Virus record (IMG/VR): IMGVR_UViG_3300045738_001693
Coordinates: 1-42,631 of that record
Length of the DNA stretch: 42,631 nt
Direction: 5' to 3' (one strand)
DNA from: a virus
In this document: positions 1 to 42,631 of the stretch, in pieces
How positions within the stretch are numbered: position 1 is the first letter of the stretch
How the letters are laid out: every line of letters begins with the position of its first letter
Position numbers and translations under genes: made by a program
The notes under the pieces: model-generated
What the model was told of the DNA's origin: nothing
The model's input: only the letters and a program-made list of their open reading frames with translations
Databases searched by the model: none

Positions 1-158
1 ATATTTGACCCGTCTTGATAAACTAATACCGTTCCTATTCGTCCCTGCGGAGGGGCAACGTAAATATACATCGCATCTGCTTCTTCGTCATAGGTGATTC
101 TGTTGTCAAAATCATACTCGTTATATTTTCCGTAACCTTCTGGTGTTTCTAGTTTCAT
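1..158 (-). CDS. DUF2283-like small protein, 3' end outside window
   Basis: The frame opens with an ATG at 158 and stays open to the left edge, so only the N-terminal 52 or so residues are visible. The segment ITYDEEADAMYIYV resembles the opening of the DUF2283 family (small proteins with a YDxEADxLYI signature, function unknown). The stop codon of the preceding gene is at 160, only 1 nt upstream, so it is the last visible member of the small-gene operon that starts at 1912. The family call rests on this short motif alone. Confidence 0.6.
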   Translation of the reverse strand, partial: MKLETPEGYGKYNEYDFDNRITYDEEADAMYIYVAPPQGRIGTVLVYQDGSN

Positions 159-159
159 A

Positions 160-444
160 TTAAACTTTTAATTTGCTGTCTAACTTCCTCAAATCTTCTT
201 TGAGTTCTTTGTCCCAAGGCTCATTCAATTTATCCAACTCCAGATATAGTTGATGGAGAAGCTCTTGTGTAAAAGCACCTCCTCCTCCGGGGTCACTGGG
301 CCAATACGCCAAGTAGCCATCATCCATAGGCTCAAAATCACCTAGATACTTTCCGTTCTCCCAATATACCTTATAGGTACAATAGCCTTCGCACTCTGTC
401 TTCTCTAGTTTAATCAAAGTTTTAACCAACGTTCTACTTTCCAC
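160..444 (-). CDS. Hypothetical protein (about 85-94 aa)
   Basis: Unrecognised small acidic protein with aromatic residues and a glycine run (DPGGGG) in the middle, followed by a charged helical C-terminus rich in Leu, Lys, Asp and Glu. The ATG at 444 overlaps the upstream gene by 31 nt. A TTG at 417 would instead form a TTGA stop/start overlap with that gene, like the NTGA junctions used elsewhere in this genome, and is a credible alternative start giving 85 aa. No signal peptide or membrane segment is seen. The position suggests an accessory early gene. Confidence 0.6.
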   Translation of the reverse strand: MESRTLVKTLIKLEKTECEGYCTYKVYWENGKYLGDFEPMDDGYLAYWPSDPGGGGAFTQELLHQLYLELDKLNEPWDKELKEDLRKLDSKLKV

Positions 445-1052
445 GAAATCAATTTACCTTTCCACTCGTGACATCTTCTGAGTTTACGAAATGTCCAACC
501 TACTAGCCTATTCCAATGCTTGAAGCAGTATTTGTATCTCCATTTCTCCTTATATTCTTTACGAGCTTTTGCTTCTTCTTCCCACTTCTTAGTGTTGGCT
601 TTGTTCTGTGTGTTGTCTTCAAGCCTGTATGTTTCCAGTTCCACATCTCCCTGTACTTCTCCATTCTTTACATGGACGCGGTAATCTACCCAAGCATCAT
701 GCGTACTGTCTGTATCATGAACAAGGTCGTAGAACGTAATATAGCCTGTAAAGTCGTCCTTTACCCACTCATGGCTCTTTTCTTCCATGCTCCACATGGG
801 TGACCAAAATGCTCCACTGTCTCTATCCTTCTTTTCTTCTTCGGTTAGTTCTCTATCCTCATACTCTATCTTCTTCTCGTAAAGAATTTTATCTTTGCCA
901 ATCTTATACTCTATAAGGCAGTTAGCCAAATCCTTGGTTTGGAATTGGTGGTCTACCTTAAAGGGTATAAACATAATAGTCCGCTTATCCTCTTTTCGCT
1001 CTGGCAAACGAGGTAAGCCCATTTCGCAACTTATATAATCAAACATTCCCAT
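414..1052 (-). CDS. Conserved phage hypothetical protein of the MGMFD type (212 aa)
   Basis: The N-terminus MGMFDYISCE followed by an FQTKDL motif near residue 38 matches, from memory, a hypothetical family common in tailed phages; its function is unknown. The middle is acidic. The C-terminal 70 residues are strongly basic and Trp/Lys/Arg rich, which could bind nucleic acid. It lies 2 nt after the preceding gene in the small-gene operon. No catalytic motif is visible. Confidence 0.75.
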   Translation of the reverse strand: MGMFDYISCEMGLPRLPERKEDKRTIMFIPFKVDHQFQTKDLANCLIEYKIGKDKILYEKKIEYEDRELTEEEKKDRDSGAFWSPMWSMEEKSHEWVKDDFTGYITFYDLVHDTDSTHDAWVDYRVHVKNGEVQGDVELETYRLEDNTQNKANTKKWEEEAKARKEYKEKWRYKYCFKHWNRLVGWTFRKLRRCHEWKGKLISWKVERWLKL

Positions 1053-1054
1053 AA

Positions 1055-1246
1055 TTAATATCTTTCTATCGCAAATCCAAACCCTAAGAGTTGTAATTCA
1101 AAATGCCATTCACTGTTATAGTTATTATACTCTACAGTCGTAGGGAATCCGCAGCCATAAAAATTACCATGTCGCCAATTGGATGGAGTGTTTCTATTTG
1201 TCCTCCAGGCGAACCAGGGCCATAATAGTTGGAAAGTCGTCTTCAT
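1055..1246 (-). CDS. Hypothetical small protein (63 aa)
   Basis: The longest open frame begins at 1342, but an internal ATG at 1246 forms an exact ATGA overlap with the stop of the upstream gene. I take that as the real start: translational coupling by NTGA overlaps is the rule here and the upstream extension would lie wholly inside another gene. The product starts MKTTFQLLWPWFAW and is rich in Trp, Phe, Asn and Gly. Function unknown; it could be membrane-associated or a small compact protein. Confidence 0.5.
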   Translation of the reverse strand: MKTTFQLLWPWFAWRTNRNTPSNWRHGNFYGCGFPTTVEYNNYNSEWHFELQLLGFGFAIERY

Positions 1247-1536
1247 TCTTTCTCTTCTTCCTTGCTGATTGCGTCTGTGGGCTGATAAATGCTTTTGAGC
1301 ATCGCTGCTTGGTCGTTTCTTCCGCCCAACGCGAGTTGCCACGCAAGTTCTTCATCGAGGTATCCCGCGATGCTCTCGTTGTGAAATCCCCACGCTTGTA
1401 GAGCTTTCACTACTTGTCCCATTGTCTCTCCGATATCTAAGTCGTCGCTAGCGATGCTTATGCTTACCTTCGAATGCATGGTGTCCGCGCTTGCGTTAAG
1501 CGGGGATGGTTCAGTTGGTTCAATTGTTATTTTCAT
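1243..1536 (-). CDS. Hypothetical protein (97 aa)
   Basis: Unrecognised small acidic protein. The central part (roughly residues 35-85) looks helical, with alternating hydrophobic and acidic residues and the segment AWGFHNESIAGYLDEELAW. It ends in a charged KEEEKE tail. It overlaps the upstream gene by 17 nt and the downstream one by ATGA, so it is embedded in the operon starting at 1912. Confidence 0.6.
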   Translation of the reverse strand: MKITIEPTEPSPLNASADTMHSKVSISIASDDLDIGETMGQVVKALQAWGFHNESIAGYLDEELAWQLALGGRNDQAAMLKSIYQPTDAISKEEEKE

Positions 1537-1912
1537 TTTGCTCCTCCGTGTTCGGGGGGTTATCTTGTTCTAAAGCTGGGTCGAGGGGCTTTCGATCGAG
1601 CAAATTACCTACTGCAAATTTAGTCCTATCCACTTCTTTATCCATTTCTCCTACTGGCTCGTTTATACTGAGCAGAATCCACACCGCAAGTTCGAGGGAT
1701 TTTTCTTTATTTAGAACGACTTGGTCATCGTATACATTGCCTTTCGTTAGCGCCATCCAGCACAGCTTCAGTCGCATCCACCAGGATAATTTGATGGGAT
1801 TGATACCTTGACGCCAGTAACTAAAGTACAGTTCTTCCTCATCATCGAACTTGGTAATGAGTATACCTTCGCCCCAGCAGTCACATTGAATGAATTTTTG
1901 TTTATCAGCCAC
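1520..1912 (-). CDS. Hypothetical protein, first gene of the small-gene operon (130 aa)
   Basis: It starts with GTG at 1912. The N-terminus contains CDCWGEGILI followed by an acidic/aromatic stretch, a pattern I have the impression of having seen in other phage hypothetical proteins. A Trp-rich segment follows, and the C-terminus is low-complexity Asn/Glu/Pro. A good sigma70 promoter lies just upstream (1922-1950), and a palindrome spans its -10 box. No function can be assigned. Confidence 0.65.
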   Translation of the reverse strand: MADKQKFIQCDCWGEGILITKFDDEEELYFSYWRQGINPIKLSWWMRLKLCWMALTKGNVYDDQVVLNKEKSLELAVWILLSINEPVGEMDKEVDRTKFAVGNLLDRKPLDPALEQDNPPNTEEQNENNN

Positions 1913-1921
1913 TTAGCACTT

Positions 1922-1950
1922 ATTATATGTGCTCCATCACCGGAATGCAA
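1922..1950 (-). promoter_or_regulatory. Early sigma70 promoter of the small-gene operon, with palindrome
   Basis: TTGCAT (1950-1945), 17-nt spacer, TATAAT (1927-1922), 9 nt to the GTG at 1912. Arms AGCAC (1915-1919) and GTGCT (1929-1933) are symmetric around the -10, which could form a repressor site. Confidence 0.65.
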
Positions 1951-1952
1951 GC

Positions 1953-2978
1953 TTAAATATTCCGGCCGAACACTTCGTTTGATTGTTGTGCTACTCTGAC
2001 AAATGTTGCGCATTTAGGCATATGTCTAATTGCGATAGCACCAATATATGTACAGGCGCTTCTTACTCCGCCTAGAATACCTCTCACAGTATCAGAAACG
2101 GGGCCTTTGTAAGGAACTTTAACACACTTACCTTCTGAGCTTCTATAATTAGCGACACCGCCGGAATATTTGTCCATTGCCGCGGCTGAACTCATTCCAT
2201 AGAATTGTTTTTGACCATCTACTACTTCTCCGGAGCATTCATCATGACCAGCCAGCATGCCGCCCAGCATAACAAAATCAGCGCCCCCACCAAAGGCTTT
2301 GGCCACATCGCCAGGGCAAGTACACCCACCGTCAGCCATAATAAACCCACCAACCCCATGAGCAGCGTCTGCGCATTCAATGACTGCGCTGAGTTGAGGG
2401 TAACCCACACCAGTTTGTATACGAGTAGTGCAAACAGACCCAGGCCCAATCCCCACTTTAACAATATCAGCTCCATTTAAAATTAATTGCTCAGTCATCT
2501 CACCAGTAACAACATTACCAGCTATAATCACTTTATCAGGATATTCTTTCCTGATCTTCTTTACATACTTACTAAATCTCTCGGAATAGCCATTTGCAAC
2601 ATCAATGCAAATAAATGTAATAAGCGGGTGCCTCTCGAACATAACATCCATCACATCTTTATCACGATCCTTTAACCCGATTGTAACCGCACAGTGAGCA
2701 GATGGTACAGCTGATAATGTCGTATCTGTATCTTCTATAGTAATGTACTTATGAAGACATGTTAGCATCCCGAACTCAGTTAATGTCTTAGCCATTTCAA
2801 CAGTACCAACGTGATCCATATTGGACGCAACGATGGGTACACCGGTCCAGGTTTGATCGCAATTTCTAAATACAAATCTACGTTCAAGGTCTACTTCTTT
2901 TCTTGAACCGAGCGTAGATCGCTTTGGCCTTAGAAGCACATCCTTGTAATCTAATTTAATGTCCTGCTCAATTCTCAC
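1953..2978 (-). CDS. guaC: GMP reductase
   Basis: A 341-aa IMPDH/GMP-reductase family protein that would convert GMP to IMP and ammonia with NADPH. Visible motifs are the N-terminal [12 protein letters not shown], the GNVVTGE strand (153-160), the catalytic loop [20 protein letters not shown] with Cys183 (E. coli Cys186), IMADGGC (213-219) and the YRSSEGK flap with Glu282. GVGYPQ after the loop and the absence of CBS domains favour GMP reductase over IMPDH, and the length matches E. coli GuaC (347 aa). It starts with GTG in a GTGA overlap with queF, so the two are co-translated. It may recycle host guanine nucleotides toward adenine in an AT-rich genome, or adjust the GTP pool feeding 7-deazaguanine synthesis; both roles are inferred. 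Confidence 0.93.
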
Positions 2979-4294
2979 TGCCTAATAAGCTTGAGATGGT
3001 AGTTAGGATTAGTTAAGTTATCCGGTTGGAAGTTGATACCGAGAAGTGACTCATCTGATACCCGAATAGGATTAATATCGATACCACCTCTTCTTGAATA
3101 GAAGCATGCAACGCCCAATTGTGCTGGGTGATATGTATCTAACAATCGTTTATATATTGTTTCACAAACCTCTTCATGAAAGTGATTCTCGTCTCTAAAC
3201 GATATAATATATTCCAATAAAGACATAGGCTCGCATACTTTGTTACCAGCCATAAAAATAAAAACATCACCCCAATCTGGTTGATTGGTAACTTTACAAT
3301 TAGATTTTAACAATGAACTATGATAGTGAAAAGGTTCGGCAGCTCCTGGTATGTCGCTTTTAATTTTTAGTAATGACGGAGTTTCAGTATAATGTTTAAA
3401 TTGTTTTTCATTAGCATTCTGTAACAACTCTAGAGTTTCATATTTAACATTGCTTGGTGTATTCTTTGGAGTCTTAAAAATATCATGAGGGTTATTAATT
3501 TCACTATGGATTTTATATGAATCATCCGCGGATTGTAAGAACACTTTTACTTGAGTATTTAAAAGTTGACTCAGATCCATTTGTATAGTGCTCTCTACGA
3601 TTTTTAGCGCGGTAGCTCTTGAAGCTCCAAATTTAGACATATTAAAAGAGTTTAGATATAGTTTTAAGCTTTTTGATTCAACTATATGCGAACTGTCACA
3701 GGGATATAATATCTTAGCAACACCAGTTACTGGCATGCCATTTATTGTTAGGCAAGAGACTTCATATGCGTTCCAAAGATCATAGCCTTTAAATGGTAGT
3801 TCACCCGGTTGAATATCTAGATGGTCTCTATTATTTTGTCTTAACTCTTTAACTAACACTGATGTATCATATTTTTTAGGGTACACCACAGTCTTACCTA
3901 GATGAGTTTCTACATCAGTCCTAGGTAGCGGTTTAAATTTAAGATGCATTTCTTTTTCGCGGTGTCGCTTTTCATTCTCAACATATTTTTTTTGTTGAGC
4001 TATCACTTCATCAGCTTGCTGGTGATACCCGCCCCAAAAGCCGGTCGATTGCCAATCAAAATTTTCGCCATCTTCTGGATATTCAATTGGCTTCGGGTCG
4101 AAATATTCTACGTCGGCTTCTGTAGCATTCATAGCTGCTCCCAGTTCAACCTTATCAGCTTCTAGCATTAATTTTGCCTCTTCACTTTGAGTTGGTTTTA
4201 CCGGTGCTTGGTGCTCAGTAACCATCTCAGCAATTGGATCCACAATTTTTTTCGCTGCTATTTTCGCAGGTTTATTTTTCTTCTTTCTCGCCAT
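2975..4294 (-). CDS. queF: QueF, NADPH-dependent preQ0 reductase (long form, extended N-terminus)
   Basis: Reduces 7-cyano-7-deazaguanine (preQ0) to 7-aminomethyl-7-deazaguanine (preQ1). Counting from the MCMARK methionine at 4300, it shows the two-module E. coli-type layout: [13 protein letters not shown] (168-180), the NADPH-site signature [13 protein letters not shown] (208-220), catalytic Cys335 in [14 protein letters not shown] with Asp342, FHEE (374-377) and RRGGIDINP (403-411). About 130 residues precede the QueF domain; this extension is Lys/Glu/Ala rich and not part of normal QueF (about 280 aa). I place the start at the second ATG (4294, MARKKK) because a TATAAT ends 6 nt before it. 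Paired with DpdA and QueC elsewhere in the window, a DNA-modification role is more likely than tRNA queuosine synthesis. Confidence 0.95.
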
Positions 4295-4300
4295 ACACAT

Positions 4301-4328
4301 ATTATAGATATTGTTGTTGAGATTTCAA
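4301..4328 (-). promoter_or_regulatory. Early sigma70 promoter of queF-guaC
   Basis: On the minus strand TTGAAA (4328-4323), a 16-nt spacer and TATAAT (4306-4301), ending 6 nt before the ATG at 4294. The predicted transcript starts on or next to the start codon. The run TTGAAATCTCAA is shared with the nrdA promoter at 20244. Confidence 0.8.
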
Positions 4329-4330
4329 GC

Positions 4331-4338
4331 GATAAATA
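4331..4338 (+). promoter_or_regulatory. T4-like late promoter box
   Basis: GATAAATA, one mismatch from the T4 late consensus TATAAATA, ends 7 nt before the ATG at 4346. It stands back to back with the early promoter of queF. Confidence 0.7.
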
Positions 4339-4345
4339 CATTTAA

Positions 4346-5356
4346 ATGGGGAGAGATCCAAATAAAATATGTATTGTTGTCACGGGAGCCACTCGGCCGG
4401 ATTCCCTAAAATGTAATCTAGAGATTTTAAAGTATTCACTCAATGAGTTTGACTACCATGTTATTGTTAGTTACTCTGGGGACAATCAATGGGAACCATA
4501 TTTAGAGGATGATACTATATACCACGGGAACCTCGGGATACAATTAGGATGCTCTAGGCATTTGAATACTGCAATATCATCTGGTAGATTAACTGATTGT
4601 AGATACCTTCTATATATTAATTCGGATGTGATGGTGTTGCATGAAAGTTTTATTGTTAATGCAATTAATCGAATGAAAGAAAACAATAAATTTATTGCGG
4701 GTAATTCATCCGGGTATCCTAATGGTGCTCCTTACAATATACATGGTATCTGCACTCAATGGGTATTTTTTGATTTAGATTGGGATTATGGGCTAGATAA
4801 GATTTTCCCATTACCAGAAACGAGTACAGATGTTAATTGGTGGCACAGCCTCGAGCAGACATTTGGATTTGCATATTGTAGGGTGTTAGCGGATGAACGT
4901 AGCGAGCCATATCAGCCTTATGGCTATCCAGATAAGATGTGGCCTGGGGTCCATGATAGTTACACAAGCTATCTTATCTTTATTGATGAGTTAGAGCCTG
5001 GTCCAAATGCCACGTTCGGATGCCCTAAATATGATCGAAGATATCAAGGTGTGGAGGGGGGTATATGTTATAGCCATCATCCAGATGTATTGCGAGATTG
5101 TTTAAAGTTATTTGGCCTTCCACATTCACCCTATCAGAAAAATATAACTAAACTAGTAGAAGCACCTGATTCAGAATTTTATCCATGGATACCTCCGTAT
5201 GAACGTCGGGCAGATGCGTGGTTTGATAAAGGTGCTCTTTTTCATTATAATGTTTGTAATGAAAAATATAAGGATCCGAACTACATGAAAAATAGTTTAA
5301 AAAAATGGGAAATATTAAAAGATATAGTGCGTGTAAAATTTAATCTACAATACTAG
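4346..5356 (+). CDS. GT-A-like glycosyltransferase, late gene (336 aa)
   Basis: N-terminal layout of a nucleotide-sugar glycosyltransferase: a beta strand ICIVVTGATRP, LGCSRHLNTAI near 68-77, and YLLYINSDVMVL, where Asn-Ser-Asp (92-94) occupies the usual DxD metal-binding position. The rest is rich in Trp, Tyr, Pro and His and matches nothing I recognise. A late promoter just upstream puts it with virion-stage genes, so it may glycosylate virion proteins or act on cell-surface glycans. It converges on the next minus-strand gene with a 17-nt overlap. The fold assignment is moderately secure; acceptor and donor are unknown. Confidence 0.7.
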   Translation: MGRDPNKICIVVTGATRPDSLKCNLEILKYSLNEFDYHVIVSYSGDNQWEPYLEDDTIYHGNLGIQLGCSRHLNTAISSGRLTDCRYLLYINSDVMVLHESFIVNAINRMKENNKFIAGNSSGYPNGAPYNIHGICTQWVFFDLDWDYGLDKIFPLPETSTDVNWWHSLEQTFGFAYCRVLADERSEPYQPYGYPDKMWPGVHDSYTSYLIFIDELEPGPNATFGCPKYDRRYQGVEGGICYSHHPDVLRDCLKLFGLPHSPYQKNITKLVEAPDSEFYPWIPPYERRADAWFDKGALFHYNVCNEKYKDPNYMKNSLKKWEILKDIVRVKFNLQY

Positions 5357-6653
5357 GCTCCATAGATTCATCATATTCAATTAACCGCTTTGCTTCACCG
5401 TGGCAATTTCTCCGGTGTCGTATTTTCCAAGACACAATTAAATCCTCCCCCTCCAAATCAACCAAACTATATCCTAATTTATAAATGCTATTTGTAAATG
5501 GTATTTCACTTCTATGTTCATGCTTTGGGCAAGCATTAGAGCGCCCTCTAACGTTTTCAGTATCAAATAAGTAAGGTAAAATATCACGCTTCATCTCCTC
5601 GCAATAATTACCTTCTCGGATTTTTCTTAAAATGGATCTAGTTGTTATTCCAACTGCACCGTGAGCGTGGCTATTATCAGGATCATTTCCGTGCGTATCA
5701 TTGATCCCTACAGCAGCAACAAATCCCACATTAGTATGCAGATTTCTTATTTGTTGTATAGCAGTTGCCATAACACCATCCTTTAGAACAATCTGATCGT
5801 CTTCACATAAGAACCAAAAATCATAATCATTTTCAAATTTATAAAATCCAAAATCATATGCTCCAAAAGACAACCCTATGTTTTCTCTAAAAGTAGTTTT
5901 TATTTTTCCATTAGGGGTAGGTTTACCATTTAAAAATCTTATAAAATCTTCACACTTACTATAAAAAATAGGATCTTCAATTTCAAATGTGTTTAAATTT
6001 AAGCATTTAACTTCATCTGGGCGCAATACATTATTAACAATAATTGTATCCATGGGGACTCCATAATTTAAAATGCTTTCTTTTCCCCACAAGAAGTGGA
6101 GCATTCGGTATGTAGCGCTACAATTACAATCATGCCGAGGCCAAGCTCTTCTAAACCCAAAAAAGGTGGGAATAACTTTACAGGATGTTCCAGTTGTGTG
6201 GCTTAATTGCTTGCGCATTATAATGCTATCCTTACCATTAACAGGCTCTCTTTTTATTTCTTCAAATCCTAATTTTATATATAACTTTTGTGCAGGTGTG
6301 TTTGTTTCTAAAACAGCGAGGTCTACATATCGATAACATTTATCTTCTAAAATTTCAAACAATTTATTATACCCTTGTATTGCATAGCCGTTTCGCCGGT
6401 GGTCGGGATGTATATCTGCCCCGACATATAACGAACCAGCTAGTAAATCAACATCACTAGTTCTTATATAACCCACAGGAGTTTCGTCGTTGGTGATAAT
6501 AAACCATGCAGGAGAGTCTTGTTTAAACCATTTCAGAAATTGCTCTCGATCAAATATAGTATCATTATGTAGAAATGATCTGGTCTGGTCGTTATTTCTA
6601 ACGCTGAGAACAAACTCCGCGTCTTCTAGCGTCATGGGTCTCAGCGCTACCAT
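5340..6653 (-). CDS. Fusion: N-terminal GNAT acetyltransferase, C-terminal glycosyltransferase-like domain
   Basis: Residues 1-150 form a complete GNAT N-acetyltransferase of the RimJ/PseH type: LRPMTLEDAEFVLSVRN at the start, the acetyl-CoA loop HPDHRRNGYA (82-91), and NTPAQKLYIKLGFEE near the end. Residues about 155-437 are a separate domain with WFLCEDDQIVL (EDD 284-286), which resembles the metal site of a GT-A glycosyltransferase. The fusion suggests acetylation of an amino sugar coupled to its transfer, which would fit the PLP sugar aminotransferases encoded elsewhere in the window. It overlaps the FkbM gene by 7 nt and is co-transcribed with it. Domain calls are firm for GNAT and tentative for the second domain. 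Confidence 0.75.
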   Translation of the reverse strand: MVALRPMTLEDAEFVLSVRNNDQTRSFLHNDTIFDREQFLKWFKQDSPAWFIITNDETPVGYIRTSDVDLLAGSLYVGADIHPDHRRNGYAIQGYNKLFEILEDKCYRYVDLAVLETNTPAQKLYIKLGFEEIKREPVNGKDSIIMRKQLSHTTGTSCKVIPTFFGFRRAWPRHDCNCSATYRMLHFLWGKESILNYGVPMDTIIVNNVLRPDEVKCLNLNTFEIEDPIFYSKCEDFIRFLNGKPTPNGKIKTTFRENIGLSFGAYDFGFYKFENDYDFWFLCEDDQIVLKDGVMATAIQQIRNLHTNVGFVAAVGINDTHGNDPDNSHAHGAVGITTRSILRKIREGNYCEEMKRDILPYLFDTENVRGRSNACPKHEHRSEIPFTNSIYKLGYSLVDLEGEDLIVSWKIRHRRNCHGEAKRLIEYDESMEPSIVD

Positions 6654-7276
6654 TTTGCATTATATCTAAAAATGTGGCTGTTATCAGCCAGAGATTGTAT
6701 AAATGTGTAATCGCTCTCTTCGAGAATATTTTTAATATGATCCCAGTCTTGTTCGTCATGGTCATTGAATTCGATAGCTAAAAATTTGAAATTATATTTG
6801 TGGAAATCGATACCCATAATAGCTTGAAGAACACAATTTTCAATATCTATCACACCATAGTCAATTAAATGCGGGGCATCGTTTTCACGTAATATAGAAG
6901 TTATAGTCTTTGTTTTAACGTCAATGGTATTTTCATTTCTATTATTATCAACAATTCTAGAGTGACCCATCATCCCACCGGATGGTTGGTTAAGAAATTT
7001 GACAGTTTTCTCTCTGTCAGATATACATGCATTAACACATATATTATTAGGTCTATTTTGTTTTAATTGATCATATAAGTGAGTATTTGCTTCTACTAAA
7101 ATACCTGTCCAATTAAAATCTCTTTCTAATATAGCGGTATTTGATAGTATAAATCCATCAGTAGCTCCACACTCAAAATAAAACCCCTCTTTCGGTGAGG
7201 ACATTTTATTCAAAAAATTCATTTCGACATTGCCGCGCTTACACTTATCGATATTAGGTATTCTAAAATATGACAT
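6647..7276 (-). CDS. FkbM-family SAM-dependent methyltransferase
   Basis: Shows the FkbM pattern: GFYFECGATDG (SAM-binding motif I, residues 31-41), a conserved Asn-Thr shortly after, ILVEAN (59-64, acidic residue binding the ribose), and IDIENCVLQAI in place of the common IDxEGxE element. Such enzymes usually O-methylate sugars or small molecules. The open frame extends to an ATG at 7318, but that start would lie inside the divergent late gene, so I use the ATG at 7276. A TATAAT-like box at 7292-7287 has only a poor -35, so its promoter is uncertain. It is transcribed together with the GNAT fusion. Confidence 0.8.
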   Translation of the reverse strand: MSYFRIPNIDKCKRGNVEMNFLNKMSSPKEGFYFECGATDGFILSNTAILERDFNWTGILVEANTHLYDQLKQNRPNNICVNACISDREKTVKFLNQPSGGMMGHSRIVDNNRNENTIDVKTKTITSILRENDAPHLIDYGVIDIENCVLQAIMGIDFHKYNFKFLAIEFNDHDEQDWDHIKNILEESDYTFIQSLADNSHIFRYNAKW

Positions 7277-7299
7277 ATTATCTACAATTATATTGATTC

Positions 7300-7307
7300 T
7301 ATAAATA
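7300..7307 (+). promoter_or_regulatory. T4 consensus late promoter box
   Basis: A perfect TATAAATA ends 5 nt before the ATG at 7313. With T4 spacing the transcript would begin at about the start codon itself. Confidence 0.8.
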
Positions 7308-7312
7308 TTAAT

Positions 7313-8041
7313 ATGCACGGTACCCCAAAGAATGTTGTATTGACGTTTGATGATGGATTGCAGTCACACTATGATGTTGTAAAACCATTACTAGAAGAGC
7401 ACGGATTTCGTGGGACGTTCTTTATAACCCCTGTACGTATGCCGCGATCCGATAATCTGGAATTAGAAGAGCTACCGATACCAATATCTAAGTTAAAGGA
7501 AATGCACGATGGAGGTCATGAAATTGGTAATCATACAATGAACCATTGGAGAATGGCGACGCTGCGGGAGTCTTTATCCAAATCAGTAGAGGATATTCAT
7601 GAAGGTATCCAGCGATTAAATGACCATATTGTGAGTGGCGGAATGCCTAGACCGACATCTTTTTGTTATCCGGGATATCATTGCAACCGTACTTTGGCAG
7701 AAATAGTTGAGCGTCATGGATTTAAGTTCGCTCGAACTGGTTATATTTACGACGAAATTTCGGGCCCTATCCGATATCCTGAGTATTATTATCCTGGCAA
7801 GCATAGCCCCGTATGGGAAGATCATGAACGCTTGATGCTTCGGAGTACGGGTATTGTTAGTGATCAGTATACATGCAGGCATTTTGTTCATGATGTAGAT
7901 CGTCAGCCTCTAGACACATATAGCATCTTTACTTTTCATGGTGTGAGGGTTGACTCTCAGATAGAAGATTTTAGAGAAATACTAAACTTCTTATATAGAA
8001 ATAAGCATAATGTTATGCTTCTAAGGGATGTACCTATTTAG
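7313..8041 (+). CDS. Polysaccharide deacetylase (CE4/NodB family), late gene
   Basis: Carries the CE4 motifs: TFDDG (11-15, catalytic base and metal Asp), the metal-binding H-x3-H in GNHTMNH (His74, His78) and a CYPGY motif (118-122) in place of RxPY. The C-terminal FTFHGV resembles the last His-containing motif. These enzymes remove N-acetyl groups from chitin, peptidoglycan or similar polymers using a divalent metal. There is no signal peptide, so it acts in the cytoplasm or is packaged in the virion. The late promoter suggests a role in virion assembly, cell-wall remodelling at lysis, or depolymerisation at entry. Its 3' end overlaps the opposing methyltransferase gene by 8 nt. Confidence 0.85.
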   Translation: MHGTPKNVVLTFDDGLQSHYDVVKPLLEEHGFRGTFFITPVRMPRSDNLELEELPIPISKLKEMHDGGHEIGNHTMNHWRMATLRESLSKSVEDIHEGIQRLNDHIVSGGMPRPTSFCYPGYHCNRTLAEIVERHGFKFARTGYIYDEISGPIRYPEYYYPGKHSPVWEDHERLMLRSTGIVSDQYTCRHFVHDVDRQPLDTYSIFTFHGVRVDSQIEDFREILNFLYRNKHNVMLLRDVPI

Positions 8042-8525
8042 TTATAATGGCTAGCAAAAATACCCCACTCTGACGCCCATTAGGACCTTCATTAAATGGC
8101 ACTTCGCGGAGGACACCGCCAAATTTTGATAAGCATTTATTAATAGTAACTGGGTCTGGTGGGAATCCGGTATCACCCCCCACTATAATTGTACCATTAA
8201 ACGAATCATTTGATAAGATTTTATCGATTAAGAATTCATTATCTCTATCTGGTAAATTGGGCCAAAAATAATACACATCCGCCTCAGGTATATCATCATG
8301 AAGGTAGTCAGCAACGATAATTTCAAGGCCTCTGTCTTGGGCGGGCTTATATCTTTTTGGATTCACCTCAACTCCGATGACTTTTTTGGCATATCGAGAC
8401 ATGAACACCATATTGTCTCCTTCTGCGCAGCCTAACTCACATACTACTTTGTTTTGTATGAGGTCTTTTATTGCATGAGACACTGATTCCGGTGACCTAT
8501 AAGGGGGTGTAGTGAGGGGGTTCAT
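8034..8525 (-). CDS. Class I SAM-dependent methyltransferase (163 aa)
   Basis: A compact Rossmann methyltransferase: motif I CELGCAEGD (29-37), an acidic residue Glu53 ending strand 2, VADY (71-74), and YYFWPNLP (85-92) at the motif IV position. Its short length leaves no separate target-recognition domain. It overlaps the aminotransferase gene by ATGA and is the last gene of the long operon headed by dpdA, so its substrate could be a sugar, a small molecule or a modified base. Nothing in the sequence decides which. Confidence 0.75.
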   Translation of the reverse strand: MNPLTTPPYRSPESVSHAIKDLIQNKVVCELGCAEGDNMVFMSRYAKKVIGVEVNPKRYKPAQDRGLEIIVADYLHDDIPEADVYYFWPNLPDRDNEFLIDKILSNDSFNGTIIVGGDTGFPPDPVTINKCLSKFGGVLREVPFNEGPNGRQSGVFLLAIITK

Positions 8526-9658
8526 GTGAATCGACGTATACTATCAGCGATGTATTTACGATCGTCATAGGTCACCCACCAACCGTTAGGTATGCATATT
8601 AATTTCTTAAGATATCTGTCTAAATTAGGTAAATGGCTTCTGAATTCTTTAACGCAAGTATGCCCGTCATTGCGTTCATGTACTTGGCTAACGACGATTT
8701 TTTTCTCTTTCATATAGTCCATAAAAGCAGCTTTTTTATCAACCAATAGAGAATATATCCAATACGCAGCTACTCTATCTGTATTAGATTCCAGCAATGT
8801 AACACCCGGGAGATCTCGTAATTCCTTGTTGTAGTATTTTGCGTTGCTTTGATTTTTACTTATAACTTCCTTGTCAACTATTTTTAAGTTTTCAATTCCA
8901 ACTGCTGCTGCTACGTCATTCATATGAAATTTAAATCCCCATTCTGGGACATCCGCTTCGCATCTAAAGTCTTTTTTATTTGTATTTCTATCGATGCCGT
9001 ACCATCGGAGTAGTTTGGCTCGATGGTGAGTTTCTTCGTCTGGTGAGATTAATATACCTCCATCGATAGTGGTGAGATGTTTGATAGCTTGAAAGCTATA
9101 ACACGCCAGGTTGCCGTGATTGCCTAATTTCTTTTCTTTATACGTACTGCCAAAGCTATGAGCGCAGTCTTCAATTACTGTTGGTCTAAATCCGAATACG
9201 CTTTCAGTTTTATCTTGTATGTGTTTGATTCTGTCTAAGTCAACAGGATAACCGCCCCAGTGGACGATCAATATGACTTTTGTATTTTTTGTAATTTTTC
9301 TCTCTAAATCATCTAGATCCATATTCATTGTGTTTGGATCAATATCTACCCATTTAATTTTTAGGCTGTTAGCGAGAATCGGCCAGTTTGAGGCCGTACA
9401 AGTTAGCGGAGATGCTAGAACTTCTGATTGGTCAGTCAGACCCATAGATCCCCGCGTCATATGAAATGCTAAATGTAGAGCAGATGTGCAAGAATTAGTC
9501 GTGTTAATTAGGTCAGTACCTAACCAATCTGATAACATTGCTTCAAATTCTTCTACCTTTTCACCTTGTCCTATAAACCCTGAATCTAGAACTTTGGCGG
9601 CGGCTGCTCCGGCCGTTGGAGCCATGAAAACTTTAAACAGTGGAATCATCGTCTGCAA
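8522..9658 (-). CDS. DegT/DnrJ/EryC1/StrS-family PLP aminotransferase
   Basis: Full length (378 aa) for the family that transaminates nucleotide-linked keto sugars. Visible are the N-terminal GFIGQGEKVEEFE, TTNSCTSALHLA, VIEDCAHSFGS with Asp164, and YSFQAIKHLTTIDGGIL with the Schiff-base Lys193. An equally suitable ATG lies 9 nt inside the chosen start. It overlaps the upstream kinase gene by 26 nt and the methyltransferase by ATGA, so it is expressed with the dpdA operon. The likely product is an amino sugar nucleotide that could feed the GNAT and glycosyltransferase proteins. Confidence 0.9.
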   Translation of the reverse strand: MQTMIPLFKVFMAPTAGAAAAKVLDSGFIGQGEKVEEFEAMLSDWLGTDLINTTNSCTSALHLAFHMTRGSMGLTDQSEVLASPLTCTASNWPILANSLKIKWVDIDPNTMNMDLDDLERKITKNTKVILIVHWGGYPVDLDRIKHIQDKTESVFGFRPTVIEDCAHSFGSTYKEKKLGNHGNLACYSFQAIKHLTTIDGGILISPDEETHHRAKLLRWYGIDRNTNKKDFRCEADVPEWGFKFHMNDVAAAVGIENLKIVDKEVISKNQSNAKYYNKELRDLPGVTLLESNTDRVAAYWIYSLLVDKKAAFMDYMKEKKIVVSQVHERNDGHTCVKEFRSHLPNLDRYLKKLICIPNGWWVTYDDRKYIADSIRRFT

Positions 9659-10331
9659 CCATTTGTTTTGTTTCGTCTGGTGTTAAAAAAGCCGCACTAG
9701 GTGGCGGTGATGAAGGCGTTTTTGGTTCCCACGGCACATCTAGTAGCGCTCTAATTACATTAAATCTTTGCTCAACATTACCCATTAAGCGAACTATTCT
9801 ACCTTTTACAAACGGATATTGATGACCAGCTGAATGCGCCGACATCGGACGAAGCGGTCGAACTTGATCTCTGCTAGACTTTTCTAACATATACATATGA
9901 TCTTCAAAGCGTTGATGCATTGCTTCTCTAAATTTATGATCAACACTCCGGACACCATCATCAACTAAGTCGACAGGTTCTGTATAGAATATTAAATCCA
10001 AACTTGGCATAAGATCAAGATATATATCAATAGCATGTTTCCATACACCTTGACTGACTTTTCCCATATCGTATAGATATTCTGTATATAAAAAGCCATC
10101 TATAATACAGCGATCCATAATGACGTTTTCCTTTAGAGCATTGTCCATATGGCTTTGTATAATGAACATTTGCGTTTCATCGCCGCCCTGTTCATTGATC
10201 GCTAGGCCCTTAGCTAAAGCCGGTCGAGTTACTTCATCTACATATGTGTATTTGTCACCGTAATGCTCTTTACACTTTTTTAGCAAAGTGGTCTTACCAG
10301 ATGATTGTATGCCTGTAAAACTAATCTTCAT
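9633..10331 (-). CDS. P-loop NadR/AAA_28-like kinase
   Basis: Begins MKISFTGIQSSGKTT with a Walker A at residues 7-15, then YVDEVTR and IMDRCIIDGFLYT, the pattern of the NadR-type AAA_28 kinase group (deoxynucleoside, ribosylnicotinamide or thymidylate-like kinases). HKFREAMHQRFEDHMY is a plausible lid helix. The C-terminal 35 residues are a Pro/Ser-rich acidic tail absent from typical members. It could phosphorylate a modified nucleoside or a cofactor precursor; the substrate is unknown. Confidence 0.75.
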   Translation of the reverse strand: MKISFTGIQSSGKTTLLKKCKEHYGDKYTYVDEVTRPALAKGLAINEQGGDETQMFIIQSHMDNALKENVIMDRCIIDGFLYTEYLYDMGKVSQGVWKHAIDIYLDLMPSLDLIFYTEPVDLVDDGVRSVDHKFREAMHQRFEDHMYMLEKSSRDQVRPLRPMSAHSAGHQYPFVKGRIVRLMGNVEQRFNVIRALLDVPWEPKTPSSPPPSAAFLTPDETKQMVADDDSTV

Positions 10332-10434
10332 TCCAAAAATCTTTCACTTCCTGCTCCGTCATAGGAGTACTGCAAAAGTCTATAAAGTCAGACCAGTCTG
10401 CACTAAGCGTATAATCAAATGTTTCTAGACTCAT
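10321..10434 (-). CDS. Hypothetical micro-protein (37 aa)
   Basis: A short acidic, aromatic ORF beginning MSLETFDYTLSADW. Its ATG forms an ATGA overlap with the stop of the basic micro-ORF upstream, and its own stop overlaps the kinase start by 11 nt. It fills what would otherwise be a gap between DUF1599 and the kinase gene. The exact coupling on both sides, in the style of the rest of the operon, is the main reason to believe it is translated. Function unknown. Confidence 0.5.
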   Translation of the reverse strand: MSLETFDYTLSADWSDFIDFCSTPMTEQEVKDFWNED

Positions 10435-10502
10435 TTACCTTTCTTCTTTTCTTTCTTAGGCTTCTTCTTTTCTCTTCTTGGTTTTGCTTTATCTCTTCCC
10501 AT
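10431..10502 (-). CDS. Lys/Arg-rich micro-protein (23 aa)
   Basis: Begins MGRDKAKPRREKKKP and continues as almost pure Lys/Glu/Pro, with a net charge of about +9. It starts 4 nt after the DUF1599 stop codon and ends in an ATGA overlap with the next micro-ORF. A peptide this basic could bind nucleic acid or an acidic protein surface. Codon-level evidence is weak because of its size. Confidence 0.45.
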   Translation of the reverse strand: MGRDKAKPRREKKKPKKEKKKGK

Positions 10503-10506
10503 AATG

Positions 10507-10842
10507 TTATTTACCCCATTTCTCATTTGAAACAATCTGTGCAATAATACTGTATACTGATAGATCTTTAAATGCGTCCTCTATCGGTTCGTTTTGTGCT
10601 TTAACTTTTCGTCTAAGAACGAGGTTAAAGAGTCTTTGAATCTTGTCGTTAATACGAATAATAATCGCAGTAATTGATAGATGACGGTTATCGGGATCAG
10701 ACAGATCCATCCCAAGAGTAATGTTATGTTGTCCGTAATCGTACTGCTTTTTACAGAACGTATCATATTGTTCTTTTTGTAGTCGCTTAAATTCATTACA
10801 CGTCTCCGGGTAAAGTTTTTCTATTTCTTTTACTATACTCAT
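10507..10842 (-). CDS. DUF1599 / Nmad1-like protein (111 aa)
   Basis: Matches the pattern of the 'nucleotide modification associated domain 1' family (DUF1599): KKQYDYGQHNITLG near residue 31, IIIRINDKIQRLFNL (60-74), and a final ESI/D-type helix, here PIEDAFKDLSVYSIIA. Iyer and colleagues linked this domain by gene neighbourhood to phage base-modification pathways; its activity is not known to me. It overlaps the formyltransferase gene by 1 nt. Its place between the formyltransferase and kinase supports a role in, or protection of, the modification pathway. Confidence 0.7.
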   Translation of the reverse strand: MSIVKEIEKLYPETCNEFKRLQKEQYDTFCKKQYDYGQHNITLGMDLSDPDNRHLSITAIIIRINDKIQRLFNLVLRRKVKAQNEPIEDAFKDLSVYSIIAQIVSNEKWGK

Positions 10843-11363
10843 TACTTAATTTTATTGGTTAAGAATTTCACCCATAATTGTATTGAGGTATCATGTAATT
10901 TTTCAATTACCTCACTCAACCATAAGCCTTCAATAGACACTTCTTTCTCTAATATAATTTCTCCTGAATCTACTTCAGGTATTGCTTTATGTATAATACA
11001 CCCTGAAGTTTTTAATTCCATCTTATATGCTTTTAATTGTGGATCTTTCCCTTTAAGTTCTGGGTATTTTGTAATTAAGCCTGGATGTCCATTGTAAATA
11101 TTTCTTTTTTCACACACCTCACTGGGCACTATCCGCAACCAACCATGCATTGTTACCAATGCGTCTTCTGGAATATACTGTAGGTACTCTTCAACTGTTG
11201 GTTTCTTTTCAGTAAAGATCATAGGAGCTTTACCAATAAGATCATCATTTATTTTAATAAAATCTGTAGCATTGCTGATAATTAAATCAGGGTACCGGCC
11301 AAGAAGTTCTGATACCTGGCATATCTCAGATCCTGTTTGCGAAAATAATGCGACCCACTTCAT
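10842..11363 (-). CDS. PurN-like formyltransferase, candidate dPreQ1 formyltransferase (DpdN-type)
   Basis: A 173-aa formyltransferase domain related to GAR transformylase (PurN). The catalytic triad can be aligned: Asn91 and His93 in IYNGHPGLITKYPELKG, and Asp132 in PEVDSGEII, with KTSGCIIHKA just before. The N-terminal loop FSQTGSEI replaces the usual glycine-rich loop. Such enzymes move a formyl group from 10-formyl-tetrahydrofolate to an amine. A phage purine-pathway enzyme is unlikely to stand alone. With QueF making the primary amine of preQ1 and DpdA inserting the base in the same operon, formylation of preQ1 in DNA is the best fit. Assignment to the published DpdN group is inference. 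Confidence 0.8.
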   Translation of the reverse strand: MKWVALFSQTGSEICQVSELLGRYPDLIISNATDFIKINDDLIGKAPMIFTEKKPTVEEYLQYIPEDALVTMHGWLRIVPSEVCEKRNIYNGHPGLITKYPELKGKDPQLKAYKMELKTSGCIIHKAIPEVDSGEIILEKEVSIEGLWLSEVIEKLHDTSIQLWVKFLTNKIK

Positions 11364-11575
11364 TTATATAATTCAGCTATTGTATTGGTATCAATAAGCT
11401 CGAGCGCCCAATCATAAGCAGATTCTGGATCGTTAAAGTCTCTGCATTGTTCTGTGATCCAGGACTTCTTACCTCTCTTATACACAGAGCATACCCAACA
11501 TTCTTTATCCGTTCTAGCTAGTGGTGATACTTTGATCCACCAACCGTCTTTAGCTAAATCGCACAATATGTTCAT
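11360..11575 (-). CDS. Hypothetical protein (71 aa)
   Basis: An ATG at 11587 is open, but the internal ATG at 11575 forms an exact ATGA overlap with the upstream stop and is preferred. The small protein starts MNILCDLAKDGWWIKV, carries a CWVCSV element and ends in a helix ALELIDTNTIAELYK. It overlaps the formyltransferase by 4 nt. No family recognised. Confidence 0.6.
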   Translation of the reverse strand: MNILCDLAKDGWWIKVSPLARTDKECWVCSVYKRGKKSWITEQCRDFNDPESAYDWALELIDTNTIAELYK

Positions 11576-11814
11576 TTGCTTAGACATTTAACTTCTGATT
11601 CTGTTTCAATTACTACTCTAGCACCGCACGGTAAAAGAGGCTTATCGTTACCGCCATATATTACTCTGCACGGACCTTCAATCCAAACTTCATTACAGTA
11701 CTCATTCTTACGACCGTATTTACCAGTCTTGACGGATAATACGAGTTCATTAGTTCCGTGCTTTTTGTTAGCACGAATCTTATGCTGGTTCACATGAATA
11801 TACTTTTTCTTCAT
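11572..11814 (-). CDS. Conserved small protein of the HVNQHKIRANKK type (80 aa)
   Basis: The segments YIHVNQHKIRANKKHGTNEL, VWIEGPCRVIYGG and LPCGARVVIETE match, from memory, a small beta-rich hypothetical family spread through phages and bacteria. No function is known to me. Its N-terminus overlaps the 3' end of dpdA by 35 nt, so it is translated directly after the transglycosylase. Confidence 0.7.
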   Translation of the reverse strand: MKKKYIHVNQHKIRANKKHGTNELVLSVKTGKYGRKNEYCNEVWIEGPCRVIYGGNDKPLLPCGARVVIETESEVKCLSK

Positions 11815-12619
11815 ATCGGTTTATAATGCGCTTAAACATCTTAGTATTATAGCGGACGTCCTCAAGCATACTATCATCTACATGTGCGCTAATTAAATCG
11901 CAGAGCATTGTAGATGGTTTCTCTTGTAAGCCTAGATCGCCATTATATCTTAGACCTTTGAGCGCAGCCACAATAGGGTTACTAGTGTCACAACTACGTA
12001 TATTAGTAATGCCTTTATCAACATAATATTTAAATTCCTTTGCTAAACTACATCCAAGTAAGTGATGAGGCTTAGACCAATTCCAATACCCCTTATCAAT
12101 TAGATCTTGAATAAAGCGCTGCCTACCGGTGCACCACAGGTTAAGTTTGTCTTTACCATGGCCTGTATATTTATAATAAGAATAATCAAAGCTAATGGCG
12201 ATGTAGTCAGCATGGCGCGACATAAAGTGATAGCACTCAACAAGATCATTCCAGTTCTTACCCTGTACAACGCCGATTTTTAAGGATGTACATTCAGCAG
12301 GCTCATGTCGCAATTTCCAGTCTTGCCACTTGTCTATCGTACCCATGCAATCTTGGAGAACATCCGGGACAATATAATAATTTGGATTGATTTCTCGGAG
12401 CCAATGAGCATATTTCTTAGGCTCAAAAGCTTCACCGAGCTCAAAAATACTATTATCTAAAAGGACTTCTGCCCCGTATCGCTTATTAACAGTAAGAAAC
12501 CAATCCCGGTAAAGTTCATTCTCTTCCATCAAATGCACTAAGCAATACTGATAATCGTTATATTCTAGTGATTCTTCGAAGAGCTGAATCGGAGACTCGT
12601 GAGATACTAATAGCTTCAT
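11780..12619 (-). CDS. dpdA: DpdA-type 7-deazaguanine DNA transglycosylase
   Basis: A 279-aa protein with the motif order of tRNA-guanine transglycosylase. LLDNSIFELGE (Asp55) corresponds to the ILTDSGGFQ region, VPDVLQD to the second Asp loop, KIGVVQG (114-120) to the FGIVQG base-binding loop, HHLLGCSLAKEF to YLMGVGTPEDL, and RSCDTSNP with Asp211 to the nucleophile segment FDCVMPTR. TGT-fold phage enzymes of this size exchange guanine in DNA for preQ0 or preQ1 and are called DpdA. The tRNA-enzyme zinc-site arrangement is not evident. It is the first gene of a long early operon with its own promoter. The subfamily cannot be fixed by eye. Confidence 0.88.
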   Translation of the reverse strand: MKLLVSHESPIQLFEESLEYNDYQYCLVHLMEENELYRDWFLTVNKRYGAEVLLDNSIFELGEAFEPKKYAHWLREINPNYYIVPDVLQDCMGTIDKWQDWKLRHEPAECTSLKIGVVQGKNWNDLVECYHFMSRHADYIAISFDYSYYKYTGHGKDKLNLWCTGRQRFIQDLIDKGYWNWSKPHHLLGCSLAKEFKYYVDKGITNIRSCDTSNPIVAALKGLRYNGDLGLQEKPSTMLCDLISAHVDDSMLEDVRYNTKMFKRIINRYEEKVYSCEPA

Positions 12620-12626
12620 TCCACTG

Positions 12627-12655
12627 ATTATACGTCACGAAAGGTAGAAAATCAA
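12627..12655 (-). promoter_or_regulatory. Early sigma70 promoter of the dpdA operon
   Basis: TTGATT (12655-12650), 17-nt spacer, TATAAT (12632-12627), 7 nt to the ATG at 12619. The -35 region TTGATTTTC is shared with the gp32 and 37809 promoters. Confidence 0.85.
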
Positions 12656-12662
12656 GCTTTTA

Positions 12663-12670
12663 ACTAAATA
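12663..12670 (+). promoter_or_regulatory. T4-like late promoter box
   Basis: ACTAAATA ends 6 nt before the ATG at 12677 and directly abuts the -35 of the divergent dpdA promoter. It is a weaker match to TATAAATA, but the spacing to the start codon matches the other late genes. Confidence 0.6.
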
Positions 12671-12676
12671 TTTTAT

Positions 12677-13591
12677 ATGGCAGAAGAGCAAGAACCAGAA
12701 GTTGATAGTTCATTTGCGGAGATGGCCGAAAAGCTAGACGACGCTATATCTGACGTTGGTGATGGTGTGCGGTCGGTTTTGATTGATAAGCCGACGGACT
12801 TTATTAAAGGTATGTTCCCGAACACGTCTGGTACTACCCCAGAAGAAGCTGCAGAAGCTTATGAGAAGCCGGAACCATCTAAGTTTGATGAATTTTTAGA
12901 GAAAATAACCGGAATGAGTACTGGTGATTTTTCCTTAGGAAAATTAGGCAATCACCTCACGAGTAAGCTTGGAGCTCTTAAAGACCTTATTGTCGGTGTA
13001 TTATTATCTTGCTTACGTAAGCTTCTTATGAAGCTGATGAACAAATACCCCGCTCTCGCACTTCTTTTAAATCTTGAGCAGGCATTTGGCGAATTTATTG
13101 GCAAATACAAGAGGTTAGTTGAAGATAAAATTGATCAAATAGTCAAAGATATATTATATAGAACTCTGGAAGTTCAGCAGCTCGACGAATTAAATAAGAA
13201 ATTGAATAAAATGATTAGATCTATTTGTGAAAAGTCATCGCCTAAGTCTACAATGGATATGAGTAACGACTTTTCTTTAGCTAAATATGTAGCAGCTACA
13301 AGCGCGGAGGAATTGGCCGAAGCGGTAAGTGACGAGGTATTAGACCAATCCGCCGGTTATCCAGCTCGCGGTCCTGAAATGTATATTAATAGTGATGGTA
13401 CCCCAAAAACAACTAGCCAGAGGCTGGCTGATGCTCAAGACACGCTAAATAATATAGGAGACAAAGATATAAAGCGATTAGAAGATATGACGGTTGAAGA
13501 GGCTGTGGCAGTAAAGGCTCTAATTGAAGAAATATCAATTCTTAAGCAGCGCGATGTTGATGAACAGAATCTCGCAGAAGTAACTTGTTAA
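12677..13591 (+). CDS. Late structural protein, probably baseplate- or tail-associated (304 aa)
   Basis: Unrecognised. The N-terminal 100 residues are acidic and Pro/Ala rich. A long hydrophobic-basic helix follows (about 108-140, LKDLIVGVLLSCLRKL and MKLMNKYPALALLLN), then amphipathic helices likely to form coiled coils. It lies 1 nt before the gp5-like hub gene in a late operon, so it is most likely a baseplate component. The hydrophobic helix could be membrane-active during DNA entry, but this is speculation. Confidence 0.65.
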   Translation: MAEEQEPEVDSSFAEMAEKLDDAISDVGDGVRSVLIDKPTDFIKGMFPNTSGTTPEEAAEAYEKPEPSKFDEFLEKITGMSTGDFSLGKLGNHLTSKLGALKDLIVGVLLSCLRKLLMKLMNKYPALALLLNLEQAFGEFIGKYKRLVEDKIDQIVKDILYRTLEVQQLDELNKKLNKMIRSICEKSSPKSTMDMSNDFSLAKYVAATSAEELAEAVSDEVLDQSAGYPARGPEMYINSDGTPKTTSQRLADAQDTLNNIGDKDIKRLEDMTVEEAVAVKALIEEISILKQRDVDEQNLAEVTC

Positions 13592-13592
13592 T

Positions 13593-16100
13593 ATGACACA
13601 TAATAGCAATGCAAATCCCGACTCACAATCAAGGAGTGATTCACATAAAAGACACTATGGAAACTATTTAGGTATCGTAGTACAAAATAATGATCCAGAA
13701 AAGACTGGTAAAATTAAGGTGTGGGTACCGCACGTTATGCCATCTGTGTATGAAAATTGGACGAAGGTTGATCCCAATAAAAAAATAAAAGATAAGGAAT
13801 TTAAATTCCCCGGTGCCAATATCGATTCAGATTTATCTGATATTATAGATGATCTTAAAACTATTCTCCCATGGGCACATTATGCAGGGCCGATCATGGG
13901 AGAGACTAGCTCTGGTAGGTATAATGCAAAATTAAAAGTGGGTACAATTTCTGATAGCTATCGGCCTGAGCAAATTACCCCGCTTAAAGACACAGTCTAT
14001 AATGCTACCAAAACTAAGTACAGTCTTAATGAAGATGGTATAGGAGAAAAGCCGGCGCGTATATATGAAGTAGATGATCTTAAAGTACATGATGCGTTTA
14101 GTGATGTGCAGGGTGCCGGAGCCGGTGATGAAAAGACGGGAATGCCGAACCGTGTTAATAAAAACACATTTAACTATAAACCATCTAGTTACAGCAATTG
14201 CGCTAAAGGGGTATTTTCTATTCCTAATGTTGGCGCGCATGTTTGGGTATTTTTTCTAGATGGTGATCCTCTTAATCCGGTATATTTTGCATCTTCATTC
14301 GGTCAGGAGGACTGGAAGAGCATTTACGAGGCAAGTGAATCTGATTATTATATGGATTATCCAGGTACATATGAAAATAAAGGTCAGAAGGAAGGGGTTG
14401 ATTATGATCATAATGTAGAGACATATAGAAATAAATTTGTATTAAATCAAAAAGGCGGCACATTAGAGATTGTTAACACAGATACTCGTGAGTTGCTAAA
14501 ATTAACTCATTTTTCCGGGTCATTCAAAGAATTTAATAACAGTACTAATATTGAATTTGCTGCTCAAAACGATCAAAAATTAGTCATGGCAGATCAATTC
14601 CTAACTGTGCGGGGGTATAGAAATGAATATACAGAATTAGATTATGATCAAATAGTAAAGGGTGATTTTTATCAAAAAATCGGTATCTTTAATGTAGAAT
14701 ATTTTAAAAAATGGCAGGCCATAGGTAAGACAATTCATAACATTAAACAATTATTTGAAATCAAAAGAACTAAATCTGAGGGGATAGTTAATGGATTTAT
14801 TCGCCAATCTCCCGGGCAGAAAAAATCCGGTACACATGGTGATTGTGTATTATGCACTCATAAAAAGCGTGAAAAATATTGGAAAATAGACGGTAAACTT
14901 AAGAGCTATACAGATGTAAATAAGAAGGCAAAATTCAATCAGAAAAATACGTTCGCGTGGTTGGCAGCGCCGGCCTTTAACTTAATGGGTGATGATATTA
15001 ACGACTCGTCAACAATGTCAGGTAAGCACTTTAAGTCTGTTAGTGTTGATGATCCAAAACCTACGCAAGCCCAACCGGGATCCAAGAGTGATTTCTTAGG
15101 AGATGGTAAATGTCCGGTCTGTGATGGAGAAGGTAAGCATCGATCTACTCAAGGCGGTAAATGGGCCAAGGAAGATAAGGATAGCCCGCTCAAAGAATTA
15201 CTTGATAGGGAGATTGAGAATCTTCTCGAAATTGAAAAGGAATTGGGTCTTGGTGGTAACCATATTGAACATATAACCAAGCATAAATTAGAGACTATTG
15301 GATTAGTGATGAATGATCTTCCTAGCATCCGGCTTGATCCAGTCGGTAAAATTAATCATAATGAAGTACTAGTGCGGAAGCAAGGTGTAGTAACGAGCTT
15401 TAAGGAGTCACCTTTAATCGAGCCCGTACATGTCGATGAATTACCGGGTGGTACTTATACGTTAAACATTGCTAACAAATATAACGTACAAGTCGGATCA
15501 GGTGGTGTTAGCTTTAAGACAACTGGCCCGATTGAGTTAGGTGGCACTATTATGAATTTAGGCGCTGAGCAAATTAACATAGCATCAGAAAATGAAATTA
15601 ATATCATATCTGGGAAGCGTTTGAATATTGTAGCAGACATATTAACATTGAGACAGAAGAACTACAATCAGGTACTTATTGATTGTAATTTGGGAGTAGC
15701 GGGCAATGTCGTTATTGGTGGCGGCATGCATGTAGAAGGTGAATTAACAGTTCAGCATATAACAGCTCCAACAGAACTGCAAGAGACGGAGCAAGTAAAG
15801 CTTCAAGGTGCTGTGTGTACTGGTGAGCCATACATTGTAGATTTGACTATGATACCATGTCTACCGGGTTGCGCGGCGATGAAACAACCAGCGGCTATTG
15901 CGATATTTAGAACTCACCCGAGAGTTCAGAACGCTCCACACTCTCACCAATTTAGAAACATACCTCTTACGATGACGCAGACTAGAGATGATACTCGAAA
16001 TGCTGGTAAGGGAAATAATAAGCCTGGAAAGCAGGGTGCTGTTGAAATTAAGAATGAATATAAAGGTGGAAAGAGCCAAGTTGGCAAAAAAATTGGCTGA
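13593..16100 (+). CDS. Baseplate hub / tail spike, gp5-like, without lysozyme domain
   Basis: The N-terminal OB-fold segment HYGNYLGIVVQNNDPEKTGK (22-41) then IKVWVPHVMP matches the start of T4 gp5 and Vgr-type hubs, with LPWAHYAGPIMGE and GAHVWVFFLDGDP completing the fold. The C-terminal third has short repeating beta strands (GVAGNVVIGGGMHVEGEL), as in a triple-stranded prism, then a His/Pro-rich end. No T4-type lysozyme motif is seen in the middle. Instead there are two CxxC pairs, Cys418/Cys421 and Cys507/Cys510 (CPVCDGEGKH), that could bind zinc. At 835 aa it is longer than T4 gp5 (575 aa). It follows the 304-aa late protein after 1 nt. Confidence 0.85.
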   Translation: MTHNSNANPDSQSRSDSHKRHYGNYLGIVVQNNDPEKTGKIKVWVPHVMPSVYENWTKVDPNKKIKDKEFKFPGANIDSDLSDIIDDLKTILPWAHYAGPIMGETSSGRYNAKLKVGTISDSYRPEQITPLKDTVYNATKTKYSLNEDGIGEKPARIYEVDDLKVHDAFSDVQGAGAGDEKTGMPNRVNKNTFNYKPSSYSNCAKGVFSIPNVGAHVWVFFLDGDPLNPVYFASSFGQEDWKSIYEASESDYYMDYPGTYENKGQKEGVDYDHNVETYRNKFVLNQKGGTLEIVNTDTRELLKLTHFSGSFKEFNNSTNIEFAAQNDQKLVMADQFLTVRGYRNEYTELDYDQIVKGDFYQKIGIFNVEYFKKWQAIGKTIHNIKQLFEIKRTKSEGIVNGFIRQSPGQKKSGTHGDCVLCTHKKREKYWKIDGKLKSYTDVNKKAKFNQKNTFAWLAAPAFNLMGDDINDSSTMSGKHFKSVSVDDPKPTQAQPGSKSDFLGDGKCPVCDGEGKHRSTQGGKWAKEDKDSPLKELLDREIENLLEIEKELGLGGNHIEHITKHKLETIGLVMNDLPSIRLDPVGKINHNEVLVRKQGVVTSFKESPLIEPVHVDELPGGTYTLNIANKYNVQVGSGGVSFKTTGPIELGGTIMNLGAEQINIASENEINIISGKRLNIVADILTLRQKNYNQVLIDCNLGVAGNVVIGGGMHVEGELTVQHITAPTELQETEQVKLQGAVCTGEPYIVDLTMIPCLPGCAAMKQPAAIAIFRTHPRVQNAPHSHQFRNIPLTMTQTRDDTRNAGKGNNKPGKQGAVEIKNEYKGGKSQVGKKIG

Positions 16101-16101
16101 T

Positions 16102-16109
16102 AATAAATA
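16102..16109 (+). promoter_or_regulatory. T4-like late promoter box
   Basis: AATAAATA ends 5 nt before the ATG at 16115, in the short gap after the hub gene stop. Confidence 0.65.
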
Positions 16110-16114
16110 ACATT

Positions 16115-16384
16115 ATGGCGGAGAAGACAATCAATATAACATGCACATGGGGGCTATCTGCTACATTTACTAATATCGAATCGACAGATGCGGGCGACGT
16201 AGAGCATCCGGTGGATAGTGCGTATATTACAGACACTGCCGTATCTCTAATTAATAAAAAATTATCTGAAGGTACTGACCCGACTAGGGATGCCATATTA
16301 GGAGCTCAAGTTGAGCAATTAGCTCTTCAAGGAGATTCGGTTCAATTGTTTTGTAGCATAATTAATGAGCCTACTACAGATTAA
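16115..16384 (+). CDS. Small late protein (89 aa)
   Basis: Unrecognised acidic protein beginning MAEKTINITCTWGL, with alternating hydrophobic and Thr/Ser residues in its first half and a helical second half. It follows the baseplate hub gene and has its own late box. It is possibly a small virion or assembly protein. Its stop region overlaps the opposing dCMP deaminase gene by 11 nt. Confidence 0.65.
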   Translation: MAEKTINITCTWGLSATFTNIESTDAGDVEHPVDSAYITDTAVSLINKKLSEGTDPTRDAILGAQVEQLALQGDSVQLFCSIINEPTTD

Positions 16385-16799
16385 ATTCCATCACTTCAAT
16401 ATTAGCTTTTTTAAGTAAGTCAATTCCGTCAGTCTGTCTGTACAATTCCTCATACACAACTCTAACAATACCGGATTGAATCATTAATTTTGAGCAATCA
16501 AAGCACGGGGAAAGAGAAATGTAGATAGTAGCGCCGTCACTGCTCTGAGTACTTTTAGCTAGCTTTGTAAGTGCGTTGGATTCGGCATGTAACACTTCCG
16601 GCCTTGTCTCAAAACCGAACCGAGTTGGAAATTCGCAAGTATTATCAAATCCGTGCGGTGTGCCGTTGTACCCATCACTTATAATTCTATTATCTTTTAC
16701 TACTAAACAACCGACTTTACGCCTCTTAGCTTTAGACAGCAATCCCCATTCCTTGGCCATCTTTAGGTAGGCTCTATCTAATTCGTGTTGTGCAGGCAT
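16374..16799 (-). CDS. dCMP deaminase
   Basis: A 141-aa cytidine/deoxycytidylate deaminase family protein. The zinc site is complete: His71-Ala-Glu73 in LHAESNAL and Cys99/Cys102 in SPCFDCSK. NRIISDGYNGTPHGFDN near residue 38 is typical of dCMP deaminases. It makes dUMP from dCMP for dTTP synthesis. It is shorter than T4 Cd (193 aa), lacking T4's extra zinc insert. It lies 2 nt after nrdB in the nucleotide operon. Confidence 0.93.
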   Translation of the reverse strand: MPAQHELDRAYLKMAKEWGLLSKAKRRKVGCLVVKDNRIISDGYNGTPHGFDNTCEFPTRFGFETRPEVLHAESNALTKLAKSTQSSDGATIYISLSPCFDCSKLMIQSGIVRVVYEELYRQTDGIDLLKKANIEVMEFNL

Positions 16800-16801
16800 A
16801 T

Positions 16802-17875
16802 TTAAAAATTATATTCTCCGAGATCCATTCCTTCTACATTCTGCTTAAATGATCCGATTTTATATGATTCAATCTCTGACTCCTGGGGGGCGATTTGCAC
16901 TCTCTTACTTTCTGTCCAATTTGAAATCCAGTTAATTGGATTCGGCGTATCATCAAATATTCCTGGCAATCCAATTCCTCGCATTCTTTTATTAACTAAA
17001 TGCTGCATATATTGAATTAGTATCTTTTCATTCAGTCCTAGGATTGATCCGTCCTTAAAGAGATAGTTAGCCCATTGCATTTCCTCTTTAGCGGCATCCT
17101 CATACATCTCGATAACTGTACCTTCACACTCTTTAACAATGTGCTGAAACCCTTCGTCCTTATTATCTCTCAAGGCTTTCAACACATTCTGTGTGAAGGC
17201 TAAGTGTAAGTTTTCATCTCTGTTAATAAGAGATATAATCTTAGCATTTCCTTCCATTTTTTTGTTTTGAGCTAATGCATATGAGCATGCAAATGACACG
17301 TAAAACCTAACCCCTTCTAGGATATTAATACTAACGAGAGTTAGATAGAGCTTTTTCTTTCGATTATCAACATTAGTGTCGTTGATAGAATTAATAAGAG
17401 CATCATAATGCTTCGTTACTGAGATTGTTCTTTTCAATACTTCTTTATCAGTTAAGATACTGTCAAATACTTCTGATGGATTAGCATAGACGTTCTTAAT
17501 AATATACGTATAAGAATAGGAATGTAATGTCTCGAAAAATTCCCATGCTCGACAGAATGCTTCAAATTCTGGATTAGAGCAATCTGCTAAGAGGTGAGAG
17601 ATGCCTCTACCTTGAACGCTGTCTAATAAAGTTTGATATGATAGATTCTTGGTAAATATAAACCTCTCATGGTCTGTTAATGATAGAAAATCATTCTTCT
17701 CTTTTCCGCTTAAATCAACCTCCTCCGGTCGCCAGAAAAATGATAACTGTTGAAGATACAAATCAAAAAGCTTCTTATATCGATACCTATCATAGCGTTG
17801 GAGATTTAGACCTTCTCCAAAAAATAGCGGCTGTTTTGTTGTATCAACGTTTTTTATGTTGATAATACTCTTCAT
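16802..17875 (-). CDS. nrdB: Ribonucleotide reductase class Ia, small subunit
   Basis: A 357-aa NrdB of the E. coli/T4 type. FFWRPEEVDLSGKE lies near the start, YQTLLDSVQGR holds the first metal-ligand Asp, and AWEFFETLHSYSYTYI holds the Glu and His ligands with the radical Tyr position occupied by Tyr. NRDENLHLAF supplies the later Glu/His ligands. The C-terminus ends in acidic/aromatic residues used to bind NrdA. It sits 9 nt after nrdA and is transcribed with it. Confidence 0.96.
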   Translation of the reverse strand: MKSIINIKNVDTTKQPLFFGEGLNLQRYDRYRYKKLFDLYLQQLSFFWRPEEVDLSGKEKNDFLSLTDHERFIFTKNLSYQTLLDSVQGRGISHLLADCSNPEFEAFCRAWEFFETLHSYSYTYIIKNVYANPSEVFDSILTDKEVLKRTISVTKHYDALINSINDTNVDNRKKKLYLTLVSINILEGVRFYVSFACSYALAQNKKMEGNAKIISLINRDENLHLAFTQNVLKALRDNKDEGFQHIVKECEGTVIEMYEDAAKEEMQWANYLFKDGSILGLNEKILIQYMQHLVNKRMRGIGLPGIFDDTPNPINWISNWTESKRVQIAPQESEIESYKIGSFKQNVEGMDLGEYNF

Positions 17876-17884
17876 AAGTTTTTA

Positions 17885-20146
17885 TTATACACTACATGCA
17901 CCAGCACTGCAAGCCTCTTCTTCATTAGGCATAACGTCCGTTTTTCCGTCGTCCGTATTGGCATAGTATAGAGTTTTTAGTCCTACTTTATATGAATATA
18001 GAATATCATGAACTACTTCAGACATAGGTAAGTTATTATCTTCATACTTGGTAAAATTATAATAATGATTTGCTGAAATAGCTTGATCTACGTATTTTTG
18101 GATAACGGCAGCGATGTTGGTATATCCTCTATTATTCTCCATTTCAAATGCTAATGTGTATTTGTTTCTTAGGTTGTGAATCTCTGGCACCACTTGAGGT
18201 AAGAGACCCTGCTTACATTTTTTCACAGTTAAGAGCCCGCGGGGCGGCTCTATACCATTAGTAGAGTTTGTAACAAGAGAGCTGGATTCGCAGGGCATGA
18301 GAGCTGTTAACGTAGAGTTTCTCATCCCGTACTTTACTATATCTTTTCTTAACTTATCCCATGGGAGAGATAATTTGCGGGTTACTAGTTTGTCTACATT
18401 TTTATTATATGTATCAATAGGCAGTATACCGGCGGAATATTTGGTTCTATCAAACCATTCACACCTAGATTTTTCCTTTGCTAATTGGACGGATGCCTGA
18501 ATCATATAAAATTGGATATGCTCCATCAATTCATCCGCCACATTACACGCCTCTGCATCGTCATATCTTACTCCATGTTTGGCGAGATAATATGCGAGAT
18601 TGGTAATACCGACTCCGATGCTTCTCCTTTTAAGCATTTTCATAGATGCCCCGACTGGATATGATTGGTGCGTAATAACTGAATCTAGCGCTCGTACGAT
18701 ATTTTTACATATTGATTGCAATTCATCTAACCGTCGTAATGTACCAACATTAATTGCAGAGAGTACGCACAGGGCAATTTCTGCATCAGTATTACAATTA
18801 TCGTCGATATGATCTAACGGAGTAGTAGGTAGAGTAATCTCTTGGCATAAATTTGACATTGTTATTTTGTCTTTAAATGAGCTGTGGTCGTTGCAGTGAT
18901 CTACATTCATTACATATATTCTGCCAGTCTCGATGCGCTCTTTACAAAATGAATTGAATAATTTTCTTGCTTTAATTTGCCGTTTCCATATTGATCTTGA
19001 GCGTTCGTATTGTTCGTAAAGCTCTTCAAATTTATCATTATTATGACCGAATGCTTCGTATAAGTCAGGTACTTCATGGGGTGAGAATAAGGTTATCTTC
19101 CCATCTTCAACAAACCTTCGATAGAAGAGTCTGCAAAACTGAATGGAGTAGTCCATCTTCCTAACACGATTATCCTCAGTTCCTCTGTTGTTTTTAAGTA
19201 CAAGAATATCTTCAATCTCCTTATGCCAAAATGGGAAATGTGTCGTACTAGATCCCCCACGGACTCCATTTTGAGTGCATGATTTTGTTGTTGATTCATA
19301 CATTTTTAAAAAGGGTATTACGCCCGTATGTACTACTTCGCCATTTCTAATCTTTGATCCAATACCTCGAATATTTCCAAAATTTAGGCCGATGCCGGCG
19401 CGATTTGCTGTATAGAAGCCAACAGCAGTATTAGAGTGGAAGATACTCGGTAAATTATCACCGACATCAATTAATGTGCAGCTTGAATATTGTCTAGAAG
19501 GCGTACGCACTCCGCACATAATAGGTGTAGGTAGACTTATTTTAAATAAAGACATATCATTATATAAATCTTTAATTAGGCGCCGGCGTCTTACATTGTC
19601 GGCTTCATCTACTAAAAGGGTCATACATATAAGCATGAACATGTATTGAGGGGTTTCGTATATTTTACTGGTTGATCTATCTTTGAGCAAATATTTGTCT
19701 ATGAGCTGCTGCAATCCACCATAAGCAAAGTTATAATCTCTTCGGTGCTTAATTACATTATCTAATTGCTTAATTTCCGCCTTCGTGTAATGCTTAAGAA
19801 TCTCTCCATCGTAAATATCTGCTTTAATGTTATTTGTTATGACATCATACAGGGGTGGTAGATTGTCTGATGCGCCAAACACTTCTTTTCGGAGATAGAA
19901 ATTGAGTAGATTAGCCGCTACATGCTGATAGTTTGGCGTTTTCTCTGTGATTAAATCCGCCGCGCATTGAATTAATATTTGATGTATCTGGGTGGAGGCG
20001 ATACCGTCAAAAAGTTGATCACCAACTTTTATTTCAATATCACTTACACTAACTCCTTTAATATTTTCTGTAGCCCAAAATAATACATCGTGTATTTTTT
20101 CAATATTAAATTCTTCGATACGTTCGTCTCTCTTTATTACCGTCAT
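17885..20146 (-). CDS. nrdA: Ribonucleotide reductase class Ia, large subunit
   Basis: 753 aa, essentially the length of T4 NrdA. The N-terminal ATP-cone region is present (VIKRDERIEEFNIEKI). Active-site motifs are visible: SRQYSSCTLID (first redox Cys), SNLCQEI (Asn, radical Cys, Glu), ALCVLSAINVG (second redox Cys), the radical-transfer Tyr pair in LKTLYYANT near 727, and a C-terminal Cys pair (CSAGAC). It converts NDPs to dNDPs. It is the first gene of the nrdA-nrdB-dCMP deaminase operon and has a leader of about 70 nt, unlike most transcripts in this window. Confidence 0.97.
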   Translation of the reverse strand: MTVIKRDERIEEFNIEKIHDVLFWATENIKGVSVSDIEIKVGDQLFDGIASTQIHQILIQCAADLITEKTPNYQHVAANLLNFYLRKEVFGASDNLPPLYDVITNNIKADIYDGEILKHYTKAEIKQLDNVIKHRRDYNFAYGGLQQLIDKYLLKDRSTSKIYETPQYMFMLICMTLLVDEADNVRRRRLIKDLYNDMSLFKISLPTPIMCGVRTPSRQYSSCTLIDVGDNLPSIFHSNTAVGFYTANRAGIGLNFGNIRGIGSKIRNGEVVHTGVIPFLKMYESTTKSCTQNGVRGGSSTTHFPFWHKEIEDILVLKNNRGTEDNRVRKMDYSIQFCRLFYRRFVEDGKITLFSPHEVPDLYEAFGHNNDKFEELYEQYERSRSIWKRQIKARKLFNSFCKERIETGRIYVMNVDHCNDHSSFKDKITMSNLCQEITLPTTPLDHIDDNCNTDAEIALCVLSAINVGTLRRLDELQSICKNIVRALDSVITHQSYPVGASMKMLKRRSIGVGITNLAYYLAKHGVRYDDAEACNVADELMEHIQFYMIQASVQLAKEKSRCEWFDRTKYSAGILPIDTYNKNVDKLVTRKLSLPWDKLRKDIVKYGMRNSTLTALMPCESSSLVTNSTNGIEPPRGLLTVKKCKQGLLPQVVPEIHNLRNKYTLAFEMENNRGYTNIAAVIQKYVDQAISANHYYNFTKYEDNNLPMSEVVHDILYSYKVGLKTLYYANTDDGKTDVMPNEEEACSAGACSV

Positions 20147-20211
20147 TAGTTATATTTGTACTTAAGTAGAATCAGCACCGTGGCTACAGTGGTGTAGTAA
20201 TGGCTGTCTTA

Positions 20212-20219
20212 TATAAATA
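20212..20219 (+). promoter_or_regulatory. Orphan plus-strand TATAAATA (late box) opposing nrdA
   Basis: A perfect late consensus with no plus-strand gene downstream. It overlaps the -10 of the nrdA promoter on the other strand, and a short hairpin plus T-run follows at 20229-20253. It may be a chance match or an antisense late promoter. Confidence 0.35.
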
Positions 20220-20244
20220 ATATACGCGTCCCTTGAGATTTCAA
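20217..20244 (-). promoter_or_regulatory. Early sigma70 promoter of the nrdA operon
   Basis: TTGAAA (20244-20239), 16-nt spacer, TATTAT (20222-20217), then a leader of about 70 nt to the ATG at 20146. It shares TTGAAATCTCAA with the queF promoter. The rest of the 119-nt gap (20147-20265) shows no ORF. Confidence 0.65.
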
Positions 20245-20253
20245 CGGGATTTT
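20229..20253 (+). terminator. Possible weak hairpin terminator (plus-strand reading)
   Basis: TCCCTTG pairs with CAACGGGA with one bulged C and a 6-nt loop, followed by TTTT. The stem is short. It also coincides with the -35 region of the opposing nrdA promoter, so it may be incidental. Confidence 0.25.
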
Positions 20254-20265
20254 ATAAGAAGGTTA

Positions 20266-20550
20266 TTAATTTCTAATCTGGTCGATTTTATTTTCTAGCT
20301 TATCAAACCGATTATTGAAGAGCTCGATAAGTTTATCTAGATCTCTTTTTGCAACATATTTTTCTGGGAGGGACAACGCGATTTCATGCATATCATTTGA
20401 TAGTTTTCGATAATCTCCCTGAAGCTGATCATACAGTTCGTCATATTCTTCTTTAAGCCTGTTGATGTGACTAAATGTAATTTTAATTAGCCAGCCACCG
20501 AGGAAGATTATTAAACCAAATGCAGCATTTAAAAGGATTTGGGTGTCCAT
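20266..20550 (-). CDS. Small membrane protein with coiled coil, late gene (94 aa)
   Basis: One hydrophobic segment near residues 8-28 (NAAFGLIIFLGGWLIK) is followed by a charged coiled-coil region to the C-terminus. This one-helix-plus-coil plan is that of inner-membrane spanins and some holin-associated proteins. A late box sits 7 nt upstream, consistent with a lysis or virion role. No Rz-specific motif is recognised, so a spanin-like function is only a suggestion. Confidence 0.65.
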   Translation of the reverse strand: MDTQILLNAAFGLIIFLGGWLIKITFSHINRLKEEYDELYDQLQGDYRKLSNDMHEIALSLPEKYVAKRDLDKLIELFNNRFDKLENKIDQIRN

Positions 20551-20557
20551 ATATCAA

Positions 20558-20565
20558 TATTTAGT
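20558..20565 (-). promoter_or_regulatory. T4-like late promoter box (minus strand)
   Basis: Reads ACTAAATA on the minus strand, ending 7 nt before the ATG at 20550. It is the same variant box and nearly the same spacing as at 12663. Confidence 0.55.
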
Positions 20566-20790
20566 CTATCCGACTCTAAAATCGGTTATGAAGGTACCTT
20601 GAGGTATCTTATATATCATACCTCTTCTAACAATACCCGTTTTTATGATAAAAGAGCAGCGATCGCCCATGATTAATGGTGTACTATCTAACTCACCACC
20701 CTGAATTCGAATAGTATTAATACGGACGCCACCATCTAATTTAACAATAGCTAGCGTATTTGCCTGTCCGGTGGCGGTGACGTAGTACAT
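20566..20790 (-). CDS. Small beta-rich late protein (74 aa)
   Basis: Unrecognised. Predicted by eye to be nearly all beta strand (YYVTATG, LAIVKLDGGVRINTIRIQGG, CSFIIKTGIV), which fits a small virion accessory or baseplate protein. It has its own late box 6 nt upstream. It is one of two late genes that lie on the minus strand among early genes. Confidence 0.65.
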   Translation of the reverse strand: MYYVTATGQANTLAIVKLDGGVRINTIRIQGGELDSTPLIMGDRCSFIIKTGIVRRGMIYKIPQGTFITDFRVG

Positions 20791-20796
20791 TTTAAT

Positions 20797-20804
20797 TATT
20801 TATC
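20797..20804 (-). promoter_or_regulatory. T4-like late promoter box (minus strand)
   Basis: Reads GATAAATA on the minus strand and ends 6 nt before the ATG at 20790. It overlaps the 3' end of the upstream gene. Confidence 0.7.
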
Positions 20805-21339
20805 TTAAACGGGGCTTCTTCTTCTCATGAGATAGCCTCTTTTGGTAACATAAGCAATATTTAAAACACGCGCAACCATCGCAGGCTCGATCATTCCAGG
20901 ATAAAAAGATATCTGGTCGAATACATGTACCGCCGCGCTCTCTACCAGTACCTGTGTACTCATATACCCAATCTTCAAACGTCATATTGCGCTGTCGCTC
21001 TTCCCAGGCTATCATTTTATCTTTGTATTCTTTAGAATTAAGATATGCCTGACGGGCCTGCACTTCTACGGGATTCTTCCTACTAGATTTTGTCTTTAAT
21101 AGGTTTAATCTAGATATAACATCTAGGCTCACTTTGGGTAGAGTTTCTTGCACTTTCAGCTCCTCTCTAACCTCGTCTACTGTCATTCCTTTTCGAAGGA
21201 GCTTCCGAGCTGGTGGTGCTATATAATGTTTTGAGAAATCTTCAACAGAACCGAATTTACCCACCTTTTTCGTGAGTGCGTCCTTTGAGAAATAAGATAG
21301 TTTCCCGGTTACTATACAGGGGAGTTTCATGCCTTTCAT
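20800..21339 (-). CDS. Conserved hypothetical protein with C-terminal Cys cluster (179 aa)
   Basis: The N-terminal part (CIVTGKLSYFSKDALTKKVG, then FSKHYIAPPARKLLRKG) resembles, from memory, a hypothetical family found in several T4-like phages. The C-terminus carries CDGCACFKYCLCY, a likely zinc- or iron-binding cluster. Adjacent ATGs at 21342 and 21339 are possible; I prefer 21339 because it lies 7 nt after the promoter -10. It is placed between primase and late genes; a role in replication or transcription is possible but not shown. Confidence 0.65.
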   Translation of the reverse strand: MKGMKLPCIVTGKLSYFSKDALTKKVGKFGSVEDFSKHYIAPPARKLLRKGMTVDEVREELKVQETLPKVSLDVISRLNLLKTKSSRKNPVEVQARQAYLNSKEYKDKMIAWEERQRNMTFEDWVYEYTGTGRERGGTCIRPDIFLSWNDRACDGCACFKYCLCYQKRLSHEKKKPRLR

Positions 21340-21346
21340 CATTATA

Positions 21347-21375
21347 ATGATACTATACTACTTAAGGAACGTCAA
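21347..21375 (-). promoter_or_regulatory. Early sigma70 promoter
   Basis: TTGACG (21375-21370), 17-nt spacer, TATCAT (21352-21347), 7 nt to the ATG at 21339. The upstream half GTTGACGTTCCTTA is repeated at the polymerase promoter (40501). Confidence 0.65.
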
Positions 21376-22415
21376 CTTTGAATTTGTGACATTATGACTT
21401 TTGCTTTCATCCCGGTAAACGTATTATCCAGTACAAAATTAATGGGAATTTCATCTATCTTTAATGCAATGCACATATCATTAAAGTCCTTAAATCTCTT
21501 TCCGTATGACTCTGGCCAGATAAATACGTCTTCCCCATTGTCGATTAGACTGGACGTCTTTTTATAGCTAGGTTTATCTAGCCATTGGGAGTCTAGCAGC
21601 CAGATCTTTGTATGGAACTTAAAGGGTAGTAATTGCTGCTTTTGAATATCGGTAAAATTATTAGAGGAGTTTTCATTAATGCCGGCTATCGCTACGCCGT
21701 TTTTAATAAAAAAGGCATCTATAGGCCCTTCAAAAATAAACAGATTAGACATGTCAGTCGACACGTTGTTGATGTTGAATACTGTCTTTACGCTATTAAC
21801 TTTAGACAGGTATTTTGGGCGGTTAGTACTGTCTTGGAGAATCGTTCTAGTCTGATAAAATTGTATCTCATTATCGCGATTATAGAAGGGTATAATTAGC
21901 CTATTCTTGTGAATATAGTCGACTAAACTGATCCACAGTGTCTGAGGCTTATTTATCGCAGTATCCAGTCTTCTTTCTGCGACAATATCTAAGCACTTTT
22001 TTACATATTCATTATCTTTGTAATATGTCAGTTGGTGAGAATCAAACAGATTAATACTGTCATGAGGTAGGGTTGGTGATGGTTTTCTGGAGATCGTATC
22101 ATCTCGCCTCAATACATCGATCGGTAGTATGTCATATTCCTTACTCTCTTTTTTTATCTCCTCAATTGTGAGGCTTGAAACTTCTTGTATAAACTTGACC
22201 GGGCTTCCGGTCCACCCGCAATTATGGCAGTATAAATAATCGTTATCTACAATGTAATACAACCTTCTCTTTCGGCCCCAGTTCTTTCCCTCTCTGCAGA
22301 TGGGACATCCACCGTAATGAGTCCGAGTAGATCGATTGTATTTTGGGTACCCTGCGTACTGATAGAATTTCTGCGTAGTGTAATCAGGGCTTAGTTTCAA
22401 GAATGTTCCACGCAT
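21372..22415 (-). CDS. DNA primase, T4 gp61-like
   Basis: 347 aa, close to T4 gp61 (342 aa). An N-terminal zinc finger is formed by GGCPIC (Cys37, Cys40) and YCHNCGW (Cys63, Cys66). A Toprim domain follows, with FIFEGPIDAFF carrying the catalytic Glu and IWLLDSQW as the acidic second motif. It synthesises RNA primers for lagging-strand replication with the gp41-type helicase encoded at 28520-29851. It has its own promoter. Confidence 0.88.
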   Translation of the reverse strand: MRGTFLKLSPDYTTQKFYQYAGYPKYNRSTRTHYGGCPICREGKNWGRKRRLYYIVDNDYLYCHNCGWTGSPVKFIQEVSSLTIEEIKKESKEYDILPIDVLRRDDTISRKPSPTLPHDSINLFDSHQLTYYKDNEYVKKCLDIVAERRLDTAINKPQTLWISLVDYIHKNRLIIPFYNRDNEIQFYQTRTILQDSTNRPKYLSKVNSVKTVFNINNVSTDMSNLFIFEGPIDAFFIKNGVAIAGINENSSNNFTDIQKQQLLPFKFHTKIWLLDSQWLDKPSYKKTSSLIDNGEDVFIWPESYGKRFKDFNDMCIALKIDEIPINFVLDNTFTGMKAKVIMSQIQS

Positions 22416-22421
22416 CTACTG

Positions 22422-22450
22422 ATTGTAGTATTAATGCGTAGGTACTTCAA
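22422..22450 (-). promoter_or_regulatory. Early sigma70 promoter of primase
   Basis: TTGAAG (22450-22445), 17-nt spacer, TACAAT (22427-22422), 6 nt to the ATG at 22415. It lies in the short gap after the zinc-ribbon gene. Confidence 0.75.
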
Positions 22451-22452
22451 CT

Positions 22453-22668
22453 CTATTCTGCGGAATCGGATTCAGGGCGGATTTCTTCTTTAGAAATAGC
22501 TCCTTTATGAAAATACTCTCCACATCGCGGGCAGATATACTTTGCTTCCGTGTAGATGAAGTATCTATCTCGGGACTGGACGATGCGCGGTTTCACTCCA
22601 GTAGTGCCGCATGCGCCGCAATTCATAAAAGCCGATGTTCCGAATTTTTTCTTATACTGCATTTGCAT
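22453..22668 (-). CDS. Small zinc-ribbon protein (71 aa)
   Basis: Two CxxC knuckles, Cys17/Cys20 (NCGACG) and Cys46/Cys49 (ICPRCG), separated by about 25 residues with basic and aromatic residues, give a classic zinc ribbon. The tail is acidic. Such proteins often bind nucleic acid or RNA polymerase. It follows the RNase H gene by 4 nt but also has a late-type box 5 nt before its ATG, so it may be transcribed both early and late. Confidence 0.7.
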   Translation of the reverse strand: MQMQYKKKFGTSAFMNCGACGTTGVKPRIVQSRDRYFIYTEAKYICPRCGEYFHKGAISKEEIRPESDSAE

Positions 22669-22672
22669 ACAA

Positions 22673-23605
22673 TTATTTATTCAATCCTAGGCGCTCTATC
22701 AGGTTATTAATGTTACTTGTTAGTATATGTTTTCCGAAAAGCTCAGACCATATAGATATTTTTGAAGTAATAGCGTATAAATCCAGGTCTTCGCACCGTT
22801 CTTCAAATTTAGGGAAGTTAGGCTTAACCTTTTGCTGCACTTTAAATTGTTTTTTATAGGACTCTTCCTCGCCGGCGTGGACAGTATAACCGTATGACAA
22901 ATCCATTAATTCTAGATTTCTATGTAATATTTTGAGCTGTTCTGGTGATAGCCCATGTTTGTTTTGTTCCCAATTTTCTAATAGTTTTTGGGCGCGCGCT
23001 TTGCCGATACCCTTAACGCCGGTGATATTATCGGATACATCTCCTAAGAACGATTTATATCTTAAAAAATACTCTACACTCACCGGTGAAAAATTGTGAA
23101 AATTAGTGTTATCAATATGACATTTCTTTATGGGATTAAACACTGAAACGTTTCTGTCTATAAGTTGCCACATATCTTGATCATTTGAAACGATCACTGT
23201 TTTTTCGTCTAGCTGCTTACATAACCACCCTATAACGTCATCTGCTTCCATCACGCGTGGGAACATATTTCTAACGCCTAACAGTGTTAGCATTTCTTGT
23301 ATTAGGCGATCTTTGTCATGAAGCTTGGCTGTCTTTGTGTGGTCTCTTTGACCTTTATAATCCACGTCAGCAGCATCTTTCCTGAAATTAGTAGATGGCC
23401 ACTCCAATTTATGATCCCAAACAGCATATATGTAGCTAGGTTTGTAGCGGTTTACGTACGATTTAAGACAGTTTAAGAATGTATATACGATTGTTACGTC
23501 GTCTTCGTCTTCAGTTAAGGATTCTCCCTTGCTATCCCAGGCCCAGAATAGTCTATATAGCAGGTTCGAGGAGTCTAGGATTAGATGTTTTTGATGATTT
23601 TGCAC
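22673..23605 (-). CDS. rnh: RNase H / 5'-3' FEN-type exonuclease, T4 Rnh-like
   Basis: 310 aa, close to T4 RNase H (305 aa). Metal-binding acidic residues are visible: Asp11 (LILDSSN), Asp64 (AVWDH), Glu120/Asp122/Asp123 (VMEADDVIGW), Asp142/Asp144 (SNDQDM) and Asp188/Asp191 (LGDVSD). The helix-three-turn-helix is GVKGIGKARA (195-204). It removes RNA primers from Okazaki fragments. The first Asp lies so close to the start that translation must begin at or near 23605, giving a real 53-nt overlap with the upstream gene. Confidence 0.92.
   Translation of the reverse strand: MQNHQKHLILDSSNLLYRLFWAWDSKGESLTEDEDDVTIVYTFLNCLKSYVNRYKPSYIYAVWDHKLEWPSTNFRKDAADVDYKGQRDHTKTAKLHDKDRLIQEMLTLLGVRNMFPRVMEADDVIGWLCKQLDEKTVIVSNDQDMWQLIDRNVSVFNPIKKCHIDNTNFHNFSPVSVEYFLRYKSFLGDVSDNITGVKGIGKARAQKLLENWEQNKHGLSPEQLKILHRNLELMDLSYGYTVHAGEEESYKKQFKVQQKVKPNFPKFEERCEDLDLYAITSKISIWSELFGKHILTSNINNLIERLGLNK
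22674..22681 (-). promoter_or_regulatory. T4-like late promoter box (minus strand)
   Basis: Reads AATAAATA on the minus strand and ends 5 nt before the ATG at 22668, the same spacing as at 16102. It overlaps the last codons of the RNase H gene. Confidence 0.5.
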
Positions 23606-23843
23606 TTTTAATGTATTGTTCTTTACATATTATAAATACATCCTCTGGTAAAATCTCTATCCAATCTAAAATTTTTTCCTTTACACCTTCGACTACTGCT
23701 TTGGCTGGTATGGTCTGAGCTTCCATCACTGGGAGAAATAGAAATTTGTAGGAGGTGCTATCTTTATCAATGCATACGGCGTATTTGCCGTTGTACTTTC
23801 CGGCGGTGATCGCGAAAATAGCTCTAGGTTTTATCTTAGTCAT
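23553..23843 (-). CDS. Hypothetical protein (96 aa)
   Basis: Unrecognised. The first half is beta-rich (AIFAITAGKYNGKYAVCIDKD), suggesting a small barrel. The C-terminus is basic and overlaps the RNase H gene by 53 nt in another frame. Upstream it overlaps the next gene by 8 nt. It is part of the gp32-clamp-RNase H operon, so a replication-associated role is plausible. Confidence 0.6.
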   Translation of the reverse strand: MTKIKPRAIFAITAGKYNGKYAVCIDKDSTSYKFLFLPVMEAQTIPAKAVVEGVKEKILDWIEILPEDVFIICKEQYIKSAKSSKTSNPRLLEPAI

Positions 23844-24177
23844 CCTCGTCGCGCATCTCAGATTCCATAGGTGGGCGGCCGGGGCCCATGATAAACATTG
23901 AGATAAATCTTTGTAAGTTGGTACTGAGAGCGTCTATCTCTTGCTGACTTTTTGCGGATGTGAGTTGAACTGGATCGCCTTTTTGGGTGTAGCCGACTAC
24001 GATAAAGCTATCTAAGTACTCTTCTAGCAAGCCTGAAAAGAGTTCCGGATTAAAAGGCCGCTCATGTGTTTCATAATGCTGCAAAGCCTTTTTAATATTT
24101 TCAACTTTAGACTGTCTTTTAGTCTTTGCCGGGACGTTTTTTAAGGTCTTGTTCTTTGTTGTATCCTTTTTCTCCAT
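23836..24177 (-). CDS. Hypothetical protein (113 aa)
   Basis: Unrecognised. It has a Lys-rich N-terminus, a helical centre (ELFSGLLEEYLDSFIVVGYT) and an acidic end. It overlaps the upstream gene by 59 nt, the largest same-strand overlap in the window, and no suitable later ATG shortens it. It belongs to the replication operon by position only. Confidence 0.55.
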   Translation of the reverse strand: MEKKDTTKNKTLKNVPAKTKRQSKVENIKKALQHYETHERPFNPELFSGLLEEYLDSFIVVGYTQKGDPVQLTSAKSQQEIDALSTNLQRFISMFIMGPGRPPMESEMRDEDD

Positions 24178-24475
24178 GTCCGTATATACTGTACTGCCGT
24201 AAGTAATTAATAATAACTTCTATAGATTCTGTGTATAGTTGGAAGTTTTTCGGTACGTATTTACCGCCATCATTAAATTCAAAAACGCGATCATGTAATT
24301 CCTCTTTGTTTGTATAACATGTCACAAACACAGATTCCTGGCCGGGATTAATCACCATGGTCCACCTGCGTGAGTCATGCTCTCCAAAATCATCAAAAAC
24401 TCTTCTTACGTTATAACCGCTCTCTATTAATCTTTTGACGAAGTAGCTGGGAGTATATATTTTATTTTTTGCCAT
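24119..24475 (-). CDS. Conserved T4-like hypothetical protein (118 aa)
   Basis: Begins MAKNKIYTPSYFVKRLIESG and contains RRWTMVINPG and FNDGGKYVPKNF. From memory this matches a small hypothetical family seen near replication genes of T4-like phages. No catalytic motif is evident. It follows the sliding clamp gene by 4 nt. Confidence 0.65.
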   Translation of the reverse strand: MAKNKIYTPSYFVKRLIESGYNVRRVFDDFGEHDSRRWTMVINPGQESVFVTCYTNKEELHDRVFEFNDGGKYVPKNFQLYTESIEVIINYLRQYSIYGHGEKGYNKEQDLKKRPGKD

Positions 24476-24479
24476 TGTA

Positions 24480-25214
24480 TTAATTCTTAACTAACCCTGT
24501 AACTACGTATGTGTTTTTAATATTTCCGACGCTTACTTCAAATGTGAAGACGGATAGATCGGTATTAACTAGTACCATTATAGTATCGGCTCGGTTATTA
24601 GCAATGATACGTAGCATTTCGAAGTTAATTGGAATTGAATCGGTTATCTCGTCACCAGAGAATTGGGTTGATAGGCATCGCGTAACACTGTCAGAATTAT
24701 GTTTTTGGTGGTCAGTCAGCTCACCATACACCTTACCGTCTTTTGTAAAGAAATAGATTTTGTCTGAATCAGAAGCAAATGAACTGGCCTTTATAACATT
24801 TAAAAGTGAATCATGTGTTAAGCGAAAGGCGGTGTTGTAGTCAATGGATTTGAGTTTATTTATATCAATGGGAGGGGACATTATAATACCATCTTCCAAT
24901 AAGTGATATTTGAATCGTATTTCACTAGACTCATAATTTATATTATTGTCTGTGAAATTAAGATCTATGCTATCCTCTTCAATACAAGATAGGATTTTAG
25001 CCAGTCGACCCAGATCGGGAATGTTTAGAGACAGCTCGTCCATATCTGTATCTACATGTAGGTTGCAATATAAAATTAAAGCTCCATCAACTGAGGATAC
25101 TAAGGAAGTCCACCCCTTTCTTGACACTTTAATAATACAAGAATCATTAACTCTACTCAGGGGTAAGAGAAAGCTTGATATAAAATGATCTCTATTAGGA
25201 ACGCTTATTGTCAT
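24480..25214 (-). CDS. Sliding clamp, T4 gp45-like
   Basis: A 244-aa protein (T4 gp45 is 228 aa) with clamp features: NIPDLGRLAKILSC in the first domain, a domain boundary near residue 110, KDGKVYGELTD, and IPINFEMLRIIA near the C-terminus. It tethers the polymerase to DNA, and in T4 it also activates late transcription with gp55 and gp33; that link fits the late promoters found here. The clamp loader genes that usually follow are missing from this window. Confidence 0.82.
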   Translation of the reverse strand: MTISVPNRDHFISSFLLPLSRVNDSCIIKVSRKGWTSLVSSVDGALILYCNLHVDTDMDELSLNIPDLGRLAKILSCIEEDSIDLNFTDNNINYESSEIRFKYHLLEDGIIMSPPIDINKLKSIDYNTAFRLTHDSLLNVIKASSFASDSDKIYFFTKDGKVYGELTDHQKHNSDSVTRCLSTQFSGDEITDSIPINFEMLRIIANNRADTIMVLVNTDLSVFTFEVSVGNIKNTYVVTGLVKN

Positions 25215-25764
25215 CTAGCTTGAATGTAATTGTTTTAATCTTATTATGTAAATTCTTTTCTAATAAGTTCAGTATAATGGTATATGTATCTTCAATTCTA
25301 TCAAGCCGGTTTAAAATTTCGTCCATCTTTTTACTCAAATGTGTCGTGTCTGCATTACCAACCTGAGGCTGCATAGAGTAAAATTCAACGTGACCTTGTT
25401 GTGGTGCTGAAGGAGGTGGAGGTGGAGCTGGTGATGGTTGTGGTTGTGATTGTTGTTGATGGCTGGCGGCCAGAGCTCGTTCCGGGTCGTGGTGTACTGC
25501 CGGCGCCCGCGCGGTTTGACCGGTTATCGGGTATGACCCGGCGGCTTTCCCTTCATCAATAAATTGTTGAACTACCGTCTCTGGGTGGAACCTCTTTGCT
25601 TTTATATATACATTATGCGCGCCATCGACAATGTTATCATCTAAGCGATCTAGTTCACTATTAGTCAGAGACACTAATCCTGCGAGTAATTTTATATTCT
25701 CAGGATTAGGCGACTCCTCTCTAATCATGCTGCCCGGAGGCGGTGGTTGTTCTTCTTGACTCAT
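25195..25764 (-). CDS. Hypothetical protein with Pro/Gln linker and C-terminal coiled coil (189 aa)
   Basis: Three parts are visible. Residues 1-80 are a globular-looking N-terminus. Residues about 95-125 are a low-complexity linker of Gln, Pro and Ala. Residues 140-180 form a likely coiled coil (KKMDEILNRLDRIEDTY). It sits between the gp32-like gene (4-nt overlap) and the clamp gene (20-nt overlap), so it may tether replication proteins. No family recognised. Confidence 0.65.
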   Translation of the reverse strand: MSQEEQPPPPGSMIREESPNPENIKLLAGLVSLTNSELDRLDDNIVDGAHNVYIKAKRFHPETVVQQFIDEGKAAGSYPITGQTARAPAVHHDPERALAASHQQQSQPQPSPAPPPPPSAPQQGHVEFYSMQPQVGNADTTHLSKKMDEILNRLDRIEDTYTIILNLLEKNLHNKIKTITFKLDDNKRS

Positions 25765-26615
25765 GAATTTAGGCCTTCGAGCAACTCCTTAACTTTGTCG
25801 TCATCTAGTGGATCATCGCTCTCTTTTTTCTCTGTCTTAGTGGCTGCTGGTGTATCGTAAGGTACATCATCCTCTGGCTCATCATTTACTCCGGAGCTGC
25901 TCTCTGCGTCTTTGCAGTAATAGTGCTCATTGAGAATTCCCTTTAATTCATCATAGCTTTTCACTGCAAACATAGATTCTAGTTCGTGTGTAGTTTCATA
26001 CACTTCCTTAATGTTGTCCTCGTCTAGTCCAGGTACGGCAGATGGCGCAGGGCCGAATTTGGATGAGACGTATGTTGGAAAATCTCCTTGCCTCTCACAT
26101 CTGACTCTAAGAGAAACTCCGTCTTTAGTTAGATCGAAAATACGAGGGCCAAAGACCTCGGCATCTTCACCTTCAATAGCATCCATAATAATTTTATGGA
26201 GCTGTCTGCCAAATCTCATGACTTTAACTTTCCCAACATATTCAGGATTAGTTGGGTCTTCAACAACGTAAACATTAGCTAACCAACTTTCGCGGCGTGT
26301 AAGTTTCTTAACTTTTTCTTTATCTTCTTCAGTACCATGCTTTAAGATAGCAAAGCGAGCTTCAGAAATAGGATCTCGCTCACCCCAGGTGCTTGGGCTC
26401 ACTTCACTTAAAAACTGACCGGTGGCAAAACTCTCCCAACCGTGACTATAATAATGAAAAAACGTCTTGGATGGGTCTTTGATATTCGGCAATATCCTTA
26501 GTTGATATGATTTACCGACTTCAAATTTCAAAATATCTCTGAATTTAGAAGGTGTGTCTTTAGTCTTTAGTGCGTCTTTAATACTCTCGAACATTGAATT
26601 TGTGAATGTACTCAT
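25761..26615 (-). CDS. Single-stranded DNA-binding protein, T4 gp32-like
   Basis: 284 aa. The N-terminal FTNSMFESIKDAL region, the OB-fold stretch FEVGKSYQLRILPNIKDPSK, HYYSHGWESF and the strongly acidic C-terminal tail (DDPLDDDKVKELLEGL) follow the gp32 plan. It coats ssDNA and recruits replication and recombination proteins through the tail. The longer open frame from 26651 overlaps the promoter; the ATG at 26615 lies 7 nt after the -10 and is the start chosen. It heads the operon running to about 22453. Confidence 0.85.
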   Translation of the reverse strand: MSTFTNSMFESIKDALKTKDTPSKFRDILKFEVGKSYQLRILPNIKDPSKTFFHYYSHGWESFATGQFLSEVSPSTWGERDPISEARFAILKHGTEEDKEKVKKLTRRESWLANVYVVEDPTNPEYVGKVKVMRFGRQLHKIIMDAIEGEDAEVFGPRIFDLTKDGVSLRVRCERQGDFPTYVSSKFGPAPSAVPGLDEDNIKEVYETTHELESMFAVKSYDELKGILNEHYYCKDAESSSGVNDEPEDDVPYDTPAATKTEKKESDDPLDDDKVKELLEGLNS

Positions 26616-26622
26616 GTATAAG

Positions 26623-26651
26623 ATAATAGTGGCTTCGATGAGGAAAATCAA
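26623..26651 (-). promoter_or_regulatory. Early sigma70 promoter of the gp32-clamp-RNase H operon
   Basis: TTGATT (26651-26646), 17-nt spacer, TATTAT (26628-26623), 7 nt to the ATG at 26615. It shares the TTGATTTTC upstream element with the dpdA promoter. Confidence 0.8.
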
Positions 26652-27292
26652 CTAGAAAGTGCAGTTTGTACAAAAGAATGCCCATCCTTCACTACATCAC
26701 GTAGCTTTTTGGAGTTATATAATTTTAGTCGAAACGAATCTATTTTTTTATAAAAATCCGGGAACATAAATTCAGTCACGGACGCATCCACACTTTTCGA
26801 TATTTCGTTAAAATTCGGAAATCCGAACAAGCTGTATATATTAATTTGATTCTCTTTAAGATGTAGAAGAAATGTATTTGTAGTACCGGTCTTATGAGCT
26901 AGGTATTTGTCAACATCTAATTTATTATCTTTGCAGTATTGGTAGATATAATATATAGAATCTGTTGTATATTTAATTTGCTCTTCAGAATCCGGATCTG
27001 CATTTTCTTGTTTTTGTTTATATAGTGTATATGCTTTAATTGCTTTTTGTGTAGTATAAAATTTGAGGTCAAAATATCCCTCATCCGGATAAATTTTATA
27101 GGGCGATGCCAAAAACGCTTCTAGATCGACATGCTTATATGTGTTAAGAAAGTTTCTTAATTTATGAACATAAACATAATTACCGGTTTTTTTAAACCCG
27201 GAAAAGGATTTGCGATATTTAAATGGTTTATTTTGAGCTGTTCTAGAGACTCTTAAAAATGTGTTGTATATTAGTTTTTCGTAATCAGTCAT
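26648..27292 (-). CDS. Hypothetical protein next to gp32 (214 aa), possible helicase-loader position
   Basis: Rich in Tyr, Lys and Phe and probably all-helical. It has the size of T4 gp59 (217 aa) and lies next to the gp32-like gene, where T4 has gp59, but I cannot match gp59 motifs with confidence. A segment TNTFLLHLKENQINIYSLF is weakly reminiscent of it. It overlaps the upstream 100-aa gene by 1 nt. Treat the helicase-loader idea as positional only. Confidence 0.6.
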   Translation of the reverse strand: MTDYEKLIYNTFLRVSRTAQNKPFKYRKSFSGFKKTGNYVYVHKLRNFLNTYKHVDLEAFLASPYKIYPDEGYFDLKFYTTQKAIKAYTLYKQKQENADPDSEEQIKYTTDSIYYIYQYCKDNKLDVDKYLAHKTGTTNTFLLHLKENQINIYSLFGFPNFNEISKSVDASVTEFMFPDFYKKIDSFRLKLYNSKKLRDVVKDGHSFVQTALSS

Positions 27293-27594
27293 TATAATTT
27301 GAATTGTGTGTGGTTTAGGAATTTTTTAATATATTTGCTCTTGTGTAGGGTAACGTCATATTGTAAAAATGCTTTTAAAGCGTCATAGTCTGTTGGTACG
27401 TCGCACATTTCTTTGTATATACATCTCAAATATCTATTTTTCAATGTTAAGATGAAAATATTAGCTAAGTTTAATTTTTTGTTATTGATAATGCAAACAA
27501 GAGAGCAATACCGTAAGAAATTATCTTCAAACTCTTCATCACATATCCTAGAACTCCCCCCAGGGCTGTTTGCCATTAATTGCTCATACATCAT
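27292..27594 (-). CDS. Hypothetical protein (100 aa)
   Basis: Unrecognised small, probably helical protein. It has a Gly/Ser/Asp/Glu-rich N-terminus, then a hydrophobic-basic region LNLANIFILTLKNRYLRCIY and a Lys-rich end. It overlaps the DHH gene by 4 nt. It belongs to the helicase operon. Confidence 0.55.
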   Translation of the reverse strand: MMYEQLMANSPGGSSRICDEEFEDNFLRYCSLVCIINNKKLNLANIFILTLKNRYLRCIYKEMCDVPTDYDALKAFLQYDVTLHKSKYIKKFLNHTQFKL

Positions 27595-28508
27595 ACCGGT
27601 TTAAACACTTTCGTAAAATGTAAGAATTGTTCGTTTAATAGGCCACCGGCGGCATATTCATGCCCGCCGCCTTCTAGGATTTTTTTCGAAAAGTTCCCTA
27701 AATGTAAGTCACATTCTTTTGACTTTCTTAAGCTGACTTTTTTAGTTTTAAGATTAACAACCATGCCCACATCGGCGTTATATCGGTCAATAATATATTC
27801 TGCAATTTCATTTATGCAAGAATCAGCAAAGGTAGAAACAAATTGCATTTGGACTTTATTAATAGGTATAGTTGCCGTAAATGTTTCGATTGTTTCTTTC
27901 AATGCTTTTAATTTCTTAGCATGTAGGTGTATCATGTTTTGTTGAAATTTATTAAAACCAAAGAAGCCTTTGTTAAAATCTTGCTTGAACTTTCCAAATC
28001 TATCACCGCGATAATTCCAAAACACAACGTTTAGATCATAAGAATGTTTTAATTGTAATTTATAGCAGTCATAATCATCGGCGAGGAGTATAAGATATTG
28101 CTGCTCCGGTGTGAGAGGCGTACCCACGTCTTTAAACGTTTGGTATAATAACTTACTGCAACTATCACTCAGTTCGATTATTGTAGTTGCGTTTTTATAT
28201 TTATCTTTATTTTGAACATGAGTGTCATGATGATCTATTACCACAACATTTTCACGGTCGGCAATATCTAAACTATCCTGTGAAACGTCCAGGTCTAATA
28301 TAAAAATTTTTTCATAATCATCCACATTATGAGTTTTTTGCCACTCCAAAAATGTCTCTCTAAAATCTGTTACCCGCGTAATATTATGGCTAGCTCTTTT
28401 TGGTCTCAATAGCCAATAAAACGCCAACAAGCTAGCAGCTCCATCTAAGTCGCAATCAGCAAATATATGTATTTTCTTAGACATCTGACTGTAATTAGTT
28501 AAACCCAT
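27591..28508 (-). CDS. DHH/DHHA1-family phosphoesterase (RecJ/NrnA-like)
   Basis: Contains the DHH motifs FADCDLDGA (17-24), LDLDVS (71-76) and IDHHDTH (91-97), and a C-terminal DHHA1 motif EGGGHEYAAGG. Members are Mn-dependent 5'-3' single-strand exonucleases (RecJ) or short-oligonucleotide phosphatases (NrnA). The length (about 305 aa) is closer to NrnA than to full RecJ. A TTG at 28523 forms a TTGA overlap with the helicase stop and is an alternative start; I use the first ATG. It may degrade recombination intermediates or recycle nano-RNA. Confidence 0.88.
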   Translation of the reverse strand: MGLTNYSQMSKKIHIFADCDLDGAASLLAFYWLLRPKRASHNITRVTDFRETFLEWQKTHNVDDYEKIFILDLDVSQDSLDIADRENVVVIDHHDTHVQNKDKYKNATTIIELSDSCSKLLYQTFKDVGTPLTPEQQYLILLADDYDCYKLQLKHSYDLNVVFWNYRGDRFGKFKQDFNKGFFGFNKFQQNMIHLHAKKLKALKETIETFTATIPINKVQMQFVSTFADSCINEIAEYIIDRYNADVGMVVNLKTKKVSLRKSKECDLHLGNFSKKILEGGGHEYAAGGLLNEQFLHFTKVFKPV

Positions 28509-28519
28509 AAGCCTATAAA

Positions 28520-29851
28520 TCAATCCTCCTTGAATTCTTCTAATAGACTCGTAGCTTCTTGAGCCGACTCTGTGTCGTTAAAAGATGTGTCCTCTTCTAG
28601 TGTTAAAGTTGAATAGTTAATCCTCATAGTTTGGTAGCCGAAATTAGGTCCGAACCTATTCTTCATAATACCGAGCTGAATCCGCCCCAAGTCTCTATCT
28701 TCGTCTTCTTGCCATATGCTAAAAATACAATCTGCAGTTGAGGCTAAGCCAACACTCTCACTGATAGTATCCATACCGGGATCAATTTGATCAAAGCCTC
28801 CCCTATTGATCTGAGTGGCGCTTACAATAGGGCATTGGTACGTATAGCTTAGGGCTCTCACCTGTTCAGTTGCGTACTTAACTCTTTCATATGAATTAGT
28901 TCCCACTGGGGAATGCATTAAATTGAGATAATCCAGTATTATTAAATCCGGCTCTATATTTTGTCTATATAGCTTCTTTATATATGCATCCAGTTGGTTA
29001 GGAGATATAGTATTAGGCGGAAATTCTTTTATTATTAAGCGCGATTGTGGGTGGTTAACTCTAAATTGTGTTACCTTTTCCCGTAGGTCATTGGTTTTTG
29101 TTTGTAATTGACCTATAGGAATCTGAGATATTTGAGAAGATAATCTTTTTGCATACATCATTTCAGGCATCTCTAGTGTAACAAGAAGCACAGTACGGCC
29201 TTGAGAGGCAACATTGACTGCAATATTGCCTAAGAAGATAGATTTACCGACATTTGTTTGGCCGGCGAAAACATATAATGATCTACCGTCTTCCAGGAAG
29301 CCGCCCCCCAATTTTCTATCTAACCAATCCCATCCGGTTGGGATATATTTATCTGCCCTTTCCAGATCATCAATATGAACGCTCAGGTCTTTAAAATATT
29401 CTAATCCTAAATTACTTGTAAGGGATAAATTACATGCCGCCTCGAAACGGGAAAGAATAGAGGACGTGTCAATATCTCGCTTTGTGCATTCATCAACGAC
29501 TTCCAGCATCGTATTGTACACTGCCTTCTCTTTAATGAATTTTTCGGTGTTTGAATATAATTCATCCTTATTAAATTTCCTGTCAATATTTTTAAAGCTG
29601 GTAACAACATTAGTGAAGGATTTTTTAAGATCTTCTGTCGTTAGATATGCTTTGATTTCGGTTGTAGTTGGGCAAGTATTTCGTGATTTATGAAAGTCAG
29701 TTATTATTTGGATAATACTTCGGACATCCTTATCTTTGAAATATATAGGCCTTATGAAATCAACAATAGAAGACAAGTATTCATCATCTACAAGTGTATT
29801 ATAGATTACTACCTTTTCAAAAAAGTCGTTATCTAATTTACCAGTTTCCAT
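28520..29851 (-). CDS. Replicative DNA helicase, T4 gp41/DnaB-like
   Basis: 443 aa (T4 gp41 is 475). A short N-terminal helical domain is followed by PTGWDWLDRKLGGGF, Walker A GQTNVGKS (197-204), VTLEMPEMMYAKRL, Walker B LIILDYLNLM and SATQINRGG, the RecA-fold order of hexameric DnaB helicases. It unwinds the fork with the primase encoded at 21372. It overlaps the upstream glycosyltransferase-like gene by 19 nt. Confidence 0.95.
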   Translation of the reverse strand: METGKLDNDFFEKVVIYNTLVDDEYLSSIVDFIRPIYFKDKDVRSIIQIITDFHKSRNTCPTTTEIKAYLTTEDLKKSFTNVVTSFKNIDRKFNKDELYSNTEKFIKEKAVYNTMLEVVDECTKRDIDTSSILSRFEAACNLSLTSNLGLEYFKDLSVHIDDLERADKYIPTGWDWLDRKLGGGFLEDGRSLYVFAGQTNVGKSIFLGNIAVNVASQGRTVLLVTLEMPEMMYAKRLSSQISQIPIGQLQTKTNDLREKVTQFRVNHPQSRLIIKEFPPNTISPNQLDAYIKKLYRQNIEPDLIILDYLNLMHSPVGTNSYERVKYATEQVRALSYTYQCPIVSATQINRGGFDQIDPGMDTISESVGLASTADCIFSIWQEDEDRDLGRIQLGIMKNRFGPNFGYQTMRINYSTLTLEEDTSFNDTESAQEATSLLEEFKED

Positions 29852-30576
29852 TTTTTAAGCATATATTTTTCGCCTTTATGGAAGTCAGCAGTATATTGTT
29901 CTAGTCCCGGGCTTCCATGGACTACCCATATTGGAAATGTAGATAATGTTAACTTATTTTCATTTGCTGTTAGACAAAAATCTAGATCATAAAAATGAGC
30001 TATAGTTGGAATTTTTTCGTCGAATCTCAACTTTGGATTATTCTCAAATGTCTCCGGTTTGACTGCTAGAAGTAAGCCATCTAGAACTAACACTCTCGAG
30101 GGTACTGGTCCAAAGCTAGTCATGGATATAACACCGCCGCCTTCCGGGTGAGCCACTGCACCAGACCAGGTTTTTGGATCAGAAATTATATGCCATAAAA
30201 AAGGTGACCTTATTTTAATATCACGAGCACCGGCTAAGCCTATGATATCTGCGGACTCTAACCCTAGACGTAATTTTCGATGTAGAAACCTATCTTCAAC
30301 GCTTACATCGTCATGAATGAATACAACGTTGTCGTAGTCATCTTTATTTTCTATAGCGAATTGGATGCCCTTATTGTAATGTCGGGCAATGTTATAGGTG
30401 TTTTTTGTTTTTAATATTAGGTCATGATGTTCAGTTGTATACAAATGATGCTGTTCGGTAGTCGTATTATCTTCGACTACTTTTGTACCCGGACTGAAGA
30501 GAGATTGATATAGCGGAGATTCATAAAACTCCTTTGCGCCGTACTTTGTGCATGAGATAAATAGTGTCTTCTTCAT
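29833..30576 (-). CDS. Glycosyltransferase-like protein (GT-A type, 247 aa)
   Basis: The motif order is that of small GT-A enzymes: N-terminal strand TLFISCTKY, NIARHYNKGIQFAI, VVFIHDDVSV with His-Asp-Asp (88-90) at the metal site, VLDGLLLAVKPETF, and FYDLDFCL as the acceptor-side acidic motif. It is expressed in the helicase operon, 4 nt overlapping the glutamine amidotransferase. Its target could be DNA bases, as in other T4-type phages, or protein or cell-surface sugar; nothing in the sequence decides. Confidence 0.72.
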   Translation of the reverse strand: MKKTLFISCTKYGAKEFYESPLYQSLFSPGTKVVEDNTTTEQHHLYTTEHHDLILKTKNTYNIARHYNKGIQFAIENKDDYDNVVFIHDDVSVEDRFLHRKLRLGLESADIIGLAGARDIKIRSPFLWHIISDPKTWSGAVAHPEGGGVISMTSFGPVPSRVLVLDGLLLAVKPETFENNPKLRFDEKIPTIAHFYDLDFCLTANENKLTLSTFPIWVVHGSPGLEQYTADFHKGEKYMLKKWKLVN

Positions 30577-31253
30577 AAAATAAAATATGGTGAATTATAC
30601 TCGAATTGCTCAACCTCTGCAAGCTTTTTCCCAATTTTATATAATTTACCTTCTTGCAATGGTTCTAAGTTTTCTTCTCCATAGCGGCTAGATGAAAACT
30701 CCCCCGCTTCAATGTTACCGAATAGTGTGCTCCCGCATCTAGCTAGATACATATTTCCGGTCTTAGTGTTGTAGAACCAGCATGAAAATGTACCTTTGAG
30801 CTCTTGCAAACCAAGTCTTAAACTTCGCCTCTCATCTGCCTCTGCATGTCCTGTATTAATTTTATAGTGCTTAACCATTGCCGGTATTACAGACGTATCT
30901 ACATCATTGGCTGTTGTTAGGGAGTATTTCTTTTTAAGGTGTTCTGCATTAGATAACACTCCATTATGTGCGGTAAACCATTCACCGGACTCAAAGGGAT
31001 GTGTTGTTTCTGGGTCAAATTCACGGACTGATGATGTCGGGGCTTGTGTATGGCCGAGATAATATTTCGCATTTTTGAAAACATTTGTTTCTAGATCGGC
31101 TATACCTTCACATTTTGTTAAAGTAAACGAGTTTTGTATAATAGGATCTTCTGAAATATATATTCCCCCATATGAAAAGTCACCTCTCCCTTGATTAATC
31201 TTGTAAAGCGTCTTAAATCTCTCAAAATCTGTACTACCAAATATACCACACAT
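30573..31253 (-). CDS. Class II glutamine amidotransferase, stand-alone
   Basis: Starts MCGIFG, so Cys2 becomes the N-terminal nucleophile after Met removal. KYYLGHTQAPTSS, FTAHNGVLSN and DVDTSVI are the glutamine-binding elements of GlmS/PurF/AsnB-type domains. At 226 aa it has no synthetase domain and must pass ammonia to a partner protein. In some phages and archaea a class II GATase is fused to QueC (Gat-QueC) to act on 7-cyano-7-deazaguanine, so the QueC gene 2.8 kb away is a candidate partner. It is the first gene of the gp41 operon. Confidence 0.85.
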   Translation of the reverse strand: MCGIFGSTDFERFKTLYKINQGRGDFSYGGIYISEDPIIQNSFTLTKCEGIADLETNVFKNAKYYLGHTQAPTSSVREFDPETTHPFESGEWFTAHNGVLSNAEHLKKKYSLTTANDVDTSVIPAMVKHYKINTGHAEADERRSLRLGLQELKGTFSCWFYNTKTGNMYLARCGSTLFGNIEAGEFSSSRYGEENLEPLQEGKLYKIGKKLAEVEQFEYNSPYFIL

Positions 31254-31260
31254 ATATAAA

Positions 31261-31288
31261 AGTATACACTCAAAGATAAATAATTCAA
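31261..31288 (-). promoter_or_regulatory. Early sigma70 promoter of the amidotransferase-helicase operon
   Basis: TTGAAT (31288-31283), 16-nt spacer, TATACT (31266-31261), 7 nt to the ATG at 31253. The opposing late box at 31275-31282 lies within its spacer. Confidence 0.75.
31275..31282 (+). promoter_or_regulatory. T4-like late promoter box
   Basis: GATAAATA lies 11 nt before the ATG at 31294. A GAGG close to the ATG is the only weak Shine-Dalgarno-like sequence at a late start. The box is embedded in the spacer of the divergent early promoter. Confidence 0.7.
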
Positions 31289-31293
31289 GAGGA

Positions 31294-32313
31294 ATGAAAT
31301 CATTTTATGACATGATGTCAGATCCGGAGTTTTTAAATGAAATCCGGCTGTCAGTAGATATAACCGACAAGGGGATTCGGAGTGGAAAAGCCGGTGACCG
31401 ACAAATAGATCCACAAAAAGAACTTATAGGTCAAATTGAAACGATGTTGGGTATAAAAGCAACAGCTTCCGGTAAGGAAGAAATGACCGGTGGTAATTTG
31501 CAAAAAATGTATGAGCTAGCAGAAGCTCTATTACAACATACTCATTGGTATCTACCGATCCCTGTAGTGGGTAAGGCCCCATTACCTGATGGTAGTATCA
31601 CTGATCATCAAGACATCACCTTCACCGAAGTTGATCGCGAAGCGGCGACACAGATGAAGAAAAGCGGGGTGCCAATTGATCCAGAGAAAATGAAGAAAAC
31701 CTCACTCAAAAAATGGATGGAAGACAATAATAGGCCAGATGGAGTATTCTTACATAAAGTTAGGCTGATTAAATTATTTCCTAATGGTAAGATCGATGGA
31801 CCGGACGGTAAATCACCGGCATTTATAGGTTTTGAATCTCCGAAAGGTAGAGCGCTAGCTTTACCGGCTGGGAGTGGGTCGCCAGGTCAACAGATAGATG
31901 AAGTAGTTAATGGGTTACCGGGTGGACAAGACCCAAGAACCAAAAAATGGTCTAAAACAATCGCATTTAGGGATTCTCCGCCCGAATCCGGCGAGGAGCT
32001 CGGCGCGCGGGCGAGTGCCGCGGCACATAGTGATCATTACGGAGAAGAGTATGGCTCAGAGTTTGATGTCCGAGATTATGTAATGCAATTATATTACGAT
32101 TTTATATACAGCAGGCGCGCGGCCGAAGGCGGCGGTAAATTAAACGTTTCCTCTGAGCCGTTCGAGATAGTTTTAAGTAGAGATAAATTTCCTCATTTAA
32201 ATGTGAGTCAGATTAGAAGCGGAACCGATGCGAGGAAGAATGTCCGAAATGTACTTGACGATAATCCTGCGATTGAATCTTTTGAGAGTTGGGTAAGCCA
32301 TATCAATGAATAA
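31294..32313 (+). CDS. Late protein of unknown function (339 aa)
   Basis: Unrecognised. It begins MKSFYDMMSDPEFLNEIRLS, has a Lys-rich central part with Gly/Pro turns (GLPGGQDP) and an acidic C-terminus with a helix DVRDYVMQLYYDFIYSRR. There is no signal peptide or membrane segment. It is translated with the next late gene (8-nt overlap). Probably a virion or assembly protein by promoter class only. Confidence 0.65.
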   Translation: MKSFYDMMSDPEFLNEIRLSVDITDKGIRSGKAGDRQIDPQKELIGQIETMLGIKATASGKEEMTGGNLQKMYELAEALLQHTHWYLPIPVVGKAPLPDGSITDHQDITFTEVDREAATQMKKSGVPIDPEKMKKTSLKKWMEDNNRPDGVFLHKVRLIKLFPNGKIDGPDGKSPAFIGFESPKGRALALPAGSGSPGQQIDEVVNGLPGGQDPRTKKWSKTIAFRDSPPESGEELGARASAAAHSDHYGEEYGSEFDVRDYVMQLYYDFIYSRRAAEGGGKLNVSSEPFEIVLSRDKFPHLNVSQIRSGTDARKNVRNVLDDNPAIESFESWVSHINE

Positions 32314-34042
32314 AACATTATTACAATTTCTATTAGAGCAGAAATCAAATATTGAGGAGTATGAGACCAATATAGATTTATGGGCTCGCTTAGATAAATT
32401 AGACCAAGATCAATTACAATATCTCCAGGATCGATTTCGATTCTGGTATAAAGATAAAGGATTTGATTTTAGTGAAGCACCGGATCCTTTTAAGGGAGAT
32501 GCAGATCTTCCGCATTATCTCGGCGGAAAAGGTCCGGGCCGACCGGTGCCAGACGAACCACCAAGCGCGATGCTTAGTACCGCTGCCCAGGCTGCCGCTG
32601 CCCAGGCTGCCGCTGGGTGGAGTGATTACGCCGGGAATGTCCAGCACTCAGCGCAGCATGGACTATCTCAGTCATACGTTCCTAAGGGTAACCTATTAGG
32701 AGAACACCAAACCTTTTCTAATTTCTGGTCTACAATAAACGAAGCGAAAAGACCGCGGTCATTAGCTGGCGGAGGTTATTCGGCGCAGGAATTCCCAGAA
32801 GATGATGAGCCCAAGAAGGATGATGATAAGAAGGACCCGTATCCGACGGTAGCTGATATAGCGGCTGGAGATACTTCGGATGTTCAAACTCAACCAGAGA
32901 CACCAGCATCAGTGGGCCCGCCAAAAGATGAACCAGCGGTTGAGGTACCAAAAGATCAACCGGCAGATGATACAGCAGTGGCTGGTGAAGAAGAGGCCGG
33001 TAAGGCCGACGCTCACGAAGTTTATGAAGATGTAGTATCGGGTGAAACGCATTCTATGAAATTCAAACAGCCATCAGGACCTACAGATTTTAATAATGAA
33101 ATTTTTAAAATTACCCACCGGGTGTTGCTTTATATTACTAAAAGAATGGCTTCCGGGAAGCCTGAAGGAGCAGGTCCGAGAATTCCATATGAACTGGGGC
33201 CGGATGAATACGATACGGATCCAGGTTACAAAGAGCCAAGTGAACCATCCACAAAACCGTCGGGTGAGGTGAAAGGATCGGAAGATCAATCATGGTTCGG
33301 GACAAAAGATATGTGGAACCCGGAGATGGTATCAGATAGAGAGTCATTTGATTGTAGTGATTTAAAATCAGTACAGCAGACTAAGTGGATACTTAACACG
33401 GTACAACAAATAGACAAATATCCAAATATTTCAAAAACCGCGAAGAGGGTATTTAACATCTGTCGGATTTTCAGAGATAAAGAAGGTGTAGTTGCAGGAC
33501 CTACTAAGTTTTGGTGTAAGGAGTTCCACACAAAAAAGAAGCGGGGCATTATATCTAAAATTATGAAAAAATCGATGAGCGGTGAGGAATTACAGGTTGG
33601 TGATATAGTTTGGGCGTTTAATGAGTTTATCAAAGCAGGGATCATGATAGGCGTAAGACCAAAACCTAATGATCCACAAGATGGAGATCTTTTTAGTACA
33701 CCGGATGAGCAACCATCTACACCGCGCTTCTCTCCGGATGTCGCGCCGGCGGATTGGGGCCCGAGGGATAGCCCCAGATATGATTGGTACAGTCAAATAA
33801 AACAGCAAGGGATGGTAGCTGAAGTATTGGGACTATTGGGCAAAGCCGGTATACCCGTGCATGAGATAAATACGATCGGTGATGTTCTTAAAACAAGGGA
33901 GACATTGCCATATGCGCCAAGTACAGGAGGAGAGCGCTCCGCGCAGGACGCGCGCGCGAAGGAATATCCTGTCTCAAAACCGGCGGCGAATCTTCGCGGT
34001 GAGCCGGGGCCGCCCCATACCCAGCTGGGATTGGGTGTCTAA
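32306..34042 (+). CDS. Late protein with disordered acidic/Pro-rich region (578 aa)
   Basis: Unrecognised. The N-terminus MNKTLLQFLLEQKSNIEEYE resembles the amphipathic N-termini of many T4-like virion and core proteins. A small Ala/Gln tandem repeat lies near residues 93-103. A long low-complexity Asp/Glu/Lys/Pro region covers about 165-240. A more globular domain (about 255-460) contains WFGTKDMWNPEMV and YPNISKTAKRVFNICRIF. Its last four bases (CTAA) are shared with the stop of the opposing queC gene. Probably a structural or scaffold-like protein. Confidence 0.65.
   Translation: MNKTLLQFLLEQKSNIEEYETNIDLWARLDKLDQDQLQYLQDRFRFWYKDKGFDFSEAPDPFKGDADLPHYLGGKGPGRPVPDEPPSAMLSTAAQAAAAQAAAGWSDYAGNVQHSAQHGLSQSYVPKGNLLGEHQTFSNFWSTINEAKRPRSLAGGGYSAQEFPEDDEPKKDDDKKDPYPTVADIAAGDTSDVQTQPETPASVGPPKDEPAVEVPKDQPADDTAVAGEEEAGKADAHEVYEDVVSGETHSMKFKQPSGPTDFNNEIFKITHRVLLYITKRMASGKPEGAGPRIPYELGPDEYDTDPGYKEPSEPSTKPSGEVKGSEDQSWFGTKDMWNPEMVSDRESFDCSDLKSVQQTKWILNTVQQIDKYPNISKTAKRVFNICRIFRDKEGVVAGPTKFWCKEFHTKKKRGIISKIMKKSMSGEELQVGDIVWAFNEFIKAGIMIGVRPKPNDPQDGDLFSTPDEQPSTPRFSPDVAPADWGPRDSPRYDWYSQIKQQGMVAEVLGLLGKAGIPVHEINTIGDVLKTRETLPYAPSTGGERSAQDARAKEYPVSKPAANLRGEPGPPHTQLGLGV
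32582..32611 (+). repeat. Two tandem copies of a 15-bp repeat
   Basis: GCTGCCCAGGCTGCC occurs twice in a row inside the 578-aa late gene and encodes two AAQAA units. It is GC-rich against the AT-rich surroundings and looks like a slippage-type in-frame expansion. Confidence 0.85.
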
Positions 34043-34770
34043 TAATGACCTCCTTCGTACGTATCCATCGTTAAGTTATCTAAATTAGTTGGCCAGGGAA
34101 TCTCTCTGCTGTACTTAATGGGGTCTTTGACGCCCACATCCATGAATCCTTTAATGCGAGATGAGCAGGCTGTACATTCACCACATGCTTTTTCTTTCCC
34201 TTCATAACATGTCCATGTTTTACTAAAAAATACACCCAAATCTACTCCCCATTCTATAATCTCTTTTTTTGATTTTTCTATCAGAGGAGCTTCGATCTTA
34301 ATTCGGTGCTTTCTATTCAAGGAAGCTAAATTATTAATTGATTCTAAGAATTCAACGCTACCATCCCAATAACCAGCCTGAGTATCTACTTGGGCAGCTC
34401 CGTGATATACTGTATTAGCACCTACAGATTCGGCATATGCACAGCAAATAGACAACATCATCTGATTCCTAAACGGTACATAATTAACTGTCTGAGCATC
34501 TCCTAACACGTCACGTGTCTTAGCTACATCGATGTCTGGATTTGTTAGTGATGATGTAGTTATGTACTTGAAGAAATCTAGAGCAATAACTCTATAGTTT
34601 ACTTTGAGCTTGAATGCTGTTTCACATGCACAGTCCAGTTCTTTATCATGCCGTTGACCATAATTGAATGATATTGCATGAACTTCATCGAAATCACCTG
34701 ACTTTACTGCATGATACAATAGAACTGTTGAGTCTATACCGCCTGAGAATGGAACTATTACCTTATCCAT
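34039..34770 (-). CDS. queC: QueC, 7-cyano-7-deazaguanine (preQ0) synthase
   Basis: Converts 7-carboxy-7-deazaguanine to preQ0 using ATP and ammonia. It has the PP-loop SGGIDS (9-14), FNYGQRHDKEL (35-45), VPFRNQMMLS (98-107) and the zinc-binding cysteines Cys188, Cys196, Cys199 and Cys202 near the C-terminus. About 25 residues extend past the usual end. It is transcribed alone from its own early promoter. Upstream enzymes (FolE, QueD, QueE) are not in the window, so they lie elsewhere in the genome or come from the host. It supplies preQ0 to QueF. Confidence 0.95.
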   Translation of the reverse strand: MDKVIVPFSGGIDSTVLLYHAVKSGDFDEVHAISFNYGQRHDKELDCACETAFKLKVNYRVIALDFFKYITTSSLTNPDIDVAKTRDVLGDAQTVNYVPFRNQMMLSICCAYAESVGANTVYHGAAQVDTQAGYWDGSVEFLESINNLASLNRKHRIKIEAPLIEKSKKEIIEWGVDLGVFFSKTWTCYEGKEKACGECTACSSRIKGFMDVGVKDPIKYSREIPWPTNLDNLTMDTYEGGHY

Positions 34771-34776
34771 CTTTTA

Positions 34777-34804
34777 ATTATAGCGTAATTGATAAATATT
34801 TCAA
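34777..34804 (-). promoter_or_regulatory. Early sigma70 promoter of queC
   Basis: TTGAAA (34804-34799), 16-nt spacer, TATAAT (34782-34777), 6 nt to the ATG at 34770. The late box of the divergent gene (34791-34798) lies inside the spacer. Confidence 0.85.
34791..34798 (+). promoter_or_regulatory. T4-like late promoter box
   Basis: GATAAATA reading toward the 34816 gene. It overlaps a possible TTG start at 34789, which therefore cannot be the late-transcript start codon. Confidence 0.65.
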
Positions 34805-34815
34805 GAAACAAAGTT

Positions 34816-36372
34816 GTGAACAAAGAGAACCACGAAATTTTCGAGAGCTACAAGCAAGTAAATGAAGGTCTGCCGGTTCCTCATGCTATGAAAAACATAG
34901 GAGGATTACAATACGGGTCACCGACCGCGGGTCCACCCGGTGGGCCTGGCACTGTAAACAGAATAAAAGATAAGTACAGAAGTGTTAGTAAGACCGTAGG
35001 TAAAGCGATGACTCCAAAGTCGGCTATTGGTAAAACCATTGCAGATATCGCAAAAGCAGCCGTGAACAAGACCGCAGATACATTTGGGCGAGATTATGGC
35101 TATCTAGACACAGGAGAACAACTAGAAGATTTTGCTAGTAAACTATTTGGCGCTCATGAATGGAATAAATGGATCAAAGAAAATTTATTACAGAATAATC
35201 TCGATTTTGATGGTGATGTGATCATATATAGATCAGCAGTAATGTCACGCAGAAAGGCACCGACCCCTCCAGCTGATGCCGTTGCGCTTGAGCATGAAAA
35301 AATGCCTCAATTATTTCAATATCTGTTAACATGGAAGAAGAAATATGATACTGTGTACCATGTTAATGGTGATGATTTGGGCGACGGTTGGCAAGCACAA
35401 GGAGGTGGTTGGCGGGGAAGTATTGAAGTTAAAATGCAGTCACCGGACACATCGCAATGGCCAGTGGATCGGGGATTGAAGCTGAGACGCGCGATTCACT
35501 TAATAACTAAATTATTTAATACGGATGGTAAATCATTCACCGGTAAAGCTATTGATGTCAGCGAGGATATCGAGGACAAAGAACAGGCAGTACTGGACCA
35601 TAACGGCGGCGGTCCGGCGGCCAAAGATGAAAGTGGTAATGATATAGACCTCGCTACTAAATTGCCAAGCCCGTTTGGTTTTTCTGGTGAAGAGAAAATG
35701 ATACCGGCTGATTCGTGCAATGTTCTTCTAGACGAACTCTACTCATACTTTAACAACGCCGCTGACCGGGAAGCCGTTGTTACACAACTCAAGGTCCAAT
35801 TTATTGGTTCTGATAATGGAATCAAGGAGTCACCGTATGATATGTTAGCATTAAGAGAAATAGCAGGCATGGAGCCATTTATGGGTAAAGATAAGAATGG
35901 ATTTCCATGGCCAACACAGGATTATGACGCAGATAGTGCCATCGGTCGGAATCCAGCACAACCCGCAGGTGTGAGTGCCCACTTCATTAAACTATCTAAA
36001 GACCTATCGTCGTTATCGGTCAACGAGCAAAGGGAACAGATACTTACACGATTAGCAGTTGCGTCGGAAGGCCGGTCGGCCTCGGCCGGTGAAACGATGA
36101 ACTTCTTGAAGGAGGATATACAGTTCAATTATATGAAGGAATTGATTGAATCTAAAATATCCAATCCCGCAACCGGTTTGCTTGTGCATCCACCCGGTGA
36201 CTTGAAAACATTAGTCGGGAATGAAGACGACAGCCCGGAGGGTGAGTTTTTACACGATCTAACAACGGATGACTTCACCGGTCCGCGGAGGTTTGGGTTT
36301 GCGTTTTCAGGATCGCCGATGGATAATCTACAACTCACGTATTTGGGCAAGGATGCGCTGACTACGCCCTAA
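34816..36372 (+). CDS. Late protein of unknown function (518 aa)
   Basis: Unrecognised. The frame is open from a TTG at 34789, but that codon precedes the late promoter box, so I choose the GTG at 34816 (VNKENHEIFESYKQV). The N-terminal FESYKQVNEG element resembles prohead-core or virion proteins of T4-like phages. Features include a Gly/Pro-rich stretch near 35-50, basic helices near 60-95, and FGAHEWNKWIKENLL. It converges on uvsX with shared CTAA stop bases. Probably a virion-associated protein. Confidence 0.65.
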   Translation: MNKENHEIFESYKQVNEGLPVPHAMKNIGGLQYGSPTAGPPGGPGTVNRIKDKYRSVSKTVGKAMTPKSAIGKTIADIAKAAVNKTADTFGRDYGYLDTGEQLEDFASKLFGAHEWNKWIKENLLQNNLDFDGDVIIYRSAVMSRRKAPTPPADAVALEHEKMPQLFQYLLTWKKKYDTVYHVNGDDLGDGWQAQGGGWRGSIEVKMQSPDTSQWPVDRGLKLRRAIHLITKLFNTDGKSFTGKAIDVSEDIEDKEQAVLDHNGGGPAAKDESGNDIDLATKLPSPFGFSGEEKMIPADSCNVLLDELYSYFNNAADREAVVTQLKVQFIGSDNGIKESPYDMLALREIAGMEPFMGKDKNGFPWPTQDYDADSAIGRNPAQPAGVSAHFIKLSKDLSSLSVNEQREQILTRLAVASEGRSASAGETMNFLKEDIQFNYMKELIESKISNPATGLLVHPPGDLKTLVGNEDDSPEGEFLHDLTTDDFTGPRRFGFAFSGSPMDNLQLTYLGKDALTTP

Positions 36373-37430
36373 GAGCTATAGCAGTATTTTTCTTGGATAA
36401 TTTTTTCTAGATTGGGTAAGATTTTTTCTTCCCATAATTCATCTTTACTCTTCCAATTTTTATAATACCCTAGCTTTGTTCCGTCTGGCAGTGCGTAAGT
36501 TGATCCGTTCTGTATAAGCACACCATGATTAACAGCCATATCTTTTAAACCAGCATACTTATCTAGACCAGTTTTGAAATTTAAATATATTTCACACTGT
36601 AAGAATGGTGGGATAAATCTATTTTTAACAGTCAAAGCGCGCAGAGTGGCTCCGCTGTACTTATTTGCTTCCGGAAGCTTCACGTCATCTTCATTATTTT
36701 CATCTTGCTTTTCGTTTCTAGTAGCTAACTGCACAAGAACACTTGCGAGATATACTGGACCTTTACCTCCAGATTGATGTTTTACTAGAGATGGATATAA
36801 TGCAGCCGGATCGTCATAAGTGTGATTGGAAAATAAAATGGTAGTATTAGTTTTAGCTGCTTTATAGGTCAATAGGCGCATCATACTCTTAAGAGATTTA
36901 GCTCTAAGACCCATATCCATTGTCATCTTTCCCTTCTCAGCATCTGCCATTTCTTTATCACCGGCAAGATTGCCTAGTGAATCAATTGATACGATAAATT
37001 TACCTTGGAGACTTTGCTCTTCAATACCTTCTAAAAGTGCAAACAGTTGATTTCTACAATCACCAATAGTATTAACTGGTACATATTTGGTGTTTTCTGG
37101 ATCTAGGCCTACGCCTCTTGTTGATGCTTCATCTACTGCAATCTCTGTATCAAAAATAACTGGCATCAAGCCGTCCTTTTGTGCGTTAGCTAAGACCTTA
37201 TTGATGATAAAGGTTTTTCCGGTCATTGATGGACCGGAAAAACCAGTTATTCGCCCCGCGGGTACCCCCTTATATAAGCTCCCGGAAAGAATACTATTTA
37301 GAACCATACAACCTGTATTAAACCATTGGCTGACATTTGATAAAGATGTCTCCGATAGCATCACTGCTTCCGGATTCAGCTTGTCTAAGCCAGCAAAAGC
37401 TTTGAGCAGGTCATTATTTTTCTTCGTCAT
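36369..37430 (-). CDS. uvsX: UvsX, RecA-like recombinase
   Basis: 353 aa from the ATG at 37430. It has Walker A GPSMTGKT (66-73), FIVSIDSLGNL as Walker B, ILFSNHTYDDP and a conserved HQSGGKGP loop, as in T4 UvsX. It catalyses strand exchange for recombination-dependent replication. The longer frame from 37526 lies inside the preceding gene and adds a basic segment not seen in UvsX, so the ATG at 37430 (MTKKNNDLLKAF) is preferred. It overlaps the upstream gene by 17 nt. Confidence 0.94.
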   Translation of the reverse strand: MTKKNNDLLKAFAGLDKLNPEAVMLSETSLSNVSQWFNTGCMVLNSILSGSLYKGVPAGRITGFSGPSMTGKTFIINKVLANAQKDGLMPVIFDTEIAVDEASTRGVGLDPENTKYVPVNTIGDCRNQLFALLEGIEEQSLQGKFIVSIDSLGNLAGDKEMADAEKGKMTMDMGLRAKSLKSMMRLLTYKAAKTNTTILFSNHTYDDPAALYPSLVKHQSGGKGPVYLASVLVQLATRNEKQDENNEDDVKLPEANKYSGATLRALTVKNRFIPPFLQCEIYLNFKTGLDKYAGLKDMAVNHGVLIQNGSTYALPDGTKLGYYKNWKSKDELWEEKILPNLEKIIQEKYCYSS

Positions 37431-37809
37431 CGTCGAACAGCTTGACAACCTCAGGTTCCTTCTCAGGAGCTTTCTCCACTTGAATTCCTGGAGGTGACTC
37501 TGGGCCGGCGGATGTGACTCGCTCATATTGAGAAACTAACTTCTCATCAATGCTCAGCGTTGGGTTAGTAACGAGGTTACTCCGGTTGAAGTACCACGTA
37601 AGAGCCCCATCTCGCGACTCTTCGCCAACTAATTCCTTGAAAAACAATGGAATTACTTGGACCTGAATTTGGCCGCTCTCCGGGTTGGGCTGTACAAAAA
37701 CAATAGACGGGTCGTCTACTGCTAATTGTGTCTTGGTGCTGGCTTTTTTGTTCTCAACACCCATGACTGTTCTACCGATATTATCTACAAAGACTACTGT
37801 GTCACTCAT
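37414..37809 (-). CDS. Conserved protein upstream of uvsX (131 aa)
   Basis: Begins MSDTVVFVDNIGRTVMG, has a beta-rich middle (IVFVQPNPESGQIQVQVIP) and a strongly acidic tail ending LFDDDEEK. Acidic tails of this kind often mediate contacts with ssDNA-binding or recombination proteins. It is co-transcribed with uvsX and has its own promoter. From memory a similar gene sits beside uvsX in other T4-like phages; its function is unknown to me. Confidence 0.65.
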   Translation of the reverse strand: MSDTVVFVDNIGRTVMGVENKKASTKTQLAVDDPSIVFVQPNPESGQIQVQVIPLFFKELVGEESRDGALTWYFNRSNLVTNPTLSIDEKLVSQYERVTSAGPESPPGIQVEKAPEKEPEVVKLFDDDEEK

Positions 37810-37815
37810 ACATTA

Positions 37816-37843
37816 ATATTAACATATTAAAAATGAAAATCAA
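37816..37843 (-). promoter_or_regulatory. Early sigma70 promoter of the uvsX operon
   Basis: TTGATT (37843-37838), 16-nt spacer, TAATAT (37821-37816), 6 nt to the ATG at 37809. It sits in the gap after the polymerase stop codon. Confidence 0.7.
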
Positions 37844-40465
37844 CTACATTCCTAACAATTCAAATAAATCAGTCTGTAACTGATAACCTGGTTTTCTGCA
37901 TTGCCAATTTACAGATACATAGAACCTCTCAACCATATTAAAGATGATTTTTTCAAACATTAATTCTAGGTCCGGTTGAAAAATTTCATTAAATTCTTTC
38001 GGATAATAATATTTGTATCCAATGGAATTAACATTATAAGAATTTGGGCGATTTACGTAAAAATATCTAACCTTGTCGCCAGCTCCAATAGTTTCGTACT
38101 TGTGTTCTAACTTTAATTTTTCCAATAATTTATTATATGAATAAGCCGCTTTACAATGGATAGGCATACCTTTACATGTATTGAATCCGTTACATTTATT
38201 AGCATATTTGTCATACTTAGACAGCCCAGATATAAATGAAATATCCTCGATAGGTAATGATTTGAAGATGGTGTAACTCTCATTCAGAAGTTTGTTTGTT
38301 TCAGTTTGAGATTTTGTAGTTAACATCGTCTCAACGATCTTTTTTACATACGGCTTAATCGGTGCCGGCATTGTTGATCGTACTACTTCTACTCCTGTAT
38401 ACTTAAATTTATTGACAGGTAAGTCTTCATCGTCCAAAATATGAAGCACATATCTTTTCTTCTGTAAAAAGATACCGACGTCACATATATTTTCTCGTTT
38501 AAAAACAAATCTCGAGTCAATTGTATTTAAATTTTTCTTGGCCCATTCTGTTATTTTTGTATTGAGATGTGATTCGATTTTTTTAACTTCATCTTTAACT
38601 TGTTTTGTTATTCTACCATTTCGATTTGTAAACGGTATGTCTAACTTTTTAATGATATCTGATATTGTTATGTACACACTATCCGTATCATTATAGATAA
38701 CTGGATCATGCTCTTTTATTTCCTCGTCAGTATATCCCATTAGATTTTGAATATATTTTTGTAAAATTTTATTTGATTGCTTAATAACGGCTTGCCCGGT
38801 CAGAGTAATTGAGCGGGTTATGTCTGTATCGCCTAAAGTTGCCCTCCGGTTTCCAAAGTAACCATATATTCGATTAATCAAAATCTTAATCGTTAACTGC
38901 TTAATGTTTAGTCTCTCAGCGTCACCGGACATAGACTTATATTCTGGATGTTTTGGATCCATTTCTGACAATTCTCGTTTTAGTTTTGTGAGCTGTTTCT
39001 TGACTTTGACGCGTTTTTCGTAGTAGGCATCCGCAATCTTAGGAAAAATTCCGCGTTGCTTTTGTGTAAATAGCACTTTTGCTTTAGTAATTGCTACTTT
39101 TTCCTTATCTAAAAATTTTGCAAATTTACTATGAGATAGAGTGTACTCTTTACCGCTCACGTGAGTGATGTGAACTTTATTTTCTTCAACTCTTGTTATC
39201 CATCCTAATTTTGTTTCTGGGGATAGATTAAGAGATATCATTGTGTTGGGATATAGACTGTTAGCATCAAATGACACAACATGATTTTGAAATCCTTTTT
39301 GAGGGTCAGATACATACGCACCTTCATACTTCTCGTGGTCTGAGTCTCTTTGAAATGTTGGTACGATTTTTCCGTCTTTGCGCGCTTGAATGACAGCTGC
39401 TCCCGTAACGACAGTAATTGTACCTAGAGCGCTCTCTAAAGGTACAAGACCTACGTATGCTAGCATCCTCACGAGTGAAAGGAAGGATAATTTTTCCTCC
39501 AATCTGACAAGTAGGCGAACGTCTTGAATATTGTATTCAACAAACGTTTTCCAATCTTCATCTGCTAAGCTTGATAGGTTTGTATTTCCATAATCAACTT
39601 TTTGCTCACCGAGCTCTACCTTCGCAATTGAGTCTAGCTTGTATGACTCACGCAACCCTTGCGTAAAGATCTTATAAATATCCAAATAGTCAATACAAGA
39701 CACTCCCTTAATATAGAACCGCTCCCTGTTTTTATAGAATTCCCCGGGCAATTCCCGGGAATATATCGGTGATTTTAGGTCACTTACAGGTGATAATCTC
39801 GGGAGTTCATCTGTCCCTAATAGTTTTTCTACGCGCCGGACAATGTAAGGTATATCAAAGAAGTCACTATTCCAACCCGTTATAATATCAGGATAATCCT
39901 TCTCCATAAACTCAATAAATTTTACTAGCAAGTCTCTTTCGCTCTGGCAATAAGTGTATATTTGATCTTTCTTTTGTGACTTGTATGGCTTAGTGCCCCA
40001 TGAATAAAATTTCTCCTCAATTGAATCATATATTGTGATAATATTAATAGGGTGAGCAGCTTCTTCTGGCTTAGGAAATTCATGTGGGCTATATGTCTCA
40101 ATATCTAGGAACCATATTTTTAATGGATGGTTGGCGAAATCTTCATCATCATATGTTTCCCAGAATGAATCAATTAGAAATTGATGATCGGGCTTCAGAT
40201 TTTCAAATACTCTTTTAGTATTGGCGCGCCGTTCACCATGACGATTTTTATATTGTCCGGTCTCAACACCTCTTTCATATGAAGTGGAAAACGTACGCTT
40301 TGTTAATTTAGTATTAAAAAGTGAATTACCGTCCTTACCGGTCGGGTCTTCATAATAAAAATAAGGATTGTAGGATGCATTTATGGTAATGCGCTTCCCG
40401 GTCTTATCCCAGGTAAATAGTCGCATGGATTGACCTCCTGGATCATAAACAACATTCCTATACAT
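37844..40465 (-). CDS. DNA polymerase, family B, T4 gp43-like
   Basis: 873 aa (T4 gp43 is 898). Exonuclease motifs: WFLDIETYS (Asp121, Glu123), GWNSDFFDIPY (Asp201) and YNIQD (311-315). Polymerase motifs: A SFDANSLYPNT (Asp400), B KILINRIYGYFGN from Lys528, C YNDTDSVY (591-598). The C-terminus LQTDLFELLGM is a likely clamp-binding tail. All catalytic residues are intact. It is transcribed alone from a strong promoter, with no regA or clamp-loader genes next to it, unlike T4. Confidence 0.97.
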   Translation of the reverse strand: MYRNVVYDPGGQSMRLFTWDKTGKRITINASYNPYFYYEDPTGKDGNSLFNTKLTKRTFSTSYERGVETGQYKNRHGERRANTKRVFENLKPDHQFLIDSFWETYDDEDFANHPLKIWFLDIETYSPHEFPKPEEAAHPINIITIYDSIEEKFYSWGTKPYKSQKKDQIYTYCQSERDLLVKFIEFMEKDYPDIITGWNSDFFDIPYIVRRVEKLLGTDELPRLSPVSDLKSPIYSRELPGEFYKNRERFYIKGVSCIDYLDIYKIFTQGLRESYKLDSIAKVELGEQKVDYGNTNLSSLADEDWKTFVEYNIQDVRLLVRLEEKLSFLSLVRMLAYVGLVPLESALGTITVVTGAAVIQARKDGKIVPTFQRDSDHEKYEGAYVSDPQKGFQNHVVSFDANSLYPNTMISLNLSPETKLGWITRVEENKVHITHVSGKEYTLSHSKFAKFLDKEKVAITKAKVLFTQKQRGIFPKIADAYYEKRVKVKKQLTKLKRELSEMDPKHPEYKSMSGDAERLNIKQLTIKILINRIYGYFGNRRATLGDTDITRSITLTGQAVIKQSNKILQKYIQNLMGYTDEEIKEHDPVIYNDTDSVYITISDIIKKLDIPFTNRNGRITKQVKDEVKKIESHLNTKITEWAKKNLNTIDSRFVFKRENICDVGIFLQKKRYVLHILDDEDLPVNKFKYTGVEVVRSTMPAPIKPYVKKIVETMLTTKSQTETNKLLNESYTIFKSLPIEDISFISGLSKYDKYANKCNGFNTCKGMPIHCKAAYSYNKLLEKLKLEHKYETIGAGDKVRYFYVNRPNSYNVNSIGYKYYYPKEFNEIFQPDLELMFEKIIFNMVERFYVSVNWQCRKPGYQLQTDLFELLGM

Positions 40466-40472
40466 CTAATCA

Positions 40473-40501
40473 ATTATAAATTATACGATAAGGAACGTCA
40501 A
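40473..40501 (-). promoter_or_regulatory. Early sigma70 promoter of DNA polymerase
   Basis: TTGACG (40501-40496), 17-nt spacer, TATAAT (40478-40473), 7 nt to the ATG at 40465. It is one of the best consensus matches in the window. Confidence 0.85.
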
Positions 40502-41127
40502 CTGTTAAAGCATGTGTACTTGGATATATCAGGATAATTTTCCCATGAAGCTAAATCTTTATTTACTTTAGGCAGTCTATAGAACAATTCGAGCCCTCTG
40601 GCAGCTTGCTCTGGGTTCATATACATATGATATCCTAGCATATCAATGTCTTTTATATCATTAAAGAAGACAGTCTTCCGGCCGTCATACCTTGCTTGCT
40701 TAAGCCATTTAACAGCCGTTTTATTGTTAGTCAATATCATTCCGCCATGCCCGATAGGTATAAACTTTTTAATATGAAATGATAAACAGACGAACTCACA
40801 GCCGATATCTTCATACATGTCACTGTAAAACCTGGTAGCGCTATCTGCTAATGAATATGGTCGTAATCGATATGACCCTTTCCAGTCTCTATCAACAAAC
40901 TTTAGATTGAACCCTGCGTGTATTACGGCCTGCGGTATGGATAAAAATGTATGCTTCGGTATTTGTACCGGTTGCGCGGATGCTGCAGATGGTAGAACCT
41001 TTTCGTAATACTTTAAGCATAGAAAAATCGAATTAGTGCAACTGTCTGTTGCTACTCCATATTTTGCGCCTGCATATTCAGCAACAACCTCTTCAAATCT
41101 ATCAACATTTTCCCACGGACTATTCAT
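40498..41127 (-). CDS. Short DegT/DnrJ-type PLP aminotransferase (209 aa)
   Basis: Aligns with the central part of DegT/DnrJ enzymes: YGVATDSCTNSIFLCL, then LADSATRFY with the cofactor-binding Asp95, and CLSFHIKKFIPIGHGGMIL with Lys121 at the Schiff-base position. It is about half the usual 370 residues, lacking most of the N-terminal arm and the whole C-terminal domain. The active-site residues and reading frame are intact, so it looks like a reduced family rather than a recent pseudogene. It may catalyse sugar transamination or a related PLP reaction; it overlaps the glycosyltransferase gene by 8 nt. Confidence 0.75.
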   Translation of the reverse strand: MNSPWENVDRFEEVVAEYAGAKYGVATDSCTNSIFLCLKYYEKVLPSAASAQPVQIPKHTFLSIPQAVIHAGFNLKFVDRDWKGSYRLRPYSLADSATRFYSDMYEDIGCEFVCLSFHIKKFIPIGHGGMILTNNKTAVKWLKQARYDGRKTVFFNDIKDIDMLGYHMYMNPEQAARGLELFYRLPKVNKDLASWENYPDISKYTCFNS

Positions 41128-42340
41128 CGAGCGCGTTTAGAAGCTTTCTATTAGGGTGTTTGTATGGTAATGTAAATAGCTCTTTGTACTTACCATAGTT
41201 AGTCGGGTGCTCTAACCATCTCTCTTTTACTGCTGCCCAACCCGCCCGGGATGCGTTGAGATATTGTTTTTTGTTTGAGCAAACTTTACCTACTATATCT
41301 ATCATTTCTTCACCCGTAGTAAATTTTAGTGGAGCTTTTTTGTATGTTTCCATATCTTGACATGCAATGGGGAATCCCATTGCGCATGCTTCAACCCACT
41401 TAATATCGCTTTTAGCGTTATTAAAATTACTAATTTCTAGCGGGGCGACAGCCATGGATATATTTAAACTGCGCATAAATCCTGGGTAATCATATAGAGG
41501 TTTCCATGGATGGAATTCCATTTGGCCAGACTGGATGTATGGTTGAATTGCTTTAGGAAATGCCCCAACGAATACCCACTGAAAACGATCTCGGCTCTGG
41601 ATTATAGCATCTGATACATGATGAAAGTCGTCTCTCTGCTTTACTCTATTATCTACATCAAAGTGAGCGCCACTACCGGCATATAATATTCGCGGTTTTG
41701 TTTTGTATTGTCTGAAAATGTCTCTTACTTTTTGCTCGTTATAGTAATGTCCCAACCAAAATTTTGGAGGGTAGTTGGGGATAGCAGTAATATTTTTTTG
41801 GCTGGTCTTACCCCTATAATAATCTCGCATAAAGGGGCATGTTACTGTCATTTCATCACATATCTCCATTATTGCTTGAGACGATTCTCTAACATCATCT
41901 GCATCAAATGCTACTTTAAATTTATTATATACCGGTATATCTTCTCTGAATATAATGTCGTCAACCTCGTAAATGATGCGAAATCCTAGTTCTTTGCTTA
42001 TTTTTTTAAGGTGCTCGATAAATTTAAGCTGGTTAGGTGTAGCTTGTCGTTGTACTCTTACACACTGAATGCCTTCATAATATTTCGGATCTAATACCAT
42101 GGTAGTTTGACCAGCAATAACCACTTGCTGATATGCGTTCAAAACGTGCTCTGGCCAGATCATTCTCCAGAAGCCACAACCACTATAGTCAGCATAATAG
42201 CTAACTACGCGAGGTAGGCTTTTTTCAGGAGGCTCTAACGGATCCCGCTTTTTTTCTAACTTATTTGGGGTGGCCATTCTACCGCCACCATGTGCTGGGT
42301 AAAGCTGGTTAGTACCGTATGGATTGAAGGGGGTAAACAT
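41120..42340 (-). CDS. GT-B glycosyltransferase (family 4-like, 406 aa)
   Basis: The N-terminal half has YYADYSGCGFWRMIWPE and IIYEVDDIIF. The C-terminal half has a glycosyltransferase group 1 fold: RILYAGSGAHFDVDN, FQWVFVGAFP, and the donor-site segment NNAKSDIKWVEACAMGFPI. This resembles glycosyltransferases carried by T4-like phages of aquatic bacteria. It is co-transcribed with the short aminotransferase downstream and the gp46 gene upstream. Acceptor unknown. Confidence 0.82.
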   Translation of the reverse strand: MFTPFNPYGTNQLYPAHGGGRMATPNKLEKKRDPLEPPEKSLPRVVSYYADYSGCGFWRMIWPEHVLNAYQQVVIAGQTTMVLDPKYYEGIQCVRVQRQATPNQLKFIEHLKKISKELGFRIIYEVDDIIFREDIPVYNKFKVAFDADDVRESSQAIMEICDEMTVTCPFMRDYYRGKTSQKNITAIPNYPPKFWLGHYYNEQKVRDIFRQYKTKPRILYAGSGAHFDVDNRVKQRDDFHHVSDAIIQSRDRFQWVFVGAFPKAIQPYIQSGQMEFHPWKPLYDYPGFMRSLNISMAVAPLEISNFNNAKSDIKWVEACAMGFPIACQDMETYKKAPLKFTTGEEMIDIVGKVCSNKKQYLNASRAGWAAVKERWLEHPTNYGKYKELFTLPYKHPNRKLLNALDE

Positions 42341-42348
42341 AGACGTAA

Positions 42349-42631
42349 TTAGTTAGAATCGTACTCCATATAATCTACTTTTCGGGTAATGCCATTCTCT
42401 TTTTCTAAGAAAATAATATTACCGGTTGCTGCTTTAGTACTTTCTTTCCGGTGGCTAATAATCATTATACATTCATTGTACTTTTTAACTCGCTCTTTAA
42501 GAATATCCAATACTAACTCAACTCCTCTCTCGTCCAGACTCGAATCAAATAATTCATCATAAATGCTGAAATTGTATGCTACGTCCCCTTGCATGCGGCG
42601 TATGTCCATAAATGCAAACAAGCATGCTAAA
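42349..42631 (-). CDS. Recombination endonuclease subunit gp46-like (C-terminal fragment, 5' end outside window)
   Basis: The frame stays open through the right edge, so the true start is outside. The visible part is the C-terminal ATPase lobe of an SbcC/Rad50-type protein. IYDELFDSSLDERGV carries a divergent Walker B with the D-loop, IISHRKE is the H-loop switch histidine, and a final beta hairpin IIFLEKENGITRKVDY follows. gp46 with gp47 processes DNA ends for recombination. The TTG at 42619-42621 is internal, not a start. Confidence 0.85.
   Translation of the reverse strand, partial: LACLFAFMDIRRMQGDVAYNFSIYDELFDSSLDERGVELVLDILKERVKKYNECIMIISHRKESTKAATGNIIFLEKENGITRKVDYMEYDSN

Follow-up and report, generated by a model that had tools for sequence, protein, structure and literature searches.

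A predicted formyl-preQ1 DNA hypermodification cassette with a near-constant kinase gene in a phage genome fragment

Which DNA base would a virus make if it encodes a DNA-guanine transglycosylase-like protein (DpdA) and, separated from it by two small open reading frames (ORFs), a formyltransferase? This question is raised by the 42,631-base virus record IMGVR_UViG_3300045738_001693, the whole of which is referred to here as the window. It is probably a fragment of a tailed-phage genome, and a megablast search with 10 kb of the window gave zero matches among GenBank phages. A first-pass annotation, made from the letters alone, had proposed that DpdA, QueF and a PurN-like formyltransferase place formylated preQ1 in the DNA. 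This proposal is well supported by gene order at about 140 loci, by fold and by conserved residues, the chemistry being predicted, and we consider it likely that the window carries a phage DNA hypermodification cassette yielding formyl-preQ1 DNA. The features of the window concerned are the following.

11780-12619, minus strand: DpdA, predicted TGT-fold DNA-guanine transglycosylase (279 aa; assigned by identity, AlphaFold2 fold and invariant residues)
11572-11814, minus strand: small protein, 80 aa, phrog_8676, not constant in the cassette
11360-11587, minus strand: small protein, 75 aa, phrog_29167, not constant in the cassette
10842-11363, minus strand: PurN-like formyltransferase, putatively DpdN-type (173 aa; PF00551, PurN-like profile, catalytic triad)
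10507-10842, minus strand: DUF1599-like protein ('nucleotide modification associated domain 1'; PF07659 weak; phrog_1485, 8.8e-14)
9633-10331, minus strand: P-loop kinase (AAA_28/NadR/thymidylate-kinase-like; PF13521, 2.1e-13)
4346-9658: block of glycosyltransferase, GNAT, FkbM methyltransferase, polysaccharide (CE4) deacetylase, small methyltransferase and DegT aminotransferase genes
2975-4300, minus strand: QueF-family protein, bimodular, putative nitrile reductase converting preQ0 to preQ1 (PF14489; TIGR03138 below its cut-off)
1953-2978, minus strand: GMP reductase (GuaC; NF003470, 551 bits with a cut-off of 397; TIGR01305, 517.7 bits with a cut-off of 492)
34039-34770, minus strand: QueC, preQ0 synthase (PF06508, 1e-60; TIGR00364)

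The positions given for DpdA and the formyltransferase in the first-pass annotation were borne out. Since DpdA gave zero matches to Pfam or NCBIfam models and its sequence profile led to no assignment in the PDB, its fold was taken from an AlphaFold2 model (pLDDT 88.5), for which the top PDB folds in Foldseek were all tRNA-guanine transglycosylases (TGT; E 4.5e-8, TMq ~0.6). The residues that had been singled out as marks of a TGT fold (Asp55, a GVVQG loop and Asp211) are present: the window protein has the substrate loop G116-VVQ-G120, and D55, D86, Q119, G120 and D211 are invariant across 138 relatives, the equation with the catalytic Asp pair and the VQG-type loop of TGT having been made by motif. 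The protein is 44% identical to gp206 of Flavobacterium phage immuto_2-6A, annotated as 'DNA guanine transglycosylase', and 42% identical to gp056 of Campylobacter phage CP220, a hypothetical protein in such Campylobacter phages; a protein of Cellulophaga phage phiST is distant (27%). By sequence, the window DpdA belongs to the same group as CP220 gp056 and immuto gp206. The DpdA of Enterobacteria phage 9g (DpdA1) likewise performs a TGT-type exchange of guanine for 7-deazaguanine in DNA, but it is not recognised by a profile of the window's group, which would therefore be a subgroup of its own. We take the CP220-type subgroup to be the DpdA3 of the scheme published by Cui et al. in 2023. A statement in PMC6884629, made there with reference to Crippen 2019, reports that guanine is highly replaced by dADG in CP220-type Campylobacter phages, and because the window DpdA groups with theirs, high guanine replacement is plausible, by analogy, in the window's phage.

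The formyltransferase scored 36.7 bits with PF00551, above the Pfam cut-off of 26.1, and is 53% identical to gp204 of immuto_2-6A, which served as a proxy for the published DpdN in our comparisons. Its Asn91/His93/Asp132 triad, noted before as intact, is kept in all 137 distinct relatives, among which P108-Q109 and W164 are also invariant. When a profile of 18 relatives was compared with the PDB, PurN ranked top (7.5e-16), with sugar formyltransferases at 1e-8 or worse. With PurN as its nearest family, the enzyme might be a PurN of the phage's own with which purine synthesis is raised, a role that has been proposed for the PurN of cyanophages. However, its score with the PurN model TIGR00639 amounts to 43.5 bits, with a cut-off of 150.1, and it is accompanied by no other purine-synthesis gene. 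Furthermore, the position of PurN Glu173, a contact to the ribose, is occupied by Ser, Ala or Gly and that of PurN Asn13 by Glu or Asp in 137 of 137 relatives, whereas Glu173 is retained by the PurN of cyanophage P-SSM2. As Glu173 is missing from all 137, the cassette formyltransferases are probably not GAR transformylases; a role in GAR formylation was rejected on this residue evidence and strikes us as very improbable. Judged by its residues, the catalytic site is PurN-like and the substrate site is not, and the changes in the latter are consistent with a substrate that has no ribose diol, for example a base or a deoxynucleotide. The enzyme is predicted to formylate the amine of preQ1 with 10-formyl-THF.

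If these two enzymes act together, their genes should travel together, and viral contigs were scanned twice with single proteins and twice with profiles, giving about 140 distinct DpdA loci. The best 80 matches were used per scan, so that the counts apply to loci relatively close to that of the window; cassette loci compared with it carry L-numbers (L004, L157 etc., L003 being CP220). Relatives of the formyltransferase are encoded on 576 viral-contig stretches. Among the matches listed, the 48 fully flanked formyltransferase loci have the kinase within 4 kb in every case and DpdA and QueF in 47 each; 59 fully flanked DpdA loci contain the kinase (57), QueF (57) and the formyltransferase (55); and 45 kinase loci have QueF without exception, with the formyltransferase and DpdA in 44 each. 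The genes of each cassette locus listed share one strand, and few loci depart from the order DpdA, formyltransferase, kinase, QueF; in nearly all relatives, QueF immediately follows the kinase. The formyltransferase is lacking from 8 of 156 DpdA loci listed, and contig ends cut some of these. On one contig of 5.9 kb (L006:1-5922), QueD, a QueE-like radical SAM protein, FolE, DpdA, the formyltransferase, the kinase, QueF and the start of QueC follow each other in a row. The real unit, as seen at about 140 phage loci, is DpdA-formyltransferase-kinase-QueF. The kinase, which had been listed as an optional neighbour, is in fact the fourth, near-constant component of the cassette and belongs to the modification system.

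Within the window, the ORFs overlap or abut from DpdA through to the DUF1599-like gene, so that their co-translation is likely; the kinase gene follows after about 175 bases. The idea that these genes lie under one early promoter found no support: its basis was a single TTGATT-17-TATAAT match at 12655-12627, and the region has 12 promoter-like matches as compared with 11.0 (sd 3.2) in shuffled sequence, which is no excess. QueF and QueC are both encoded in the window, as had been stated; QueF, however, is not part of the gene run of DpdA but lies about 6-8 kb from the DpdA/formyltransferase run, beyond a block that contains plus-strand genes.

This block of glycan-type genes (4346-9658, about 5 kb) separates the kinase from queF. 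The kinase directly abuts QueF in L004, L010 and L011, the closest relatives of the window among the matches listed, and relatives of the block genes were found in none of the other cassette loci listed; by this comparison, the block is an insertion outside the modification cassette. The DegT aminotransferase and the methyltransferase, earlier suggested to extend the pathway, are both inside it, and because the block is missing from every relative listed, they were rejected as pathway genes and are regarded as bystanders. The DegT gene (8522-9658) is in the same strand run as the formyltransferase gene, its product most resembles sugar aminotransferases of the PseC kind (209 bits with TIGR03588, well below the cut-off of 423.5), and glycosyltransferase, deacetylase, GNAT and FkbM genes adjoin, as would be expected if the formyltransferase and the aminotransferase made an N-formyl amino sugar for a glycan. 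Yet the formyltransferase is accompanied by DpdA/QueF in 47 of the 48 fully flanked loci listed and by the DegT block in no other, and its profile is far nearer to PurN than to the sugar formyltransferases by the values given above. Sugar formylation was rejected on this neighbourhood evidence, and we find it scarcely credible. Near the window end, at 40498-41127, there is a second, short DegT-like ORF (209 aa) that is apparently incomplete.

The two small ORFs between DpdA and the formyltransferase had been described as conserved. Their PHROG family matches hold, but in the cassette they are not conserved, as among the matches listed a single further contig has the 80-aa protein and none has the 75-aa protein, and both were rejected as pathway members. 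In the three closest relatives the place of these ORFs is taken by a gene for a HIT-family protein (L010:8806-9180, L011:8803-9168, L004:1053-1400). Another inserted gene, of the ornithine cyclodeaminase/mu-crystallin family, is found at L011:9906-10826 between the formyltransferase and DUF1599.

Where would the preQ1 come from? The product of 2975-4300 passed the cut-off of PF14489 (63.1 bits; cut-off 27.3), whereas its 251.5 bits with the curated equivalog TIGR03138 are under the NCBIfam cut-off of 293.45, and it was assigned as a QueF-family protein and putative nitrile reductase. It has about 130 additional N-terminal residues that are absent from its relatives. QueC passed the cut-off of TIGR00364 (187.6 bits; cut-off 150.3), and FolE, QueD and QueE are absent from the 42.6-kb window. 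A gene for a Vut_1 transporter (PF02592), whose family includes the preQ0 importer YhhQ, is located between FolE and DpdA at L007:6130-6756. Phage QueF proteins that give dPreQ1 are known from phages Dp-1 and HVTV-1 (Hutinet 2019, PMC6884629). In the pathway that we propose, QueC, together with FolE, QueD and QueE supplied by the host or encoded in another part of the phage genome, would make preQ0, which QueF would reduce to preQ1. DpdA would then swap guanine for preQ1, or for formylated preQ1, by a TGT-type mechanism, and the PurN-like enzyme would transfer the formyl group of 10-formyl-THF to the aminomethyl nitrogen of preQ1. The product would be 2'-deoxy-7-(formylamino)methyl-7-deazaguanine (fdPreQ1), which should shield the DNA from restriction. 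The substrates, the product, its protective effect and the sequence of the insertion and formylation steps are inferred from gene identities, fold, residues and gene order.

The closest annotated counterpart is the cluster of immuto_2-6A (NC_055915 gp202-gp216), where the same four genes occur in the same order. There, DpdA (gp206) and the formyltransferase (gp204) are near-adjacent, and FolE, QueD and QueE are close to the cassette. The window differs in that QueF is displaced by the inserted block and a GMP reductase gene is added, and in that it has DUF1599 instead of the PRA-PH/MazG-superfamily gene found upstream of DpdA in immuto_2-6A. Formyl-preQ1 (fdPreQ1) in phage DNA was reportedly described by Cui et al. 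in 2023, who are said to have named the predicted dPreQ1 formyltransferase DpdN; the phages concerned reportedly likewise combine this enzyme with DpdA and a preQ1 supply. The window adds a further predicted example of a chemistry that was reportedly described in that year.

What, then, does the kinase do? Its Walker A lysine is kept in 146 of 146 relatives, and its profile is nearer to NadR, thymidylate kinase and deoxynucleoside kinase than to guanylate kinase. Annotated phages with this kinase are immuto and Campylobacter phages, with weak matches in a few Streptomyces phages, and most of the Campylobacter phages that carry it are CP220-type phages with this DpdA. In CP220/CPt10, for which dADG is the reported product, the same kinase adjoins DpdA at a locus with neither formyltransferase nor QueF, which points to a general function in guanine exchange. 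It probably acts on nucleotides or nucleosides, either modified ones or those regenerated from released guanine. Full-text searches of the literature did not find a role for the cassette kinase, and we know of none assigned to a kinase or a pyrophosphohydrolase in the fdPreQ1/DpdN scheme of 2023.

Nucleotide-pool genes other than the kinase accompany many cassettes. The DUF1599-like protein, which the first-pass annotation considered a possible extra part, proved to be clade-specific and, in four loci, fused to the formyltransferase in a single ORF of about 302-309 aa (L157:7001-7909, L181:2331-3242, L183:68-979, L196:2200-3129). It scored 18.7 bits with PF07659, below the gathering score of 25 bits, this model being matched weakly by 5 of 10 relatives, and it is possibly a nucleotide-pool enzyme. 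Among the matches listed, DUF1599-like genes are present at 33 of 138 DpdA loci, PRA-PH (MazG superfamily) genes at 27 and dATP/dGTP diphosphohydrolase genes (PF18909, 77.6 bits) at 10; one of these three candidate nucleotide-hydrolase families is present at 70 of the 138 loci and two together at none. The DUF1599 and PF18909 genes share one place, between the formyltransferase and the kinase. At L003:4868-5899, directly upstream of the CP220 DpdA, gp055 joins an HD phosphohydrolase and a P-loop domain in a single protein.

The T4 hydroxymethylcytosine pathway (gp56, gp42, gp1) likewise brings together enzymes for base modification, nucleotide hydrolysis and nucleotide phosphorylation, a likeness drawn by analogy only. 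In a 7-deazaguanine counterpart of that pathway, a hydrolase (DUF1599, MazG-superfamily or dATP/dGTP diphosphohydrolase) would lower dGTP, the base would be exchanged on the free nucleotide, the kinase would phosphorylate the modified dGMP and the polymerase would incorporate it; if true, this would explain complete replacement without post-replicative exchange. The near-constant kinase that tracks DpdA even in CP220, the mutually exclusive hydrolase families with their shared place and the HD/P-loop protein next to the CP220 DpdA all fit such a route. On the other hand, half of the loci listed have no such hydrolase nearby, and the exclusive pattern can be explained on the DpdA tree with only 7 changes and may therefore reflect clade structure alone. 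DUF1599 was not linked to the pyrophosphohydrolases by hhalign (probability <=2.5% against PRA-PH and dGTP_diPhyd clusters, in shallow alignments), and its structure model is poor (pLDDT 52). Cui et al. reportedly argued for post-replicative insertion, and we hold incorporation through the nucleotide pool to be rather unlikely. It is also at odds with the activity of the phage 9g DpdA on plasmid DNA in E. coli (PMC6884629).

With modification placed after replication, the same accessory genes could serve another purpose: a putative guanine phosphoribosyltransferase (PRT), the kinase and GMP reductase might recycle the guanine released by DpdA and balance purine pools. Of about 156 loci listed, 36 have a PRT gene in the neighbourhood of DpdA, both PRT types being on the DpdA strand, and immuto has such a gene as well. 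In the window, a true GMP reductase gene begins within the last 4 bases of queF. Against this stand the minority share of loci with a PRT, the near-restriction of GMP reductase to the window (among the cassette loci listed, a weaker match occurs only in L075) and the kinase profile described above, which is not closest to guanylate kinase. Guanine salvage is put forward tentatively, and the GMP reductase as a possible purine-balance accessory; the salvage reading concerns accessory genes only and is compatible with the formation of formyl-preQ1 DNA by DpdA, QueF and the formyltransferase.

In the literature searched, we did not find a description of the tight linkage of the kinase or of the alternating nucleotide-pool genes. 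The formyl-preQ1 gene set thus appears as a compact and widespread phage cassette, in which a near-constant kinase is added to a pathway that is not known to have been described with one. The role of this kinase bears on the question of whether 7-deazaguanines enter phage DNA after replication or via the nucleotide pool.
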